Of a DNA stretch of 64,000 nt, positions 1 through 64,000 are shown one piece after another (positions within the stretch are counted from its first letter, which is position 1; every line of letters starts with the position of its first letter). The notes under the pieces are model-generated. The model was given only the letters and a program-made list of their open reading frames with translations, was not told the DNA's origin and searched no databases. This DNA is from Polynucleobacter sp. UK-Gri1-W3 (lineage in GTDB: Bacteria > Pseudomonadota > Gammaproteobacteria > Burkholderiales > Burkholderiaceae): the NCBI RefSeq assembly GCF_018881595.1, contig NZ_JACVQA010000001.1, forward strand, positions 185,625 through 249,624, given 5' to 3'. Both the position numbers and the translations under genes were made by a program.

Positions 1-221
1 TTGATGCGTCTGCCTTTTTGGTGGTAGATAAAGCCAAAGAAAAGGATCTACGTCAAAGCGCTGAAATCACTATTCACCTTAAGGGCAAGGACTTGTTCGC
101 TGAAGCACATAACGCAGATCTCTATCACGCCATGGATGCCGTGGTTGATAAACTAGAGCGTCAAGTCGTAAAACATAAAGAAAAGATTCAGGATCATCAT
201 CACGAAAAGCATTTTGAGTGA
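1..221 (+). CDS. hpf: Ribosome hibernation promoting factor, C-terminal part
   Basis: Only the 3' part is present. The reading frame is open from base 3 (residues [16 protein letters not shown]) to the TGA at 219-221, so the start lies before the window; the TTG at base 18 is internal. The fragment matches the second half of the short Hpf/YhbH family, with the strand [13 protein letters not shown] and the helix [17 protein letters not shown], and ends in a His/Lys-rich tail. Hpf binds the 30S subunit and promotes inactive 100S ribosome dimers in stationary phase. It lies 33 bp before ptsN, the usual order downstream of rpoN in proteobacteria; rpoN itself would be outside the window. Confidence 0.9.
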
Positions 222-254
222 TTAATTGCGTCAGGACACCTATAATCAATTCAC

Positions 255-716
255 ATGAATGCCCTGATTAATCTTTTTACTCCCGACTGCATTGCATTAG
301 ACATCCCTGCCAAAAGCAGGGCTGATGCATTTGCAGCCGCTGGAGAACTATTCTCCAAACAAACCGGTATCGCAGCTAACTCAGTAGTAGAGTTCCTCAA
401 TGCTCGCGAAGATTTAGGCTCCACCGCTCTTGGCGCTGGAGTGGCAATACCCCATGGTCGCGTTAAAGGCTTAAAGCAGCCTAGTGCGACCTTTATGAGA
501 CTGCAAAATCCAATTGAATTTGCAGCTCCGGATGGCGAAGCGGTATCCATCATGATTTTCCTATTGGTGCCCGAAAAAGCTACGCAACAACATTTAGAAA
601 TTTTGTCTTCGATTGCTCAGCTACTATCAGATGCTGATGCTCGCCAGACTCTATCGTCTGCAGCGGATCCTTTAAAAGTTTGCGAACTCCTACAGCACTG
701 GGGCACAGCAAAATGA
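255..716 (+). CDS. ptsN: Nitrogen-regulatory PTS EIIA component (EIIA-Ntr)
   Basis: The 153-residue protein is the right size for EIIA-Ntr and carries the phosphorylatable histidine His67 in the motif AIPHGR. PtsN belongs to the nitrogen-related PTS branch; it has no sugar permease and works by binding partners (in other bacteria K+ transport and sensor kinases) according to its phosphorylation state. It follows hpf and its TGA overlaps the ATG of hprK (ATGA), so translation is probably coupled. EI and HPr homologues that could feed it phosphate are encoded at 32.1-34.1 kb. A TATAAT at 241-246 is too close to the ATG for a normal leader. Confidence 0.95.
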
Positions 717-1699
717 CCCAGCTATTACTCCTAGAGGGAGTAACTGCCCAGCAGATTTTTGATGATAATGTTTCTGACTTAAAGCTTTCTTGGATCGGTG
801 GCCTTGAAGGCGCGGATCGCACATTTCCGTCTGAGGCCGTAAAGGCAGCCGCTGCTAGCTCAGACTTAGTAGGTCACTTAAACCTCATCCACCCAAGTCG
901 TATTCAGATTTTTGGTGAGCAAGAGGTTGACTATCACGCAGCCTTAGAGCCAAAACAAAGACAAGAACAAATTGCTAACTTGATATCCAAGACTCCGCCT
1001 TGCGTCATCGTAGCCGATGGCAAGAGCGCAGATCCTGACTTACAGTTGTTCTGTCAGCGCTCTTCAACCCCTTTGTTCACTACTGCGATTTCTGCGGCAG
1101 AAGTCATTGATCATTTACGCACCTACTTAACCAAAATTGGCGCACCTCAAATCACGATGCATGGTGTCTTTATGGACATCCTCGGTTTAGGGGTACTCCT
1201 CACTGGTGAATCTGGTCTAGGTAAAAGTGAATTAGGTCTTGAGCTCATATCTCGCGGGCATGGTCTAGTTGCTGACGATGCCGTTGACTTTGCACGCCTT
1301 GGACCTGATTACATTGAGGGTCGCTGCCCAGTGATCTTACGCAACTTACTTGAGGTGCGTGGATTAGGCTTACTAGATATTCGCACGATCTTTGGTGAAA
1401 CTGCTGTACGTCGCAAATTAAAACTCCGCCTGAATGTTCAACTTGTTCGAAGAACCGATGGTGAATTTGAGCGCCTGCCCCTTGAGACCCAACATATCGA
1501 TGTATTGGGTATTCCAATTCGAACAGTGAAAATTCAGGTGGCTGCAGGTCGTAACTTAGCGGTATTAGTTGAAGCCGCTGTTCGCAATACTATTTTGCAA
1601 CTGCGTGGCATTGATACCTTAAAAGAATTTATCGAACGTCAGCGCATTCAAATGAATGCTGAAGCTGATGCAACCAAGTCACAAGGTCGCCTGCTCTAA
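713..1699 (+). CDS. hprK: HPr kinase/phosphorylase
   Basis: The product is 328 residues from the ATG at 713, which overlaps the ptsN stop; an in-frame TTG at 680 would lie inside ptsN and is less likely. It has the Walker A P-loop GESGLGKS at residues 165-172 and the family signature [10 protein letters not shown] further on. HprK phosphorylates and dephosphorylates Ser46 of HPr, and the HPr gene in this window (33859-34128) does have Ser46. In beta-proteobacteria, which lack classic carbon repression by CcpA, HprK is tied to regulatory PTS functions. It sits in the compact ptsN-hprK-rapZ operon. Confidence 0.95.
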
Positions 1700-1702
1700 G
1701 TT

Positions 1703-2593
1703 ATGCAGATAAATCTGATTACCGGAATCTCAGGCTCAGGTAAATCAGTAGCCCTGAGAGCTTTTGAAGATGCGGGCTATGACTGTGTAGACAATCTTCC
1801 TGTTCCTCTTCTAGAAAGCCTTATCTCCACCCTTGAAAAAGAAAAGTGTGAGCAAGTCGCCGTCGCTATCGATGCTCGTCGTGGGCAATCAATTGAAAAT
1901 TTACCCTCGATTCTTGAAAACTTACGCAAAAGTCACCAAGTCAGAATTGTTTTCTTAAATGCTGATACAAATACCCTCATTCAGCGCTTTTCTGAGACAC
2001 GTCGACGCCACCCCCTATCCACGAATCCCAAGCAGTCTCAATCTGCGACATTAATTGAAGCAATTGATAAAGAACGTAATCTGTTGGAGCCCTTACGCAC
2101 CCAGGCTCACAGCATCGATACCAGCAATCTACCTGCACATGCACTACGCTCCTGGATTCAGGATCTCCTCAAAGACAAACCTGTAGGTCTCACGGTCATT
2201 TTTGAATCTTTTGGCTTTAAAAAAGGTGTTCCCAGCGAAGCGGATCTGGTGTTTGATGTACGCTGCCTACCAAATCCTCATTACGACAAAGTATTGAGGC
2301 CTCTCACTGGCAATGACAAACCCGTAAAAGAATTTCTGGAAAAAATTCCAGAGGTATTGAGTATGGAATCAGACATCACGCAATTCATTAATAAGTGGTT
2401 GCCCCACTACATTGCTGATGGTCGCAGTTATTTAACGGTAGCTGTTGGTTGCACTGGCGGTCAACATCGCTCCGTTTATTTGGTCAACCGCTTAAGCGAA
2501 CACTTCCGCGCCCAAAAAGACCTTATAGATTTACAGCTTAATTTTTTAGATCGTCATCGCGAACTAGACTCAAGCCTTGCAGCAAAGTCTTAA
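1703..2593 (+). CDS. rapZ: RNase adapter / nucleotide-binding protein RapZ
   Basis: The 296-residue protein begins 3 bp after hprK. It has the P-loop GISGSGKS at residues 8-15 and the conserved C-terminal block GCTGGQHRSVYL typical of RapZ/YvcJ. In E. coli RapZ senses glucosamine-6-phosphate and guides RNase E to the small RNA GlmZ; whether beta-proteobacteria use the same RNA partner is not shown here. Its last 56 bases overlap, tail to tail, the 3' end of mutY on the other strand, so both C-termini are coded by the same DNA. Confidence 0.93.
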   Translation: MQINLITGISGSGKSVALRAFEDAGYDCVDNLPVPLLESLISTLEKEKCEQVAVAIDARRGQSIENLPSILENLRKSHQVRIVFLNADTNTLIQRFSETRRRHPLSTNPKQSQSATLIEAIDKERNLLEPLRTQAHSIDTSNLPAHALRSWIQDLLKDKPVGLTVIFESFGFKKGVPSEADLVFDVRCLPNPHYDKVLRPLTGNDKPVKEFLEKIPEVLSMESDITQFINKWLPHYIADGRSYLTVAVGCTGGQHRSVYLVNRLSEHFRAQKDLIDLQLNFLDRHRELDSSLAAKS

Positions 2594-3683
2594 TCGGCTG
2601 CGGTAGGCCATAGCGCCCCAACTGATTTAAAGGCACCCACTTTAGATCCGGATTTGAGAAGACCAACTCTTTTGAGCTACTTGCCCGCCAAATCTGCATC
2701 CACAAACGACGATGCGTAAAGACATGCTTAATTTCTTCGCTGTGCTTTACTGACTTACATACTTTCATCAGCGTAGCTAACTTTTCATCAGGTAATGCAA
2801 GGGCAAATAATGTTTCTGCACCGGTATCTGCGCTCTTTGCACCAGATACCCTTGGCGTCCACGGCCCCTCCGGCAAAGACCAAAGGCCACCCCAAATAGC
2901 TTTACTTGGGCGTTTTTGCAATAGGACAGAATTACCCCAGCGCATCAGCAACATATTGCAATCAAATTCTGGAGATTTTGTCTTCTTCGTTTTTTGCGGA
3001 AGTAAAAGAACTTGATCGCTTAAATTAGCTTGGCAATTTTTCGCAAATGGGCATTTCTTTTCCGAACCTAAACAAACAGGTTTACGTGACGTACACCAAG
3101 TAGCGCCAAAGTCCATCAACGCCTGCGTATACACTGGCATGTCTGCCGGCTTACTTGGCAATAAGTCGGTTGCTAAAGTCCATAGGCGATCGTTTACTAC
3201 CTTATCTTGTATCGGACCCTCGATTGCAAATAGACGCGCAAGAATACGCTTCACATTGGCATCCAGAATAGGCGCGCGCTCATGAAACGCGAAAGCTGCG
3301 ATAGCACCTGCAGTAGAGCGACCGATACCTTTCAATTGCTCAAGTAAAGCTGGGTCACTGGGAAACTGGCCCTTGAACTCTGCCATGACCTGCTTTGCAC
3401 AAGCATGTAAATTTCTGGCGCGCGAGTAATAACCTAAACCAGCCCACTCGGCGAGCACCTCATCAATAACAGCAACGGCTAATTTTTTAACTGTTGGAAA
3501 GCGCTTCATAAAGCGTGGATAACGCTCAAGGACAGTAGCCACTTGAGTTTGCTGCAACATGATTTCTGAAACCCATACTGCATAAGGGTCTCGATTACCT
3601 TGCCACGGTAAGCCCGAACGCCCACTGATCGCATGCCAAGCCACCAACTTTGAAGCAAATGTGTTGATCAACGTTTTTGACAT
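2538..3683 (-). CDS. mutY: Adenine DNA glycosylase MutY
   Basis: MutY removes adenine mispaired with 8-oxoguanine. The 381-residue protein shows catalytic Glu40 (SEIMLQQTQ), the helix-hairpin-helix around residues 117-130 with catalytic Asp141 (PILDANVKRI), the iron-sulfur cluster cysteines, and a C-terminal NUDIX-like domain for 8-oxoG recognition. The cluster cysteines are Cys197, Cys204, Cys211 and Cys217, a C-X6-C-X6-C-X5-C pattern instead of the usual C-X6-C-X2-C-X5-C, so this loop has four extra residues. The start overlaps the end of mutM by 16 bases; the two repair genes are transcribed mutM then mutY. Confidence 0.95.
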   Translation of the reverse strand: MSKTLINTFASKLVAWHAISGRSGLPWQGNRDPYAVWVSEIMLQQTQVATVLERYPRFMKRFPTVKKLAVAVIDEVLAEWAGLGYYSRARNLHACAKQVMAEFKGQFPSDPALLEQLKGIGRSTAGAIAAFAFHERAPILDANVKRILARLFAIEGPIQDKVVNDRLWTLATDLLPSKPADMPVYTQALMDFGATWCTSRKPVCLGSEKKCPFAKNCQANLSDQVLLLPQKTKKTKSPEFDCNMLLMRWGNSVLLQKRPSKAIWGGLWSLPEGPWTPRVSGAKSADTGAETLFALALPDEKLATLMKVCKSVKHSEEIKHVFTHRRLWMQIWRASSSKELVFSNPDLKWVPLNQLGRYGLPQPIKTLLQGLSLVRDDDLKN

Positions 3684-4504
3684 TGGGGACAGAAATAAGT
3701 AGAGCGTTGACCTTGTACTATCTGATTAATCGGTATTTTACATACCTTGCATGGCAAGCCTTTGCGATCATAGACTTTGGTTTGAACCATAAAGTGGCCG
3801 GGATCACCGTCGCTATTCACAAAATCTTTTAATGAGCTGCCACCCGCATCGATTGCTTTTTTCAATATGGATCTCACCGCTTTAGCAAGACGAGAGCATT
3901 GTGGGCGAGTGAGCTTGCCGGCCGCCTTTGCAGGATGAATGCCTGCCTCAAATAAACTTTCTGAGCAATAAATATTACCAACACCAACAACTGCTTGGCC
4001 GGCCAACAGAAATTGCTTCACAGCCACGCTGCGCTTACGGGAAGTTCGGTACAAAATGTCTGCGCCCAGCTCACCAGAAAACTCCGGCGAAAATGGTTCC
4101 ACGCCCAGCTTTTGTAAAAGCGTAAATTTTTCAATAGGGCCTTTTGACTTGGGATGCCACAAGACTGCGCCAAACTTTCGTGGGTCATGTAAGCGCAAGC
4201 TGAACTTTGCAAATTCCAACGTGACCCGATCATGGGTCTTCAGGGGGTCGGAACTTGGAAGGACGCGCAGAGTCCCTGTCATTCCCAGATGAATCAGCAA
4301 ATAACCTGTATCCATTTCCAATAAAAGATACTTCCCGCGCCTTTCAATAGCGTGCACTGTTTGACCGGGCAAGGTTTTAGGAAGGCTAGCCGGCACAGGC
4401 CAGCGCAAGCGTCCGTCAATAATCTTGACGGCACTGACCTTCCGCCCCTCGAGATGGGGGGCGATTCCTAATCGGGTGACTTCTACTTCTGGAAGTTCTG
4501 GCAT
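3668..4504 (-). CDS. mutM: Formamidopyrimidine-DNA glycosylase
   Basis: This bifunctional glycosylase/AP lyase excises 8-oxoguanine and formamidopyrimidines opposite cytosine. The 278-residue protein starts MPELPEVE, giving catalytic Pro2 and Glu3 after Met removal, has the conserved Lys in ERRGKYLL near residue 58, and ends with a zinc finger of the form C-X2-C-X16-C-X2-C (CKVC...CPQC). It is first in a two-gene unit with mutY, so the two enzymes acting on the same lesion are made together. The start is divergent from the TPR-LolB gene, with only 35 bp between them. Confidence 0.96.
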   Translation of the reverse strand: MPELPEVEVTRLGIAPHLEGRKVSAVKIIDGRLRWPVPASLPKTLPGQTVHAIERRGKYLLLEMDTGYLLIHLGMTGTLRVLPSSDPLKTHDRVTLEFAKFSLRLHDPRKFGAVLWHPKSKGPIEKFTLLQKLGVEPFSPEFSGELGADILYRTSRKRSVAVKQFLLAGQAVVGVGNIYCSESLFEAGIHPAKAAGKLTRPQCSRLAKAVRSILKKAIDAGGSSLKDFVNSDGDPGHFMVQTKVYDRKGLPCKVCKIPINQIVQGQRSTYFCPQCQKR

Positions 4505-4539
4505 AAATGGATTGTAGATTCGCGGATTAGAATGTGCTT

Positions 4540-6027
4540 ATGAATAAATTCAGACTAAAACCTCTCTTACAGGGTTTATTCCTGGCAGCCCTGACTGGTG
4601 GAGCAATTTCATCAGCGCATGCCCAGACCCAGCAAGATGGATTGCAAACCGGTGAAGCAGTATTTGAAGTGCTCGCCTCAGAAATTGCCATTCAGCGGGG
4701 TGAGGCTGGGTTGGCATATAACACCTACCTGGAAATGGCTCGTCAATATAAAGATCCTAGGCTCGCCCAAAGAGCTATGGAAATTGCGATTGCAGGTGGA
4801 TCTCCTGATTTAGCCATGCAAGCAGCCAAAACATGGGATGAACTATCTCCAAACTCGGATACAAAACCCAAAGAAGTATTGGTGACCCTCTTGGTATTAA
4901 GCAACCGCTGGAATGATGCAGTAAAGCCAGCCATTGCTTTACTACGCCAACAAACACCTGCGGAACAAGAAAATACCCTCTTACAGTTACAAGCATTACT
5001 AGCTAAAGCGAAAGATGAGTCTGAGGCCTTACGCGCTTTTTATGACATTGCATCTTCTGTCAAGATTCCTCCCAAGGATCCTGGCTTACTTTATACGTAC
5101 GCCATGTCTGCTGAAAAAGCAGGTCACATTGATGTAATGGAAAAAACTTTGCGCGATATTTTGCGCAAGAACCCAAATGATGTGAATTCGTTAAATGCTC
5201 TTGGTTACTCCTTAGCTGATCGCAATATAAAGCTACCTGAAGCACTTACACTCATTAGCAAAGCACATCAACTCTCACCAAAAGATAGTTTTATTTTGGA
5301 TAGCCTAGGTTGGGTAAACTTCCGTCTTGGCAAAAATACACTTGCCTTAGAACAGTTGCAGCAAGCATTTGCCATGAAACCAGAAGCAGATATTGCAGCC
5401 CATACTGGTGAAGTGTTATGGGCAATGAATCGCCGTCCTGAAGCAGAAGAAATGTGGCGTCAAGGACAAAAGTTAGATGCCAATAATCCAACCCTCAAAG
5501 AAACCTTACAACGTCTAAAGCCTGACTGGGCAAAGGATGACCAGATTTCCAAGGGCTCGTGGGATGGGCGCTTTTCAGTCAAAGTGATTGGTTTAACTGA
5601 GTCGCAAAACCAAGGTGGCTCTGGTGGCTTTACTTTGACCCAAGACGCATTAAAAGATGTTTTAGAAATCCGTAGCCCTATGGGCGGATCAATTGCGAAA
5701 ATCACTATTACACCTGGTGAAGCTACGCTCGAAAGTGATGGCAAAGTTGTTACTGCATTGGATGCAGATACATTGGTACAAAATACTTTAGGCCTTCCGC
5801 TACCAGCGCGTGGACTATCCAATTGGTTAAGAGGCGAAGTGCGCCCCGGAAGCGAAGCAAGTATCGAGAGAAACCCCAAGGGTCAAGTGAGCAAAATTAG
5901 TCAAGACGGTTGGGACTTGGTATACACATGGAGTAATACCAATCGGCTTGAAAAACTGATCATGACACGCAGCTCTAATATCGGCTCGATTGATATTCGC
6001 CTCGTATTTGATCGCCCGAATGATTAA
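4540..6027 (+). CDS. Periplasmic TPR protein fused to a LolB-like domain
   Basis: A 495-residue fusion (ATG at 4540; an in-frame GTG at 4534 adds two residues). Residues 1-29 form a signal peptide ending in AHA. Residues about 35-325 are helical tetratricopeptide repeats, clearest at 200-315. Residues about 341-492 match LolB, the outer-membrane acceptor of lipoproteins: WDGRF start, then GGFTLTQ, LEIRSPMGGS, ADTLVQNTLGLPLP and QDGWDLVYTW. In related bacteria a TPR gene and lolB are separate neighbours upstream of ispE. The protein contains no cysteine, so it cannot carry the lipid anchor of normal LolB. The loop that bears a functional Leu in E. coli LolB appears to have Met381. There is no frameshift between the halves. 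Confidence 0.85.
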   Translation: MNKFRLKPLLQGLFLAALTGGAISSAHAQTQQDGLQTGEAVFEVLASEIAIQRGEAGLAYNTYLEMARQYKDPRLAQRAMEIAIAGGSPDLAMQAAKTWDELSPNSDTKPKEVLVTLLVLSNRWNDAVKPAIALLRQQTPAEQENTLLQLQALLAKAKDESEALRAFYDIASSVKIPPKDPGLLYTYAMSAEKAGHIDVMEKTLRDILRKNPNDVNSLNALGYSLADRNIKLPEALTLISKAHQLSPKDSFILDSLGWVNFRLGKNTLALEQLQQAFAMKPEADIAAHTGEVLWAMNRRPEAEEMWRQGQKLDANNPTLKETLQRLKPDWAKDDQISKGSWDGRFSVKVIGLTESQNQGGSGGFTLTQDALKDVLEIRSPMGGSIAKITITPGEATLESDGKVVTALDADTLVQNTLGLPLPARGLSNWLRGEVRPGSEASIERNPKGQVSKISQDGWDLVYTWSNTNRLEKLIMTRSSNIGSIDIRLVFDRPND

Positions 6028-6038
6028 GCAAAACCATT

Positions 6039-6917
6039 ATGGCGAACTCTGATCAGTTAACACTTCGGTCGCCAGCCAAGCTCAATCTTTTTCTTCATAT
6101 CATTGGGCGCAGAGATGATGGATATCATCTACTTCAATCTGTTTTTCAGCTGATTGATTGGTGCGATACCATTCACTTAAAAAGCATTTCTGAAAACGAA
6201 GTGCGCCGCATTAATGCAATCCCTGGCGTTCCGCCCGAACAAGATTTAGTCGTACGCGCGGCAAACTTACTCAAAGATTTTTGCAAGATTGAAGCTGGTG
6301 TTGAAATCGATCTTCAAAAAGAAATTCCGATGGGTGCCGGTATGGGGGGTGGATCCTCTGATGCAGCTACTACCCTAATTGGCCTGAATGCCCTTTGGAA
6401 TCTCAATCTATCCAAAGAAACGCTTTGCACCCTGGGATTAAAGCTTGGGGCTGATGTCCCATTTTTCATTTTTGGTCAAAATGCCTTTGTTGAAGGCATT
6501 GGGGAGAAAATTCATGCAATTTCCCTTCAAAGCCCTGATTTTTTGGTGCTCTTTCCCAATAAAGGCATAGCAACCGTTAGCATTTTTCAAGACCCGGAAT
6601 TGACCCGAGATCACGCTCAGATTACAATTGATGGCTTTCTTGCATCGCCAATGTCATTTCAGTCCAATGATTGTCAGGCGGTAGCGATGCGGATTTGCCC
6701 AGAAGTGAAGCAAGCTTTGAATTGGATTAACCAGGCAATACCGGGCTCACAGCCCCGAATGTCTGGCTCTGGAAGTAGCGTTTTTGCAGTCTTAGATCCT
6801 AAGACTGACACCGCAAAACTAGAAAATCTTTTACAAAATCTTCCTAAAGGGTGGGTAGGCCGGATTGTTCGGGGGCTAAATAAAAATCCCGCTTACAATT
6901 TGGTTTCTTCAGATTAA
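6039..6917 (+). CDS. ispE: 4-diphosphocytidyl-2-C-methyl-D-erythritol kinase
   Basis: IspE phosphorylates CDP-methylerythritol in the MEP route to isoprenoids. The 292-residue protein has the GHMP-kinase features: catalytic-site Lys14 in SPAKLNLFLH, the glycine-rich ATP loop PMGAGMGGGSSDA starting at residue 97, the ADVPFF motif around 148, and the C-terminal MSGSGSSVFA motif. It starts 11 bp after the TPR-LolB gene and is probably cotranscribed with it. tRNA-Gln follows 5 bp after the stop. Confidence 0.96.
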   Translation: MANSDQLTLRSPAKLNLFLHIIGRRDDGYHLLQSVFQLIDWCDTIHLKSISENEVRRINAIPGVPPEQDLVVRAANLLKDFCKIEAGVEIDLQKEIPMGAGMGGGSSDAATTLIGLNALWNLNLSKETLCTLGLKLGADVPFFIFGQNAFVEGIGEKIHAISLQSPDFLVLFPNKGIATVSIFQDPELTRDHAQITIDGFLASPMSFQSNDCQAVAMRICPEVKQALNWINQAIPGSQPRMSGSGSSVFAVLDPKTDTAKLENLLQNLPKGWVGRIVRGLNKNPAYNLVSSD

Positions 6918-6922
6918 GCTGT

Positions 6923-6999
6923 AGGGGAATCGCCAAGCTGGTTAAGGCACTGGATTTTGATTCCAGCATGCGAAGGTTCGAATCCTTCTTCCCCTGCCA
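6923..6999 (+). tRNA. tRNA-Gln (anticodon TTG), CCA encoded
   Basis: The cloverleaf folds completely: acceptor stem AGGGGAA (6923-6929) with TTCCCCT (6989-6995), a GCC/GGC D stem, anticodon stem CTGGA/TCCAG around loop TTTTGAT giving anticodon TTG, and T stem GAAGG/CCTTC with loop TTCGAAT. The discriminator is G and the CCA end is encoded at 6997-6999. The first base pair is A1-U72, whereas E. coli tRNA-Gln has U1-A72. It lies between ispE and prs, the common location in beta-proteobacteria. Confidence 0.98.
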
Positions 7000-7053
7000 A
7001 ATACTGTAGAAACGATAAAGATAACCTTTTGACCCCATAAAACCCTTAAGACT

Positions 7054-8019
7054 ATGTCCTCCACAAACGCAGATTTATTGACTCTTTTCACAGGCAACGC
7101 AAATCCCGTTTTGGCTGAGGCTGTAGCCAAAGAACTCAATCTCCCAATGGGAAAAGCCTTTGTTGGCCGATTCTCCGATGGTGAGATCCAAGTAGAAATT
7201 CAAGAGAACGTTCGCGGCAAGAATGTCGTGGTCATCCAATCAACCTGCGCACCTACAAATGACAGCTTGATGGAACTCATGATCATGATTGATGCCCTGA
7301 AACGAGCATCTGCAAGCTGCATAACCGCAGTGATTCCTTACTTCGGTTATGCCCGTCAAGACCGCCGCCCTCGTTCTGCACGCGTTGCAATCTCTGCTCG
7401 TATTGTGGCTAACATGCTTCAGTCAGTTGCTGGCATCGAACGCGTTTTGACAATGGATCTTCATGCAGATCAAATTCAAGGCTTCTTTGATATTCCGGTA
7501 GACAACATCTATGCTTCCCCAGTCCTTTTAGCTGACCTAGAAGCACAGAAGACCAAAAAAGATCTGATCATCGTATCTCCAGATATTGGCGGTGTAGTAC
7601 GCGCCCGCGCAATGGCCAAGCAATTAGGCACTGATTTAGCCATTATTGATAAACGTCGCCCTAAAGCGAACGTATCTGAAGTAATGCACCTGATTGGCGA
7701 AGTAGAAGGCCGTCACTGCGTCATCATGGATGACATCATCGATACCGGTGGAACACTCTGTAAGGCCGCTGAAGCGCTTAAAGAGCGTGGTGCCAAGGGT
7801 GTTACCGCCTACTGTACTCACGCCGTGCTATCAGGCGGTGCTGTAGCCCGTATTGCTGCTTCTGAATTAGATGAGCTAGTAGTCACCGACACCATTCCTC
7901 TGACGCCAGAGGCGATGAAAGTGTCCAAAATTCGTCAATTGAGCGTCGCTCCGATTCTTGCTGAAACCCTTTCCCGCATTAGCAAAGGTGATTCAGTGAT
8001 GTCGATGTTTGCTGAATAA
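7054..8019 (+). CDS. prs: Ribose-phosphate pyrophosphokinase (PRPP synthetase)
   Basis: Prs makes phosphoribosyl pyrophosphate from ribose-5-phosphate and ATP for purine, pyrimidine, His, Trp and NAD synthesis. The 321-residue protein is full length for class I enzymes and has the flexible-loop region [12 protein letters not shown], the ATP-site His in [12 protein letters not shown], and the PRPP-binding motif [11 protein letters not shown]. It lies 54 bp after tRNA-Gln; no clear promoter or terminator was seen in that gap. Confidence 0.97.
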
Positions 8020-8093
8020 GCCAAAAATCACCGTTTTACCCCAGTTTTTGGTAGTTTTAAGCCTTTTGTAGGCAAAAACTTCCTTTCCCACGA

Positions 8094-8099
8094 TATAAT
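8094..8099 (+). promoter_or_regulatory. Candidate -10 box for rplY
   Basis: A perfect TATAAT lies 57 bp before the rplY start in the prs-rplY gap. No good -35 is found at the normal spacing, so the box alone supports this call. Transcription from it would begin near 8106 and place a stem-loop at the very 5' end of the message. Confidence 0.45.
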
Positions 8100-8107
8100 C
8101 GAAGGCT

Positions 8108-8131
8108 TTTCCGTTTGGTCGCGAACGGAAA
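8108..8131 (+). promoter_or_regulatory. Stem-loop in the rplY 5' leader
   Basis: TTTCCGTT (8108-8115) pairs perfectly with AACGGAAA (8124-8131), extended by one G-U and one G-C pair to a four-base loop. It starts within a few bases of the predicted transcript start and ends 24 bp before the ATG. No run of T follows, so it is not an intrinsic terminator. It may stabilise the message or serve r-protein feedback control; function is inferred only. Confidence 0.4.
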
Positions 8132-8155
8132 TTAACCTTAATTAGGAAATTCATC

Positions 8156-8800
8156 ATGAAAGTAGTTGCCTTTGAAAGAAGCGTACAGGGAACGGGTGCG
8201 AGCCGCCGTCTGCGCAATTCCGGAAAAACTCCGGGAATCGTTTACGGTAGTAAAGATCCAGTTTCGGTCATCGAGTTAGACCATAACGCGTTGTTCCATG
8301 CTCTCCGCAAGGAAGCATTCCACTCATCCATTCTGGATTTGGAAATTGATGGCAAGACACAAAAAGTGTTGTTGCGCGATTACCAAATGCATCCATTTAA
8401 GCCATTGGTATTGCACATTGACTTCCAGCGCGTATCCGCGACTGAGAAAGTTCATATGCGCGTTCCATTGCACTTCACCAATGCTGATTCCTCAGCTGCC
8501 GTTAAATTGCAAGGCGCTGTTATTAGCCACATCCTTACTGAACTTGAAGTTTCTTGCTTACCAGCAGACTTGCCAGAGTTCATCGAAGTGGACTTGGCGA
8601 AGATTGAAGTTGGTCATGGTGTTCACGCTAAAGATCTTGCATTGCCAAAAGGCGTTACTTTGGTATTACATGTTGAACAAGAGAACCCAGTACTTGCAAA
8701 CGCACGTATTCCAGCGGTTAAATCTGCTGATACAGAAGCAGCTCCTGCGGCACCAGCTGCAGCAGCTCCTGCGGCCGATGCTGCAAAGGATAAAGCTTAA
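8156..8800 (+). CDS. rplY: Ribosomal protein bL25, long CTC form
   Basis: bL25 binds 5S rRNA in the 50S subunit. The 214-residue protein is the long CTC-type form: an N-terminal 5S-binding domain of about 95 residues (start MKVVAFERS, motif GKTPGIVYG), a C-terminal beta domain, and an Ala/Pro-rich low-complexity tail ending in DAAKDKA. The start is preceded by AGGA at good spacing. It has its own candidate promoter and is closed by a strong terminator at 8827. A 205-residue frame overlapping it (8298-8915) is a Cys/His/Leu-rich shadow. Confidence 0.95.
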
Positions 8801-8826
8801 TTTATTAGCTAAATCGCTTGTACTAG

Positions 8827-8852
8827 AAGGCCTGCGCAAGCGGGCCTTTTTT
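8827..8852 (+). terminator. Intrinsic terminator after rplY
   Basis: A nine-pair stem (AAGGCCTGC with GCGGGCCTT, one G-U pair) closes on a GCAA tetraloop and is followed directly by a run of six T residues overlapping the stem end. It ends rplY transcription before pth. Confidence 0.9.
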
Positions 8853-8911
8853 ATTGCTTTAAATTTTCATTCTTTTTTGGCGAAATACTTTTATATCTTT
8901 AAACTCTCAGC

Positions 8912-9502
8912 ATGACTAAATTAATTGTTGGCTTAGGCAACCCTGGAGACGAACACGCAGTAGACCGGCACAATGCTGGCTTCTGGTTTATTGACGCCTT
9001 GGCAAAACAACTAAGCACTCGCTTTGAATCAGAAAAGCGCTTTCATGGAAAAGTGGCAAAGGCGAAATGGGAAGGTGAAGATCTTTACTTACTCAAGCCC
9101 AGCACTTACATGAATCTTAGTGGTCAGTCAGTTGGGGCGCTTTGCCGCTTTCACAAAATCACTCCAGCAGATATTTTGGTGGTGCAAGATGAGCTTGATC
9201 TCAAGCCGGGTACTGCGCGCCTAAAGCTAGGCGGAGGAACTGGCGGCCATAATGGTCTAAAAGATATCCAAGCCCATTTAAGCACTCCTGATTATTGGCG
9301 TTTACGTCTAGGAATTGGCCACCCAAGAGATTTAGCGGGTGATGGGCGCCCTCTGGATGTTGCTGATTATGTATTGCGTAGACCACAATTAGCCGAGCAA
9401 AAACTGATCGATGCCAGCATTGAGAATGGCTTGCAAATATTGCCACTCTTTTTAAAGGGCGATACCCAAACAGCCATGATGGAGCTGCACTCTAAGGGCT
9501 AA
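8912..9502 (+). CDS. pth: Peptidyl-tRNA hydrolase
   Basis: Pth releases tRNA from stalled peptidyl-tRNA. The 196-residue protein has Asn10 in GLGNPG, catalytic His20 in RHNAG, the KPSTYMNLSG block, Asp in VVQDELDL around residue 96, and Asn in GGHNGLKD. All residues known to contact the substrate in E. coli Pth are visible. It follows rplY after a terminator and is convergent with the ferredoxin gene across a small tandem repeat. Confidence 0.97.
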   Translation: MTKLIVGLGNPGDEHAVDRHNAGFWFIDALAKQLSTRFESEKRFHGKVAKAKWEGEDLYLLKPSTYMNLSGQSVGALCRFHKITPADILVVQDELDLKPGTARLKLGGGTGGHNGLKDIQAHLSTPDYWRLRLGIGHPRDLAGDGRPLDVADYVLRRPQLAEQKLIDASIENGLQILPLFLKGDTQTAMMELHSKG

Positions 9503-9504
9503 CC

Positions 9505-9803
<299 letters not shown>

Positions 9804-9825
9804 TTACTCGCCAATGTCACTCTTT

Positions 9826-10323
9826 TTACTCTTTATTCTGAGTGCCTGCTGCAATTTTTTGGACTAGCCATTTTTCCACTGATGGGAAAACAAATTTACT
9901 CACATCGCCACCCATTGAAGCAATCTCGCGCACAAAGGTACCAGAGATAAATTGATATTGATCAGATGGAGTTAAGAACAAAGTTTCAACATCGGGTAAC
10001 AAATAACGATTCATACCGGCCATTTGGAACTCATACTCAAAGTCGGATACCGCACGTAAACCACGCACAATCACACGTGCATGATGCTCGCGAGCAAAAT
10101 CTTTCAGCAAACCAGTAAAGCCAACGACTTTGACATTGGGGTAGTGGCCAAGCACTTCCTTCGCAATATCAATGCGCTCTTGTAATGTAAAAAATGGCCG
10201 CTTGCTACGACTATCAGCAACACCCACAATCAACTCTTTGAAAATGCTTGACGCACGGCGTACCAAGTCCTCGTGACCACGAGTAAATGGATCAAATGTT
10301 CCAGGGTATACGGCAACTGTCAT
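9826..10323 (-). CDS. coaD: Phosphopantetheine adenylyltransferase
   Basis: CoaD transfers AMP from ATP to 4'-phosphopantetheine, the next-to-last step of coenzyme A synthesis. The 165-residue protein has the nucleotidyltransferase motif [15 protein letters not shown] near the N-terminus (TxGH class), Arg residues in [12 protein letters not shown], and [10 protein letters not shown] near the C-terminus. It sits 36 bp after rsmD, a pairing common in many bacteria. Confidence 0.97.
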
Positions 10324-10359
10324 AACGTTCCTAAGGCTTTATCGGCTACAGGCAAGAGT

Positions 10360-10998
10360 TTAGCCCCTTCCACTCCGAAATAGACAAGCTTTTACCTGTC
10401 CAGCCTCTAAGTATTTTCCACAATGCCAGTCGGGGAGCAGGGCTTCTACCTCCTCGCGTGGACGGCTAGAGGGAAATTCCACATAAATACCACCACCTGC
10501 TGAGTCATCGCACACCCTGCGAGCTTCAATAACCGCGCGACTCAATAGACTCGAATCCTGAAATGGCGGATCAATAAAAATCAGATTGCTGGAACGATCT
10601 GGCTGCTGTTTCAGAAATTCAAGGCTATCGCGTTGTAGAATTTCTACAATCCCAGCGGCTGGCGAAGACTGCAATAGAGCAAAATTAGCGCTTAAATGTG
10701 CACAAGCCTTTTTATCCATCTCAAGCAGCACTACAAATTCAGCCCCTCGTGAGGCAGCCTCAAAACCTAAAGCACCAGTCCCTGCAAAGAGATCTAAGCA
10801 GCGTAAGCCTGTTAAGTCTTGCCCCAGCCAATTAAATAACGTTTCGCGAATACGGTCAGTTGTAGGACGCAAACCCGGAAGATCCAGAACGGTTAATAAC
10901 CGACTTCTCCAGTTACCACCAATGATCCGAACCCTCTTTGGTGGCTCTGCTTTTAGATTCTTGGTGGGCTTATTTATTTTTTGCTCCCAGCACAACAA
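10360..10998 (-). CDS. rsmD: 16S rRNA (guanine-966-N2)-methyltransferase
   Basis: RsmD methylates G966 of 16S rRNA. It shows the family start RIIGGNWRSRLL, the LRPTTDRIRETLFNWL segment, the SAM motif DLFAGTGALGFEAASRGA and the catalytic IDPPF motif. The frame opens with TTG TTG at 10998-10993, overlapping the M16 peptidase end by 29 bases, giving 212 residues. No ATG or GTG lies upstream of RIIGG. A good Shine-Dalgarno (GGGAG) is followed six bases later by ATA at 10977-10975, which would give an N-terminus closer in length to E. coli RsmD. The start is therefore uncertain; the widest frame is given. Confidence 0.9.
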   Translation of the reverse strand: MLCWEQKINKPTKNLKAEPPKRVRIIGGNWRSRLLTVLDLPGLRPTTDRIRETLFNWLGQDLTGLRCLDLFAGTGALGFEAASRGAEFVVLLEMDKKACAHLSANFALLQSSPAAGIVEILQRDSLEFLKQQPDRSSNLIFIDPPFQDSSLLSRAVIEARRVCDDSAGGGIYVEFPSSRPREEVEALLPDWHCGKYLEAGQVKACLFRSGRG

Positions 10999-12307
10999 TC
11001 TTCATGCGATCCATTGCAAGATATTTTTTGAATGCCGCATTTACCTGATCCAAGGTAACCGCCTCAACTTGCTTAGTCCATATATCCATCGTATCAAGTG
11101 GTAAATCATTCCATACGATTGAAGATACGTTATCCAATAACTTACGATTGTTATCAATACGCAGCGGATAGCCGTTTACTAGATTTGCTTTCGCAGCAAT
11201 GAGCTCAGACGGAGTAGGTCCATCAGCAATAAATTGACCTATTGTTGAGCTCATGACTTCTAAAGCCACTGAAGCTTGATCATTCTTGGTTTGTAGGCCT
11301 GCTTGGAAAATGCCATTATCTTTTCCGGGGGCGAAATAACTAAACACACTGTAAGCAAGACCGCGCTTCTCTCGCACTTCAGACATCAGGCGAGACACAA
11401 ACCCGCCGCCACCTAGAATGTAGTTACCCACAAGTAAAGGGAAGTAGTCGGGGTTGTTGCGAGCTACCGCCGTCATCCCCATCGCAATGTGAGCCTGTTG
11501 CGCATCAAAAGGAATTTCAATTTCTCTTTGTGACAAGGGCTCTACAGGGGAGCGTTGTAACTCCGGTAATTTCGTAATAGCTTGGCCTGATTGAGGAATT
11601 TGTTTTAACAAAGCCTGAACGATTTCGTTTGCCTGAGGACGATCAACATCACCAACAATACTCACAATCATGCGATCACCACGGTAAAACTGTTTGTGAA
11701 ACTCCTTCAAGTTATTTGTATTGATAGTGCTAACAGATTTTACAGTTGGAGAATCAGCCAATGGGTAGTTACCGTAAACTGATTTTTTAAAGCGACGCTC
11801 GAGGACAAACTCGGGTTTCGTTTCGGCCTCCAACAAGCCTGTAATCGTTCTTTGCTTCTCACGCTCAACGATTTTTGAATCATAAGTCGGTGCACTTAAC
11901 ATGGCGGAAGCTAGTTGCACCGCTCTATCGCGCAAGTCTTTTCTACTGAGACTACGGATACGCAGGATGGCGCGCTCACCACCCACTGATAAGCCAATAT
12001 TTGCACCTAGGTCAGCGATTTCATCGGCAATTTGGGCCTCATTCAATAAGCCCTTATCACCACGGGCACCATAATTCATTAGGGCTGCAGTCATATCCGC
12101 AAGCCCACTCTTCCCTGCCGGATCATAGCGGTCGCCCGCATCAATACTGACCTCGATATCTACCATAGGCAGGGCTTTAGTTTGAACTAGATAAGCTTTA
12201 GCGCCTTTATAGGAATCTAACTTTTCGATAGGCAAGATGGCATGTACATTACCGAGAAAACCAAAAGTAAATAGGCAAGCGGCGAGACTCTTTACGAAAG
12301 GATTCAT
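10970..12307 (-). CDS. M16 peptidase, non-catalytic partner subunit
   Basis: A 445-residue secreted M16 family protein with an N-terminal signal peptide ending near VHA. At the position of the zinc motif it has GLADMTAALM, so HXXEH is missing, while the C-terminal half keeps the EVREKRGLAYSVFSYF segment that supplies the Arg/Tyr pair in partner subunits. This fits the non-catalytic half of a heterodimeric M16B peptidase rather than a decayed gene. Its ATG overlaps the stop of the catalytic subunit by one base (TAATG), which supports a 1:1 complex. Confidence 0.88.
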   Translation of the reverse strand: MNPFVKSLAACLFTFGFLGNVHAILPIEKLDSYKGAKAYLVQTKALPMVDIEVSIDAGDRYDPAGKSGLADMTAALMNYGARGDKGLLNEAQIADEIADLGANIGLSVGGERAILRIRSLSRKDLRDRAVQLASAMLSAPTYDSKIVEREKQRTITGLLEAETKPEFVLERRFKKSVYGNYPLADSPTVKSVSTINTNNLKEFHKQFYRGDRMIVSIVGDVDRPQANEIVQALLKQIPQSGQAITKLPELQRSPVEPLSQREIEIPFDAQQAHIAMGMTAVARNNPDYFPLLVGNYILGGGGFVSRLMSEVREKRGLAYSVFSYFAPGKDNGIFQAGLQTKNDQASVALEVMSSTIGQFIADGPTPSELIAAKANLVNGYPLRIDNNRKLLDNVSSIVWNDLPLDTMDIWTKQVEAVTLDQVNAAFKKYLAMDRMKIVVLGAKNK

Positions 12308-13671
12308 TATTTACTCTCCTTGCCTACGGATTTACGAGCTTGGGGATCTAGAACGGCGATTGTCAAACCATCGTCAACCAGATATTTTTTGGCAACCGCT
12401 TGAACTTGTTCAGGGGTAATGGTCTGCATTTTCTCCAACATGTAATCAATGTCTTTCCAAGAAAATCCTGCCATCTCTGAACTGCCGATTTCCATTGCCT
12501 GGCCAAAGATAGAATCACGCTTATAAATTTGCTCAGACAAAATACGTACTTTAATTCTCTTGAGCTCAGACTCTAATATTCCTTTTTGCTTTATCTCTTC
12601 AAGCGCCTTCCGAATGCTTACTTGCGCTTGATCAACTGTTTTACCTTTGGCCATCGTTGCGCCAATTAAAAATAGTTCTGGCCCACGCGAGATCATGTCA
12701 TAACCCACGCCAACGTCATTGACTACCTTTTCTTGCTTAACAAGGGTGCGATTTAAGCGTGCATTGTCATACCCATCAAGCACTGCTGTCAGGAGCTCTA
12801 AAGCATAGGGCTCAGGGTCATCTAACTTACCAGGCTCAAGACGAGGAGCTTTCCAAGCCATAGACAATTGGGCGCTATCAGCCGGGGCCTTAACCTGGGT
12901 CTGCTTAATACCTTTTTGCGGCGGCTCAATTTGTGGCTTACGAACCGGTAATTCGTGGGCACTGGCTACACCATAATATTTTTCTACCAAGCCTAAAACT
13001 TTTTTTGAATCTATATCGCCGGTGATAACTACTGTTGCGTTGTTTGGTGCGTACCAACTGCGATACCAATCTCGCGCATCAGATGCCTTCATATTTTGCA
13101 AATCATTCATCCAACCAATCACCGGATGACGGTATGGTGAACTCATATAAGCAGTTGCCATCAATGATTCATTCAGCAAACTACTTGGATTATCTTCGGT
13201 GCGTAAACGGCGCTCTTCCATTATTACCTGGATTTCTTTTAAGAACTCTGCATCATCAAAATTCAGATTAGACATTCGGTCTGCTTCAAGCTTGATGACA
13301 TCCTCCAGCTTTGATTGCTCAACTTGCTGAAAGTAAGCGGTGTAATCGCGTGATGTAAAAGCATTTTCGCGCCCACCGACAGCAGCTACTAAACGAGAGA
13401 ATTCACCTGCTTTGACTTTGTCGGTGCCTTTAAACATCATGTGCTCAAGTACGTGGGCCACCCCAGTCTTACCATTGACTTCATCCATGGAGCCAGCTCG
13501 ATACCAAACCATGTGAGCCACTGTTGGTGCGCGATGATCTTCTCTAACAATCAATTTAAGACCATTGCCTAATTGAAATTGATGCGTATCACCCAAATCA
13601 GGGCCAGCAGCCTGAGCCGATTGAGCAAATACGATGAATAGAAAGGAAATTCGGAGTAAATTGGAAAGCAT
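12307..13671 (-). CDS. Zinc-dependent M16 peptidase, catalytic subunit
   Basis: A 454-residue periplasmic peptidase. A signal peptide (about residues 1-21, ending AQA) is followed by the inverted zinc motif HVLEHMMF (HXXEH) near residue 76 and the downstream glutamate region. Two M16 domains are visible, the second with little catalytic sequence. Substrates are unknown; family members degrade small peptides or signal fragments. It leads the minus-strand run into the partner subunit, rsmD, coaD and the ferredoxin, and is divergent from ftsY with 63 bp between. Confidence 0.92.
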   Translation of the reverse strand: MLSNLLRISFLFIVFAQSAQAAGPDLGDTHQFQLGNGLKLIVREDHRAPTVAHMVWYRAGSMDEVNGKTGVAHVLEHMMFKGTDKVKAGEFSRLVAAVGGRENAFTSRDYTAYFQQVEQSKLEDVIKLEADRMSNLNFDDAEFLKEIQVIMEERRLRTEDNPSSLLNESLMATAYMSSPYRHPVIGWMNDLQNMKASDARDWYRSWYAPNNATVVITGDIDSKKVLGLVEKYYGVASAHELPVRKPQIEPPQKGIKQTQVKAPADSAQLSMAWKAPRLEPGKLDDPEPYALELLTAVLDGYDNARLNRTLVKQEKVVNDVGVGYDMISRGPELFLIGATMAKGKTVDQAQVSIRKALEEIKQKGILESELKRIKVRILSEQIYKRDSIFGQAMEIGSSEMAGFSWKDIDYMLEKMQTITPEQVQAVAKKYLVDDGLTIAVLDPQARKSVGKESK

Positions 13672-13734
13672 CTGCTAAATCACCATATCCTTAGAATTAA
13701 ATTGATAAGATGCAAGGTTTAAATTGTATCGATT

Positions 13735-14625
13735 ATGTTCGGCTTACGTAAAACACTCGGATCTCTTTTCAAATCAAGCAAGGTTGATGAATCTTGGTTT
13801 GAAACTTTAGGAGAATCACTCATTCAAAGCGATGTGGGTCTCCCTACGACCGAACAACTCATCAACAAACTACGTAAAGCAGCAAAATCCGAAAAAGCTT
13901 CTAGCCCAGAAGAGTTGCAAGCACTTCTTATTCAAGAAGTGAGCGCACTATTAACTGCTATTGAACCTTCACCAAACCCCCTGTTTACAAGTGATAAGCC
14001 TAACACTCCAGAGGTGTGGTTAGTTGTAGGGGTAAATGGTGCCGGTAAAACTACGACCATTGGCAAACTCTGTCGACTCTTTCAGTCTCAAGGTAAATCG
14101 GTACTCCTAGCTGCAGGAGATACCTTTAGAGCTGCCGCACGTAATCAACTCCAGGAATGGGGTGGACGTAATCAGGTTGACGTGATCACTCAAGAAGGTG
14201 GCGATGCCGCTGCAGTTGCTCACGATGCCATTCACGCCGCCATCTCACGCAAGAACGATATTCTCATCATCGACACTGCAGGTCGTCTTGCTACCCAAGA
14301 TAACCTCATGGAAGAGCTCAAGAAAGTAAAGCGTGTCATTGGAAAAGCGCTTCCCGGGGCGCCTCACCACACCCTCCTTGTTTTGGATGGCAATACTGGG
14401 CAGAACGGCTTAAGCCAAGTAAAGGCCTTTCATGCCGCTCTTGGTCTGACTGGCATCATCGTCACCAAGCTGGATGGCACCGCCAAGGGCGGGGTGATCT
14501 GCGCACTAGCCCACACCCTACAAGATGGCCCAAAACCCGCTGTTTTGGCTCTAGGTAAGGGAGAGGGGATCGATGATTTAGCCCCCTTCACAGCAGGGCA
14601 ATATTCATCTGAATTATTCAATTAA
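13735..14625 (+). CDS. ftsY: Signal recognition particle receptor FtsY, short form
   Basis: FtsY docks SRP-ribosome complexes at the inner membrane. The 296-residue protein has the N domain (about 1-85) and the GTPase G domain: G1 GVNGAGKTT at 99-107, GDTFRAAA at 128-135, DTAGR at 180-184, TKLDGTAKGG from 244. It lacks the long acidic A domain of E. coli FtsY and starts directly with the amphipathic helix MFGLRKTLGSLFK, which may serve membrane binding. It is followed by the CIRCE-rpoH region. Many proteobacteria have ftsY-(ftsE-ftsX)-rpoH; ftsEX are absent here. Confidence 0.96.
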   Translation: MFGLRKTLGSLFKSSKVDESWFETLGESLIQSDVGLPTTEQLINKLRKAAKSEKASSPEELQALLIQEVSALLTAIEPSPNPLFTSDKPNTPEVWLVVGVNGAGKTTTIGKLCRLFQSQGKSVLLAAGDTFRAAARNQLQEWGGRNQVDVITQEGGDAAAVAHDAIHAAISRKNDILIIDTAGRLATQDNLMEELKKVKRVIGKALPGAPHHTLLVLDGNTGQNGLSQVKAFHAALGLTGIIVTKLDGTAKGGVICALAHTLQDGPKPAVLALGKGEGIDDLAPFTAGQYSSELFN

Positions 14626-14664
14626 ATCAATAGTTTATATAGCATCTAAGTGGCATAATTACCA

Positions 14665-14691
14665 TTAGCACTCTCTTGACAAGAGTGCTAA
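14665..14691 (+). promoter_or_regulatory. Perfect CIRCE operator (HrcA site) upstream of rpoH
   Basis: TTAGCACTC (14665-14673), nine bases, then GAGTGCTAA (14683-14691) is the exact CIRCE consensus with the standard 9-bp spacer. It lies 36 bp before the rpoH ATG. The spacer contains a perfect -35 hexamer TTGACA at 14676-14681, so HrcA bound here would block RNA polymerase. No good -10 is seen at 17 bp; the best candidates are weak. Confidence 0.93.
14676..14681 (+). promoter_or_regulatory. Candidate -35 box of rpoH inside CIRCE
   Basis: TTGACA matches the sigma-70 -35 consensus fully and lies inside the operator spacer. The matching -10 is unclear: the hexamer at 17-bp spacing (ATCTAT) is poor and TATTAA lies at 20 bp. 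The promoter is inferred from the box and its position. Confidence 0.5.
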
Positions 14692-14727
14692 AATAGAAAT
14701 CTATTAACACCTCATATTTATAAAAAA

Positions 14728-15651
14728 ATGGTTCAAAAGAAATCTGACAAACCGAATTTGCAAACACTGCCAGTCGCGCAGACTGCGGCGGCGTCTGCAT
14801 TTCCAATGCTGCCAACACTTGGAGTTGGTACCCTCGATTCATACATTGCGTACGTTAATCGCGTACCAATGCTTAGTGCTGCTGAAGAGTTACATCTTGC
14901 GCAGGAGTTTCATCGCACAGAAAATGTGGATGCTGCTAAAACTTTAGTTCTCTCGCATTTACGTCTAGTCGTATCTGTTGCTCGTCAATACCTTGGTTAT
15001 GGCATTCCACATGCTGACTTAATTCAAGAAGGCAATATTGGTTTGATGAAGGCCGTTAAACGCTATGACCCAAATAATGGTGCGCGTTTAGTGTCTTATG
15101 CAATCCATTGGATCAAGGCAGAGATTCATGAGTACATTCTCAAGAATTGGCGTTTAGTCAAAACTGCAACGACTAAAGCCCAACGTAAGCTGTTCTTTAA
15201 CTTGCGCAGCAATAAGCCTACATTGAGTGCACTTACCCCAAGTGAAGTAGAGGCTTTGGCTAAAGCCCTGGATGTTAAAGGCTCCGACGTTAAAGAGATG
15301 GAAATGCGCCTTGCTGGTGGCGACGTTGCACTCGAAGGCGATGACAGCGACGATGACTCTGCTTACGCACCGATTCAGTGGCTCGCAGATAACTCTCAAG
15401 AGCCTACTGCTCGCATTGCTAGCGCTGAGGCTGATGCCTTACAAGGTCCCAAATTAGATCAAGCACTGATGGCCTTAGATGAGCGTAGTCGCAATATTGT
15501 GCAATCTCGCTGGTTAGCAATGGATGCTGAAGGCAATGGCACAAAGACTCTGCATGACCTAGCTAGTGAATATGGCATCTCTGCAGAACGCGTTCGCCAA
15601 ATTGAAACTGCTGCTCTTAAAAAGATGCGTGGCTTGCTACAAGCAGCATAA
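14728..15651 (+). CDS. rpoH: Heat-shock sigma factor RpoH (sigma-32)
   Basis: The 307-residue sigma factor has region 2 (DLIQEGNIGLMKAVKRYDP, about 97-137), the RpoH box QRKLFFNLR at 152-160 that separates RpoH from RpoD and RpoS, and a C-terminal region 4 helix-turn-helix (about 256-303, ending EYGISAERVRQIETAAL). It directs transcription of chaperone and protease genes after heat shock. The CIRCE operator just upstream means the HrcA repressor probably controls this sigma factor, linking the two heat-shock circuits. It is convergent with the SCO1 gene. Confidence 0.97.
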   Translation: MVQKKSDKPNLQTLPVAQTAAASAFPMLPTLGVGTLDSYIAYVNRVPMLSAAEELHLAQEFHRTENVDAAKTLVLSHLRLVVSVARQYLGYGIPHADLIQEGNIGLMKAVKRYDPNNGARLVSYAIHWIKAEIHEYILKNWRLVKTATTKAQRKLFFNLRSNKPTLSALTPSEVEALAKALDVKGSDVKEMEMRLAGGDVALEGDDSDDDSAYAPIQWLADNSQEPTARIASAEADALQGPKLDQALMALDERSRNIVQSRWLAMDAEGNGTKTLHDLASEYGISAERVRQIETAALKKMRGLLQAA

Positions 15652-15665
15652 GTAAATTAAGCAAT

Positions 15666-15687
15666 AAACGTAACAAACGCAACAAAC
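15666..15687 (+). repeat. Short 9-bp tandem repeat between rpoH and SCO1
   Basis: AAACGTAAC and AAACGCAAC follow each other directly and a third, partial copy begins AAAC. The repeat fills the 43-bp gap between two convergent genes. No hairpin terminator is seen in the gap. Confidence 0.6.
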
Positions 15688-15694
15688 CCCTCTT

Positions 15695-16279
15695 TTACTT
15701 CAGTAGCTCTTTCAAATCATGCGCCAAGGTCTCTGGGCCTTGAGCATGTTTGATATACAAACGTAGGTGACCCTCAGGATCAAATGCATAGCTACCTGCT
15801 GTGTGATCCATGGTGTATGAGCCCGGCTTAGTTCCCGGCACCTTCTTGTAATAGATCTTAAAGTCCTTAGTCACCTTCTCTAAGGCAGCCTCATCCGCAG
15901 GGCGTAAGCCTAAGAAACGGGGATCAAACGCAGGCACGTACTGCTTCAGAATCTCTGCAGTATCACGCTCTGGATCTACCGTGACAAAAAGCACCTGCAC
16001 CTTGTCTGACTGAGGTCCCAAGAGGGTCATCACTTGCTGCATTTCAGTCAATGTTGTTGGGCAGATGTCAGGGCACTGGGTATATCCAAAGAACATTACC
16101 ACTACTTTGCCCCTAAAGTCTGCGAGGGTTCTTACCTTGCCGTCAGGATCTAGCAAACTAAAGTCTTTACCAAAAGCTGAGCTACCGGTGATATCAATAT
16201 TTTTAAACTCTGGCTTTGGACTACAAGCAGTTAATACAAAACAAAGAATTGCTAACATGCAAATACGCAAAAAATTCAT
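15695..16279 (-). CDS. SCO1/SenC copper chaperone lipoprotein
   Basis: SCO proteins deliver copper to the CuA centre of cytochrome oxidase subunit II or reduce its cysteines. The 194-residue protein has a lipoprotein signal with lipobox LTAC at Cys19, a thioredoxin fold, the copper-binding CPDIC motif with Cys69 and Cys73, and the conserved His159 in MDHTAGSYAF. It is last in the minus-strand assembly run SURF1-(hypothetical)-ctaA-ctaB-SCO, 7 bp after ctaB, which fits its role in maturing the oxidase encoded next to it. Confidence 0.95.
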   Translation of the reverse strand: MNFLRICMLAILCFVLTACSPKPEFKNIDITGSSAFGKDFSLLDPDGKVRTLADFRGKVVVMFFGYTQCPDICPTTLTEMQQVMTLLGPQSDKVQVLFVTVDPERDTAEILKQYVPAFDPRFLGLRPADEAALEKVTKDFKIYYKKVPGTKPGSYTMDHTAGSYAFDPEGHLRLYIKHAQGPETLAHDLKELLK

Positions 16280-16286
16280 ATGGCTC

Positions 16287-17180
16287 TCAGATGAAATAGT
16301 GGTCTATCAGGAGCACTGCGAAGAGTAGCGAAAGATAGGTAATAGAAAAGCGGAAGGTCTTTTTGGCTAAGGCATCGCTGTATGAAATGAATAGCGCAAC
16401 TACATAAGCCAAGAACATTAAGCCCAGAATAATGGCCGAGACCAAATAAATAATACCGCTCATTCCGTAGATATAAGGCAGCATAGTAGCCGCAATTAAT
16501 ATCAAGGTATAAAGCACCATATTGAGCAATGTAAAACGCTCCCCGTGTGTTGCAGGTAGCATCGGTAATCCCGATTGAGCATAGTCATCACGACGATACA
16601 AAGCGAGCGCCCAAAAATGTGGGGGGGTCCATACAAAAATAATCAGAACCAAGAGCCAAGCTTCTGCTGAGAGTGTATTCGTTACTGCTGCCCAACCCAG
16701 CGCTGGCGGCATAGCACCCGACAAGCCGCCAATCACAATGTTTTGGGGTGTAGCAGGCTTCAGTAACCAGGTATAGATCACTGCATACCCAACAAAGGTG
16801 GCAAGTGTTAGCCACATCGTCAAAGGGTTACAGAAGTTCCACAAAATGATCATTCCAAGTGAACCCAGAACAATTGAGAAAACAATAATGTGAAAAGGTG
16901 TAACCTCACCTGTGGCAGATGGACGCCAAGCTGTTCGCTTCATCTTGGCATCAACAGCTTGCTCAATCAAACAGTTCACGGCAAACGCTGCGCCAGCCAA
17001 AAGCCAGATACCTACAATACCGCCAAAGAGCACAGGGTAAGGGACCATCCCAGGTGTTGCCAAGAACATGCCGATCACCGCACAAAATACAGCAAGCTGA
17101 GTCACTCTAGGCTTAGTTAAAACCCAATATTGACGCCAACGTGGCATAGCCACTGGTGCGTTTGGTTTAGAGTCGCTCAT
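16287..17180 (-). CDS. ctaB: Protoheme IX farnesyltransferase (heme O synthase)
   Basis: CtaB adds a farnesyl group to heme b to make heme O. The start chosen is the ATG at 17180 ([10 protein letters not shown], 297 residues), 2 bp after the ctaA stop; the frame is open 40 codons further but those lie inside ctaA. It is a UbiA-family membrane protein with about nine transmembrane segments, the prenyl-diphosphate region [19 protein letters not shown], and the family block [20 protein letters not shown] in the second half. Heme A synthase (ctaA) just upstream uses its product. Confidence 0.96.
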
Positions 17181-17182
17181 AT

Positions 17183-18304
17183 TTACGCCATCTTCTTCTG
17201 AATGAAAGGCTTCCAAGAAGCCCAATAACTCATTCTGACCAAACAGAATACCAAAGCCGCAGAGCCGGCAGTGTGCAATAAAGCAGCAAATAACGGCCAC
17301 TGAAACACCACATTAGAAATACCAGTGATGACTTGCAATAAAAGCACTCCTAGCAATAGCTTAGCCACTTGACTAAGGCCTGATAGAACTGGGGTTGCTA
17401 GCGTAAGAGCACTCCAACCCAGAGCACCAAGCACGACCAATACCAGCATGGCAAAAAGGCGATGCGCCCAGTGGATTGTTTGCAAGGCCGCAGGTGAGAT
17501 AAATTCCCCTTGCGCATTAAGCCCTAATTGACGCCAAAGAGTAAAACCCTCACTCCAATTAGTCTCAGGCCAAGCGCTTCCCAAACAGGTTGGGAAATCA
17601 GGGCACGCTAACACCGCGTAATTAGTACTTACCCACGCACCTAGAAAAATTTGGATGAATAAAACCATAAAAGAAACGGTGAGGAGTTGCGCAGAAAGCG
17701 GCCGCACCCGAATAGTGCGAATTGTAGAGGACCTACCCTCCCATGACTGCTGCGCATACGCAGTTAAGCAAGCCAACAAGACTAAGGCCAACATCAGGTG
17801 TGTTGTAACAATGATTGGCTGCAATTTCAGGGTGACAGTCCAAGCACCAAAGACGCCTTGAATGCAGACCAATAAAAGCAAGCCTGAGCTACCGAGCAAA
17901 GGATTTTTTCCCAAGGACTTCAGTTTAGAAAATGCAATAGCCACTTGTACTAAGATCAATGTGCCTACTGTCATGGCTAAGTAGCGATGAATCATCTCGA
18001 TCCAGGCTTTTATAATTGTGACCGGCCCGGTAGGCCAAGCGCTCTCAGCTTGCTGTATATCCGTTAGCGCATGAAAAGGATTAGAAGTGCCATAGCATCC
18101 AGGCCAATCAGGGCAGCCCAGCCCAGAGTCAGTGAGGCGTGTAAATGCGCCAAATACAATTAGATCAAAGGTCATGAAGACCAAGACCCAATTGAGTTTT
18201 TGCAACAAGCTATAGCCAGGCTTTTTCCAAATGAACAAGAGCGGTAGACCAGCAAAAATAATAGCGATGGCTGCCAGCTCCAGAAATAAAATGAAACTGA
18301 GCAT
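17183..18304 (-). CDS. ctaA: Heme A synthase
   Basis: CtaA oxidises the methyl group of heme O to formyl, giving the heme A used by the aa3 oxidase encoded nearby. The 373-residue membrane protein has about eight transmembrane helices with paired heme-binding histidines (EMIHRYLAM and [11 protein letters not shown]), and cysteine pairs in the loops [10 protein letters not shown] and LACPDFPTC, as in family members with redox-active external cysteines. It overlaps the stop of the preceding gene by one base and is followed at once by ctaB. Confidence 0.95.
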
Positions 18305-18960
18305 TACAAATTCTCGCCCTTGTGATTTAACTTCAGAAGCTTTTCCAAGTCCTTCTTCATACTAGAAAATTCTTTAGGCGAATTGGTCACTGGGAAATAC
18401 ATCATCTTTGCCGGACTTGGATCAATCAACTGAATTTCCTGTCCTATGCCTTCTTTATTTAGCCAAGCCTCAAAGTCAGTTCTTTGCTTTGGGTCGGAGG
18501 GCAATGTAAGCACCTTAAGCCCCGCCGTCTTTTCGTCATAAATCTTAAGGACCTCAGGGTCAACAGGCTTACCATCTGTGTTAACCCAGATTAATTGCAA
18601 GCGTTCGCTTTCTCTACCCATGGCAACTTTGGTTTGGCGCATCAGAAATAACGCCTCAATACATTTCTCATCTTTGATGTGGCATTCGCCAGATGGACGA
18701 GCAACCAAGAGAGTCCATTTACCCTGGAGGGGGGCATCAAGCCATGCCGCATTGAACTCTTGCGCTGGATATACAAGTGTTCCGAAATTGGTTTTTCCAC
18801 CCTCAGGTTTAATCACATAATAAGCAAAGTAAGAAGCGAGAACTGGGGAAGCGCAAGCAAGCAATAACAACAACATCTGAATGCGGCCACGACGCGTACG
18901 TGCATTAATCGCAGATGTATCCACCTGTGAAGCCGGAATTAATAATTCTTTATCACTCAC
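18304..18960 (-). CDS. Membrane-anchored thioredoxin/SCO-like protein of the oxidase cluster
   Basis: A 218-residue protein of no assigned function. It has a cytoplasmic N-terminus, one transmembrane helix (about 28-50), and a periplasmic domain. The segment GKWTLLVARPSGEC, followed by a second cysteine seven residues on (Cys93 and Cys100, CX6C), then LRLMRQ-like helix and IWVNTDGKP strand, resembles the layout of SCO/thioredoxin folds but with CX6C in place of CX3C. It lies between SURF1 and ctaA with 2-bp and 1-bp spacing, so a role in oxidase assembly is likely; copper or thiol chemistry is only an inference. Confidence 0.75.
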   Translation of the reverse strand: MSDKELLIPASQVDTSAINARTRRGRIQMLLLLLACASPVLASYFAYYVIKPEGGKTNFGTLVYPAQEFNAAWLDAPLQGKWTLLVARPSGECHIKDEKCIEALFLMRQTKVAMGRESERLQLIWVNTDGKPVDPEVLKIYDEKTAGLKVLTLPSDPKQRTDFEAWLNKEGIGQEIQLIDPSPAKMMYFPVTNSPKEFSSMKKDLEKLLKLNHKGENL

Positions 18961-18962
18961 TC

Positions 18963-19745
18963 TTAATCCCCATTCGTTAATTCCTGTCGTTTATATTGCC
19001 GCAGGCCACTTAGTAACCAAAATAAAAATCCAGCAAAAGCCAAAGCAAACCACTGGAATGCATAAGCATAATGGCGATCTACTCCGCTTGTCAGGGGCGC
19101 CCAATCACGTAGCAAGCCATCCTCTGTGCCAACCTCAAGCTCACGCAAGATAAAAGGGCTTTGCGCCCAACTATGAGCCTTCCCTTCCGCCACTAAATCA
19201 AAATTTTGCTCAATTCTTGGCTTGTTGATATCGGCAGTAATCTTGCCACTCCCAAGCTCAAAGACTTTGCCGGGATGCGCAAATACGATCCCTTCAACAT
19301 TGACCACCTTGTTTAGAGTGTGCACTGGCGGAAGCGTCTCACGATTTTCGTTATTGCGCGGCGCCCAACCCCGATTCACCCAAAGAACCTCGTCTTTCCC
19401 CTCAAGCCTCAAAGGCATCATCAGGTAAAAGCCGGACTGTGCAATCGCGCTCCCAGCAGGAGGGATAGGTCTTGGCCTATTATCAAGCCAAACTGCTGCC
19501 TCGGGAATATATTGTCCACGAGCAATCATACGGCGCTCACTCACCTCTTCCAAAGTCCATGGTCCTGCATTGGCACTTAAGATAGGCATTTGTTGACGAG
19601 CCTGTAAGTTCGCTGCTAAGGCAATTTTGGTATTAGCCCTACTTAATTGCCAAACTCCAGCACCACAGCCGATCGCAATCACCAGCAAGGCTGATAAAGT
19701 AGCAACTATGCGCTTGGTAACAAGGTTAAAAAACAGCTTATTCAA
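18963..19745 (-). CDS. SURF1 family cytochrome oxidase assembly protein
   Basis: SURF1 proteins help insert heme a into subunit I. The 260-residue protein has one transmembrane helix near the N-terminus (about 11-30) and one near the C-terminus (about 235-252), with the periplasmic domain between. Family motifs are visible: RMIARGQYIPEAAVWLDNRP, VLWVNRGWAPR and the C-terminal DRHYAYAFQWFALA. It begins the minus-strand run to SCO1 and is divergent from the small DUF2909 gene by only 14 bp. Confidence 0.93.
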   Translation of the reverse strand: MNKLFFNLVTKRIVATLSALLVIAIGCGAGVWQLSRANTKIALAANLQARQQMPILSANAGPWTLEEVSERRMIARGQYIPEAAVWLDNRPRPIPPAGSAIAQSGFYLMMPLRLEGKDEVLWVNRGWAPRNNENRETLPPVHTLNKVVNVEGIVFAHPGKVFELGSGKITADINKPRIEQNFDLVAEGKAHSWAQSPFILRELEVGTEDGLLRDWAPLTSGVDRHYAYAFQWFALAFAGFLFWLLSGLRQYKRQELTNGD

Positions 19746-19759
19746 TTGAGGGATCTGAA

Positions 19760-19972
19760 ATGAAGTGGATTATTCCTATTGTCCTACTAATGATTGTTTT
19801 TAGCTTAGGATCAGCCTTGTATTACATGATGAAAGATAGGGGGAATAGCTCCCGCATGGTTCATTCACTGATGCTGCGCATCGGATTGTCCGTCGTGCTA
19901 TTTTTAGGCATTCTGCTAGCCCATTACTTTGGCCTAATTGAGGCTACTGGTATCAGAGTTGGGACAAATTAA
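19760..19972 (+). CDS. DUF2909 small twin-transmembrane protein
   Basis: A 70-residue protein made almost entirely of two transmembrane helices (about 3-24 and 38-60) joined by a short charged loop (MKDRGNSSRM). It matches the DUF2909 small membrane proteins found in oxidase clusters of beta-proteobacteria. It is on the opposite strand to all its neighbours, between SURF1 and ctaE, with GAGG eight bases before the ATG and a strong terminator after it. The function is unknown; a place in oxidase assembly or stability is suggested only by location. Confidence 0.75.
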   Translation: MKWIIPIVLLMIVFSLGSALYYMMKDRGNSSRMVHSLMLRIGLSVVLFLGILLAHYFGLIEATGIRVGTN

Positions 19973-20004
19973 TCGTTATTGCACAAAACAAAAGCGCTAA
20001 AACA

Positions 20005-20031
20005 AATCGGGGCTTAGAGCCCCGATTTTTA
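20005..20031 (+). terminator. Bidirectional terminator between DUF2909 gene and ctaE
   Basis: A perfect ten-pair stem AATCGGGGCT/AGCCCCGATT with a three-base loop is followed by a T run on the plus strand; read the other way it is also followed by a T-rich stretch (TTTGTTTT). It can end the plus-strand DUF2909 transcript and the minus-strand oxidase transcript after ctaE. Confidence 0.9.
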
Positions 20032-20037
20032 TTCAAC

Positions 20038-20892
20038 TTACATCCAGTAAACAGCGATGTATAGACCAAGCCAGACTACGTCAACAAAGTGCCAATACCA
20101 AGCAGCCCCTTCAAATGCAAAGTGATGCTTAGCCGTGAAGTCGCCGCGAATCATCCGGCGTAAAACGATCGCCAGCATAGTGCCGCCAAGGAACACGTGG
20201 AAACCATGGAATCCAGTCAACATGAAGAATGTAGAGCCGTAGATACCTGATGTAAGCTTCAAATTGAGCTCATGGTAAGCATGGTAGTACTCGAAGACTT
20301 GGAAGCACAAGAAGATGAAGCCCAGGCCAACAGTAGCAGCTAAGCCAATAATGGCCTTCTTCATGTGATTCTGTACTAATGCATGGTGCGCAATAGTAAT
20401 GGTCACACCAGAGCTCAACAACAGCAGTGTGTTGATAGTTGGAATAGGCCAAGGGCCCATCGTTGTAAATTTCTCAACTAATCCTGCAGGGCCATCATTT
20501 GGCCATACAGCCTGGAAATTGGGCCAAATTAATTTGCTCTCAACATCACCCATCCAAGGCATCGCAATATTGCGGGCATAAAAGAGGGCCGCAAAGAATG
20601 CGCCGAAGAACATGATTTCGGAGAAGATGAACCAAGCCATTGACCAGCGATAAGAAATGTCAACGTTGATACCATTCTTACCAGCATTAGATTCAGCAAT
20701 TGTGTCACCGAACCAGTTATACAAAACGTATATAACAAATGCCACGCCCGCAAGAGTAAGAGGGGCGCCCCAAGAAGTATGATTTACCCACCCTGAAATA
20801 CCAAAGGCAAAAGCAATTAAGCCAAAGGCGGCCATTGCTGGATGTCTAGATAGTCCAGGGACGAAATAGTATGGGGTTGAATTGGATGACAT
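20038..20892 (-). CDS. ctaE: Cytochrome c oxidase subunit III
   Basis: Subunit III of the aa3 oxidase, 284 residues from the ATG at 20892 (MSSNSTPYYFVPG), preceded by a GAGAG ribosome site; an upstream in-frame TTG at 20910 adds six residues and is less likely. Seven transmembrane helices are visible, with the family features EIMFFGAFFAALFYAR and the C-terminal GAAWYWHFVDVVWLGLYIAVYW. It is the last gene of the minus-strand structural run ctaC-ctaD-small-ctaG-DUF2970-ctaE and ends at a bidirectional terminator. Confidence 0.96.
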   Translation of the reverse strand: MSSNSTPYYFVPGLSRHPAMAAFGLIAFAFGISGWVNHTSWGAPLTLAGVAFVIYVLYNWFGDTIAESNAGKNGINVDISYRWSMAWFIFSEIMFFGAFFAALFYARNIAMPWMGDVESKLIWPNFQAVWPNDGPAGLVEKFTTMGPWPIPTINTLLLLSSGVTITIAHHALVQNHMKKAIIGLAATVGLGFIFLCFQVFEYYHAYHELNLKLTSGIYGSTFFMLTGFHGFHVFLGGTMLAIVLRRMIRGDFTAKHHFAFEGAAWYWHFVDVVWLGLYIAVYWM

Positions 20893-20921
20893 CTTATTCT
20901 CTCTATTCAATCAAAAAAAAA

Positions 20922-21116
20922 TCAATGGGACACAACTGCTTTCACTATCAACAGGAGAACGCCCATAAAAATCAAGGCGCCAACAACACCTGCAATGATA
21001 ATGTGTACAAAACTCAATGAAGCAACATCTTCCTGTAAACCTGACTTCTTACGCACCCCCAGAAAACCCCACATCACGGCTTTCATAGATTGCATAAAAC
21101 TACTTTTCTTTTTCAA
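20922..21116 (-). CDS. DUF2970 small membrane protein
   Basis: A 64-residue protein with a basic N-terminal part (MKKKSSFMQSMKAVMWGFLGVRKK) and one transmembrane helix (about 36-61). It matches the DUF2970 family, which is found between ctaG and ctaE in beta-proteobacterial oxidase operons. Its ATG overlaps the ctaG stop by four bases (ATGA). No biochemical function is known; the constant location suggests assembly or stability of the oxidase. Confidence 0.8.
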   Translation of the reverse strand: MKKKSSFMQSMKAVMWGFLGVRKKSGLQEDVASLSFVHIIIAGVVGALIFMGVLLLIVKAVVSH

Positions 21117-21703
21117 GAAGCAACCCTTGATTTGGGGGCAGGTGGTGTACCACCAATACCCAATTCAAAGAAGGTATACGACAAAGTAATTGTTTTCACA
21201 TCGTCAGGCAAGCCTGCATCGATGACAAAGACAACTGGCATCTTTCTTGTTTCCTTAGCTGCGAGCGTTTGCTCCTGAAAACAAAAACACTCTAACTTAG
21301 TAAAAAATTCTGTTGCGCTTTTAGGCGCATAACTCGGTATTGCCTGTGCTCGCACTTGGCGATCCTGATTATTGGTGACCTCATAAACAATCTCAGTCAT
21401 TTCACCAGGATGTACTTCTAAAAAATTCTTTACTGGTTTGAAAGTAAGAGGGCCACGGCTATTAGAGTCAAACTCAATTGTTACCGTTCGTGCATAGTTA
21501 ACCTGGGTATTACCAACCTTGTTAGGGCTAAACGCTCTGACACCATAGTCATTTTTGCTCGTTACAACATTAATCCCGGTCACCTCACACAAGGCTCTAT
21601 ACATTGGGACTAGTGCGTAACCAAAACCAAACATCATTACCGCTGCAATTAAGAGCTTTAATAAAATCTGGCGGTTCAGTGATTGAGTTGAAACCATCAT
21701 CAT
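21113..21703 (-). CDS. ctaG: Cytochrome c oxidase assembly protein CtaG (Cox11)
   Basis: Cox11-type CtaG delivers copper to the CuB site of subunit I. The 196-residue protein has one N-terminal transmembrane helix (about 13-33, ending YALVPMYRALC), then the periplasmic copper domain with the hallmark CFCFQEQTL motif and the C-terminal ITLSYTFFELG. Three ATG codons stand in a row at the start (21703-21695); the first is given. It lies 7 bp after a small oxidase protein and overlaps the DUF2970 gene. Confidence 0.96.
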   Translation of the reverse strand: MMMVSTQSLNRQILLKLLIAAVMMFGFGYALVPMYRALCEVTGINVVTSKNDYGVRAFSPNKVGNTQVNYARTVTIEFDSNSRGPLTFKPVKNFLEVHPGEMTEIVYEVTNNQDRQVRAQAIPSYAPKSATEFFTKLECFCFQEQTLAAKETRKMPVVFVIDAGLPDDVKTITLSYTFFELGIGGTPPAPKSRVAS

Positions 21704-21710
21704 CGCGGGA

Positions 21711-21842
21711 TTAACCCAACATACCCCGTTTAATCACAATACCAATAAAAAATATCAACACAACACTCAAAAGAATGAAGCCCATCCTGCGATTTTTCGC
21801 AGCAAGGGCTTGTTTCTCTGATGAATTAAATTCCGGCTTCAT
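21711..21842 (-). CDS. Small single-helix cytochrome oxidase assembly protein
   Basis: A 43-residue protein beginning at the ATG at 21842 (MKPEFNSSEKQALAAKNRRM) with one transmembrane helix (about 20-38) and a basic end. Upstream codons of the same frame lie inside ctaD and are not used. It overlaps the end of ctaD by 17 bases. Short proteins of this kind sit between ctaD and ctaG in beta-proteobacteria and are annotated as small oxidase assembly proteins; the exact role is unknown. Confidence 0.7.
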   Translation of the reverse strand: MKPEFNSSEKQALAAKNRRMGFILLSVVLIFFIGIVIKRGMLG

Positions 21843-23445
21843 GCATTTGCTCAGCACTAGGTGGAGTTTCAAAAGTATGATGAGGTGCTGGAGAAGGAAT
21901 AATCCACTCCAAGCCTTTAGCTCCATCCCATGGCTTCATTGGTGCTTTTTCACCTTGGCCGCGGTATGCAGGAAGCACAACAAAGATCAAGAAATAGACC
22001 TGCGATAAGCCAAAGCCCAATGCGCCGATCGAAGCGATTAAATTGAAATCAGCAAACTGGGTTGGATAGTCAGCATAGCGACGCGGCATACCAGCTAAAC
22101 CCAAGAAATGCATCGGGAAGAATGTGATGTTAAAGAAAATCATGGAAGTCCAGAAGTGGATCTTGCCGCGAGTTTCACTAGCCATGCGACCTGTCCACTT
22201 GGGGCACCAGTAGTAGAAACCGGCGAACATGGCAAATAATGAACCTGCTACCAGTACATAGTGGAAGTGAGCCACAACATAGTAGGTATCTTGCAAACCG
22301 ATATCAATTGGCGCCATTGCTAAGATCAAACCAGTAAAGCCACCCATCGTAAATACGAAGATAAAACCAATGGCCCACAACATTGGAGTTTCGAAAGTCA
22401 TCGAACCTTTCCACATCGTTGCCACCCAATTAAAAATCTTCACGCCAGTTGGAACAGCGATCAACATCGTTGCGTACATAAAAAACAATTGACCAGTTAC
22501 CGGCATACCAGTTGCAAACATGTGGTGAGCCCAAACGATGAACGACAAGATCGCAATAGATGCTGTTGCATAAACCATTGAACTGTAACCAAATAATGTT
22601 TTTCTGGAGAAAGCAGGAATAATTTCACTCACGATTCCAAATGCTGGAAGAATCATGATATAAACCTCTGGGTGACCGAAGAACCAGAAAATATGCTGGA
22701 ACATGATTGGGTCGCCACCGCCAACTGCGGAGAAGAATGAGGTGCCAAAGTGACGGTCAGTCAAGGTCATCGTGATCGCACCAGCTAATACAGGCATCAC
22801 AGCAATCAACAAATAAGCAGTGATCAACCAAGTCCAGCAGAACATTGGCATCTTCATCAGAGTCATGCCCGGAGCGCGCATATTCAAGATGGTCACGATG
22901 ATATTGATCGAACCCATGATGGAAGAGGCACCCAATAAATGAAGGGCAAAAATAGCCATATCCATGCCAGGACCCATTTGTGAGGTCAACGGAGCATACA
23001 TAGTCCAACCACCTGCTGGAGCGCCACCAGGGACAAGGAATGAGCTCAATAACAAGGTTGCAGCCACTGGCAGAATCCAGAAGCTAAAGTTGTTCATACG
23101 AGCAAACGCCATGTCAGATGCACCAATTTGCAAAGGCACCATCCAGTTAGCGAAACCAACGAATGCCGGCATGATTGCACCGAACACCATTACCAAGCCA
23201 TGCATGGTTGTTAGCTGATTAAAGAACTCGGGACGGAAGAATTGCAAACCAGGCTGGAATAATTCTAGGCGAATACCCAAAGCCATCGTGCCACCAGCTA
23301 AAAGGCTGATGAATGAGAAGAGCAAATACATCGTGCCAATATCTTTGTGGTTGGTTGCAAACAACCAACGACGCCATCCGTGTGGCATGTGATCATCATG
23401 CGCGTGGTCGTGTGCGTGATCGTGGGTAGTAGAGACTGTACTCAT
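21826..23445 (-). CDS. ctaD: Cytochrome c oxidase subunit I
   Basis: The catalytic subunit, 539 residues with about twelve transmembrane helices. All metal-ligand motifs of heme-copper oxidases are present: the low-spin heme His in TTMHGLVMVFG, the CuB His-Tyr pair in GHPEVYIMILP, the two further CuB histidines in WAHHMFATGM, and the heme a3/heme a histidines in AHFHYVLVAGS. The N-terminus is His-rich (about ten His in the first 25 residues) and might bind metal. It follows ctaC by 43 bp. Confidence 0.98.
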   Translation of the reverse strand: MSTVSTTHDHAHDHAHDDHMPHGWRRWLFATNHKDIGTMYLLFSFISLLAGGTMALGIRLELFQPGLQFFRPEFFNQLTTMHGLVMVFGAIMPAFVGFANWMVPLQIGASDMAFARMNNFSFWILPVAATLLLSSFLVPGGAPAGGWTMYAPLTSQMGPGMDMAIFALHLLGASSIMGSINIIVTILNMRAPGMTLMKMPMFCWTWLITAYLLIAVMPVLAGAITMTLTDRHFGTSFFSAVGGGDPIMFQHIFWFFGHPEVYIMILPAFGIVSEIIPAFSRKTLFGYSSMVYATASIAILSFIVWAHHMFATGMPVTGQLFFMYATMLIAVPTGVKIFNWVATMWKGSMTFETPMLWAIGFIFVFTMGGFTGLILAMAPIDIGLQDTYYVVAHFHYVLVAGSLFAMFAGFYYWCPKWTGRMASETRGKIHFWTSMIFFNITFFPMHFLGLAGMPRRYADYPTQFADFNLIASIGALGFGLSQVYFLIFVVLPAYRGQGEKAPMKPWDGAKGLEWIIPSPAPHHTFETPPSAEQMHEAGI

Positions 23446-23488
23446 GGATTACTCCGGTTTCGTTTTTATCTGTATTAGTTAATATTGA

Positions 23489-24646
23489 TTACTTACCGCC
23501 ATGCGCGGTCATAATTTCTTGAGTCTGAATCACTTCGCCAGTCTTATTACCCCATGAATTACGGGTATAAGTAATAACGGCCGCAATGTCTCCGTCAGAA
23601 AGTACGCCTGCCCACTTCGGCATTGCATTTTTACCATTGAGCAAGATATTGAACTGACCCTCTTTAGGACCATTCACTACTTTGCTGCCATCCAATGCGG
23701 GGAATGCGCCAGCACCTTTGCCATTTGGCTGGTGGCAAGCTGCACAGTTTGCTGCGTAGACTTTGGCACCGCGTTCTTTTTGCTCATCCAAGGTGTAAAC
23801 CTTAGAAGGGTCATCGCCACCAGCGCCCATTGCTTGTTTCTTCTCAGCCACCCATTTGGTGTAGTCCTCTTGTGAAACTACACGGACAACGATAGGCATA
23901 AAGGCATGCTCTGCACCGCAAAGCTCAGAGCACTGACCGCGGAATGTACCAGTCCTATCGGCTCTAAACCAAGTGTCACGCACAAAACCAGGAATCGCAT
24001 CTTGCTTTACGCCAAATGCTGGGATAGTCCAAGCATGAATAACATCATTAGCAGTAGTGATCAAACGAATTTTCTTGCCAACCGGCACAACTAATTCGTT
24101 ATCCACTTCCATCAAATAGGTATCTGACTTGGGTGCTAAGTTATTGATTGCTTCACGTGATGTCGCCAAGGTAGACAAAAAGCTAATGCCTTCACCTTCA
24201 CCTTTGATGTAGTCGTAACCCCATTTCCACTGATAGCCAGTGGTCTTAATAGTGATGTCAGAATTGGTAGTATCTTTCATCGCCACAACAGTTTTGGTTG
24301 CTGGCAATGCCATGCCGATAACGATGAGCAATGGAATTACTGTCCAAATAATTTCAACAGTCGTGCTCTCATGAAATGAGGCTGATTTGTGACCTAATGA
24401 TTTGCGGTGTTTCAAGATGGAATAAAACATCACTCCAAAAACGCCCACAAAAATGAGTGCGCAAATTGCCAACATCATCCAGTGCAACCAATGGATCTCC
24501 TGCATGATTTTGGTAGCAGCAGGCGCAAAATTCAGCTGATTGACAGCTGGGCCACCAGGCATATTCTCTGCTGCATGAGCAAATGCAGTGCCAAAGGCTA
24601 CTGCGAAATAGAGCGAAGCCCTAGTGACTTTTCCAAATAAATTCAT
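23489..24646 (-). CDS. ctaC: Cytochrome c oxidase subunit II with fused cytochrome c domain
   Basis: A 385-residue caa3-type subunit II. A signal peptide (1-25) precedes two transmembrane helices (about 53-75 and 97-117), then the cupredoxin domain with the CuA motif GQCSELCGAEHAFMPI, and a C-terminal cytochrome c domain (about residues 290-385) with the heme motif CAACH and a later Met ligand (NAMPKWAG). The fusion lets electrons pass directly from heme c to CuA. It is first in the structural operon and has a good promoter upstream. Confidence 0.97.
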   Translation of the reverse strand: MNLFGKVTRASLYFAVAFGTAFAHAAENMPGGPAVNQLNFAPAATKIMQEIHWLHWMMLAICALIFVGVFGVMFYSILKHRKSLGHKSASFHESTTVEIIWTVIPLLIVIGMALPATKTVVAMKDTTNSDITIKTTGYQWKWGYDYIKGEGEGISFLSTLATSREAINNLAPKSDTYLMEVDNELVVPVGKKIRLITTANDVIHAWTIPAFGVKQDAIPGFVRDTWFRADRTGTFRGQCSELCGAEHAFMPIVVRVVSQEDYTKWVAEKKQAMGAGGDDPSKVYTLDEQKERGAKVYAANCAACHQPNGKGAGAFPALDGSKVVNGPKEGQFNILLNGKNAMPKWAGVLSDGDIAAVITYTRNSWGNKTGEVIQTQEIMTAHGGK

Positions 24647-24735
24647 CTTATTCTCTGTTTATTGTCGTGAGCACAGCAGCAAAAGTGCCACAGAATGCCC
24701 AAAAAAACGGTCTTATGCCAATACATCCTGCCGTG

Positions 24736-24764
24736 ATTATAGGGTTAATTAGGCGCAACAACAA
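24736..24764 (-). promoter_or_regulatory. Promoter of the ctaC oxidase operon
   Basis: On the minus strand TTGTTG (24764-24759), a 17-bp spacer, and a perfect TATAAT (24741-24736) form a sigma-70 type promoter. The predicted start near 24729 leaves a leader of about 83 bases before the ctaC ATG. The remaining gap (24647-24826) shows no gene or clear operator. Confidence 0.7.
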
Positions 24765-24826
24765 ACCTGAATAACCTAGCTTGATCCAATCTTCGTCAAG
24801 GTTTAAATGATAGTAAGCACTTACAC

Positions 24827-25624
24827 TTACGCAGAATCTGACCTAGTCTTGCGCGTAATTTGATTTGGATCAATGTAAGCGACGTTGTCTTTCGCCTTTG
24901 CGAGGTGTTTTCCGAGGGCCCATGCGTGCCCATAAACCACTTCTAAGGTCAGCTTTTGTGGCAAAACACTCATTTGAGGGACTGTAAGAGGGTCGGAATG
25001 CATCAATTTCAGAGCATCAATATCCGCAAGCAATAACTCAGACTTCTCATAGTCCAATGTCAAGTACTCCATATCCATAACTGGGTCAGAAAAACGCTCG
25101 CCAAGCAAGACATCTCCCATGTCATGCATATCCCAAGGACTCAATAGATTTTTCTGCTTTAACCCTGTCAACTCTAGTGAGCGTAGCTCTTTTCCAGTGT
25201 CAGGTCCCAAATAGCTAAACGTGAGCAAACCCCCCTCACGCAATACGCGCCAACACTCTTGTAGAAAATGTTTTGGGTCTGCCAAATCCTGCAATAAAAG
25301 ATCACTAAAAACCAAATCGACAGAATTATCAGGAATATCAAATCTTCCAGATGATGCATAGCTTGCCAAGGGGCTAGTATTGCCGGCAAATAAAGATCGC
25401 CAATTGGTCATCACCTTAGCGCGCCACATTTGAAAACCGGAAACACCCGTTTCAGTAATGCTAAAAGTACGTGCCTTTGGAAAGCGTTTGGCGAGCATCT
25501 CTAAATGCTTTCCAGCAAAGTCTGGCACGATCAGGATATCTTTTGCATCGAGCTTAACGATATCCAATTTCTGCAGCATGCGATCTGCAATTTCGTCTTG
25601 TAACCATCTGATGGGTTGGGTCAT
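24827..25624 (-). CDS. SAM-dependent methyltransferase, BioC-like
   Basis: A 265-residue methyltransferase from the ATG at 25624 (MTQPIRWLQDEIADRML); further upstream only TTG is available. It has the type 11 methyltransferase core with the post-I region ILIVPDFAGKHLEMLAKRFP, acidic FSITETGVSGF and the motif LVFSDLLLQDLADPKHFLQECWRVLREGGLLTFSYLG. This layout resembles BioC (malonyl-ACP O-methyltransferase for biotin), but motif I lacks the normal GxGxG, and no other biotin synthesis gene is near, so the substrate is left open. It is divergent from comF with 23 bp between starts. Confidence 0.75.
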   Translation of the reverse strand: MTQPIRWLQDEIADRMLQKLDIVKLDAKDILIVPDFAGKHLEMLAKRFPKARTFSITETGVSGFQMWRAKVMTNWRSLFAGNTSPLASYASSGRFDIPDNSVDLVFSDLLLQDLADPKHFLQECWRVLREGGLLTFSYLGPDTGKELRSLELTGLKQKNLLSPWDMHDMGDVLLGERFSDPVMDMEYLTLDYEKSELLLADIDALKLMHSDPLTVPQMSVLPQKLTLEVVYGHAWALGKHLAKAKDNVAYIDPNQITRKTRSDSA

Positions 25625-25647
25625 TGGCTCAGTATACTCAGCGCCCC

Positions 25648-26409
25648 ATGCGAATTCCAAAGAACATTTTTCAAACTATTTGTGAGCATCTATTGCCAAC
25701 GGCTTGCATCATTTGTCAGGCATTTCAAAAATTCTCAGTTTGCAATAAGTGCCTCGGCTCATTGAAAGATGATGCATTGTGCAACTATCAATGTTGCTAC
25801 CAATGTGGCATTGCACTTCAAGCTTCAGAAGTGCCTATACAAAAATGTGTGGAGTGCCAATACATCGAACCCTACTTTGATGAAACCTATTGCTTAGATC
25901 GCTATGAAGGATTATTACAACTCCCCCTACATGAATTGAAGTATCAGAAACGTATCGCATTTGCTGGTGCGCTTAGCAACACATGGAACTTGCTTATCGG
26001 CCAAGAGCTAGAAGATATTCCCGCAGATTATTTACTACCAGTTCCACTCAGCATCCAAAAGCTAGCACAACGCGGCTTTAATCAAAGCTGGGAGATTGCT
26101 AAACATATTCGCTGTGGACAACATATTCAAAAATCACCTTATGTACTTCGCCGACATCATTATTCAGAACACCAAGCCGGAAGCTCTCTGTTTAATCGTC
26201 ACCTAGCCATTCAGGGAATGTTTTATGTTGAAGCGAGTGACGTTCAGAAACTACAAAATAAGACTGTCATAGTGTTTGATGATGTAATGACCAGCGGAGC
26301 AACTCTTAATGAAATTGCACGCGTTCTGAAGGACAATGGCGTATCTCGCGTAATCAATTGGGTTTTACTGAGAGCTGCGCGGCCAATTCAAAGAGTTCCT
26401 CATGTTTAA
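25648..26409 (+). CDS. comF: ComF family phosphoribosyltransferase-like protein
   Basis: A 253-residue protein from the ATG at 25648. The N-terminal third has pairs of cysteines (CIIC, CNKC, CCYQC, CVEC) likely to bind zinc, and the C-terminal part has the PRTase signature VIVFDDVMTSGATLNE. ComF is needed for DNA uptake during natural transformation in several bacteria; the enzymatic role is not settled. It overlaps trmL by 8 bases. The gene is a long way from other competence genes, so the symbol rests on the domain layout. Confidence 0.88.
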   Translation: MRIPKNIFQTICEHLLPTACIICQAFQKFSVCNKCLGSLKDDALCNYQCCYQCGIALQASEVPIQKCVECQYIEPYFDETYCLDRYEGLLQLPLHELKYQKRIAFAGALSNTWNLLIGQELEDIPADYLLPVPLSIQKLAQRGFNQSWEIAKHIRCGQHIQKSPYVLRRHHYSEHQAGSSLFNRHLAIQGMFYVEASDVQKLQNKTVIVFDDVMTSGATLNEIARVLKDNGVSRVINWVLLRAARPIQRVPHV

Positions 26410-26872
26410 TATTGTTTTATTCGAACCAGAAATTCCGCCCAATACAGGCAACATCATTCGCTTATGTGCCAATACTGGAGCTAAGTTACATTTAATTGAA
26501 CCGCTTGGCTTTCCCATGGAAAACGCTAAGTTGCGTAGAGCGGGCTTGGACTATCACGAGTTTGCAAAAGTAAAAGTTCACAAAAATTGGGCGCAGTTTT
26601 TAAAAGATGAGCAACCTGATCCTCAACATCTCTTTGCATTAACCACTAAGGGCTCAGGAAAGTTTCATGAAGGCAAATACTCGCCCGATGATTACTTTGT
26701 ATTTGGCTCTGAAACTAAAGGTATTACAGATGAAGTCAGAGATTCCATTCCAGCTGAGAATCGCATGCGCTTAGCGATGCAAGATAGTAGTCGTAGCTTG
26801 AATTTATCAAATACTGTAGCGATTGTTGTATACGAAGCATGGCGCCAAAATGGCTTGGCAGGAGGGCAGTAA
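26402..26872 (+). CDS. trmL: tRNA (cytidine/uridine-34-2'-O)-methyltransferase
   Basis: TrmL methylates the wobble base ribose of certain tRNA-Leu species. The 156-residue single-domain SPOUT enzyme shows EPEIPPNTGNIIRLC at the start, FVFGSETKGI in the middle and SLNLSNTVAIVVYEAWRQ near the end, the three parts of the trefoil-knot SAM site. It overlaps comF and is convergent with gpsA. Confidence 0.95.
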   Translation: MFNIVLFEPEIPPNTGNIIRLCANTGAKLHLIEPLGFPMENAKLRRAGLDYHEFAKVKVHKNWAQFLKDEQPDPQHLFALTTKGSGKFHEGKYSPDDYFVFGSETKGITDEVRDSIPAENRMRLAMQDSSRSLNLSNTVAIVVYEAWRQNGLAGGQ

Positions 26873-26894
26873 CAAGCTGACCTAGATAGTGGGC

Positions 26895-27917
26895 TTAAGA
26901 TTCGATTTTAGGATCTCGCCCCATTAGCTTTTTAACAGCATCATGCGGCTTCAATTTTCCCGATAGCACTTCACCCATCATTGAAGTAATAGGCATCTCA
27001 ACTTCAAGACGTTTTGCCAAGTCACCGACTGCCTCTGCACAAAGTACGCCCTCGGCAACATGACCGAGACTTGCCAAAACCTCTGGCAATGATTTACCGG
27101 CAGCAAGCTCAAGCCCGACTCGACGATTGCGAGATAAGTCACCGGTAGCAGTCAAAATTAAATCCCCAACACCAGTTAAGCCCATACAAGTTTCAGATTT
27201 ACCGCCTGCGGCTTTCACAATGCGCATCATCTCTGCCAAGCCTCGGGTGAGGACTGCAGCGCGGGCATTAAGACCCAAGTCGAGACCATCACCAATACCC
27301 GCAGCAATTGCCAAGACATTTTTAATTGCTCCACCCAACTCAACGCCAATGAGGTCATCGCTTGAATAGATGCGCATATTGCCATGATGAAAAGCTGCCT
27401 GAACTGTCTCGCATAATTTTGCAGATTTGCTGGCTACTGTTAATGCACACGGCATTTCCATGCCAACCTCGCGCGCAAAACTTGGGCCAGACAAAGCGCC
27501 ATAGGAATGCGTTAGTCCGTGGGAATGAATTTTGCTTTCGCGCTCTACAACCTGATGTGGCAATAAAGCAGTATTAGGCTCTAAGCCTTTACATAGCCAA
27601 ATAATATTGAGTGGATGGTCAGCAATCCTTAAGGCCTGGGCGATAGTTTCTGAAAGTCCTGACATTGGCGTAGCAATGACCAACAAGTCATCACTAGAAA
27701 GTCGTTTGATGACAGTAGAAAAATCACCCTCAAACTTGAGCCCTTCAGGCAAATGAATACCAGAAAGATAAGCGCGGTTTTCACCGCTCTCCTGAAGATC
27801 TTCTAGCTGCTGCTTGCTACGCGACCATAAACAAACATCGCCCACTTGGAGATAGCGAGCGGCTTGTGCCGCCATCGCCGTTCCCCAAGCACCAGCACCA
27901 AGCAGTGTCACTTTCAT
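26895..27917 (-). CDS. gpsA: NAD(P)-dependent glycerol-3-phosphate dehydrogenase
   Basis: GpsA makes sn-glycerol-3-phosphate from dihydroxyacetone phosphate for phospholipids. The 340-residue protein starts with the Rossmann motif LLGAGAWGTAMA, has KGLEP and LSGPSFAREV blocks, catalytic Lys in GGAIKNVLAIAAGIGDGL, and the GLTGVGDLILT motif. It is last in the minus-strand run rhodanese-grxC-secB-gpsA, 24 bp after secB; the secB-gpsA pairing is common in proteobacteria. Confidence 0.97.
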   Translation of the reverse strand: MKVTLLGAGAWGTAMAAQAARYLQVGDVCLWSRSKQQLEDLQESGENRAYLSGIHLPEGLKFEGDFSTVIKRLSSDDLLVIATPMSGLSETIAQALRIADHPLNIIWLCKGLEPNTALLPHQVVERESKIHSHGLTHSYGALSGPSFAREVGMEMPCALTVASKSAKLCETVQAAFHHGNMRIYSSDDLIGVELGGAIKNVLAIAAGIGDGLDLGLNARAAVLTRGLAEMMRIVKAAGGKSETCMGLTGVGDLILTATGDLSRNRRVGLELAAGKSLPEVLASLGHVAEGVLCAEAVGDLAKRLEVEMPITSMMGEVLSGKLKPHDAVKKLMGRDPKIES

Positions 27918-27941
27918 GATCTGTGGGCTCGCTAGTTGAGC

Positions 27942-28454
27942 TTAGTGAGGCTTACTCTCTGATGCTGCGCCGTCCTTAGCAGCAGCTTCTTGTTGAGCTT
28001 GCATCAAACGGTGTTCGTACATACCGTGGAAATTAATCTCGTTCAAATGAATTGGCTGGAAGCCTGCACGACCAATAACGTCAGCAATATTTGAGCGTAA
28101 ATATGGATACAAAATTGTTGGGCAAGCAATACCCAGCATTGGATCAATTTGCTCAGCTGGAATATTGTTGAACTCAAAAATACCAGCTTGTTTTGCTTCA
28201 ACCAAGAACAATACTTTTGCATCTACCTTTGCAGTCACCGTAGAGCTCAAAGCTACTTCAAAGATTCCCTCACTTAAAGGAGCGACAGAAATATCGATCT
28301 CAACTTGTACTTGTGGCTCGGATGCTACCAATAAAATCTGTGGTGCATTTGGTTGTTCAAGCGACAAATCCTTAAGATAAATTCGCTGAATACGAAACCC
28401 AGGTTCTTTAGATTGTTCAGTGCTTGCTTGGGGTGCGGAGGATTGTTCAGTCAT
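27942..28454 (-). CDS. secB: Protein-export chaperone SecB
   Basis: SecB keeps precursors unfolded and passes them to SecA. The 170-residue protein has the SecB core ([19 protein letters not shown], then VEIDISV and the conserved [21 protein letters not shown]) with a short variable N-terminal part rich in Gln/Ser and an Ala-rich tail. It follows grxC by 19 bp. Confidence 0.97.
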
Positions 28455-28473
28455 TGCTAACTTTCTTTCTTTA

Positions 28474-28728
28474 TTAAGCCAATAAAGGATCGAGCTGTCC
28501 AGCGCGATCCAATGCTACTAAGTCGTCATAGCCGCCAACATGCGTGTCCCCAATATAAATCTGGGGAACAGTGCGGCGACCAGTGCGTGTCATCATGATT
28601 TCACGTTGGGAGGGATCACGATCAATCAAAATCTTTTCTAAATTAGCAACGCCTTTTTTGATTAATAGCTTTTCAGCCATAACGCAATATGGGCAAACCT
28701 GAGTGCTATACATTGTTACTGAAGGCAT
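28474..28728 (-). CDS. grxC: Glutaredoxin 3
   Basis: An 84-residue dithiol glutaredoxin with the redox motif CPYC, the TVPQIYIG cis-proline segment and the GGYDDL glutathione-binding motif. It reduces disulfides using glutathione, made in this organism by gshA and gshB at 34.6-36.8 kb. It lies 10 bp after the rhodanese gene. Confidence 0.96.
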
Positions 28729-28738
28729 GAATTTTTCC

Positions 28739-29155
28739 TTACTTCACTAATGGAAGGGCTGCTGCTTTCCAGGCTTGAACACCGCCATCTAAGGCGCCTA
28801 CTTCAGCAAAACCCAGTTTTTGGACTTCGGCTAGGAGTTTGCGTGATTGGGCGCCAGTTTCACAAACCAGTACTACAGGGTGCTTGCGATCAATCTTCAG
28901 CTTTTCGATGGCTGCAGTTAAGCCCGCAGCATTGGTAAACTTGGCACCAGGCAGATGCCCTGCTTTAAAGGCCTCTTCCGAACGCAAATCCAACACATGC
29001 GCTTTGCGTCGATTAATCCAAATTGTCGCTTCCGTAGGCGACAAGCCTTTTCCGCCAATAAGCGTAGATAATGTGGGTAGGAAAAGCGCTATGCCTGAAA
29101 CCAGTAGGAGGGCAATAAGCGCTAAATTATCAATTTGCGTGAGAAAGTTCATCAC
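28739..29155 (-). CDS. Membrane-anchored rhodanese-like sulfurtransferase
   Basis: A 138-residue protein with one N-terminal transmembrane helix (about 11-30) and a rhodanese domain with DLRSEEAFKAGHLPGA and the active-site loop CETGAQS, whose Cys would carry persulfide. It resembles YibN, located before grxC and secB in many proteobacteria. The physiological sulfur acceptor is unknown. Confidence 0.9.
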   Translation of the reverse strand: MMNFLTQIDNLALIALLLVSGIALFLPTLSTLIGGKGLSPTEATIWINRRKAHVLDLRSEEAFKAGHLPGAKFTNAAGLTAAIEKLKIDRKHPVVLVCETGAQSRKLLAEVQKLGFAEVGALDGGVQAWKAAALPLVK

Positions 29156-29174
29156 CGGATTATAGAATGGCTCT

Positions 29175-29864
29175 ATGAAACAACTTGTCCTTATTCGTCA
29201 TGGCGAATCCGCCTGGAACCTTGAAAACCGCTTTACCGGCTGGGCGGACGTTGACTTAACCCCCAAAGGTGTAGAACAGGCCCTAGCCGCAGGTGAAAAC
29301 CTCAAAAAAGCCGGATATGAATTCGATATCGCCTATACCTCTGTTTTGAGGCGCGCCATTCGCACCCTCTGGCATGTTCAAGACGCTATGGATTTAATGT
29401 GGCTTCCAGTGGTCCACAGTTGGCGCCTCAATGAGCGTCACTATGGAGCGCTTACCGGCCTCAACAAAGCAGAAACAGCAACAAAGTATGGCGACGAGCA
29501 AGTTCACATTTGGCGTCGTTCATATGATGTGCGCCCTCCGCTACTTGAGCAAGATGATGAACGTCATCCTAAGAATGATTCACGCTACTCAAAATTAAAC
29601 CCCTCTGATATTCCATTGGGCGAATGCCTTAAAGACAACGTTGAGCGTGTGTTGCCCTTGTGGAATGAATCTATTGCTCCTGCCCTGAAAGCCGGCAAAC
29701 GTGTTTTGCTTGTTGCGCATGGCAACAGCATCCGCTCTTTAATTAAATATTTAGATCAAATGTCTGATGAAGCCATCATGGAAGTAAACGTCCCAAATGG
29801 TATTCCTCTTGTATATGAGCTAGATGACAACCTCAAACCCATTCAACACTTTTATTTGGATTAA
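29175..29864 (+). CDS. gpmA: 2,3-bisphosphoglycerate-dependent phosphoglycerate mutase
   Basis: GpmA interconverts 3- and 2-phosphoglycerate in glycolysis and gluconeogenesis. The 229-residue protein has the phosphohistidine motif [10 protein letters not shown], the substrate loop [13 protein letters not shown], the ERHYGAL region with catalytic Glu, and the second histidine in [10 protein letters not shown]. It starts 19 bp from the divergent rhodanese gene and precedes ctpA by 12 bp. Confidence 0.97.
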
Positions 29865-29876
29865 AGCAAAAAAGAT

Positions 29877-31310
29877 ATGCGTCAATTTCTAAAGAACTTT
29901 GCCCTGATAGCCGTTGGTCTTATCGCCGGTGTAGCAGCTACGATTCAGCTCTCTGCGACCGCCCAGCAAGGCACTCAGCTACCCCTAGATGAGCTTCGCA
30001 CGCTATCGAATGTCTTTGCCCAAATTAAGCGCGAATACGTTGAGCCTATTGAAGACAAGCAACTATTAACGGATGCTGTTAAAGGAATGGTCAGTAGTCT
30101 TGATCCTCATTCCACTTTCTTAGACAAAAAAGATTTTGCAGAAATGCAAGAGATGACCTCTGGAAAGTTTGCTGGTCTCGGAATAGAAATTACTTCTGAA
30201 GATGGGGTAGTTAAGGTTTTAAATCCAATTGAAGATAGCCCAGCAGCACGAGCAGGACTTCAAGCTGGAGACCTCATTACACGCCTTGATGATAAACCTG
30301 TACGCGGTATGTCTCTAGACAAAGCTGTGCGGACTATGCGCGGCGAACCTGGAACCAAAATTACTTTGACGGTATTTCGTAAGAGTGAGGAGCGTAGCTT
30401 TCCGGTCACAATCACTCGCGCAGAGATTAAAGTTCAGTCAGTCAAAACAAAAATTTTGGATAACGATATTGCTTGGGTACGCATCACAAGCTTTCAAGAG
30501 CGTACCGTTCCAGATCTTGCCAAGAAATTAACTGATATTGCCAATCAAGATCCAAAACTCAAAGGCATCATTCTTGATCTACGCAACAATGGCGGCGGTC
30601 TATTACAAGGAGCTGTGGGTGTGGCTGCAGCATTCTTGCCTGCTGACGCAGTCATTGTCTCTACTAAAGGCCAGTCCCCAGATTCAAAACAGGTATTTAA
30701 TGCAACGCCAGCGATGTATCGCCTAAATGAGTCTGGCGACCCTTTGGCAGGTGTTCCAGCGATATTTAAGAAATTGCCTATGGTGGTCTTGGTAAACGCT
30801 TATTCCGCCTCAGCCTCCGAGATTGTGGCTGGCGCACTCCAGGACTATAAACGCGCAACCATTATTGGAAAAACGACCTTTGGTAAGGGCTCTGTCCAAA
30901 CCGTTCGCCCCCTGACCAATGATTCAGCGCTGAAGATTACTACCGCCTATTACTACACCCCAAGTGGCAAGTCGATTCAGGCTTTTGGTGTGAAACCAGA
31001 TATTCCAGTAGATCAAAACAGAGATGGTGATCCAGATGATGTATTAATCACTCGTGAGATTGATAGCGAAAAACATCTCCGCAATAAGCAGTCTGCCGAA
31101 GATAAGTTGATTAAAGATCGGGAACAACGTCGCATCGAAGAGTTACAGCGCATTGAAGAAAAAAATGCCAAGAAGACTCCTGAGGAAAAAGAGAAAGAGA
31201 AAAATAAGAAGCCTACTGAACTGGGTAGTGCAGATGACTTCATGCTTTCTCAAGCGGTGGCCTTTATTAATGGACAGCCCGTAAAGCGCTCTGCATCTAA
31301 GCTCGAATAA
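29877..31310 (+). CDS. ctpA: Carboxy-terminal processing protease (S41 family)
   Basis: A 477-residue periplasmic serine protease. A signal anchor (about 8-24) precedes the N-terminal helix region, a PDZ domain (about 95-170, GLGIEI and AGLQAGDLI) and the S41 protease core with the Ser312/Lys337 dyad in NAYSASASE and TTFGKGSVQ. The C-terminal part is a highly charged Lys/Glu-rich stretch (about 400-447). Such enzymes trim C-termini of cell-envelope proteins and murein hydrolases. It lies between gpmA and moeB, probably in one operon. Confidence 0.94.
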   Translation: MRQFLKNFALIAVGLIAGVAATIQLSATAQQGTQLPLDELRTLSNVFAQIKREYVEPIEDKQLLTDAVKGMVSSLDPHSTFLDKKDFAEMQEMTSGKFAGLGIEITSEDGVVKVLNPIEDSPAARAGLQAGDLITRLDDKPVRGMSLDKAVRTMRGEPGTKITLTVFRKSEERSFPVTITRAEIKVQSVKTKILDNDIAWVRITSFQERTVPDLAKKLTDIANQDPKLKGIILDLRNNGGGLLQGAVGVAAAFLPADAVIVSTKGQSPDSKQVFNATPAMYRLNESGDPLAGVPAIFKKLPMVVLVNAYSASASEIVAGALQDYKRATIIGKTTFGKGSVQTVRPLTNDSALKITTAYYYTPSGKSIQAFGVKPDIPVDQNRDGDPDDVLITREIDSEKHLRNKQSAEDKLIKDREQRRIEELQRIEEKNAKKTPEEKEKEKNKKPTELGSADDFMLSQAVAFINGQPVKRSASKLE

Positions 31311-31333
31311 CTTTATATCCTCACGGCCGGCAA

Positions 31334-32086
31334 ATGAATGATGAGCAGTTACTTCGATACTCTAGGCACTTGTTGCTTGAAGAAATCGATGTTGCTGGCC
31401 AAGAAAGGCTTCTTAACTCTCATGTACTGGTTATCGGTGCAGGAGGCTTAGGCAGTGCTGCCGCGCCCTATTTGGCTGCCGCAGGTGTGAGCCACATTAC
31501 CTTAGTCGATCATGACGAAGTTGAGCTTACTAATTTGCAGCGCCAAATCATGCATACCGAGAGCAGCATAGGTAAAAGTAAAGTGAGCTCCGGAAAAGAG
31601 TTTTTGCAACACCTCAATTCAACTATTCAAATTGAAACTATTCAAGCCAAAGCTACTGATTCATTACTAGATGAATTGCTTCCAAGTGTTGATGTTGTTT
31701 TAGATTGCACGGATAACTTCTCAACCAGACACCTCATTAATGCCGCCTGCGTGAAACATAGGGCTCCATTGGTTTCGGGATCGGCGCTCAAGTTCGATGG
31801 TCAAGTCAGCGTCTTCGACCCCCGTAATTCCAACTCCCCATGCTATGCCTGTATCTTTTCTCCAGACGAGCAGTTTGAAGAGGTCAGTTGCTCCAGTATG
31901 GGCATCTTCTCACCATTAGTGGGCATCATTGGAGCCATGCAAGCGGCTCAAGCGCTACAAGTATTGATTGGTTTTGGGGAACCCCTCGTCGGGCGCATGT
32001 TACTTTGGAATGGTCGCACCACCCAAATTGATGAGATCCGTATAAGCCGAAATCCTGAGTGCTCAGTGTGTGGATCCTCACACTGA
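31334..32086 (+). CDS. moeB: MoeB/ThiF family adenylyltransferase
   Basis: The E1-like enzyme activates the C-terminus of a small sulfur-carrier protein (MoaD for molybdopterin or ThiS for thiamine). The 250-residue protein has the nucleotide-binding GAGGLGSAAAPYLAAAGV, the DHDEVELTNLQRQ segment, catalytic Asp in DCTDNFSTR, and zinc cysteine pairs CYAC and CSVC near the end. It has no rhodanese domain, so it cannot donate sulfur itself. Which pathway it serves cannot be told from context. A seven-pair hairpin (32064-32085) overlaps its stop but lacks a T run. Confidence 0.9.
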   Translation: MNDEQLLRYSRHLLLEEIDVAGQERLLNSHVLVIGAGGLGSAAAPYLAAAGVSHITLVDHDEVELTNLQRQIMHTESSIGKSKVSSGKEFLQHLNSTIQIETIQAKATDSLLDELLPSVDVVLDCTDNFSTRHLINAACVKHRAPLVSGSALKFDGQVSVFDPRNSNSPCYACIFSPDEQFEEVSCSSMGIFSPLVGIIGAMQAAQALQVLIGFGEPLVGRMLLWNGRTTQIDEIRISRNPECSVCGSSH

Positions 32087-32101
32087 CAATGCACCGGGTA
32101 T

Positions 32102-33853
32102 TTAAGACAGTAATCGTTCCAAAGCCTTTGCCTGCTCTTCAGGCTCATAAGCCCTAAGCACTCTGGCAACCCTTGCTTTAAGCAGCCCGACATTTGCTCT
32201 TAAGATCTCGCGCTTTACCAGCAATAGTTGGCTAAAGTGCATCGAGAAGTCAGTCAAACCTAAGGCAAGCAATAACTTTGTTAACGCAGGATCACCTGCC
32301 ATCTCGCCACATACAGCTACAGGCACATTTGCACGTTTAGCTTGCTCAATAATATTAGCCAGCAAGTTCAAGATGGCTGGGTGTAGCGGATCATATAAGT
32401 GCGCCACTGCATGATCTGCTCGATCAATTGCCAGTGTGTACTGAATTAAGTCATTCGTGCCAATAGATAGAAAATCAAATCGATTGATAAATAAAGGCAA
32501 TACCAAAGCAGCGGCCGGAATTTCAATCATGGCACCAACTTGAATATTGGGATTAAATGCTTTGCCACGCTGATGTAGTTGTTGCTTTGCTTTTTCAATC
32601 AACCTAAAAGTTTCATCGATTTCTTTAGCATGCGCCAACATTGGAATCATGATGCGCGCCTGACCATGGGCTGATGCACGCAATATTGCCCTTAGCTGAG
32701 TCAAAAAGATTTCAGGCTCTGTTAACGACCAGCGAATGGCCCGCAAACCAAGGGGAGACGTACCCGTCTGCGAAATGTCACCGCCGCCACCTAGTGCCTT
32801 ATCTGCGCCAACATCAATTGTTCTGATATTTACCGGCAAGCCATGCATTAAATCGACGACACGACGATATTCTTGATACTGCTGCTCTTCATCCGGTAAA
32901 GCCTGCTTGCGATCCATGAATAAAAATTCGGAGCGGAATAAGCCAACCCCTACGGCCCCTAACTTCACTGCCTGTATTGCATCTTCTGGTAATTCAATGT
33001 TGGCAAATAGTTCAATTTCAACGCGGTCAGCTGTTTCGGTTTTTGCATGCTTTAACTGTTGAAGTTTGCGCGCTTCTTTCAAGACTTGAGTTTGCAGTTT
33101 TCGGTATTCAGATAGCAACTGCTCGTCAGGAGCTACGACTACAACCCCTCGCTCGCCATCCAATACTAGCCAGTCTCCATGACGAATCATTTCACTAGCA
33201 TGTCGCACACCCACTACCGCAGGAATCTCCATACTACGAGCCACAATGGCGGTATGAGAGGTCTTGCCCCCTAGGTCAGTTACAAAACCAGTAAAGGCAT
33301 GCTCTTTAAAACGGAGCATGTCATGCGGTGCAATGTCATGGGCGACGATGATGGATTCAACCCCGACATCACTCACGGGTAAAAAATCTGAATCGTTTAA
33401 AGGATCTTTTTTCTGCGCATTTAATGCCTTAATGACACGTTCAGCAACCTGCCGAATATCATTGGCACGCTCTTTTAAATAGGCATCCTCAATATCTGCA
33501 AACTGCTCTAAAAGATCATTGAGTTCAGTTGTTAATGCCCAAGCAGCATTTAATCGTTGTGTACGGATTAATTTAATAGGCTTTTCAGCCAAAGCAGGGT
33601 CAGCCAATATCATGCCGTGCACGTCCAAGAAAGCTGCCATCTCTTGTGGAGCATCCTTAGGCAACCCTTGGCGCAGTTGCTCAAGCTCTATGCGAACCTG
33701 ATCAAAAGCATCCAGCAACTTTTGGGCCTCAGCCTCTTCTTTTCCGGGCTCAACCAGATGGTGACTCACTTCTAATGCTGCGCGAGAAATCAGTACCGCC
33801 TTGCCAATGGCAATGCCTTTCGATACCGGAATTCCGTGCAATGCAAAAGTCAC
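32102..33853 (-). CDS. ptsI: PTS enzyme I (phosphoenolpyruvate-protein phosphotransferase)
   Basis: Enzyme I takes phosphate from PEP and gives it to HPr. The 583-residue protein has the phosphohistidine motif GGKTSHTAIVAR (about residue 196-207), the PEP-binding barrel with GVGLFRSEFLFM, RTIDVGADKAL, and the C-terminal active-site block VAVCGEMAGDP. It follows ptsH by 5 bp in the gshA-gshB-EIIA(Man)-ptsH-ptsI run. No sugar-specific EIIB/EIIC gene is here, so its outputs are probably EIIA(Man) and EIIA-Ntr. Confidence 0.96.
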   Translation of the reverse strand: MTFALHGIPVSKGIAIGKAVLISRAALEVSHHLVEPGKEEAEAQKLLDAFDQVRIELEQLRQGLPKDAPQEMAAFLDVHGMILADPALAEKPIKLIRTQRLNAAWALTTELNDLLEQFADIEDAYLKERANDIRQVAERVIKALNAQKKDPLNDSDFLPVSDVGVESIIVAHDIAPHDMLRFKEHAFTGFVTDLGGKTSHTAIVARSMEIPAVVGVRHASEMIRHGDWLVLDGERGVVVVAPDEQLLSEYRKLQTQVLKEARKLQQLKHAKTETADRVEIELFANIELPEDAIQAVKLGAVGVGLFRSEFLFMDRKQALPDEEQQYQEYRRVVDLMHGLPVNIRTIDVGADKALGGGGDISQTGTSPLGLRAIRWSLTEPEIFLTQLRAILRASAHGQARIMIPMLAHAKEIDETFRLIEKAKQQLHQRGKAFNPNIQVGAMIEIPAAALVLPLFINRFDFLSIGTNDLIQYTLAIDRADHAVAHLYDPLHPAILNLLANIIEQAKRANVPVAVCGEMAGDPALTKLLLALGLTDFSMHFSQLLLVKREILRANVGLLKARVARVLRAYEPEEQAKALERLLS

Positions 33854-33858
33854 CCTAT

Positions 33859-34128
33859 TTACTCGCCTTCACCAAAGCGGTCATGAATTAATGCAGTCAA
33901 TGCCTGCATTGCTTCATCAGCCTTCTCACCAACCGTTTCGAGCGTTACAGTACTGCCCATTCCCGCCGCTAACATCATCACACCCATAATGCTCTTGGCA
34001 TTAATTTGACGCCCATTACGTGACAAAAGTATTTCACAGGGAAATTGAGCGGCTAATTGAGAAAGCTTTGCTGATGCACGAGCATGCAAACCTAATTTAT
34101 TAATGATTTCGATTTCTGCGGAAGGCAT
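33859..34128 (-). CDS. ptsH: Phosphocarrier protein HPr
   Basis: The 89-residue HPr has the active histidine His15 in LGLHARAS and Ser46 in NAKSIMGVMML, the target of HPr kinase. Since hprK is also in this window, both PEP-driven and ATP-driven phosphorylation are possible. It lies between the EIIA(Man) gene (17 bp) and ptsI (5 bp). Confidence 0.97.
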   Translation of the reverse strand: MPSAEIEIINKLGLHARASAKLSQLAAQFPCEILLSRNGRQINAKSIMGVMMLAAGMGSTVTLETVGEKADEAMQALTALIHDRFGEGE

Positions 34129-34145
34129 AGTGTGTTGGCCCTTAT

Positions 34146-34568
34146 TTATTCTTGATTTACTTTGCTACCTAAACGCAAAATTCCATGCTGTCCGCCGGCA
34201 AGCACTTTTTGCGCCAACTCCTCAAGACCTTCTCCGCGATGAGAAATACAGCGCATCAGCATTGGAATGTTTAATCCCGCCAGCACAATGACAGGCGCAT
34301 TTAATCCCGATAAAGGACCGAGGGCTTCTAACTTAGAAGCAACATTGGCTGGGGTTGCACCCATCACATCGGTCAAAATAAGCACCCCATTGCCAGTATT
34401 CACGCCATAAGCAGCCTTGAGCACTCGATCAAAACTTGCCTTGGTATCTTCATGAGGGGGGATGTCAACTGCCCGGACCCGCTCAGGCAATACGCCAAAT
34501 GTATGCTCAGCAAACCCTAGCATTGCGCTAGCAACTGGTGTGTGTGCAACGATGATAATTCCAACCAT
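34146..34568 (-). CDS. PTS EIIA component, mannose family
   Basis: A 140-residue EIIA(Man) domain from the ATG at 34568 (MVGIIIVAHTPVASAML), 2 bp after gshB; in-frame codons further upstream are inside gshB. The phosphorylatable histidine is His9. The LTDVMGATPANVA segment is typical of the family. There is no EIIB, EIIC or EIID partner nearby, so it most likely acts as a regulator, as for the single EIIA(Man) in other beta-proteobacteria. Confidence 0.92.
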   Translation of the reverse strand: MVGIIIVAHTPVASAMLGFAEHTFGVLPERVRAVDIPPHEDTKASFDRVLKAAYGVNTGNGVLILTDVMGATPANVASKLEALGPLSGLNAPVIVLAGLNIPMLMRCISHRGEGLEELAQKVLAGGQHGILRLGSKVNQE

Positions 34569-34570
34569 TT

Positions 34571-35512
34571 TTACGCTAATGCTTTCTCTAGTGCTTCCAA
34601 CCAAAATTGCGGGACATTAAAGTCAGTTTGATTAGTGATTTCTACAAAACAAGTTGGGCTCGTTACATTAATTTCCGTAAGGTAGCCGCCGATTAAATCT
34701 AATCCAACCAAGAATAATCCACGCTGATTTAAAACGGGGGCTAATTGTTCAGCAACCTTTTTTTCAGTCTCGGTTAATGGCATGGCGACCCCTTTGCCAC
34801 CTGCAGCTAAATTGCCCCGAATTTCACTTCCCTGAGGAATGCGGGCCAGCGCAAATGGCACCACTTCTCCGCCAATTAAAAGCACCCGCTTATCGCCTAG
34901 GGCGATTTCTGGAAGAAAACGTTGAACCATAAGAGTTCTTGCGCCGTTCTCGCCAAGCGTTTCCACAATACTCGCAAGATTAAGGCCGTCAGCGCCAACT
35001 CTAAACACCCCCATGCCGCCCATGCCATCAAGAGGTTTGATCACAATATCGTGATGAGCTTGATGGAAAAGCTCTACTGCGGCTAATTCACGTGTGACCA
35101 AGGTTGGGGGAATAAGCTCTGGGAATTCGGTAATAGATAGTTTTTCTGAATGATCGCGAACAGCACTTGGCTCGTTAAATACTTTTGCACCCTGACGAAC
35201 TGCCGCAGATAGCAACCAAGTGGTATTGAGATACTCAATATCAAATGGGGGATCCGTACGCATCAAGACCGCAGAAAAAGACTTCAGCGGTCGAGATTCA
35301 ACATCACCCAACTCAAACCAACTTGTTGAGCTCGCTTTCATTACCAAAGACTGGCAATCAGCGACTACAAGATCATCTCTCCATAAAACATTTTTGCTTT
35401 GGCAAAACCACAAACGATGTCCGGCATCCTGGGCAACTCGCATCATTGCATACGTGGAGTCTTTTTGAATCTTGAAGGACTCGAGAGGATCTGCAATAAA
35501 AAGAAGGTCCAT
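34571..35512 (-). CDS. gshB: Glutathione synthetase
   Basis: GshB joins gamma-glutamylcysteine and glycine. The 313-residue ATP-grasp enzyme shows RTDPPFDIEYLNTTWLL, the ATP-grasp segment VIKPLDGMGGMGVFR, DKRVLLIGGEVVPFALAR, and LFLVGLDLIGGYLTEINVTSPT. It follows gshA by 28 bp, so both steps of glutathione synthesis are cotranscribed with the PTS genes. Confidence 0.97.
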   Translation of the reverse strand: MDLLFIADPLESFKIQKDSTYAMMRVAQDAGHRLWFCQSKNVLWRDDLVVADCQSLVMKASSTSWFELGDVESRPLKSFSAVLMRTDPPFDIEYLNTTWLLSAAVRQGAKVFNEPSAVRDHSEKLSITEFPELIPPTLVTRELAAVELFHQAHHDIVIKPLDGMGGMGVFRVGADGLNLASIVETLGENGARTLMVQRFLPEIALGDKRVLLIGGEVVPFALARIPQGSEIRGNLAAGGKGVAMPLTETEKKVAEQLAPVLNQRGLFLVGLDLIGGYLTEINVTSPTCFVEITNQTDFNVPQFWLEALEKALA

Positions 35513-35540
35513 TTTTTCTATTGAGAGATTAGTAATTTAT

Positions 35541-36839
35541 TTATGCAGCTTCAGCATTAGGGTCGGTACGCTCTAACTCCAATGATGCAGCAAGAAGAGC
35601 CAAGCGGGCAACCACGCCATATAGATAGAAGCGATTAGGCGCAGCACTGCCTGGCTTAGCTCCTAGATCTGGCATAGAGTTTTGTTCAAAGGCTAGCGGC
35701 ACAAAATGCATACCCGGCGCATTGAGGTTCTCATCTGGTCCACGGTCGGTATGAACACGATAAAAGCCACCAATGACATAACGATCAATCATGTACACGA
35801 CTGGTTCGGCAACCGCTTCATTGACCTTCTCAAAGGTATAAACGCCTTCCTGAATCAGTACGTCGCTCACTTCAAGACCTTCTTTGACCACACTCATCTT
35901 ATTGCGATCTTTACGGTTCAAGCCTTTTAGCTGAGAGGGATCATTCACCACCATCACGCCCATGCCATAGGTGCCAGCATCTGCCTTCACCACTACATAT
36001 GGCTTCTCTTTAATTCCATATTCACGATATTTCTTGGCAGTCTTTTTCAAGACCTGCTCTACCGCAGTCTGCAGTTCTTCCTCGCCTTTGCGCTCATGGA
36101 AATTGATATTCGAGCAGCTTGAGAAATAAGGGTTAATCATCCATGGGTCGATATCAACTACTTTGGCAAATTTCTTTGCCACTTCTTCATAGGCGGCAAA
36201 GTGATTCGATTTGCGACGCACATGCCAACCAGCGTGTAAGCCAGGTAACAAGTACTGCTCATAGATATTTTCCAAAATTGGAGGGATGCCCGCAGATAAG
36301 TCGTTGTTCAACAAAATCGAACAAGGATCAAAATCTTTTAAGCCTAGGCGTTGCTTCCTGAGACCCAATCGAGAGAGCGGCTCCATTAGCAATCGATTGC
36401 CATCAGGCAAATCAATCCAGGTTGGCTTCTTGATTTCCTCAGAGAAGGTGCCTAAACGAACATTCAAACCAGCTTGTCGCAAAATTGAAGATAAGCGCGC
36501 AACATTCTGTAAATAGAAAGTGTTGCGAGTGTGGCGCTCTGGAATCAACAGTAAGTTTTTAGCTTCAGGACAAATCTTCTCGATTGCGGCCATAGCAGCT
36601 TGCACGGCAAGCGGTAGCATCTGTGGCGAAAGGTTATTAAACCCTCCAGGAAAGAGATTGGTGTCTACTGGAGCTAACTTAAAGCCCGAATTACGCAAAT
36701 CGACCGAACAATAAAAAGGCGGGGTGTGCTCTTGCCACTCCAACCTAAACCAACGTTCAATCGTTGGGGTCGCTTCTAGAACCTTTGACTCTAATTCGAG
36801 CAAGGGGCCGGTAAGTGCAGTGATGAGATGTGGAACCAT
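35541..36839 (-). CDS. gshA: Glutamate-cysteine ligase, beta-proteobacterial type
   Basis: The first enzyme of glutathione synthesis. The 432-residue protein belongs to the type first noted in Acidithiobacillus/beta-proteobacteria, unlike the E. coli enzyme in sequence, with blocks such as PFYCSVDLRNSGFKLAPVD, NLFPGGFNNL, VVVKADAGTYGMGVM and DRYVIGGFYRVHTDRGPDEN. It is the first gene of the five-gene minus-strand run to ptsI. An inverted repeat just upstream (36870-36891) is taken as the end of the amtB transcript. Confidence 0.93.
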   Translation of the reverse strand: MVPHLITALTGPLLELESKVLEATPTIERWFRLEWQEHTPPFYCSVDLRNSGFKLAPVDTNLFPGGFNNLSPQMLPLAVQAAMAAIEKICPEAKNLLLIPERHTRNTFYLQNVARLSSILRQAGLNVRLGTFSEEIKKPTWIDLPDGNRLLMEPLSRLGLRKQRLGLKDFDPCSILLNNDLSAGIPPILENIYEQYLLPGLHAGWHVRRKSNHFAAYEEVAKKFAKVVDIDPWMINPYFSSCSNINFHERKGEEELQTAVEQVLKKTAKKYREYGIKEKPYVVVKADAGTYGMGVMVVNDPSQLKGLNRKDRNKMSVVKEGLEVSDVLIQEGVYTFEKVNEAVAEPVVYMIDRYVIGGFYRVHTDRGPDENLNAPGMHFVPLAFEQNSMPDLGAKPGSAAPNRFYLYGVVARLALLAASLELERTDPNAEAA

Positions 36840-36859
36840 TTCACCATTGTAAGATTATT

Positions 36860-36891
36860 AAAAGAAAGACGCGGAATCCGAGGATTCCGCG
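36860..36891 (-). terminator. Terminator after amtB
   Basis: A perfect ten-pair stem, CGCGGAATCC with GGATTCCGCG and two central bases (effective loop of four or more), is followed on the minus strand by a T-rich run (TCTTTCTTTT). It lies between the amtB stop and the gshA start, separating the nitrogen operon from the glutathione-PTS operon. Confidence 0.8.
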
Positions 36892-36943
36892 CTTAAAACT
36901 AGGCAGCCATCCAGGGCCGCCCAGTGAGGGGTAAATCTACTGA

Positions 36944-38428
36944 TTAAGACTCGTATGCAGTCTCACCGTGTGAGCTGATATCCAAGCCTTCGCGCTCTTC
37001 TTCTTCCTTAACGCGCAAACCAATCACAATATCGATCAATTTGAAGGCTACGAAAGAAACTACGCCAGACCAAATTACAGTGGTAATCACGCCTTGAGCT
37101 TGGATCCACAATTGGCTAGCAATAGAGTAATCAGGAGCAACAGCGTTAGCCACATAATCCCAAATACCAGAGCCACCTAAAGCTGGATCAGCGAATACAC
37201 CAGTCAACAATGCACCAGTAATACCGCCTACGCCGTGAACACCAAATACGTCCAAGCTGTCATCTGAGCCCAAAATCTTCTTGAGACCAGTTACACCCCA
37301 GAGGCAAATTACGCCAGCGATTAAACCGATAATGATTGAACCCATTGGGCCAACAAAACCAGCTGCAGGAGTAATTGCAACCAAACCTGCTACGCAACCA
37401 GATGCAGCGCCCAACATAGATGGCTTACCTTTGAGAACCCACTCAGCAACTGACCAACCCAATACAGCAGCAGCAGTAGCCAAATATGTGTTCACGAATG
37501 CCAAACCAGCAGTGCCGTTTGCCTCAAGTGCTGAGCCAGCATTGAAACCAAACCAACCGAACCACAACAGAGCAGCACCAGTCATTACATACACTAAGTT
37601 ATGTGGCTTCATTGCTTCTTTGCCGTAACCCAAACGCTTGCCGATAACAAAGGAACCAACCAAACCAGCGATCGCAGCATTGATGTGTACAACAGTACCG
37701 CCAGCAAAGTCGAGAACACCTTTTTGCCATAACCAACCAGCACGAGCAGTAATTGCTTCGAGTGATGCAGCATCTTTGATGTCATCTGGACCAGGCCAGA
37801 ACCAAACCATGTGAGCGATTGGCAGGTAGCTCAAAGTGAACCAAATCACCATGAATACCAAGATTGCAGAGAACTTAGCGCGCTCAGCAAAAGAGCCAAT
37901 GATCAAACAGCAAGTGATAGTTGCGAACACTGCTTGGAAAGCCATAAATACATACTCAGGAATCACAACACCTTTACTAAAGGTTGCGGCTACTGATTCT
38001 GGATTCATACCACCCAAGAACAGGCGATCTAGTCCACCAATAAATGCTCCGCCTTCCGTGAATGCAAAGCTATAGCCATAAATAGCCCATAGCACTGTAA
38101 TCAAAGAGAAGACCATGAAACATTGCATGCAGATAGATAGAATGTTCTTGCTGCGAGTTAAACCGCCGTAGAACAAAGCCAAGCCAGGAAGAGTCATCAA
38201 CAGCACTAATGCTGTACAAACCATCATCCAAGCGATGTCTGCTTTATTGCACTTCTCAGAGCAAAGTACTGGAGCAGGCTCAGCAGCAGCAGGAGTTGCC
38301 GCAGGAGCTGTTACAGCAGGCTTCTTAACTTCATCAGCATGAGCTGGCGAAGTAACCATTACACCAGTAGCACCAATGGCCAAAGCCATAGCACCACCAG
38401 CAACGAGTCGTTTCATCCAAGTTAACAT
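36944..38428 (-). CDS. amtB: Ammonium transporter Amt
   Basis: A 494-residue channel-type ammonium transporter. The start is the ATG at 38428, preceded by AGAGAGG; an upstream open stretch overlaps glnK and is not used. A signal peptide (1-29, ending AHA) and a Pro/Ala-rich linker precede eleven transmembrane helices with family motifs ALFYGGLTRSKN, DFAGGTVVHINAAIAGLV and the pore histidine in FGVHGVGGITGALLTG. It is last in the porin-glnK-amtB operon; GlnK normally blocks the channel when nitrogen is plentiful. Confidence 0.97.
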   Translation of the reverse strand: MLTWMKRLVAGGAMALAIGATGVMVTSPAHADEVKKPAVTAPAATPAAAEPAPVLCSEKCNKADIAWMMVCTALVLLMTLPGLALFYGGLTRSKNILSICMQCFMVFSLITVLWAIYGYSFAFTEGGAFIGGLDRLFLGGMNPESVAATFSKGVVIPEYVFMAFQAVFATITCCLIIGSFAERAKFSAILVFMVIWFTLSYLPIAHMVWFWPGPDDIKDAASLEAITARAGWLWQKGVLDFAGGTVVHINAAIAGLVGSFVIGKRLGYGKEAMKPHNLVYVMTGAALLWFGWFGFNAGSALEANGTAGLAFVNTYLATAAAVLGWSVAEWVLKGKPSMLGAASGCVAGLVAITPAAGFVGPMGSIIIGLIAGVICLWGVTGLKKILGSDDSLDVFGVHGVGGITGALLTGVFADPALGGSGIWDYVANAVAPDYSIASQLWIQAQGVITTVIWSGVVSFVAFKLIDIVIGLRVKEEEEREGLDISSHGETAYES

Positions 38429-38441
38429 TTTGAACCTCTCT

Positions 38442-38792
<351 letters not shown>

Positions 38793-38804
38793 TCAGAGTG
38801 GAAA

Positions 38805-39641
38805 TTAGAAAGTTTTTGTTAAGGAAACAAGGCCGGTTTGACCACCAGCATTTCGGCCGTTTACGGTTGATTGGCCATATGTGTTGGCATAGAGTCCGCT
38901 GCCTTGTTTCACGTTAGTACCAACATAAGCTGCTGCAAGAGACAGGCCGCCTCCAAAGTCCTTGGTTAGGCCCAGCTTCCAATCGGTATAGCTAGCTGAT
39001 GCCTGTCCACCTTGGTAGTATTGGCCAGCAATTCTTTGCATACCTACGTGAGCATTGGCAGTAATTCCCCAAAAACCAGTGTCGTAGTTTCCTGTCAAAT
39101 CAAGGTAGCTTGATCCTGTACTGTTAGCAAATGCAAAAGTATTGCTCAATGCATAGGAGAACTTCAAGAAACCAGTTACTGGACCAAAAGTAGCATTTTG
39201 AGCAACATAGAGTTCAGTTGTATTTGGGTTAATTGAGCCGGCAATAGTTCCACTTGTTGGATAGTAGTACTGCAAAATACCGAAGTCAGAAGCAAAGCCT
39301 TCAGCAATCAAATCTTTCTTAAAGCCGCCGTAAAAATCCATCTCAACCGGTGCACTGGTTGCAATCTTTGCATCTGATACCCAGCTAATAGAAGAGTTCC
39401 AGTTTCCGATGTAGAAACCGCTTTCATGCGCGTAGTCAAAACCACCTTGCACGGCTGGCTTGTAATTTGACTGTGTAATACCACGATAGATGTAGTTATT
39501 AGTTACTGTAACGTTCGCTGTAACTGGGCTTGGCTCTGGAGCCTCAGCTGCGGCCTCTTCTGCAAAAGCAGAAGAGCATGCCAATCCTGTCAACAACGCA
39601 ACTGCCGCCGCAGATATCGCTGTCTTTTGTATAGTTTTCAT
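38805..39641 (-). CDS. TorF family putative outer-membrane porin
   Basis: A 278-residue beta-barrel protein. A signal peptide (1-27, ending AFA) precedes an acidic stretch and alternating strands beginning TANVTVTNNYIYRGITQSN, the standard start of the TorF/gcw family, and ends in a typical outer-membrane C-terminus SLTKTF with terminal Phe. It is first in the operon with glnK and amtB, so it may admit small nitrogen compounds. Upstream lie two NtrC-like sites. The function is predicted from fold and context only. Confidence 0.88.
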   Translation of the reverse strand: MKTIQKTAISAAAVALLTGLACSSAFAEEAAAEAPEPSPVTANVTVTNNYIYRGITQSNYKPAVQGGFDYAHESGFYIGNWNSSISWVSDAKIATSAPVEMDFYGGFKKDLIAEGFASDFGILQYYYPTSGTIAGSINPNTTELYVAQNATFGPVTGFLKFSYALSNTFAFANSTGSSYLDLTGNYDTGFWGITANAHVGMQRIAGQYYQGGQASASYTDWKLGLTKDFGGGLSLAAAYVGTNVKQGSGLYANTYGQSTVNGRNAGGQTGLVSLTKTF

Positions 39642-39753
39642 GAACTACTCCTTGTTGGTTGTAATAAAAAATGGGTTAAATGCTTATTGCATGGGGTGAT
39701 ATTGAATGCCCGAGGGTTCTTGGCTTTGTCACAATTCCCCCAATTAATGCAAA

Positions 39754-39770
39754 TGCACTTTATTGGTGCT
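39754..39770 (-). promoter_or_regulatory. NtrC-like binding site 1
   Basis: The 17-bp sequence TGCACTTTATTGGTGCT matches the NtrC consensus TGCACY-N4-TGGTGCA at all but the last base. It is centred about 120 bp upstream of the porin start codon, a usual distance for NtrC enhancers. I found no convincing sigma-54 -24/-12 element between it and the porin. Confidence 0.6.
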
Positions 39771-39776
39771 TAATAT

Positions 39777-39793
39777 TGCACCTAATGGGTGAA
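39777..39793 (-). promoter_or_regulatory. NtrC-like binding site 2 (half-conserved)
   Basis: TGCACCTAATGGGTGAA keeps the left half of the NtrC consensus and has mismatches in the right half. Its centre is 23 bp from site 1, about two helical turns, the spacing expected for cooperative NtrC dimers. Confidence 0.45.
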
Positions 39794-39903
39794 TTTAGGG
39801 CATTTTTCAGGTTTTAACCCCTTTTTGAGCATTTTTCCCATACAACTTAAAATACGAATGTGTATCTTTTCTGCAACTTTCAATAGAACTGCGATTCCCC
39901 ATC

Positions 39904-40158
39904 ATGCAAAAACCAGGCGAAATTCTTGAACAAATCCAACGTATCGCAAACGATATGCAAAACAAGGTTGGGGATGCAATCCGTAATTCTCCAGCTCAAG
40001 AGATTGAAAAAAATGTTCGCGCCATGATGAATCAGGGATTTCAGAAGATGGACTTGGTTACACGCGAAGAGTTTGACCTTCAAACTAAAGTACTTGCTAA
40101 GACGCGTGAAAAATTAGAAGCGCTAGAAGCTAAAGTAGCTGCCCTAGAAAAACAATAA
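39904..40158 (+). CDS. ubiK: Ubiquinone biosynthesis accessory factor UbiK
   Basis: An 84-residue BMFP (DUF526) protein: an N-terminal amphipathic helix with EILEQIQRIANDMQ and a long C-terminal coiled coil (VTREEFDLQTKVLAKTREKL...). UbiK works with UbiJ in the soluble complex for aerobic ubiquinone synthesis. It is divergent from the porin operon across a 262-bp gap that holds the NtrC-like sites but no gene. Confidence 0.9.
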   Translation: MQKPGEILEQIQRIANDMQNKVGDAIRNSPAQEIEKNVRAMMNQGFQKMDLVTREEFDLQTKVLAKTREKLEALEAKVAALEKQ

Positions 40159-40183
40159 TTAATTCAGGTTTATTTTCTTTTAA

Positions 40184-40780
40184 TTACTCTGGAGAAAAAT
40201 CACTAAAGAAGTTTTCATACTCTTCTTGAGATAAAAAAGTTTTTGCATTATCCGAGCCTGAACCAGCATGTAATACTGAGATTTGATAGATCCAATTATC
40301 GCCATTCGGCGCAACCCGATTGATCCAACGAACACGCATGAGTTGCTGCGTTTTACTGTTAGCTTTCAAGTCCAGAAAAAAATCTTTGGTCGGTAAACGT
40401 TGTCGATCTGCTGTTTTATAAGATGCATCCTCAATAATGACATCTCCACCCGATGCCTTTGCCCTGTCGAGCAAATTACCTTGCAATTGTGAAAGTACCT
40501 TACTAAGTGAGGCGCTTTGATTGGCTGGTAACTGAATGGTGCCAATTGAATAAATATCATCATCTATTTTCACAGCCTCAAGGGTTTGGAGTAACTCTTG
40601 ATCAAGATAAGGAATGTGACGCTCTAATTTATCTGGCTTGCCAGGAAATAAAGCGGAGTATCTTTCTTGTGGAGATTGGACGGTACGCCAATCCAGTTTC
40701 GGACTACATGCTGATAGAAAAAATAAAGTCGCCAATACAGTAGCGACTTTTGACACCTTTCTAAACAATCCCTGCTCCAT
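40184..40780 (-). CDS. Hypothetical lipoprotein
   Basis: A 198-residue protein from the ATG at 40780, overlapping the end of lipA by 20 bases. It has a lipoprotein signal with lipobox LSAC (Cys25), then a domain beginning [19 protein letters not shown], a pattern seen in small secreted proteins of unknown role. The rest is mixed alpha/beta with no recognised catalytic motif. It is the last gene of the run VanZ-ferredoxin-hydrolase-ybeD-lipB-lipA. Confidence 0.75.
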
Positions 40781-41771
40781 GTGCTTGTTGATCTGCGTGA
40801 TAGCTTGAGCGCACCATGGCGCCCACAGCGGCATGGGAGAAGCCCATTTCATAGGCTTTTTCCTCAAACATCTTAAAGACGTCGGGGTGAACATAGCGAG
40901 TAACAGGCAGATGATGTCCTGATGGAGCTAGGTACTGACCAATAGTGAGCATGTCAATATTGTGTTCACGCATATCACGCATAACTTCCAAAATCTCTTC
41001 ATCAGTCTCACCAAGACCCACCATCAAACCACTCTTGGTAGGGATGTTTGGAAAGCGTTCTTTAAAGTCTTTCAAGAGCTTTAGGGAATGAAGGTAGTCA
41101 GCGCCTGGTCTAGCTTGCTTATACAGACGTGGCACAGTTTCAAGATTGTGATTCATCACATCCGGCAAGCCATTTGGTGAGTGCTCAGCAAAAATATCTA
41201 GTGCCTTATCAAGGCGACCACGGAAATCTGGTACCAACACCTCAATACGAGTATTAGGTGAAAGAGCACGTGATTGAGAAATGCAATCGACGTAATGCAT
41301 TGCGCCACCATCACGCAGATCATCACGATCTACGCTAGTGATCACAACATAATTCAGCTTGAGCGCAGCAATTGTGCGAGCTAGGTTAGCGGGCTCTTTT
41401 ACATCCAATGGATCTGGCCTACCGTGGCCCACATCGCAAAATGGGCAACGACGTGTGCACTTGTCGCCCATGATCATGAAAGTGGCGGTTCCCTTACCAA
41501 AACATTCACCAATATTGGGGCAGCTAGCCTCTTCACAAACAGTCACCAATTCGTTCTCGCGCAAAATCTTTTTAATTTCTGCAAAACGAGAATTACCTGA
41601 TGCAGCCTTTACCCGAATCCAATCGGGCTTTTTCAAGACCTCTTGTAGAGGAATGATTTTGATTGGAATGCGCGCAGTCTTCTCACTGGACTTTTGTTTA
41701 CGTGATGCGTCGTAATTAAGGTCTTGGCGCGCCTCAATAGTTGGGTTGGTGTCAGGCTTATTTGTTGTCAT
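40761..41771 (-). CDS. lipA: Lipoyl synthase
   Basis: LipA inserts two sulfur atoms into protein-bound octanoate. The 336-residue radical-SAM enzyme has the auxiliary cluster motif [12 protein letters not shown], the radical-SAM motif CTRRCPFCD, and the conserved C-terminal Arg-Ser-Ser-Tyr (VRSSYHAD). It overlaps lipB by 14 bases, so both steps of lipoate synthesis are coupled. Confidence 0.98.
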
Positions 41772-42411
41772 GTGGCATCAGTTGCTTTTGTAAATGCTGC
41801 AAAAGCCTTTGGCTAATAGTGTCTACATTGTCCTTGATCCCAAGAGTTTGCATGTCGACAGTCTTTAAACCCTCATACCCACAGGGGTGGATGCGCTTGA
41901 AAGCCTCTAAATCGGTGGCTACATTCAAAGCAAGACCATGATAGGAGCAGCTTTTAGAGACCTTAAGGCCCAAGGCAGCCACCTTAGCACCAACCCACTC
42001 TGGGGGCACTCCAGCCTGCTCAGAGACGTAAATTCCAGGGGCCCCAGAATGTCTTTCGGCTTGAATGCCGAAATCTGCCAGCGTATCGATGACTGCTTGC
42101 TCTATTCGGGAGACTAATTCTTTTACAAAGATTCCCAAGCGCCTGAGATCCAATAATAGGTAAACCACAATTTGACCGGGTCCGTGATACGTAATTTCAC
42201 CGCCGCGATCGACTTGAACTAGGGGAATTTGATTGCTAGGCGAATGTAAGTTAGTTGCGTCCCCTGCAAGGCCTAAAGTAAACACTGGGGGATGCTCTAA
42301 AACCCAAATCTCATCAGGCGTTTCGCCAGTGCGTTCTTTAGTAAATATTTGCATTGCCTCATACGTTGATGCGTAATCTGCCAATCCAAGATGTTTTACT
42401 AAAGCTTGCAT
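41758..42411 (-). CDS. lipB: Lipoate-protein ligase B (octanoyltransferase)
   Basis: LipB moves octanoate from acyl carrier protein to lipoyl domains. The 217-residue protein has [38 protein letters not shown], and the Cys/Lys pair: Lys in [13 protein letters not shown] and Cys in [11 protein letters not shown]. It lies 8 bp after the DUF493 gene and overlaps lipA. Confidence 0.97.
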
Positions 42412-42419
42412 GAATGAAA

Positions 42420-42686
42420 TTACAGAACTACGCTAACCAATGGATGGGTAGATAGCGTTCTATATAACTCGTCTAGCTGTTCACGACTAGTGGCAGTAAT
42501 CGGCAAAGTGATGCCTAGATAATTTCCATCTTTAGACGGGCGCTGCTCAACCTTGCTCTCGTCAAACGTGGGATCGAATTGTTTTGCAATATGCACTATC
42601 GCAGGAAGATATTCTGGGTTTGTTTTACCCATGACCTTAATAGGAAATAGCGATGGGTATTCGATTAGTGATTTTTCTTCGGCCAT
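42420..42686 (-). CDS. ybeD: DUF493 (YbeD-like) protein
   Basis: An 88-residue ferredoxin-like-fold protein with [15 protein letters not shown] and the [28 protein letters not shown] segment of the DUF493 family, placed before lipB as in E. coli (ybeD-lipB). The role is unknown; an ACT-like regulatory fold has been proposed for the family. Confidence 0.88.
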
Positions 42687-42715
42687 ATATTTTTTCTAAT
42701 TCTCTCTAGTTCTGA

Positions 42716-43429
42716 TTATTTACGATGATCTGGCATACCTAACCAAGCGCCAGTAATGATGTTGCGAATGCAATGCAAGCGACGATGAAAAAAATGATCT
42801 GCACCAGGCACCACTTGAACAGTAAGCTCTTGTGGACGCGCCCAATCCAAAACATCGATCAAGGGAATGGTTTCATCTAATTCGCCGTGAATCAAAATTG
42901 TATCGGCAGGCACTGGGGCCAGAGTCCACTTACCAGCAGCGCTGCCCACCATGACAAGGCGCTCAGCTGGACGACCAAGCTCTGCAAGTCTTTGCACTAA
43001 GTGGCTACCTACAAAACTTCCAAATGAAAAGCCTGAAACTACCAAAGGTAAAGTATTTGCATTTGCCACCCAGGATTGATTTGCGGTTGCTTCAAACTGA
43101 CCCCAGCTTGAAGGTGTTCGCATCCAGTCAGTGGCATGCAGTAAATCTTCTAACTCACCAATACCATCGTCATGAACGCCTTCAGTTCCACCTACACCGC
43201 GAAAGTTTGGGCGCACACTAACATAACCCAATTGATTAAAAGCACGTGCCATGGTTTGCGCAACCTTGTTATCCATTGTTCCACCCATCAAAGGATGAGG
43301 ATGTGCGACAAGCGCTATGCCACGTACTGCAAATGCAGGCTCATTTTTTAATTCATCAGGAAGATCAATGGACATTTCCATCGATCCAACAATTCCTTGA
43401 ATCTGAATTACTTTGGTACGGCTATTCAT
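42716..43429 (-). CDS. Alpha/beta hydrolase
   Basis: A 237-residue hydrolase with the oxyanion segment VAHPHPLMGGTMDNKV, RPNFRGVGGTEG, nucleophile Ser in GFSFGSFVG, acid Asp in HGELDETIPL and the C-terminal His in VPGADHFFHRRL. This is the short YheT-like/YsgA type often called a CocE/NonD-like hydrolase in beta-proteobacteria. The substrate is unknown. It stands between the [2Fe-2S] ferredoxin gene and ybeD. Confidence 0.85.
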   Translation of the reverse strand: MNSRTKVIQIQGIVGSMEMSIDLPDELKNEPAFAVRGIALVAHPHPLMGGTMDNKVAQTMARAFNQLGYVSVRPNFRGVGGTEGVHDDGIGELEDLLHATDWMRTPSSWGQFEATANQSWVANANTLPLVVSGFSFGSFVGSHLVQRLAELGRPAERLVMVGSAAGKWTLAPVPADTILIHGELDETIPLIDVLDWARPQELTVQVVPGADHFFHRRLHCIRNIITGAWLGMPDHRK

Positions 43430-43455
43430 AAAAAACTTTCAATTCTTTGGAATGA

Positions 43456-43764
43456 CTACGTCAACTGCAAGCGCTCTACTGGCCGCCCCTCGATTAAATG
43501 CGATTGGATAATTTCTTCAACATCATCTGTATCGACAAAGGTATACCAAACACCCTCAGGGTAGACCACCATGACAGGTCCATCTGCGCAGCGATCCAGG
43601 CATCCAGCCTTATTTACGCGAATCTTTCCGGGACCCGAGAGACCAAGTTCTTTCACTCTTTTCTTAGCGTAATCAAACAAAGCAAAAGCATTGTGCTGCT
43701 CGCAACACTCCTCGCCATTACTGCGTTGGTTTAAACAAAAAAATAAGTGGTGTGAAAAACTCAT
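43456..43764 (-). CDS. Thioredoxin-like [2Fe-2S] ferredoxin
   Basis: A 102-residue protein from the ATG at 43764 (MSFSHHLFFCLNQR). The cysteines of the thioredoxin-like ferredoxin fold are visible: Cys10, Cys20/Cys21 and the pair in AGCLDRCADG, followed by VMVVYPEGVWY. This resembles the NuoE-like/Azotobacter shethna ferredoxins. The electron partner is unknown. An in-frame ORF further upstream overlaps the VanZ gene and is not used. Confidence 0.87.
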   Translation of the reverse strand: MSFSHHLFFCLNQRSNGEECCEQHNAFALFDYAKKRVKELGLSGPGKIRVNKAGCLDRCADGPVMVVYPEGVWYTFVDTDDVEEIIQSHLIEGRPVERLQLT

Positions 43765-43780
43765 AGAAAAATTATATTCA

Positions 43781-44875
43781 TCAATGTTTTGGTTTAGGGT
43801 CAATGGCACTGCGAATCATCCAAACAAGAGCCAGAGGTAACCATACTACTGAAACCCACTGCATTAGCTCATTAAAGTGTAATAAGCGCCCTTGGTACCA
43901 ATGTCTTAGTGTCAGTATGAAGTAAGGATTGTCAGGCAAAACATTGACTGCGATTGTGGTGCCAACTAAGCAAATCAAGGCTAGCCAAAACTTGGCTCTT
44001 GGATTTAGCTTTAGGGCCCACCTCAATAAGATACTACCCAGCACCATTCCCCAGAGGGCGCCTGCGGTCAACCAAATCAAACTAAACTCACCGCCAAATT
44101 GCAATGCGGTAAATAAAGTTTTGATCAATACCGTCAGACCAAGAAGTCCATTGAGAATGCGCCACTGAGGCGCTTTAGTGCGCAAACCCAACGAAAGCAG
44201 TAAAGCAATGCCGAGCCAACACAAGGATGTAATAGCCATCTCTTGAATAAGCTGGTTAATGACTACAGTTCCCCAGTCAACCGAGCCAAATATGGCATGC
44301 CCCCAGACACCCGTGCCAAGCCAAGAACTTTGTGGGTAAATCTGTGACCACGGAAATAATAGAAACAAGGCGCATGCTGCCCAGTTCAAGCCAAACCATT
44401 GATCAAAGCGCCGACGAATAGCACTTCCTGACAGCCATTGTGGACCCAAAGGAATGGCCAACAAGCCTCCCAATAAACCCCCTAAGATATTGGCCCACCA
44501 GTCCATCTGACTCGGTATACGAGTAGGTAGCCAAGATTGGAATGTTTCCACACCTAGCGCCAGAGCAGCACTCAAACTCAGGGCTAGCCCAAGTGCGACA
44601 TAGTTACGCCATCTTGGGTAAGCAGCAAACACCACCAAAAATCCAAATGGGATGTAAGCCAAAATATTGACCGATACATCAAATAGCGTAATGGAGCGCG
44701 GCAAAGGGGCATCTAACCAAGCCCATGCAGCTATTCCATTTTGAAAATCAAAGTCAAAGGGGTTTAGGCTTACATACAGGATCAACAGTGCGTAGCTTAA
44801 ACTCATGGCCCTAGCCAATGGCATCGCCTGCAGGGGCCAGGCCAACTTTCGAGGTCTTTGATCTTTTTGATCCAT
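43781..44875 (-). CDS. VanZ family membrane protein
   Basis: A 364-residue protein with about nine transmembrane helices. The N-terminal half is a VanZ-like domain: SLNPFDFDFQ, then SVNILAYIPFGFL and ETFQSWLPTRIPSQMDWWANILGGLLGGLL. Such proteins are widespread and of uncertain function; the name comes from a minor teicoplanin resistance gene and implies no resistance here. It begins the minus-strand run towards lipA and is divergent from birA by 37 bp. Confidence 0.85.
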   Translation of the reverse strand: MDQKDQRPRKLAWPLQAMPLARAMSLSYALLILYVSLNPFDFDFQNGIAAWAWLDAPLPRSITLFDVSVNILAYIPFGFLVVFAAYPRWRNYVALGLALSLSAALALGVETFQSWLPTRIPSQMDWWANILGGLLGGLLAIPLGPQWLSGSAIRRRFDQWFGLNWAACALFLLFPWSQIYPQSSWLGTGVWGHAIFGSVDWGTVVINQLIQEMAITSLCWLGIALLLSLGLRTKAPQWRILNGLLGLTVLIKTLFTALQFGGEFSLIWLTAGALWGMVLGSILLRWALKLNPRAKFWLALICLVGTTIAVNVLPDNPYFILTLRHWYQGRLLHFNELMQWVSVVWLPLALVWMIRSAIDPKPKH

Positions 44876-44912
44876 CCCACAATTCTAGGTCAGACCTTTC
44901 TACAATGGCGGA

Positions 44913-45698
44913 ATGACTGCAAATTGCATCCTAGAGCGTGTTGCTGAGACCAAATCAACCAATGATGATCTTTTGGCGCGCTGGCGCGCAGGAGAGCTCA
45001 TTGATCCAGTAGCTCGAATTGCCCATAAGCAAACTGCAGGTAAAGGCCGGGCAGGCCGATCATGGCTAGCCAATCCAGAGGACTCTCTCTGCTTTTCCTT
45101 AGCATTTCCCTTTAAAAGCACCGTTGCTGAACTCAGCGGACTTAGTCTATTGGTTGGCTTAGCAGTGCTTGCTGGTATTGCCCAGGCTTGCGATATGAGT
45201 GAAGCAGAACTTCAAGCGGCAGGTCTTCAACTGAAATGGCCTAACGATTTATTACTGAACCAAAACAAACTTGGCGGCATCTTGATTGAGGGTGGCCAAA
45301 CAAAAATCGGTGATCCTACTTGGATGATTATTGGGGTTGGCATTAACTTGCGCAATACAGAAATGATTGAAGCCAATCTGGAAACGGGACTCAAAGTAGG
45401 CTCCCTTTCCCAACTTATCAAATCACCTCCTGATTCAGAATATCTCTGGCTTAAATTACTGGCTTCACTTGAACACGAGCTTGCCGAATTTGATCTTCAT
45501 GGATTCAAACCATGCACAGAACGTTGGATGAAATGGGATGCCTATCGAAACCAAGCAGTTTGTATTTCTGGTGCTGGTAGAGATCCCATTTACGGTATTG
45601 CAAATGGCGTGGATGAAACGGGAGCATTACTATTACAGCAAGATAACAAAACCATTGCCATTCATGCAGGTGATGTTTCACTACGGATTCAATCATGA
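44913..45698 (+). CDS. birA: Biotin-[acetyl-CoA-carboxylase] ligase, class I
   Basis: The 261-residue enzyme attaches biotin to the carboxyl carrier protein. It has the biotinyl-AMP loop KGRAGRSW, LKWPNDLLLNQNKLGGILIE and the C-terminal SH3-like domain. It has no N-terminal helix-turn-helix, so it cannot repress a biotin operon as E. coli BirA does. The stop overlaps the coaX start (ATGA). Confidence 0.95.
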   Translation: MTANCILERVAETKSTNDDLLARWRAGELIDPVARIAHKQTAGKGRAGRSWLANPEDSLCFSLAFPFKSTVAELSGLSLLVGLAVLAGIAQACDMSEAELQAAGLQLKWPNDLLLNQNKLGGILIEGGQTKIGDPTWMIIGVGINLRNTEMIEANLETGLKVGSLSQLIKSPPDSEYLWLKLLASLEHELAEFDLHGFKPCTERWMKWDAYRNQAVCISGAGRDPIYGIANGVDETGALLLQQDNKTIAIHAGDVSLRIQS

Positions 45699-46504
45699 GC
45701 CTCTATTTATTTTTTGATGTTGGCAATACACGCCTCAAATGGGCTGCGGTGGAATCTACTCAGAATCCAAGCGCTCAACAAAAAAAATTATGGGCTTACT
45801 CTGGCTCCATCAGCAGTAAGTCTTTGCAGTCTGCAGAACATAGAGCCGAATTAGCTGACTATATTGCTAAAACATTACCAAAGCCTGCAGCCATAGGGTT
45901 TTGCTGTGTGGCCGGGCCAGAAGCGATCGAGAATCTCAAATCATTATTCCCGCAGTGGAGCGATGTTGAATGGAAGCAATTAAAAGGGGATAGCCCTTAC
46001 GCAGGAATGCGCAGCTTTTATCAAGACCCGGGCAAGCTAGGTGCTGATCGCTGGGCTGCGCTGATAGGTGCACGTGCCTTGTCAAATAAAAACACTTTAA
46101 TTGTGAATGCTGGAACTGCTACAACAATCGATTTACTTGGCTCTAATGGCGTACATTACGGCGGCTGGATTTTGCCTGGTCTTGAATTAATGCAAACTAG
46201 CTTAGCAAACAATACTGCACAGCTAGATTTGGCTACACGTTCAGAACAGCATGGTTTTGGCACCTGCACTAATGATGCAATCATTGGAGGCTGTGATGCA
46301 GCGCAAGTTGGTGCAATTCTTTATGGCATGCAGCATGCAAAAGAGATGAATATCCCGGTTGAGAAAATTTGGATTGACGGCGGGAATGCCAAAATCTTAG
46401 CAAAGGAAATTTTGCAAACGAATTTACCTGCTAAGCAGTTGCTGGAGGCGACTGAAGGCTTGGTGCTTCGTGGTATTTGGGCGTGGTTACTACAAAATCC
46501 TTAG
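45695..46504 (+). CDS. coaX: Type III pantothenate kinase
   Basis: CoaX performs the first step of coenzyme A synthesis and, unlike type I, is not feedback-inhibited by CoA. The 269-residue protein has the phosphate motif FDVGNTRLKWA, the DPGKLGADRWAALIGA segment and VNAGTATTIDLL. The birA-coaX pairing is typical of beta-proteobacteria. It is convergent with rfaE2 across a 9-bp direct duplication. Confidence 0.96.
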   Translation: MSLYLFFDVGNTRLKWAAVESTQNPSAQQKKLWAYSGSISSKSLQSAEHRAELADYIAKTLPKPAAIGFCCVAGPEAIENLKSLFPQWSDVEWKQLKGDSPYAGMRSFYQDPGKLGADRWAALIGARALSNKNTLIVNAGTATTIDLLGSNGVHYGGWILPGLELMQTSLANNTAQLDLATRSEQHGFGTCTNDAIIGGCDAAQVGAILYGMQHAKEMNIPVEKIWIDGGNAKILAKEILQTNLPAKQLLEATEGLVLRGIWAWLLQNP

Positions 46505-46518
46505 GAGCGTTAGGAGCG
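46501..46518 (+). repeat. Direct duplication of TTAGGAGCG
   Basis: Two identical 9-bp copies stand head to tail. The first holds the TAG stop of coaX; the second holds, on the other strand, the TAA stop of the convergent rfaE2. Confidence 0.75.
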
Positions 46519-46998
46519 AATCTTACCTAATAGGCTTGTAGTTGAACGCTCATAGAGGAACGGTATTGCAACCGCCTTGCCACCCCAACTTTTTACCAGA
46601 TGGGTTTCAGCCAAGGTATCGATTTCGTAATCGCCGCCTTTGACGTAAATATCAGGCCGGATTTTTTCAATTAAATTCACTGGCGTTTGTTCGGTAAACA
46701 ACACTGCCATATCCACGCTTTCCAGCGCAGCTAACAAAGCCTGGCGATCAGCCTCAGAATTAATGGGTCTGTCATCACCTTTACCCAACATCTTGACCGA
46801 AGCATCTGAATTAACGCCGACCACCAAGCTAGCCCCCAAAGCACGTGCCTGAGCCAAATAACTGGCATGACCACGGTGCAAGATATCAAAGACACCATTA
46901 GTAAATACCAGGGGCCTTGGAAGGCCCGCCAAGCGATCAGCAAGTTGCTCTGGTGGACAAACCTTAGCTTCAAAGGAGGGTGGTGGCAAATGGCTCAT
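46510..46998 (-). CDS. rfaE2: Heptose-1-phosphate adenylyltransferase
   Basis: The enzyme makes ADP-heptose for the inner core of lipopolysaccharide. The 162-residue protein is the nucleotidyltransferase half of HldE only, with TNGVFDILHRGHASYL and the YVKGGDYEIDTL and ERSTTSLLGKI blocks. The kinase half (rfaE1) is not in the window, as expected where the two functions are separate genes. Confidence 0.95.
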   Translation of the reverse strand: MSHLPPPSFEAKVCPPEQLADRLAGLPRPLVFTNGVFDILHRGHASYLAQARALGASLVVGVNSDASVKMLGKGDDRPINSEADRQALLAALESVDMAVLFTEQTPVNLIEKIRPDIYVKGGDYEIDTLAETHLVKSWGGKAVAIPFLYERSTTSLLGKIRS

Positions 46999-47089
46999 GA
47001 CTCAATATTAATGGCAATCTTGCACAGCGAGCGATATTGGCCAGAATGTCTTAGACTTGGCCTCTACTTAGTGAAATAAAAGGCGCAAT

Positions 47090-47659
47090 ATGCACCGCTA
47101 TCTGATGAATTTCCTCTTTGGCTTATTTACCCTTCTATCGGGACTTCAGCTTGCTCATGCTGCAAACACTTGCAGCCCTCTGCTCTCCCATACCTTTCCC
47201 CGTCTTCAGGACGAGGCACCACAAAATCTTTGTCAATACCAAGGCAAAGTCATTTTGGTTGTGAATACAGCGAGTTTCTGCGGCTTTACCAGTCAATATG
47301 AAGGTCTTGAGAAGCTATATGCGAAATACAAAGATCAGGGGTTTGTAGTTTTAGGATTCCCCTCCAATGACTTCGGACAACAGGAGCCTGGCAGCAATAA
47401 AGAAATTGCCGAATTCTGCAAAAATACGTACGACGTGAAATTTCCGATGTTTGCCAAAAGCGTAGTTTCAGGTAACAACCCCAATCCCCTATTTAAGATG
47501 TTGATTGCCAAAACAGGTACAACTCCAAAATGGAATTTTTATAAATACCTAATTGATCGCAATGGCAATGTGATTGATTCATTTGGCAGTATGACTAAAC
47601 CCAGTAGCAGCAGTATTACCGGCCCAATTGAAAAGCTTTTAGGAGAAAAAGCGCAGTGA
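47090..47659 (+). CDS. Secreted glutathione peroxidase
   Basis: A 189-residue thiol peroxidase with an N-terminal signal peptide (about 1-25). The active-site residues are Cys64 in NTASFCGFTSQY (cysteine, not selenocysteine), Gln in GFPSNDFGQQEPGS and Trp in PKWNFYKYL. It reduces hydroperoxides. It is first in a five-gene operon and its TGA overlaps the GTG start of the FAD oxidoreductase, so it is translationally linked to lipid-modification genes. Its leader (46999-47089) shows no recognised operator. Confidence 0.93.
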   Translation: MHRYLMNFLFGLFTLLSGLQLAHAANTCSPLLSHTFPRLQDEAPQNLCQYQGKVILVVNTASFCGFTSQYEGLEKLYAKYKDQGFVVLGFPSNDFGQQEPGSNKEIAEFCKNTYDVKFPMFAKSVVSGNNPNPLFKMLIAKTGTTPKWNFYKYLIDRNGNVIDSFGSMTKPSSSSITGPIEKLLGEKAQ

Positions 47660-49032
47660 GTAAAAAAAGAATTGCCATTATTGGTGCAGGCATCTCTGGA
47701 TTAGGCTGCGCATATGCCTTAAGACAACATCCTGAATTTGAAATTACTTTATATGAAGCAGGCAATCATATAGGCGGTCACAGTAATACTGTAGATTTCA
47801 ATTACAACGTCGATGGCAAAGAACTTGCACATGGTGTCGATACTGGCTTTTTGGTCTTTAACCGCAAGACTTATCCACGACTCGTTCGACTATTTGAAGA
47901 AATTCAAGCGCCAATAGCTCCATCTGAAATGTCTTTTTCTGTCTCCATTGATACCTCTGGAAAATCTGGATTCAACAAAAAAATTGAATGGGCTGGTAAT
48001 GACATGAATTCTTTTTTTGGGCAAAGATCTAATCTCTTATCTCCATCCTTCTGGAGAATGGCCTACGACATCTTGCGCTTTAATCGCCTGGCTACTCAGT
48101 TGGCGCATGAACAAATTGAGGCCGGTCATTTATACAAAGAACCTGATGAAAAAATTGCGGATTTTTTAAAGCGCCATCGCTTTAGCCAAAGCTTTAAAGA
48201 GAATTATTTTCTACCGATGATTGGCGCTATCTGGTCCTGCTCAGTGGAGCAGATGCTAGAGTTTCCTATTCAAACCATGGTGCGTTTTTGCCATAACCAT
48301 GGTCTTTTGCAAATCCAAAATCGTCCGCAATGGTTAACTATTCAGGGTGGATCTAGAGAGTATGTAAAACGGATTGTTGCAGCTTTAACAAAACATCAAA
48401 TAGTGATTAGGCGTGAGTCTGCCTTGCGCGTAAATACAAATCACAACGGCGAACAAGTTGAAGTCATCAGCCAGTCTGGCTCAAGCCTCTTTGACGAAGT
48501 CATCATGGCTTGTCACAGTGACCAAACGCTAGATTTAGTTCACGGCATTAATCAGCAAGCCAGAAATATTTTGGCAGCCATCCCATATCAAAAAAATCGT
48601 GCAATTTTGCACACTGATATCCGCTTCTTGCCAGAAGCAAAGCGCTGCTGGGCCGCCTGGAACTACACCGCCAAATCTGGTGATCTGCCCAATGTAAAAC
48701 AACATGTCAGCGTTAATTACTTAATTAATCGCTTGCAGCCACTGCCAAGCCAACTACAAGATACACAAATCATTGTTAGCTTAAATCCCTCAGAAGAACC
48801 AGACCCAAAATTGGTTCACCAAGAAATTCACTATTCCCATCCAGTCTTTGACATGAGTGCAATACAAGCTCAGAAAGAGCTCCCCTTAATTCAGGGATCA
48901 TCTTCAATTTGGTATTGCGGCGCCTGGACTGGCTTTGGATTTCATGAGGATGGCTTACGTTCCGGTGAATTAGTCGCTGAAGCTTTAATTGAAAGCGTTC
49001 GTCAGCCCATTAAAACCAAACAAGATGTCTAG
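47656..49032 (+). CDS. FAD-dependent amine-oxidase-like oxidoreductase
   Basis: A 458-residue flavoprotein starting at GTG (47656). It has the dinucleotide motif IIGAGISGLGCAYAL, EAGNHIGGHSNTVDF, and the C-terminal FAD-contact block WYCGAWTGFGFHEDGLRSG. This is the family found beside DUF1365 and cyclopropane-fatty-acid-synthase genes in many proteobacteria. In Rhodobacter a related cluster takes part in singlet-oxygen response and methylated or furan fatty acids; a similar desaturase or oxidase role is likely here. Confidence 0.85.
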   Translation: MSKKRIAIIGAGISGLGCAYALRQHPEFEITLYEAGNHIGGHSNTVDFNYNVDGKELAHGVDTGFLVFNRKTYPRLVRLFEEIQAPIAPSEMSFSVSIDTSGKSGFNKKIEWAGNDMNSFFGQRSNLLSPSFWRMAYDILRFNRLATQLAHEQIEAGHLYKEPDEKIADFLKRHRFSQSFKENYFLPMIGAIWSCSVEQMLEFPIQTMVRFCHNHGLLQIQNRPQWLTIQGGSREYVKRIVAALTKHQIVIRRESALRVNTNHNGEQVEVISQSGSSLFDEVIMACHSDQTLDLVHGINQQARNILAAIPYQKNRAILHTDIRFLPEAKRCWAAWNYTAKSGDLPNVKQHVSVNYLINRLQPLPSQLQDTQIIVSLNPSEEPDPKLVHQEIHYSHPVFDMSAIQAQKELPLIQGSSSIWYCGAWTGFGFHEDGLRSGELVAEALIESVRQPIKTKQDV

Positions 49033-49035
49033 TTA

Positions 49036-49821
49036 ATGGCGCAAGCAAAGATTAACTTTGGAGTTGTAAAGCACCAGCGCTTGCGGCCGGCTAAGAATGC
49101 TTTTGGTTATGGAGTCTTTACTGTCTCTATCCCTATGCGCACTCGTAGCGCCAATCCAAATTTACTTAGTCACTTGGGCTTAAGCGATAACCGATGGGGT
49201 CTTTGCGCATTTTTTGACAAGGATCATGGTCTAGGTGAGCCCAATAGCCTTGCCTGGATCGAAAAGATTCTTGCAGAAAATCATGTGCAACATGTTGATG
49301 GCGAAATTTGGCTGCAAACTTTTCCTAGGGTGTTGGGCTACGTTTTTAATCCAGTGAGCTTCTGGCTCTGTACACGGGCTAATGGCAAAGTACAGGCTGT
49401 ATTAGCCGAGGTCAACAATACCTTTGGTGAACGCCATTGTTATTTGCTTTACAAAGATTCTGGCGAAGCGCTTCGTTCTGGTGAAACACTTACCAGTAAA
49501 AAGGTATTTCATGTTTCGCCATTTTGTGAAGTGCGCGGTGACTATCATTTCCGCTTCTTATTTCCGCAAGATAGCAGTAGCGGCAATAACAGCGTCTGTC
49601 GCATCGAGTTACACGAAGATGGACTTCCCCTTATCAATACGAGTATTGGCGGCACTAGCCGCCCACTAAACCTAGCCAATGTGATGCTGGCGCTCATTCG
49701 CTATCCTCTAATGAGCTTAGGAGTGATTTTCCGCATACACTGGCAAGCATTGAAATTATGGGTAAAAGGTGTACCCTTTCACTCTAAGCCCAAACCACCA
49801 GAACTCGAAGTTAGCAGATGA
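49036..49821 (+). CDS. DUF1365 protein
   Basis: A 261-residue protein with FPRVLGYVFNPVSFWLC, LAEVNNTFGERHCYLL and KVFHVSPFCEVRGDYHFRF, the signature segments of DUF1365. It is 3 bp after the flavoprotein gene and its stop overlaps the methyltransferase start. The family always goes with the same flavoprotein and Cfa-like enzymes; no activity is established to my knowledge. Confidence 0.9.
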   Translation: MAQAKINFGVVKHQRLRPAKNAFGYGVFTVSIPMRTRSANPNLLSHLGLSDNRWGLCAFFDKDHGLGEPNSLAWIEKILAENHVQHVDGEIWLQTFPRVLGYVFNPVSFWLCTRANGKVQAVLAEVNNTFGERHCYLLYKDSGEALRSGETLTSKKVFHVSPFCEVRGDYHFRFLFPQDSSSGNNSVCRIELHEDGLPLINTSIGGTSRPLNLANVMLALIRYPLMSLGVIFRIHWQALKLWVKGVPFHSKPKPPELEVSR

Positions 49822-51113
49822 ATCGCCCCGGACAATCACTTCTCTCTAGACTGAACTTTTCTCGCCCACATGAGTCAGTTGGTGCCTCACCGCAACATCA
49901 AATTAGCACTAAGGCGCTTCTAACATTGCTGACCCAACTGGGTAGCGGTCACTTAACGCTAACTATGCCCAATGGTGAAAAGCGAGAATTTGGCAATCAC
50001 AGCGATGCCTTACATGCAGAGATCCATGTGCTGGAGTGGTCAGTATTTAAAGAGATCATGTCGCATGGCGATATTGGTTTTGCTGAAAGTTATATCCAAG
50101 GAAAGTGGAATACTCCCGATCTCAAAGCCTTACTTGAGCTGGCGATACGCAATCGCACTATTTTAGAAAAAGCCATCTATGGCAATTGGTATGGATCCAT
50201 CTTTTATCGCCTAAAGCATTGGCTACGGGATAACAGTAAGGCGGGAAGTCGCAAGAACATTCATGCGCATTACGACCTGGGAAATGCGTTCTATACCCTC
50301 TGGCTTGATCCCACTATGAGCTACTCTAGCGCCTGGTTTTCAGAGGGCGATAAGCAATCATTAATGGATGCGCAGCGTGCAAAGATTAGACGCATTCTCG
50401 AATCACTTCAAACCAAGCCGGGAGATCATGTTTTAGAAATCGGCTGTGGCTGGGGTGGAGTGATGGAAGAGTCCCTGCGAAATGATAGGGCGATTACTGG
50501 CCTCACACTCTCTACAGAACAAAAAGCATTTGCAGAAAAGCGTTTGTTAGCGATTCAAGCACAGACCGCTAACCCAACCTCTTTTGAGGTGCGATTACAG
50601 GACTACCGTGATTGTCAGGAAAAATTTGATGGTATCGCTTCCGTTGAAATGTTTGAAGCAGTGGGTGAGAAACATTGGCCAGAATATTTTGAAACTGTTG
50701 CCCATTGTTTAAAAGCCGGGGGTAAAGCTTGCATCCAAACCATCGTGATTGCAGAAGATCTTTTTGATCGCTATCGTCGCAATACCGACTTCATTCAGCA
50801 GTATGTATTTCCGGGAGGTATGCTGCCTTCTAAGACAAGCTTTAAGGCAAGTGCAGCCAAAGCCGGCTTGAGAATCGAACAAGAGTTTGCCTTTGGTGCT
50901 GACTATGCAAAAACGCTTTGCCTCTGGAGGGATAGCTTTAATCAAAAACTACAAGAGGTACGTCAACTAGGGTTTGATGAAGCCTTTATTCGTCTTTGGA
51001 ACTTCTATCTGATGTATTGTGCCGCAGGCTTTACCGAACGCAATATCGATGTAGTGCAATTTACCCTTAGCCATCAATCCCCAGAAGCCTATTCTGAAAC
51101 GCTTAACGCATGA
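49818..51113 (+). CDS. Cyclopropane-fatty-acid-synthase-like methyltransferase
   Basis: A 431-residue SAM-dependent enzyme acting on phospholipid acyl chains. It has an N-terminal lipid-binding domain, AHYDLGNAFYTLWLDPTMSYSSAWF, the SAM motif VLEIGCGWGGVMEES, the bicarbonate-site region SVEMFEAVGEKHWPEYF, and the YFPGG-like QYVFPGGMLPS. It may form a cyclopropane ring or only a methyl branch; context with the flavoprotein and DUF1365 genes makes methylated or further modified fatty acids possible. It overlaps both neighbours by four bases. Confidence 0.9.
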   Translation: MNRPGQSLLSRLNFSRPHESVGASPQHQISTKALLTLLTQLGSGHLTLTMPNGEKREFGNHSDALHAEIHVLEWSVFKEIMSHGDIGFAESYIQGKWNTPDLKALLELAIRNRTILEKAIYGNWYGSIFYRLKHWLRDNSKAGSRKNIHAHYDLGNAFYTLWLDPTMSYSSAWFSEGDKQSLMDAQRAKIRRILESLQTKPGDHVLEIGCGWGGVMEESLRNDRAITGLTLSTEQKAFAEKRLLAIQAQTANPTSFEVRLQDYRDCQEKFDGIASVEMFEAVGEKHWPEYFETVAHCLKAGGKACIQTIVIAEDLFDRYRRNTDFIQQYVFPGGMLPSKTSFKASAAKAGLRIEQEFAFGADYAKTLCLWRDSFNQKLQEVRQLGFDEAFIRLWNFYLMYCAAGFTERNIDVVQFTLSHQSPEAYSETLNA

Positions 51114-51886
51114 AACAACACGGTATTGATCACTTTTCAGGAAAAAGGGTCTGGGTTATAGGTGCCTCTAGCGGCATTGGCGAGGCTTGTGCAAAGGCTC
51201 TCCTAAACAAAGGCGCAAAAGTAGCCATCTCCAGCCGAAGAGCTGAACGATTAAATCAAATTGCTCTGAATGGAGAGAGTGGGCAGACTTTGGTTATTCC
51301 ACTGGACGTCACTAATGACGAGCAACTCCAAGTTGGCTACAAAACCATTTTGAGCGCCTGGAGCGGAATCGATATCCTTCTTTTTGTATCTGGAATGTAT
51401 GTGCCTCTTCGTGCAGATAATTTCGATATCAAGATTGCAGAACAAACAATTGATGCAAATCTTTTGGGACCCATGAGAGCAGTTGCATTGGTGATGCCAG
51501 AGATGTTGAAGGCTCACTTAGGGCACATCGCCATTGTTGGCAGCGTGGCAGGTTACAGCGGCCTTCCAAAAGCGTTGGCATATGGCCCAAGTAAAGCTGC
51601 CATCATCAATTTTTGTGAGAATTTATATTACGACTTACTCCCTACTGGAGTCAGCGTACATATGATCTCGCCAGGATTTGTCGCTACTGAAGCTACTGCT
51701 CAAAATGATTTTGAAATGCCGGCTCTTATTAGCGCAGAACAAGCAGCGGATGAGATATTAATGGGCATTCAAAAGGGAGAGTTTGATATTCACTTCCCCA
51801 AGAGATTCTCAAGATTCTTGAAGTTCCTCAGAATCTTGCCTTACCCAATTTACTTTTGGATCGTGCGCCGCTTCGTCAAAATTTGA
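51110..51886 (+). CDS. Short-chain dehydrogenase/reductase
   Basis: A 258-residue SDR with the cofactor motif VIGASSGIGEACA, catalytic Ser in GSVAGYSG and Tyr-x3-Lys in AYGPSKAAI. A C-terminal hydrophobic stretch (about 238-252) may associate with the membrane. It is the last gene of the lipid-modification operon, overlapping the Cfa-like gene by four bases. The substrate is unknown. Confidence 0.87.
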   Translation: MKQHGIDHFSGKRVWVIGASSGIGEACAKALLNKGAKVAISSRRAERLNQIALNGESGQTLVIPLDVTNDEQLQVGYKTILSAWSGIDILLFVSGMYVPLRADNFDIKIAEQTIDANLLGPMRAVALVMPEMLKAHLGHIAIVGSVAGYSGLPKALAYGPSKAAIINFCENLYYDLLPTGVSVHMISPGFVATEATAQNDFEMPALISAEQAADEILMGIQKGEFDIHFPKRFSRFLKFLRILPYPIYFWIVRRFVKI

Positions 51887-51916
51887 GCGGCGCTATAGCA
51901 ATAGCTGCGGATAAAG

Positions 51917-52564
51917 TTATTGCTTGTACTTATCTTTACGGATCTTCTCTTCCAAGTAATCCATTACAGCGATTGCTTTAGCTTTAGATCCCGCAATAGA
52001 TGGTGAAGTAACGTATTTGCCCTGCATCACAATCGTCGGCACTCCATCAATGCGATAGGCCTCTGTCAATTGCTTAGCAGCGCGTGCTTTAGAAACTACT
52101 GCAAAAGAACGATAGCTTGCCAAGAAAGTGTTGCGATCAACGCCTTGTGATGCAACCCAATCAGCGATTTCTGACTCTGTTAGAAAACGCTTATTTTCTT
52201 TATGCATTGCATACATTACTTTTTCATTCAGAGCGTCGGCCTTACCCATGGACTCAAGCGCGTAATACATCTGACTGTGCGGCAAAAAGTCGTCACGGAA
52301 GGCTACTGGGACTCTTTTGAAGACAATATCTTTAGGTTGGCGCTTCACCCAGCTACTCAGCTCAGGCTCAAAGTCGTAGCAATGTGGGCAGCCGTACCAA
52401 AAGAATTCAATAACCTCTACTTTTCCCTTAGTTTCTACCGGTTGCGCAACGGGCAAAATACGATAGTCAAAACCTTCTTCAATTTTTTGACCTTGCGCAC
52501 CAGCAAAGCCACTTAATGAAAGAAGTGCAAATAAGGTAATGAATCTTTTGCTTAATGAAATCAT
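51917..52564 (-). CDS. dsbA: Thiol:disulfide interchange protein DsbA
   Basis: A 215-residue periplasmic oxidase with a signal peptide (1-23, ending AGA), the redox motif CPHC in FFWYGCPHCYDFE, and the cis-Pro loop DGVPTIVMQG. It introduces disulfides into exported proteins. It overlaps the SPOR-protein gene by four bases and follows argS in transcription order argS-SPOR-dsbA. Confidence 0.96.
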   Translation of the reverse strand: MISLSKRFITLFALLSLSGFAGAQGQKIEEGFDYRILPVAQPVETKGKVEVIEFFWYGCPHCYDFEPELSSWVKRQPKDIVFKRVPVAFRDDFLPHSQMYYALESMGKADALNEKVMYAMHKENKRFLTESEIADWVASQGVDRNTFLASYRSFAVVSKARAAKQLTEAYRIDGVPTIVMQGKYVTSPSIAGSKAKAIAVMDYLEEKIRKDKYKQ

Positions 52565-53148
52565 GATTTACTAGATTTAATCAAAGTTGGTTTAATACCT
52601 ATGCCACTCAATTTATCACGTACTGAGTTGCTCTCATCAACACTGTTATATGGACCTACACGAACTCGCCAAAGGGTATTGCCATCGCTAGTCACTTCAC
52701 TTAACTGAGCTTGTATACCCTGAATGGCCAAATTGGCTTTTTGTGCATCTGCATCAGCGCGCTTCGTAAATGCACCTACCTGCAAGAAATAGATAGAGTC
52801 TGATTTAGCCGCAGGTGACACATCTGCTGGCTTATCAGCAGTTTTCTTGCCATTGACTAAATCACCAATCGGATCTGCCGATGCAGGGGCAGGTGATTTG
52901 CCCTGAAGCGGTTTATTAAGATCGACCGGTTCAGTTGGGGTAGCTGCTTCACCCTCAGCAGGCGTAGCAGATGGCTTAATAATCAACGGCAAACTGGGGG
53001 CGCGCATCCCCGGTCTTTCTTGGGGAGTATTTTTGGAAAGATAAAAAGCGATAACAAAGGCAATGCCAAGGCCTGCACCTAAACCCAAAATAAAGCCGAG
53101 GATAGTACCGCCGTATTGGGAATTTTGCTGATTCGGTGTTTTCATCAT
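52561..53148 (-). CDS. SPOR-domain cell-division-associated protein
   Basis: A 195-residue protein with one N-terminal transmembrane helix (about 14-34), a Pro/Ala-rich linker (about 40-115), and a C-terminal SPOR domain (about 118-192, YFLQVGAFTKRADADAQKANL and LWRVRVGPYNSVDESNSVRDKL). SPOR domains bind denuded glycan strands at the division septum. The layout matches FtsN-like proteins, and argS-ftsN-dsbA is a known order in beta-proteobacteria. Confidence 0.9.
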   Translation of the reverse strand: MMKTPNQQNSQYGGTILGFILGLGAGLGIAFVIAFYLSKNTPQERPGMRAPSLPLIIKPSATPAEGEAATPTEPVDLNKPLQGKSPAPASADPIGDLVNGKKTADKPADVSPAAKSDSIYFLQVGAFTKRADADAQKANLAIQGIQAQLSEVTSDGNTLWRVRVGPYNSVDESNSVRDKLSGIGIKPTLIKSSKS

Positions 53149-53183
53149 TTCCTCATCTTACATCTTCACTTCATGCCTCGCCA

Positions 53184-54911
53184 TTACATCTTAAAAGGCG
53201 CTGATACCCCGAGTACTTTTAAGCCATTTTGCAGAACCTGGCGTGTTGCCAAAAGCAATGCAAGGCGTGCTTGCTTTAAATGTTGATCGTCAACTAATAC
53301 GCGATCTGCGTTATAGAAGGTATGGAAATCACCCGCTAAATCACGGAGATAAAAAGCCAATGCATGCGGCGCCAATTCTTCAGCAGCAGCCGCAAGCACC
53401 TCAGGGTATTCCGCTAAGCGACGCAGTAGATGATCAGATGCCTTACTTTGTAGAAGCGATAGATCTGCTTTAGCCAATTCCGACGCTTGGCCGCCCCACT
53501 GCTGCAGAATTGAGCTAATACGCGCATGCGCATATTGAACATAGAACACTGGGTTCTCATCGTTTTGCTGCAAAGCCAAGTCAATATCAAAAACAAACTC
53601 AGTATCTGCTTTTCGTGAGATCAAGAAAAATCGCACAGCATCACGCCCGCGCTGCAAAGCAAATTCTCTTTCTTCGGCAGTCATCTCCGGCGTAACGCCA
53701 CCCGACCACTCAACCAAATCACGCACAGTTACATATGAACCAGCACGCTTAGAAATTTTCACCTCTTCACCATGGCGCATCACAGTAACCATCTTATGCA
53801 AAACATATTCTGGATACGTTTTAGGAAGATCCCAACCACGCTTCTGAGCTACACCCTGTAAGCCTGAGCGAACGCGGGCAATCGTGCCATGGTGATCACT
53901 GCCTTGTACGTTAATAACTTTCTGAAAGCCACGTTTCCACTTGCTGGTGTGATAGGCGACATCAGGCACGAAGTAGGTAAAGCTACCGTCCGACTTACGC
54001 ATGACGCGGTCCTTGTCGTCACCGTCATCCGTGCTTTTTAACCATAGAGCACCTTCGGATTCATAGGTCTTACCAATGCTTTGCAAATCACCGACGATTT
54101 GAGCAACACTGCCATCGGTATACAAAGAAGATTCTAAGTAATAGCAATCGAATTTCACGCCAAAGGTTTTTAAATCAATGTCTTGCTCATTGCGCAAATA
54201 CGCAACCGCAAATTGACGAATGGCTTCAATGTCATCCTTAAATTCTGGAGAGGCTTTAAATGCTGTAGCAATCTCCGCAATATATTCACCGTTATAAGCT
54301 TGCTCAGGCCACTTGGCATCGCCAGGTTTTAATCCCTCTAGGCGGGCTTGAACGGACAAAGCTAAATTAGCAATTTGTACGCCAGCATCGTTGTAATAAA
54401 ACTCACGATGAACCTGAATGCCCTGGGTCGCCAGTAAATTGGCTAAGGCGTCGCCCAGCGCAGCCTGTCTACCATGTCCAACGTGTAATGGGCCGGTTGG
54501 ATTAGCTGATACAAATTCAATCATCGCGCTTGTGGATAAGCCATCACTTGGGGCCGACTCTCCAAAATGAGGGCCCGCAGTAAGTATCTCCTCTACTACA
54601 GCGGTCTTAGCCGTATTGCTGAGGCGAAAATTGATGAAGCCAGGACCGGCAATTTCACAGGATGCAATAAGCTGACTAAAGCCTGCTTGCTGCTGCAAGC
54701 GCTCCACTAGAGCTTGCGCCAGCTCGCGTGGATTGAGCTTCCAAGCCTTAGAGAGCTGAAGCGCAATGTTACAGGCGACATCCCCGTGATCAACAGCCTT
54801 GGGGCGCTCTAGGCGTGGGGTAGGCGCCTCTCCTAGGCCACGTTCCTGTGCCAAGCCTGCAAGCGCAGCGCTCAGCATTTCAATTAAACGATTTTTATTG
54901 GTAGACAACAT
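53184..54911 (-). CDS. argS: Arginyl-tRNA synthetase
   Basis: A 575-residue class I synthetase with the N-terminal Add1 domain (about 1-115), the HIGH-type motif [18 protein letters not shown], the KMSK-like KISKRAG, and the C-terminal DALR anticodon-binding domain ending FKM. Length is standard. It starts 35 bp from the divergent DUF1840 gene. Confidence 0.97.
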
Positions 54912-54946
54912 AGATAAGTGAGTTTATCAGGTGGTAAGCTATCGAA

Positions 54947-55264
54947 ATGATCTATCAATTTCGCTCAAAGGCTGGTCCAGATGTCATCATGCTGGCGGAT
55001 CTGACTAAACGAATTTTTGATATTTTAGGGCGCTCTTTAGAGCCTCGCGGCATCTTGACCGTGGAGCAACTTCCAGCCCTCATTACCGCGCTAGAAACCG
55101 CCATCCTAAAAGATCTCGAGGAAAGAGCTAAGGCAAATGACGAAGCCGAGAATGGTACTGAAAAGCCCAAACTAGCCGATCGTCTTGGGCAGCGAGCCTA
55201 CCCATTCCTGGAGCTTATGAAGCAGGCTAAAGCCAAAGACGAACCCGTTATGTGGGGTGTTTAG
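54947..55264 (+). CDS. DUF1840 protein
   Basis: A 105-residue protein with the DUF1840 opening [16 protein letters not shown] and the C-terminal [26 protein letters not shown]. The family is limited mainly to beta- and gamma-proteobacteria; the function is unknown. Its TAG stop and the TAA stop of metH (part 2) on the opposite strand overlap within four bases. Confidence 0.88.
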
Positions 55265-58011
55265 TCCAGTAGGCTTGCCAGCTGACGACGGGTATCTTCA
55301 ACGCTTTGACCGCGGCGTTTAGCCAAATCTTCAACTTGATCATCTGAAAGCTTACCTACATTGAAGTAGCGGGCATCTGGGTGAGCTAAATAGAAACCGC
55401 TCACGCTAGAAGCTGGATTCATAGCCATAGACTCAGTCAGAGTCATGCCAATATCCTCAGAACCAATTACGCGCAACAAATCTTGCTTAACCTCATGCGC
55501 AGGGCAAGCAGGATAACCAGGTGCCGGACGAATACCGCGGTACTCCTCATTGATCATCTGATCATTAGTCAAAATCTCATCAGTAGCATAGCCCCAAAGA
55601 TCAGTACGGACACGATGGTGCATGAGTTCAGCAAAAGCTTCTGCCAAACGATCAGCTAAAGCCTTTAACATAATGGCACTGTAGTCATCATGCTTTGCCT
55701 GAAACTCAGCCACTTTCTTTTCAACACCATGACCTGTGGTGACAGCAAAGCAACCAAGGTAATCAGCCACACCAGAATCTTTTGGTGCAACGTAATCGGC
55801 TAAGCAACGATTAGGTCTACGAACACCATCCACAACCGGGCGCTCAGACTGCTGACGCAAGTTATGCCATACAAACAAAGGATGCTCTCGGGCTTCGTCG
55901 CTATATAAAACAATGTCATCACCAACTGTATTGGCTGGATAGAAAGCAACAACGGCATCAGCTTGCAGCCACTGGCCTTTAATCAGCTTATCGAGTAATG
56001 CTTGGGCGTCTGCAAATACCTTGCGCGCCTCAACGCCCACAACTTCATCGTCTAAGATTGCTGGAAACTTACCTGCCAAATCCCAAGTCTGAAAGAATGG
56101 CGTCCAGTCGATGTATTTATTGATATCACTCAGTGCAAAGTTTTTAAATACGCGACGGCCAATAAACTTTGGCTTCTCAGGAACATAAGCAGACCAATCG
56201 ATCATTTCGCGATTCTTGCGAGCCGCCTGTAATGAAATGGTTGGTGCAGCCTTCTTGTTCGCATGTTGCTCGCGAATTCGGACATAGTCATCACGCATAT
56301 CTTGAATAAATTTCTTGGAGCTTTCATCTGAAAGCAAGCTAGAGGCCACAGATACTGAACGGGACGCGTCAGGCACATACACTACCGGACCATCGTAGTG
56401 CGGAGCAATCTTCACGGCAGTGTGTACGCGCGAAGTGGTTGCGCCACCAATCATCAAAGGAATTTGACGCTCACGGAACCAATCATCCCGTTGCATCTCT
56501 TGTGCAACATACGTCATCTCTTCAAGTGATGGGGTAATCAGACCAGACAAACCAACAATGTCGGCATTCTCTTCCTTGGCGCGCTTCAAAATCTCTGCGC
56601 AAGGAACCATTACACCCATATTGGCTACTTCAAAGTTATTACATTGCAGAACTACTGTCACAATATTTTTACCAATATCGTGTACATCACCTTTAACGGT
56701 GGCCATGACAATCTTGCCCTTGGCTTTTGCTTCGCCACCTGCTGCAATATGTTGACGCTTCTCTTCCTCAATGTAAGGAATCAAGATTGCAACTGCTTGT
56801 TTCATCACGCGGGCACTCTTAACTACTTGAGGCAAGAACATCTTGCCCGCACCAAACAAGTCGCCCACGACATTCATACCATCCATCAGAGGGCCTTCAA
56901 TGACCTCAATAGGTCTGCCGCCAGCGCCCATAATTTCTGCGCGCAACTCTTCGGTGTCTTCTTCGATAAAGGTGGTGATGCCATGCACTAGGGCATGCGT
57001 TAGACGCTCACGTACAGGCGCTTCACGCCACACTAGGTTCTCGACCTGCTTAGCGCCACCACCCTTAAATTGGTCAGCAATATCGAGCAAACGCTCGGTA
57101 GGTGTTTTGCCATCTTTTTCTTTAAAGCGATTGAGAACAACGTCCTCAACACGCTCACGCAACTCTGGATCTAAATCAGCGTACACACCTAATTGACCCG
57201 CATTCACAATACCCATGTCCATACCAGCCTGAATGGCGTGATACAGGAACACGGTGTGAATCGCTTCACGAACACGATCATTACCGCGGAATGAGAAGCT
57301 CACATTGGAAACGCCACCACTTACTTTGGCGCCTGGTAGATTTTCTTTAATCCAGCGAGTGGCATTAATAAAGTCGACCGCATAGTTATCGTGCTCTTCA
57401 ATACCAGTAGCGATTGCAAAAATATTCGGATCAAAAATGATGTCTTCAGCAGGAAAGCCAATTTCATTTACCAAGATCTCATAGCAACGCTGACAGATCT
57501 CTGTCTTACGTTTAAATGTATCCGCTTGTCCTACCTCATCAAATGCCATCACTACGGATGCGGCACCATAACGACGAATTAAACGCGCCTGATGTCTAAA
57601 AGGCTCTTCGCCCTCTTTTAGGGAGATTGAGTTAACAATAGGCTTGCCTTGAATGCATTTCAAACCCGCTTCAATGACGCTCCATCTAGAGGAATCGATC
57701 ATGATTGGAACGCGAGCGATATCTGGCTCGGAAGCAATCAAGTTCAAGAAGCGCGTCATTGCCGCCTCAGAATCTAGCATCGCCTCATCCATATTGATAT
57801 CGATGACTTGTGCACCATTCTCAACCTGCTGACGGGCAACTACGAGCGCTTCGTCAAACTGATTATTCAAAATCATGCGAGAAAATGCTTTTGAGCCCGT
57901 GACGTTAGTTCGCTCGCCAATATTGACGAAGCCAACATTGGCAGTCACGTTAAATGGCTCTAGCCCTGAAAGCTTCATTGCTGGTATTACTTTTTTCTCT
58001 ATCTTACTCAT
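55261..58011 (-). CDS. metH: Methionine synthase, folate/cobalamin/activation part
   Basis: A 916-residue product with the pterin-binding domain (about 15-285, [16 protein letters not shown]), the cobalamin-binding cap and Rossmann domain with the cobalt-ligand motif VHDIGKNIV (about residue 445), and the C-terminal SAM activation domain ([15 protein letters not shown]). E. coli MetH carries these together with the homocysteine domain on one chain; here that domain is a separate gene overlapping by four bases. Both are needed for cobalamin-dependent methionine synthesis. Its end overlaps the convergent DUF1840 gene. Confidence 0.95.
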
Positions 58012-59072
58012 AACAAAGCCTCTGCATTCTCACGGTAGAAAGCACGTGGCTTACGTTTGGCAACCGCATTAGCAATTGCACGAATATGATCAGGCGTAGT
58101 ACCGCAGCAACCACCAACTAAATTGACTAAACCGTCTTTGGCAAAACCATCAACCAAGCTAGAAGTAATTTCAGGCGTCTCATCAAAGCCAGTATCACTC
58201 ATCGGATTAGGTAAGCCAGCATTGGGGTAGCAAGATACTGCTGCATCGCAAATCCTTGCTAGCTCTGCAATGTAAGGACGCATCAATGCAGCACCAAGTG
58301 CGCAATTCAAACCAAATGTCAGCGGCTTAATATGGCGCAAGCTATTCCAAAATGCTTCAACCGTTTGGCCAGAAAGAATTCGTCCAGATGCATCGGTCAC
58401 CGTTCCAGAAATCATGACAGGCAAGCGTTCGCCAGTCTCTTCAAAAAATTCATCGAGCGCAAACAATGCTGCTTTGGCATTAAGTGTGTCAAAAATAGTT
58501 TCGACTAAAAATAAATCCACGCCACCAGCAAACAATCCTTCGATCTGCTCACGATACGAAGCACGCAAAGCATCAAAAGTGACATTACGTGCACCTGGAT
58601 CATTCACATCCGGTGAAATACTCGCCGTCTTTGGCGTAGGTCCAATTGCGCCTGCAGCAAAACGAGGTTTATCGGGAGTGCTGTATTTTTCACAAGCAGC
58701 GCGAGCTAATTTTGCGGAGACTTCATTCATCTCACGGGCTAAGCCAGCCATTTTGTAATCTTCTTGCGCTACTGAAGTTGCACCAAAAGTATTGGTTTCA
58801 ATAATGTCTGCGCCAGCATCTAAATACTGCTCATGAATCTTGCTAATGATTTGTGGCTGGGTCAAAACCAAGAGTTCATTGTTGCCTTTGATATCTCCAG
58901 GATGATCAGCAAAACGGGTATTCCCCGGCAAACCACGATAGTCGGCCTCCGTTAACTTGTATTGCTGAATCATGGTACCCATGGCGCCATCCAAAATCAG
59001 GATGCGCTGCTTTAATAGCTCGGGAAGCTTTTGACCGCGGGTATAGGGCTGGGACAAACCATTAGATTGCAT
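58008..59072 (-). CDS. metH: Methionine synthase, homocysteine-binding part
   Basis: A 354-residue homocysteine methyltransferase domain with the zinc cysteines in LNCALGA and [11 protein letters not shown], and [20 protein letters not shown] at the start. It is the first half of MetH as a free-standing protein. The overlap with the second half (ATGA) should give equal translation and complex formation. No riboswitch was recognised upstream. Confidence 0.95.
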
Positions 59073-59146
59073 TGTTAAACCGGGAATAGTCTCTAGAATC
59101 CCTTATTCTATTGGAAAAGCCACTTTTCATTTACCCCGGAGCCCTT

Positions 59147-59605
59147 ATGTTTGGAACCATTCCAGAATTCAATCAAAGCCTAGATATGTTTAAGACCATG
59201 TGGGGACAAGGTGCCGCAGGTCAAGCAGGGCAGTTCCCCTTCACTACAGACGCCTCTAAGGCCGCTGGTGGCTTCGCCTCGGCATTTCCTGGCCTAGATG
59301 TGGATGAGCTTGAAAAGCGGATTAAAGACCTTAAAAGCGTTGAAAACTGGCTCAACCTAAACCTCAACATCCTCAAGTCGACTATTCAGGGGCTAGAAGT
59401 CCAGCATGCCACCATGATGGCCCTCAAATCCTTTGGTGATGCTGTTTCTGCAGCTAGCTCAGCAGCTAGCTCAACAAGCGCCCCAAAAGAAGAATCTAAG
59501 ACTAAGACGACTAGCGCTAAACCACGGAAAACCGCAACACGCCGTCCTCGCAAAGTTGGCGATGCAACTTTCCTCGACGAAGTAGGTAATTCAGATGAGC
59601 AATAG
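59147..59605 (+). CDS. PhaM-like polyhydroxybutyrate granule protein
   Basis: A 152-residue protein from the ATG at 59147 (MFGTIPEFNQSLDMFKTMW), preceded by GGAG; a TTG at 59111 is unlikely. It has the conserved core LDVDELEKRIKDLKSVENWLNLNLN and TIQGLEVQHATMMALKSFGD and a basic Ala/Ser/Lys C-terminal tail (about 115-138) that may bind DNA. In Cupriavidus PhaM activates PHB synthase and links granules to the nucleoid. Here the tail is short. Its last 89 bases overlap the end of the metallo-hydrolase gene on the other strand. Confidence 0.85.
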   Translation: MFGTIPEFNQSLDMFKTMWGQGAAGQAGQFPFTTDASKAAGGFASAFPGLDVDELEKRIKDLKSVENWLNLNLNILKSTIQGLEVQHATMMALKSFGDAVSAASSAASSTSAPKEESKTKTTSAKPRKTATRRPRKVGDATFLDEVGNSDEQ

Positions 59606-60602
59606 CCTCGCCCATCGCAAATGTGAGTTGATGAATATCTAATTCACGTTTAAACAAGACCGGCACAATCTCTCGAGCATTTGCCGGTTTTTCACATGCG
59701 CCCAAGGTATCAGCTAAGCGATCATCGTGATGGGCTTTGAGTTGCGCAACACGCGGCCTAATTCCAGTAAATGGTTTGCCATGAGAGGGAAGCACTAAGG
59801 CATCCTCAGGCAACGCTAAATATTTTTCAATAGAGTCAAGATATAGGCCTAAAGGATCTGCATCTGGGTCTGCATCATAGACGCTCACATTGGTAGAGAT
59901 GCGGGGCAACAACATGTCTCCAGAGATCAGTACTTCTAGCTCTTTGCAAAAAAGAGAAGCATGCTCAGGCGCATGCCCATAACCCATGATCACTTGCCAA
60001 GCACGGCCGCCAATCGAAATCAATTCACCATCAATGATGCGACGATATTGACGTGGGACTCCAGGAACCATATTGCTGTAGTAATTTGAACGTCCCCGAA
60101 TTTTTTCCAAGTCTTCAGGAGTTGTTAAACCATGTCTTTGAAAGTGATCTGCAGAACCACCGCTACCTGCACGTGATCCAACTGCAGCACCGCCCTCTTT
60201 GCAACTTAACCATTGAGCGGTTAAGTAATCTGTCATGGAAATCCACATAGGAACATTCCACTTCTCACATAGCCATTGCGATAAACCCACATGATCAGGA
60301 TGCATGTGGGTCACGATGACACGCAAGACTGGCATGCCTTCAAGCTGGGTGGCAAACACTTGCTCCCAAGAAGCTCTTGTCTCATCATTGGCGATGCCAC
60401 AGTCAACAATCGTCCATCCCGAGGCACCATCAATCTCATCGCGCAATAGCCAAAGATTTATATGATCTAAAGCGAAGGGCAGACGCATTCTGATCCAGCG
60501 AACACCTGGCGCAACCTCGATACTGCTACCCACTTCCGGAAGTGCGTCACCTAATGGATAATGGACAGTCGCTTTTGCACTTGCTTGGTTTTGAGTGTTC
60601 AT
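59517..60602 (-). CDS. Metallo-beta-lactamase fold hydrolase
   Basis: A 361-residue MBL-fold enzyme with the metal motif VTHMHPDHVGLSQWL (HxHxDH), a further His in GYGHAPEHASLF and Asp in LISGDMLLPRISTN. The C-terminal domain (about 280-361) is a winged-helix-like DUF found in glyoxalase II-like hydrolases. The substrate is probably a thioester or lactone; it is not a resistance enzyme by these features. It overlaps phaM tail to tail by 89 bases. Confidence 0.87.
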   Translation of the reverse strand: MNTQNQASAKATVHYPLGDALPEVGSSIEVAPGVRWIRMRLPFALDHINLWLLRDEIDGASGWTIVDCGIANDETRASWEQVFATQLEGMPVLRVIVTHMHPDHVGLSQWLCEKWNVPMWISMTDYLTAQWLSCKEGGAAVGSRAGSGGSADHFQRHGLTTPEDLEKIRGRSNYYSNMVPGVPRQYRRIIDGELISIGGRAWQVIMGYGHAPEHASLFCKELEVLISGDMLLPRISTNVSVYDADPDADPLGLYLDSIEKYLALPEDALVLPSHGKPFTGIRPRVAQLKAHHDDRLADTLGACEKPANAREIVPVLFKRELDIHQLTFAMGEAIAHLNYLLRRGKLHRQLCEDGVLRFSVV

Positions 60603-60642
60603 GGCTTCGTGTTATTAAATTATTTTTACTTCTAGGATAGCT

Positions 60643-60819
60643 TTGACAACAGCTCCATCGCCCTGCATTAATTGGTGTGACATTAATCCTGAAAATGGTT
60701 ACTGTCGTGGCTGCTATCGTACCTTGAATGAAATTGCTGACTGGTCAGAACTAACGAATCCTGAAAAGCTTGAGGTTTTGGCAGAACTACCCAGTCGAAA
60801 ACCCCAAGCGCCACAGTAA
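60643..60819 (+). CDS. DUF1289 small cysteine protein
   Basis: A 58-residue protein read from TTG at 60643, with AGGA five bases upstream. It has the DUF1289 pattern: Cys8-X3-Cys12-X8-Cys21-X2-Cys24 in PCINWCDINPENGYCRGC, then YRTLNEIADWSELTNPEK. The four cysteines probably bind a metal ion or cluster. The gene fits exactly in the 240-bp gap between the metallo-hydrolase and AcuI genes, and is divergent from the former. Function of the family is unknown. Confidence 0.85.
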   Translation: MTTAPSPCINWCDINPENGYCRGCYRTLNEIADWSELTNPEKLEVLAELPSRKPQAPQ

Positions 60820-60844
60820 AACTGATCTTTCAATCTCGATTGCT

Positions 60845-61828
60845 TTATTTATTCACGTCAACAATCAAACGTCCACGAACATTGCCTGCCATTAATTCTT
60901 GTGCATATTTGATCGACTCCTCAAGCCTAATCTCATGAGAGATTTCATCTAAAGTTTTTAGATCTACCAACTTACTTAATTGCTCATAGGCAGCAATACG
61001 TTTTGCACGTGGCACAGTCACACTATTGATGCCATACAAAGTAACGCCACGCAAAATGAATGGTGCAACGCTTGATGGGAAATCCATACCTTGAGCCAAT
61101 CCACAGGCAGCAACTGCACCATCGCTCTTCGTCTGTGCACAAGCGTTTGCTAATGTATGACTTCCTACGCTATCAACTACCGCAGCCCAACGCTCTTTTG
61201 CCAATGGCTTACCAGGAGCAGATAAAGTCGCGCGATCAATGACTTCGGCCGCACCCAATTTCTTTAAGTAATCCCCCTCAACCATGCGCCCCGTGCTGGC
61301 AACAACTGTAAAACCAAGTTTGCTCAAAAGCGTAATTGCAAAGCTGCCAACACCACCAGCGGCACCGGTTACTAAAACTTCGCCATCACTTGGCTTGAGT
61401 CCATGCTTTTGTAGTGCCATGACGCAGAGCATGGCGGTATAACCTGCAGTGCCAATTGCTAATGCCTGTTTAGCAGTAAACCCCTTTGGCAGCGGAATCA
61501 ACCAATCGGCCTTTACACGAGCCTGCTGACCCAAGCCACCCCAATGCCCTTCGCCCACTCCCCAGCCATTAAGAAGCACCATATCGCCAGCCTTGAAGTC
61601 GGGACTGGTGCTTTCCATCACTTCACCAGCAAAATCGATTCCTGGCACCATTGGAAAGCTACGAACCACTGGTCCTTTGCCGGTGATAGCCAGACCATCC
61701 TTGTAATTGAGAGTGGAATACAGCACCTTTACACGAACATCGCCCTCTGGGAGGCTGGCCTCATCTACTTGGGCCAATTCTGCGCGATATCCTTGATCAT
61801 CCTTGTTTACCAAAATTGCTTTAAACAT
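60845..61828 (-). CDS. acuI: Acrylyl-CoA reductase-like (AcuI/YhdH) MDR oxidoreductase
   Basis: A 327-residue zinc-free medium-chain reductase with FPMVPGIDFAGEV, NGWGVGEGHWGGLGQQARV, the NADPH motif VTGAAGGVGSFA and the C-terminal IKYAQELMAGNVRGRLIVDV. AcuI reduces toxic acryloyl-CoA, for example from DMSP, to propionyl-CoA. The specific assignment comes from the GWGVGE(x)HWGG signature; other quinone reductases of the family cannot be fully excluded. Confidence 0.88.
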   Translation of the reverse strand: MFKAILVNKDDQGYRAELAQVDEASLPEGDVRVKVLYSTLNYKDGLAITGKGPVVRSFPMVPGIDFAGEVMESTSPDFKAGDMVLLNGWGVGEGHWGGLGQQARVKADWLIPLPKGFTAKQALAIGTAGYTAMLCVMALQKHGLKPSDGEVLVTGAAGGVGSFAITLLSKLGFTVVASTGRMVEGDYLKKLGAAEVIDRATLSAPGKPLAKERWAAVVDSVGSHTLANACAQTKSDGAVAACGLAQGMDFPSSVAPFILRGVTLYGINSVTVPRAKRIAAYEQLSKLVDLKTLDEISHEIRLEESIKYAQELMAGNVRGRLIVDVNK

Positions 61829-61915
61829 TTCTCTTCCTTTAAGAATGCGGTATTTCCCCGCAGCAATTGCTTAATAGGTTTATCCTAACGAGCATTGCTG
61901 ATTATGGAGGTTTCC

Positions 61916-62212
61916 ATGAAAAAAATTCTACTATTAACTACGATTTCTGGCTTAGCGCTATCTGGCTGCTATTCCACCCAAATTAACATGTCCATGGGCA
62001 ATATGCGCCTTATTTCCTCCAGCGCTGCACCACAGGATGTGATGGATTTCGCCACCAAGACCTGTAAAGATGATTTTTATGAAGGCGCCAGCTTTCTATC
62101 AAAAGCAGACAAAGAATATCGCTTCAAGTGCGTAAAAGCAGAAGAGAACGAAATCTTGATTCCTATTCCTGGCACAACAATTTCAGCCACAGCACAAGCT
62201 GACGCTAAGTAA
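61916..62212 (+). CDS. Small lipoprotein
   Basis: A 98-residue protein from the ATG at 61916, with GGAGG in front. It has a lipoprotein signal with lipobox LSGC (Cys18), two further cysteines (TKTCKDDF and FKCVKAEE) that may form a disulfide, and an Ile/Pro-rich end. No family was recognised. It lies 10 bp before the flavin reductase gene. Confidence 0.75.
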   Translation: MKKILLLTTISGLALSGCYSTQINMSMGNMRLISSSAAPQDVMDFATKTCKDDFYEGASFLSKADKEYRFKCVKAEENEILIPIPGTTISATAQADAK

Positions 62213-62222
62213 GTAAAGACTA

Positions 62223-62723
62223 ATGACCCCGTTTACCTCACAAGAGTTGCGCAAGGGATTTTCATCGTTTGCCACCGGGGTCACTGTGATCACTTGCCTC
62301 GATGAGGAAAACAATTCTCACGGCATTACGATTAGCTCCTTCAATACCGTCTCACTCGAGCCACCACTGATTCTCTGGAGTCTTAAGAAGCATTCACGCT
62401 TAATGCCTTGGGTTGAACTTGGGAAGAAACACCTCATTCATGTTCTAGAGCGCTCCCAAGAAAATTTGGCAATGCATTTCGCTACTGTGAAGACCGACCA
62501 ATTCAAAGGAATTGATCACAAGCTAGCCGCTAGTGGACTTACCCAGATTGATCATTGCGTTGCTTATTACGAATGTGAAACCGTTTGTGTTCACATTGGT
62601 GGTGATCACAACATCATTGTTGCCAAAGTGATTAACTTAAAAAATCATCCTGAACGAGAGCCGCTCATTTTTGCGCGCAGCCAATTTATTGGCCTTGATT
62701 TCACTGAAGCTAAAGCCAGCTAA
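62223..62723 (+). CDS. Flavin reductase family protein
   Basis: A 166-residue FMN-binding split-barrel protein with FSSFATGVTVITCLDEENNSHGIT, SSFNTVSLEPPLILWSLKKHS and the C-terminal GDHNIIVAKV. Such proteins give reduced flavin to two-component monooxygenases; no oxygenase partner is nearby, so the partner is unknown. Confidence 0.9.
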   Translation: MTPFTSQELRKGFSSFATGVTVITCLDEENNSHGITISSFNTVSLEPPLILWSLKKHSRLMPWVELGKKHLIHVLERSQENLAMHFATVKTDQFKGIDHKLAASGLTQIDHCVAYYECETVCVHIGGDHNIIVAKVINLKNHPEREPLIFARSQFIGLDFTEAKAS

Positions 62724-62750
62724 TTCGAATTAATTTCATAAGGAAATGCC

Positions 62751-63413
62751 ATGATGCGTTTATGGGGTCGTAAAAGTTCTATTAACGTTCAAAAAGTATT
62801 GTGGTGCCTTGCTGAGCTTGGACTAAAAGAAGGCAAAGACTTTGAACGTATCGATGCTGGCCTTCAATTTGGAATCAACAACACGCCAGAGTTTTTAAAA
62901 CTCAATCCCAATGGCTTAGTACCGACGCTACAAGACGGTGAAATTGTGCTTTGGGAATCTAACACCATCATGCGTTACTTAGTTTCACAGTATGACAAAA
63001 ATGGACGCTTTCCAAAAGATGTGGCTGCTCAATATAGCTCTGAAAAAATGATGGATTGGCAATTAGCAACCTTTTGGCCTCCATTGCGCACTGCCTTCTT
63101 AGGCCTTACTAGAACTGCTGAGAAGGATCGTGATTACGGCGCCATCCAAAAAGGCTATCAAGCAACGAATCAAACCCTTGGTTTGCTCGATCAGATCCTG
63201 TCTACGCAAGACTACTGCTCAGGCAATCAATTTAATATTGGCGATATTGTGGTGGCCTTAGGCGTGCATCGCTGGATTTTATTAAACGATACCTTTCCAG
63301 AGAAAACTGGCCCACGCAGCGAACTCAAAAACGTTGAGCGCTGGTTAAAGCAAATGAGATCTGAAACGCAGTTTGGTGAGTTTGCTGACAAAGAACTCAA
63401 TATCGTTAAATAA
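62751..63413 (+). CDS. Glutathione S-transferase
   Basis: A 220-residue GST with the thioredoxin-like N-terminal domain (LWGRKSSINVQKVLWCLAEL, then NPNGLVPTLQDG and ESNTIMRYL) and an all-helical C-terminal domain (about 88-215). The glutathione-activating residue is probably Ser10 or a neighbour in RKSSINVQK. Two ATG codons begin the frame; AGGA is six bases before the first. It likely uses the glutathione made by gshA/gshB. Confidence 0.9.
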   Translation: MMRLWGRKSSINVQKVLWCLAELGLKEGKDFERIDAGLQFGINNTPEFLKLNPNGLVPTLQDGEIVLWESNTIMRYLVSQYDKNGRFPKDVAAQYSSEKMMDWQLATFWPPLRTAFLGLTRTAEKDRDYGAIQKGYQATNQTLGLLDQILSTQDYCSGNQFNIGDIVVALGVHRWILLNDTFPEKTGPRSELKNVERWLKQMRSETQFGEFADKELNIVK

Positions 63414-63428
63414 TTTTTCTTTTATTTG

Positions 63429-64000
63429 TTACTGCTGTTTAAATTTCTTGGCGTGGTGATCAGCGCCGATAAATAAGTACATTGCTGGCACCACAAAGAG
63501 TGTAAATAATGTACCAATCGATAGGCCTGTGAAGATCACGATACCCATTGATTTACGCCCAGCAGCACCAGCGCCTGAAGCGATCACCAAAGGTAATACG
63601 CCTAACACCATCGCAGCAGTAGTCATCAAAATAGGGCGCAAACGAACACTACTTGCCTCAACAATAGCGTCTAACTTACTGCGGCCGGCTTCTTGAAGCT
63701 CATTAGCAAACTCCACAATCAAAATACCGTGCTTACTAATCAAGCCCATGAGAGTGACTAGACCTACCTGGGTGTACACGTTTAAGGTCGTGAATCCCAA
63801 GTTAATAAAGATCAAGGCGCCAAACAAAGCTAGCGGTACAGAAACCAAAATCACAATCGGGTCACGGAAGCTTTCAAACTGCGCTGCAAGCACTAAAAAC
63901 ACAATCAGAATCGCGAAGAACATAGTGACTAAAAAGCCGCCAGACTCAGCCATAAATTGGCGTGAAGGGCCAGCGTAGTCCATGCTATAGCCACTAGGCG
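63429..64000 (-). CDS. RND family efflux transporter permease, C-terminal end
   Basis: Only the 3' end of the gene is here; the frame stays open to the window edge (residues PSGYS before MDYAGPSRQF), so the start lies outside. The roughly 190 residues show the last periplasmic segment and transmembrane helices 9-12 of an HAE1/AcrB-like pump, with VTLMGLISKHGILIVEFANE and RLRPILMTTAAMVLGVLPL. The partner adaptor and outer-membrane genes would be upstream of it, beyond the window. Substrate cannot be told. Confidence 0.92.
   Translation of the reverse strand, partial: PSGYSMDYAGPSRQFMAESGGFLVTMFFAILIVFLVLAAQFESFRDPIVILVSVPLALFGALIFINLGFTTLNVYTQVGLVTLMGLISKHGILIVEFANELQEAGRSKLDAIVEASSVRLRPILMTTAAMVLGVLPLVIASGAGAAGRKSMGIVIFTGLSIGTLFTLFVVPAMYLFIGADHHAKKFKQQ

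Follow-up and report, generated by a model that had tools for sequence, protein, structure and literature searches.

In Escherichia coli LolB (1iwm, PF03550), Leu68 is crucial to activity and the lipid anchor is not needed (PMC11885536, citing Tsukahara 2009 for the latter). Among soluble versions made in the laboratory, F. johnsoniae LolB1 (C17G) fully complements (PMC11885536), and soluble E. coli mLolB has been used to receive Pal from LolA (PMC9457489). A recent review calls the need for LolB to be a lipoprotein "somewhat paradoxical", and argues that an outer-membrane anchor keeps it from inserting lipoproteins wrongly into the inner membrane (PMC11784454). According to the same review, soluble versions of lipoproteins have been assayed from multicopy plasmids, which weakens them as evidence that an anchorless LolB is adequate at its natural dose. 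Caulobacter vibrioides has a bifunctional LolA, by which the last Lol step proceeds without lipid-anchored LolB (PMC11784454). The accessible sections of a further paper (PMC12569750) hold nothing on lipidation.

Pseudomonas aeruginosa LbcA (PA4667), an outer-membrane lipoprotein with a lipidated Cys17, binds the protease CtpA and activates it; this binding requires helix H1 of LbcA (PMC8764530). Contacts of LbcA in the CtpA-LbcA complex include Phe48, Leu53, Tyr54, Leu56, Leu57, Val58, Leu61, Ala62 and Val87 (PMC11021448). The substrates of P. aeruginosa CtpA include three predicted outer-membrane lipoproteins, and lbcA shares its operon with two essential genes, lolB and ipk (PMC6050968). 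No description of a LolB-TPR or LolB-LbcA fusion, or of one in Polynucleobacter, was found in a literature search.

The window, a stretch of 64,000 nucleotides from Polynucleobacter sp. UK-Gri1-W3, carries such a fusion. We consider it probable that this is a genus-wide lbcA-lolB fusion, the LolB half of which inserts lipoproteins as the sole, anchorless LolB, while the TPR half still serves CtpA. That an anchorless LolB can work is already known; what is new is a whole genus relying on one chromosomal copy. Polynucleobacter, with many cultured strains and an anchorless single-copy LolB apparently since its common ancestor, offers a direct test of the need for the anchor. The fusion also ties the Lol pathway to the control of cell-wall hydrolases by LbcA and CtpA.

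The fusion gene and its LolB domain

The open reading frame and its translation run without interruption from the ATG at 4540 to the stop at 6027. The features of the locus are as follows.

4540-6027, + strand: lbcA-lolB fusion gene, 495 aa (P0001), from the frame and domain searches
4540-4623, + strand: Sec signal peptide, residues 1-28 (AHA/Q cut), no cysteine, by reading of the translation
4651-4695, + strand: helix 38-52, putative equivalent of the CtpA-binding LbcA H1 (V41, F42, V44, L45, A46, I49, A50), from alignment with the residues of PMC11021448, conservation and the predicted helix
4645-5517, + strand: LbcA-like TPR superhelix, residues 36-326, 17 predicted helices, from sequence search and predicted model
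5518-5559, + strand: linker, residues 327-340, poorly conserved (identity 41%, dN/dS 0.25), with low pLDDT at 332-336
5560-6012, + strand: LolB domain, residues 341-491, from Pfam profile and predicted fold
5680-5682, + strand: Met381, at the place of E. coli LolB Leu68 in a protruding loop, from alignment, model and conservation
6039-6917, + strand: ispE (ipk), downstream neighbour of the fusion, named from sequence and place without a profile search
29877-31310, + strand: ctpA, 477 aa, E=3e-108 to P. aeruginosa CtpA (7rpq)

An in-frame GTG at 4534, two codons 5' of the ATG, is an alternative start, and the frame opening NVLM recurs in most of the Polynucleobacter loci read. By reading, the signal peptide ends in SSAHA/Q. 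The window protein (own-genome locus L001) contains no cysteine in its 495 residues which, together with the AHA/Q end of the signal peptide, makes the usual acylation route impossible. An internal start yielding a separate LolB was rejected, as no signal sequence was read between residues 326 and 341. An assembly artefact or sequencing error was likewise rejected, since frames of fused length were found in 140 of the 144 genus genomes with a match.

A profile search placed the LolB domain (Pfam PF03550) at residues 342-491 (E=2.6e-24; 86.4 bits against a cut-off of 23.7), whereas the NCBIfam LolB equivalog TIGR00548 scored 41.6 bits in the window protein, below its cut-off of 59.6. An AlphaFold2 model of the whole protein was built from 33 genus sequences (mean pLDDT 81.4, pTM 0.57), and another of the LolB half alone (mean pLDDT 86.8, pTM 0.80); a half-barrel is seen in both. 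Among the chains ranked highest by Foldseek, the model of the LolB half matched E. coli LolB 1iwm with Z 18.9 (rmsd 1.8 over 148 residues), V. cholerae LolB with Z 19.5 (rmsd 1.8 over 148) and X. campestris LolB with Z 19.3. Six LolB entries lay at Z 18.2-19.5 and P. gingivalis LolB at 12.0, compared with at most 11.5 for LolA chains. In the fold comparison of the whole-protein model, LolB entries took ranks 1-4. The predicted fold of the C-terminal half is thus that of LolB rather than that of LolA.

On the pairwise alignment, Met381 falls opposite residue 68 of E. coli LolB; in the model it occupies the turn that joins predicted strands 372-378 and 384-391. Among 68 genus frames, the residue here is V (24 frames), M (20), L (11), I (10) or F (three), and so hydrophobic in all 68. 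The domain, the half-barrel fold, the hydrophobic loop residue and the single copy are features shared with E. coli LolB. Unlike LolB, the window protein has no lipobox, carries LolB as the C-terminal domain of a longer protein and falls below the equivalog cut-off. The preliminary description of this DNA had claimed a continuous TPR-LolB fusion, no lipid anchor and, apparently, Met381 in the loop of Leu68, and had made the LolB fold of the C-terminal part a matter for structure prediction; all four points are borne out by these results.

The same 68 frames, including one cut at a 3' contig end (L112), were used for the other alignment statistics. Mean pairwise identity was 69% for residues 38-95, 52% for 96-180, 65% for 181-325 and 64% for the LolB half, with lower values in the linker (41%) and the signal peptide (26%). 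Median dN/dS was 0.060 for the LolB half and 0.051-0.055 for the TPR parts, compared with 0.25 in the linker and 0.37 in the signal peptide; these ratios, from a hand-written Nei-Gojobori calculation on 16 sequences, are rough, as dS is near saturation and 34-84 of 120 pairs were usable. The LolB half is under purifying selection and conserved about as well as the TPR half, so it is most likely in use.

Could the LolB half be in use for something other than insertion? It might no longer be an insertase and instead act as a substrate or lipid sensor for a CtpA adaptor, with LolA alone ending the pathway. Its fusion to a relative of a protease adaptor, the predicted outer-membrane lipoproteins among P. 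aeruginosa CtpA substrates (PMC6050968) and the precedent of bifunctional LolA in Caulobacter (PMC11784454) are in line with such a role. We regard it as unlikely, however, given the hydrophobic loop residue in 68/68 genus frames, a predicted fold of LolB and not LolA, the retention of LolB in all 117 good genus genomes (see below) and the ordinary lolB kept by relatives. Under the preferred reading, in which the LolB half remains an insertase, LolA would hand lipoproteins to this half, and the hydrophobic loop around Met381 would insert them into the outer membrane.

Another reading assigns no lasting role to the fusion itself: the linker would be cut after export, freeing a soluble LolB, and the fusion would be mere co-export. 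Residues 327-340 are indeed variable and modelled with low confidence; yet the linker is short, and we know of no cleavage site in it. We judge this reading very unlikely.

Copy number and lipidation in Polynucleobacter

The own genome (2.30 Mb in 22 contigs, rated 100% complete) has the fusion as its single PF03550 match at E<=0.001, and the profile search gave no second LolB match up to E<=10. It also has one LolA (locus L062) and one LolC/E-type gene over the cut-off; a second LolC/E-type match, at 20 bits, is far below it. BamD of this genome has an ordinary lipobox, LLSGC, which means that lipoproteins still need delivery. The fusion is most likely the cell's sole, anchorless LolB. The last Lol step would then proceed without a lipid-anchored LolB, as with the bifunctional LolA of Caulobacter vibrioides; unlike in that case, a separate LolA exists here and the domain is LolB-like. 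The likeness to E. coli mLolB and F. johnsoniae LolB1 C17G lies in a LolB without lipid, whereas those proteins are engineered and have no TPR part, and the fusion is natural, chromosomal, single-copy and genus-wide.

Across the genus, 144 of the 151 genomes searched gave a match, exactly one each. Among genomes with a completeness of 90% or more and a contamination of 5% or less, the figure was 117 of 117, again one each, with many of them in a single contig. The open frame was 455-546 codons long in 140 of the 144, and 306, 393, 149 and 419 codons in the other four; the three of these short frames that were read run off a contig end (the fourth is that of G101). Completeness is 66-85% in the seven genomes that gave no match. 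In G137, one of these, the fusion is present over its first 308 positions and then meets the contig end; three of the other six gave weak TPR matches only, and three gave nothing.

Loci were read in two overlapping sets. The first comprised 71 of the 144 loci: that of the window, the 30 with the highest scores and a further 40 that include the lowest-scoring; 67 have complete frames of 483-546 codons, four are cut at a contig end, and all are fused over the length available. The second set came from a search of a species collection, from which 80 of 339 confirmed loci were kept; their titles read Polynucleobacter, unnamed beta-proteobacterial or Burkholderiaceae, and include P. necessarius isolate PPGSP2. 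In this set, 79 loci are complete and fused and one is cut. The suggestions, made earlier from the window alone, that the genome might hold no other lolB and that the fusion might be fixed in the genus have both held up, with a single match in the own genome and every locus fused in the two sets.

Could a second lolB, unrecognised or unassembled, nevertheless do the work? Divergent candidates are conceivable, such as a gene between the TPR gene and ispE in family f18 that gives no LolB match, and the own genome is in 22 contigs. Against this stand its completeness rating of 100%, with no further match at E<=10, and the one match in each of the 117 good genus genomes, many in one contig. The chance of a second lolB appears slight indeed.

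Complete frames free of cysteine numbered 41 of 67 in the first set and 54 of 79 in the second. The cysteines of the remaining genus frames lie nearly all in the signal peptide, with a later cysteine in three (L136, L141, L187). The usual lipobox pattern, [LVI][ASTVI][GAS]C, was matched by none of the 67 and by one of the 79 (L175), in which LVAC lies within the hydrophobic stretch of the signal peptide and is followed by a signal-peptidase-I-like site. A looser pattern was matched by five of the 67 (L013, L117, L125, L131, L144) and six of the 79 (L175, L181, L185, L216, L220, L223), lists that come from overlapping sets, with some entries from the same species. A lipobox-like cysteine is thus not conserved over the genus; single members may be lipidated. 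The ASAC in the signal peptides of L117, L131, L216, L220 and L223 is readable as a lipobox, like the LVAC of L175. An A-X-A site was found in the signal peptide of 41 of 68 genus frames, and cleavage-like sites were seen by eye in most of the other 27. The fusion protein would be exported by Sec and probably cut by signal peptidase I, without gaining a lipid anchor.

The TPR half, LbcA and CtpA

Beyond the preliminary description, the TPR half turned out to be related, judged by its sequence, to LbcA. Pfam TPR matches were found in the window protein, the two strongest at residues 181-222 and 257-303, and P. aeruginosa LbcA topped the sequence search of solved structures (8sxe, E=4e-45; 7rqf, E=2e-44; next hit, 5e-10). 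The whole model matched LbcA 7rqf with Z 18.2 and rmsd 12.5; many other TPR proteins reached similar Z scores, and this predicted fold match adds little to the relationship. The fusion resembles LbcA in this sequence match, in the H1-like helix, in the TPR superhelix, in the linkage with lolB and ipk (ispE) and in the presence of CtpA. Unlike LbcA, which has a lipidated cysteine, 11 TPRs and 29 helices, it has no cysteine, 17 predicted helices and a terminal LolB domain.

By alignment, LbcA Leu53, Tyr54, Leu56, Leu57, Val58, Leu61, Ala62 and Val87 correspond to V41, F42, V44, L45, A46, I49, A50 and L75 of the fusion. Positions 41, 42, 44, 45, 49 and 75 are hydrophobic or aromatic in 68/68 genus frames, position 46 is A, T or S, and position 50 is A, S or G. 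Phe48 of LbcA corresponds to Gln36, a variable position in the 68 frames, so that an equivalent of Phe48 is not kept. The CtpA encoded in the window is nearest to P. aeruginosa CtpA (E=3e-108), and its H1-receiving region still starts with LPLDELRT. A CtpA-binding helix and CtpA itself thus appear to be both retained, and the fusion is perhaps still a CtpA adaptor, the TPR half of which would most likely bind and activate the protease by way of helix 38-52. We infer the insertase activity, the CtpA binding and the periplasmic position of the fusion protein.

An extension of this reading would make the fusion a single hub, in which lipoproteins, lipid-bearing cell-wall hydrolases among them, are received by the LolB half, and surplus or uninserted ones are degraded by CtpA together with the attached LbcA-like adaptor. 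We hold this to be rather unlikely. If true, outer-membrane lipoprotein delivery would start without any lipoprotein, and a soluble hub would couple insertion to proteolysis.

How would an anchorless LolB reach the proper membrane? Outer-membrane selectivity could come from the hand-over by LolA, from tolerance of mis-insertion, or from a partner of the TPR half. A related alternative is that the LolB half is held at a membrane by protein, either through a TPR partner bound to the outer membrane or peptidoglycan, or through an uncleaved signal peptide in the inner membrane. TPR superhelices do bind proteins, and P. aeruginosa LbcA binds CtpA and cell-wall hydrolases (PMC8764530, PMC6050968). 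However, LbcA tethers CtpA by its own lipid and not the reverse (PMC8764530), that lipid is absent here, and the A-X-A sites in 41 of 68 genus signal peptides, with cleavage-like sites by eye in most of the other 27, speak against an uncleaved form. Such a protein-held LolB seems to us somewhat improbable.

The preliminary description had proposed that the TPR part replaces the anchor by binding an outer-membrane partner. This proposal is not supported so far: of the 18 relatives outside the genus with a located H1, 12 have a TPR protein in which not even a loose lipobox pattern fits, so that no evident anchor was brought into the fusion from this side. In the other six, a loose lipobox lies upstream of H1, where the signal peptide is expected, and three of these (L093, L101, L103) fit the usual pattern.

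Relatives outside the genus and the origin of the fusion

LolB was found in 388 of 398 family genomes, 114 of 120 order genomes and 98 of 114 class genomes, samples that include at least 61, three and one genus members, respectively. Of the 55 stand-alone lolB loci read first, 30 of them from the best-scoring family genomes, every one has a cysteine behind a hydrophobic N-terminal stretch; the lipobox pattern fits 51, and the four others read QAC (L051), PGC (L067) and AGC (L073, L077). A lipobox-like cysteine was also present in 10/10 order-sample loci, 7/7 class-sample LolB loci and 16/16 long-frame family loci.

No fused frame outside the genus was found among the matches listed for the family (about 150 entries), 30 genomes of small genera re-searched in full, and the order and class loci read. 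Parallel fusions were considered and rejected. In the 16 non-genus frames of at least 400 codons among the matches listed for the family, and in the frames of at least 397 codons from the order sample (three) and the class sample (four), a lipobox-like cysteine marks the LolB start in every case. What precedes LolB in these long frames is DNA, mostly GC-rich, that is open in the wrong reading frame or, in L243, a frame that crosses a gap in the assembly. A frame of 620 codons in G638 with a weak second match was, by reading, not a LolB protein. The fusion protein gave no match to viral contigs.

A second point beyond the preliminary description is that the two fused genes are neighbours in relatives. 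An LbcA-like TPR gene lies directly before lolB in 19 of 20, the exception being a reduced genome of 1.2 Mb, and the TPR stop falls 41-199 bases before the cysteine at or near the lolB lipobox. Between two such adjacent genes, fusion required that the stop codon of lbcA and the signal sequence of lolB be lost. The presence of the fusion in every genus locus read points to a single event before diversification. We infer that neighbouring genes fused before the genus diversified and that LolB lost its anchor.

G168 (genus g19 of the same family, 99% complete) encodes a TPR protein of 676 aa (L270, 880-2910) and has no LolB match. By reading, no lolB-like gene lies downstream of its TPR gene, which makes it a further genome in which to ask how the Lol pathway ends without LolB.

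The TPR part of Polynucleobacter, with about 280 residues, is short compared with that of most relatives: the distance from H1 to the TPR end is 452-556 residues in 17 of the 18 with a located H1, and 263 in L098 (genus g21), which nevertheless has a separate lolB. In family f18, which belongs to the same order, the TPR proteins are 328-337 aa long (L267, 2526-3512; L268, 2532-3545; L269, 2407-3399), with a separate gene downstream. These were rejected as a sister lineage, being no closer over the last 165 TPR residues than several other relatives; the short form in f18 and in g21 is perhaps a parallel shortening. The f18 gene between the short TPR gene and ispE (L267, 2003-2521; L268, 1918-2529; L269, 1821-2441) gave no match to the LolB profile at E<=10 and no Pfam LolB in any of the three genomes, which are 98-99% complete. 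Its product, of 172-206 aa, carries a cysteine behind a hydrophobic N-terminal stretch (MAGC, IAGC and GFGC) and is a candidate LolB too divergent for the profile.
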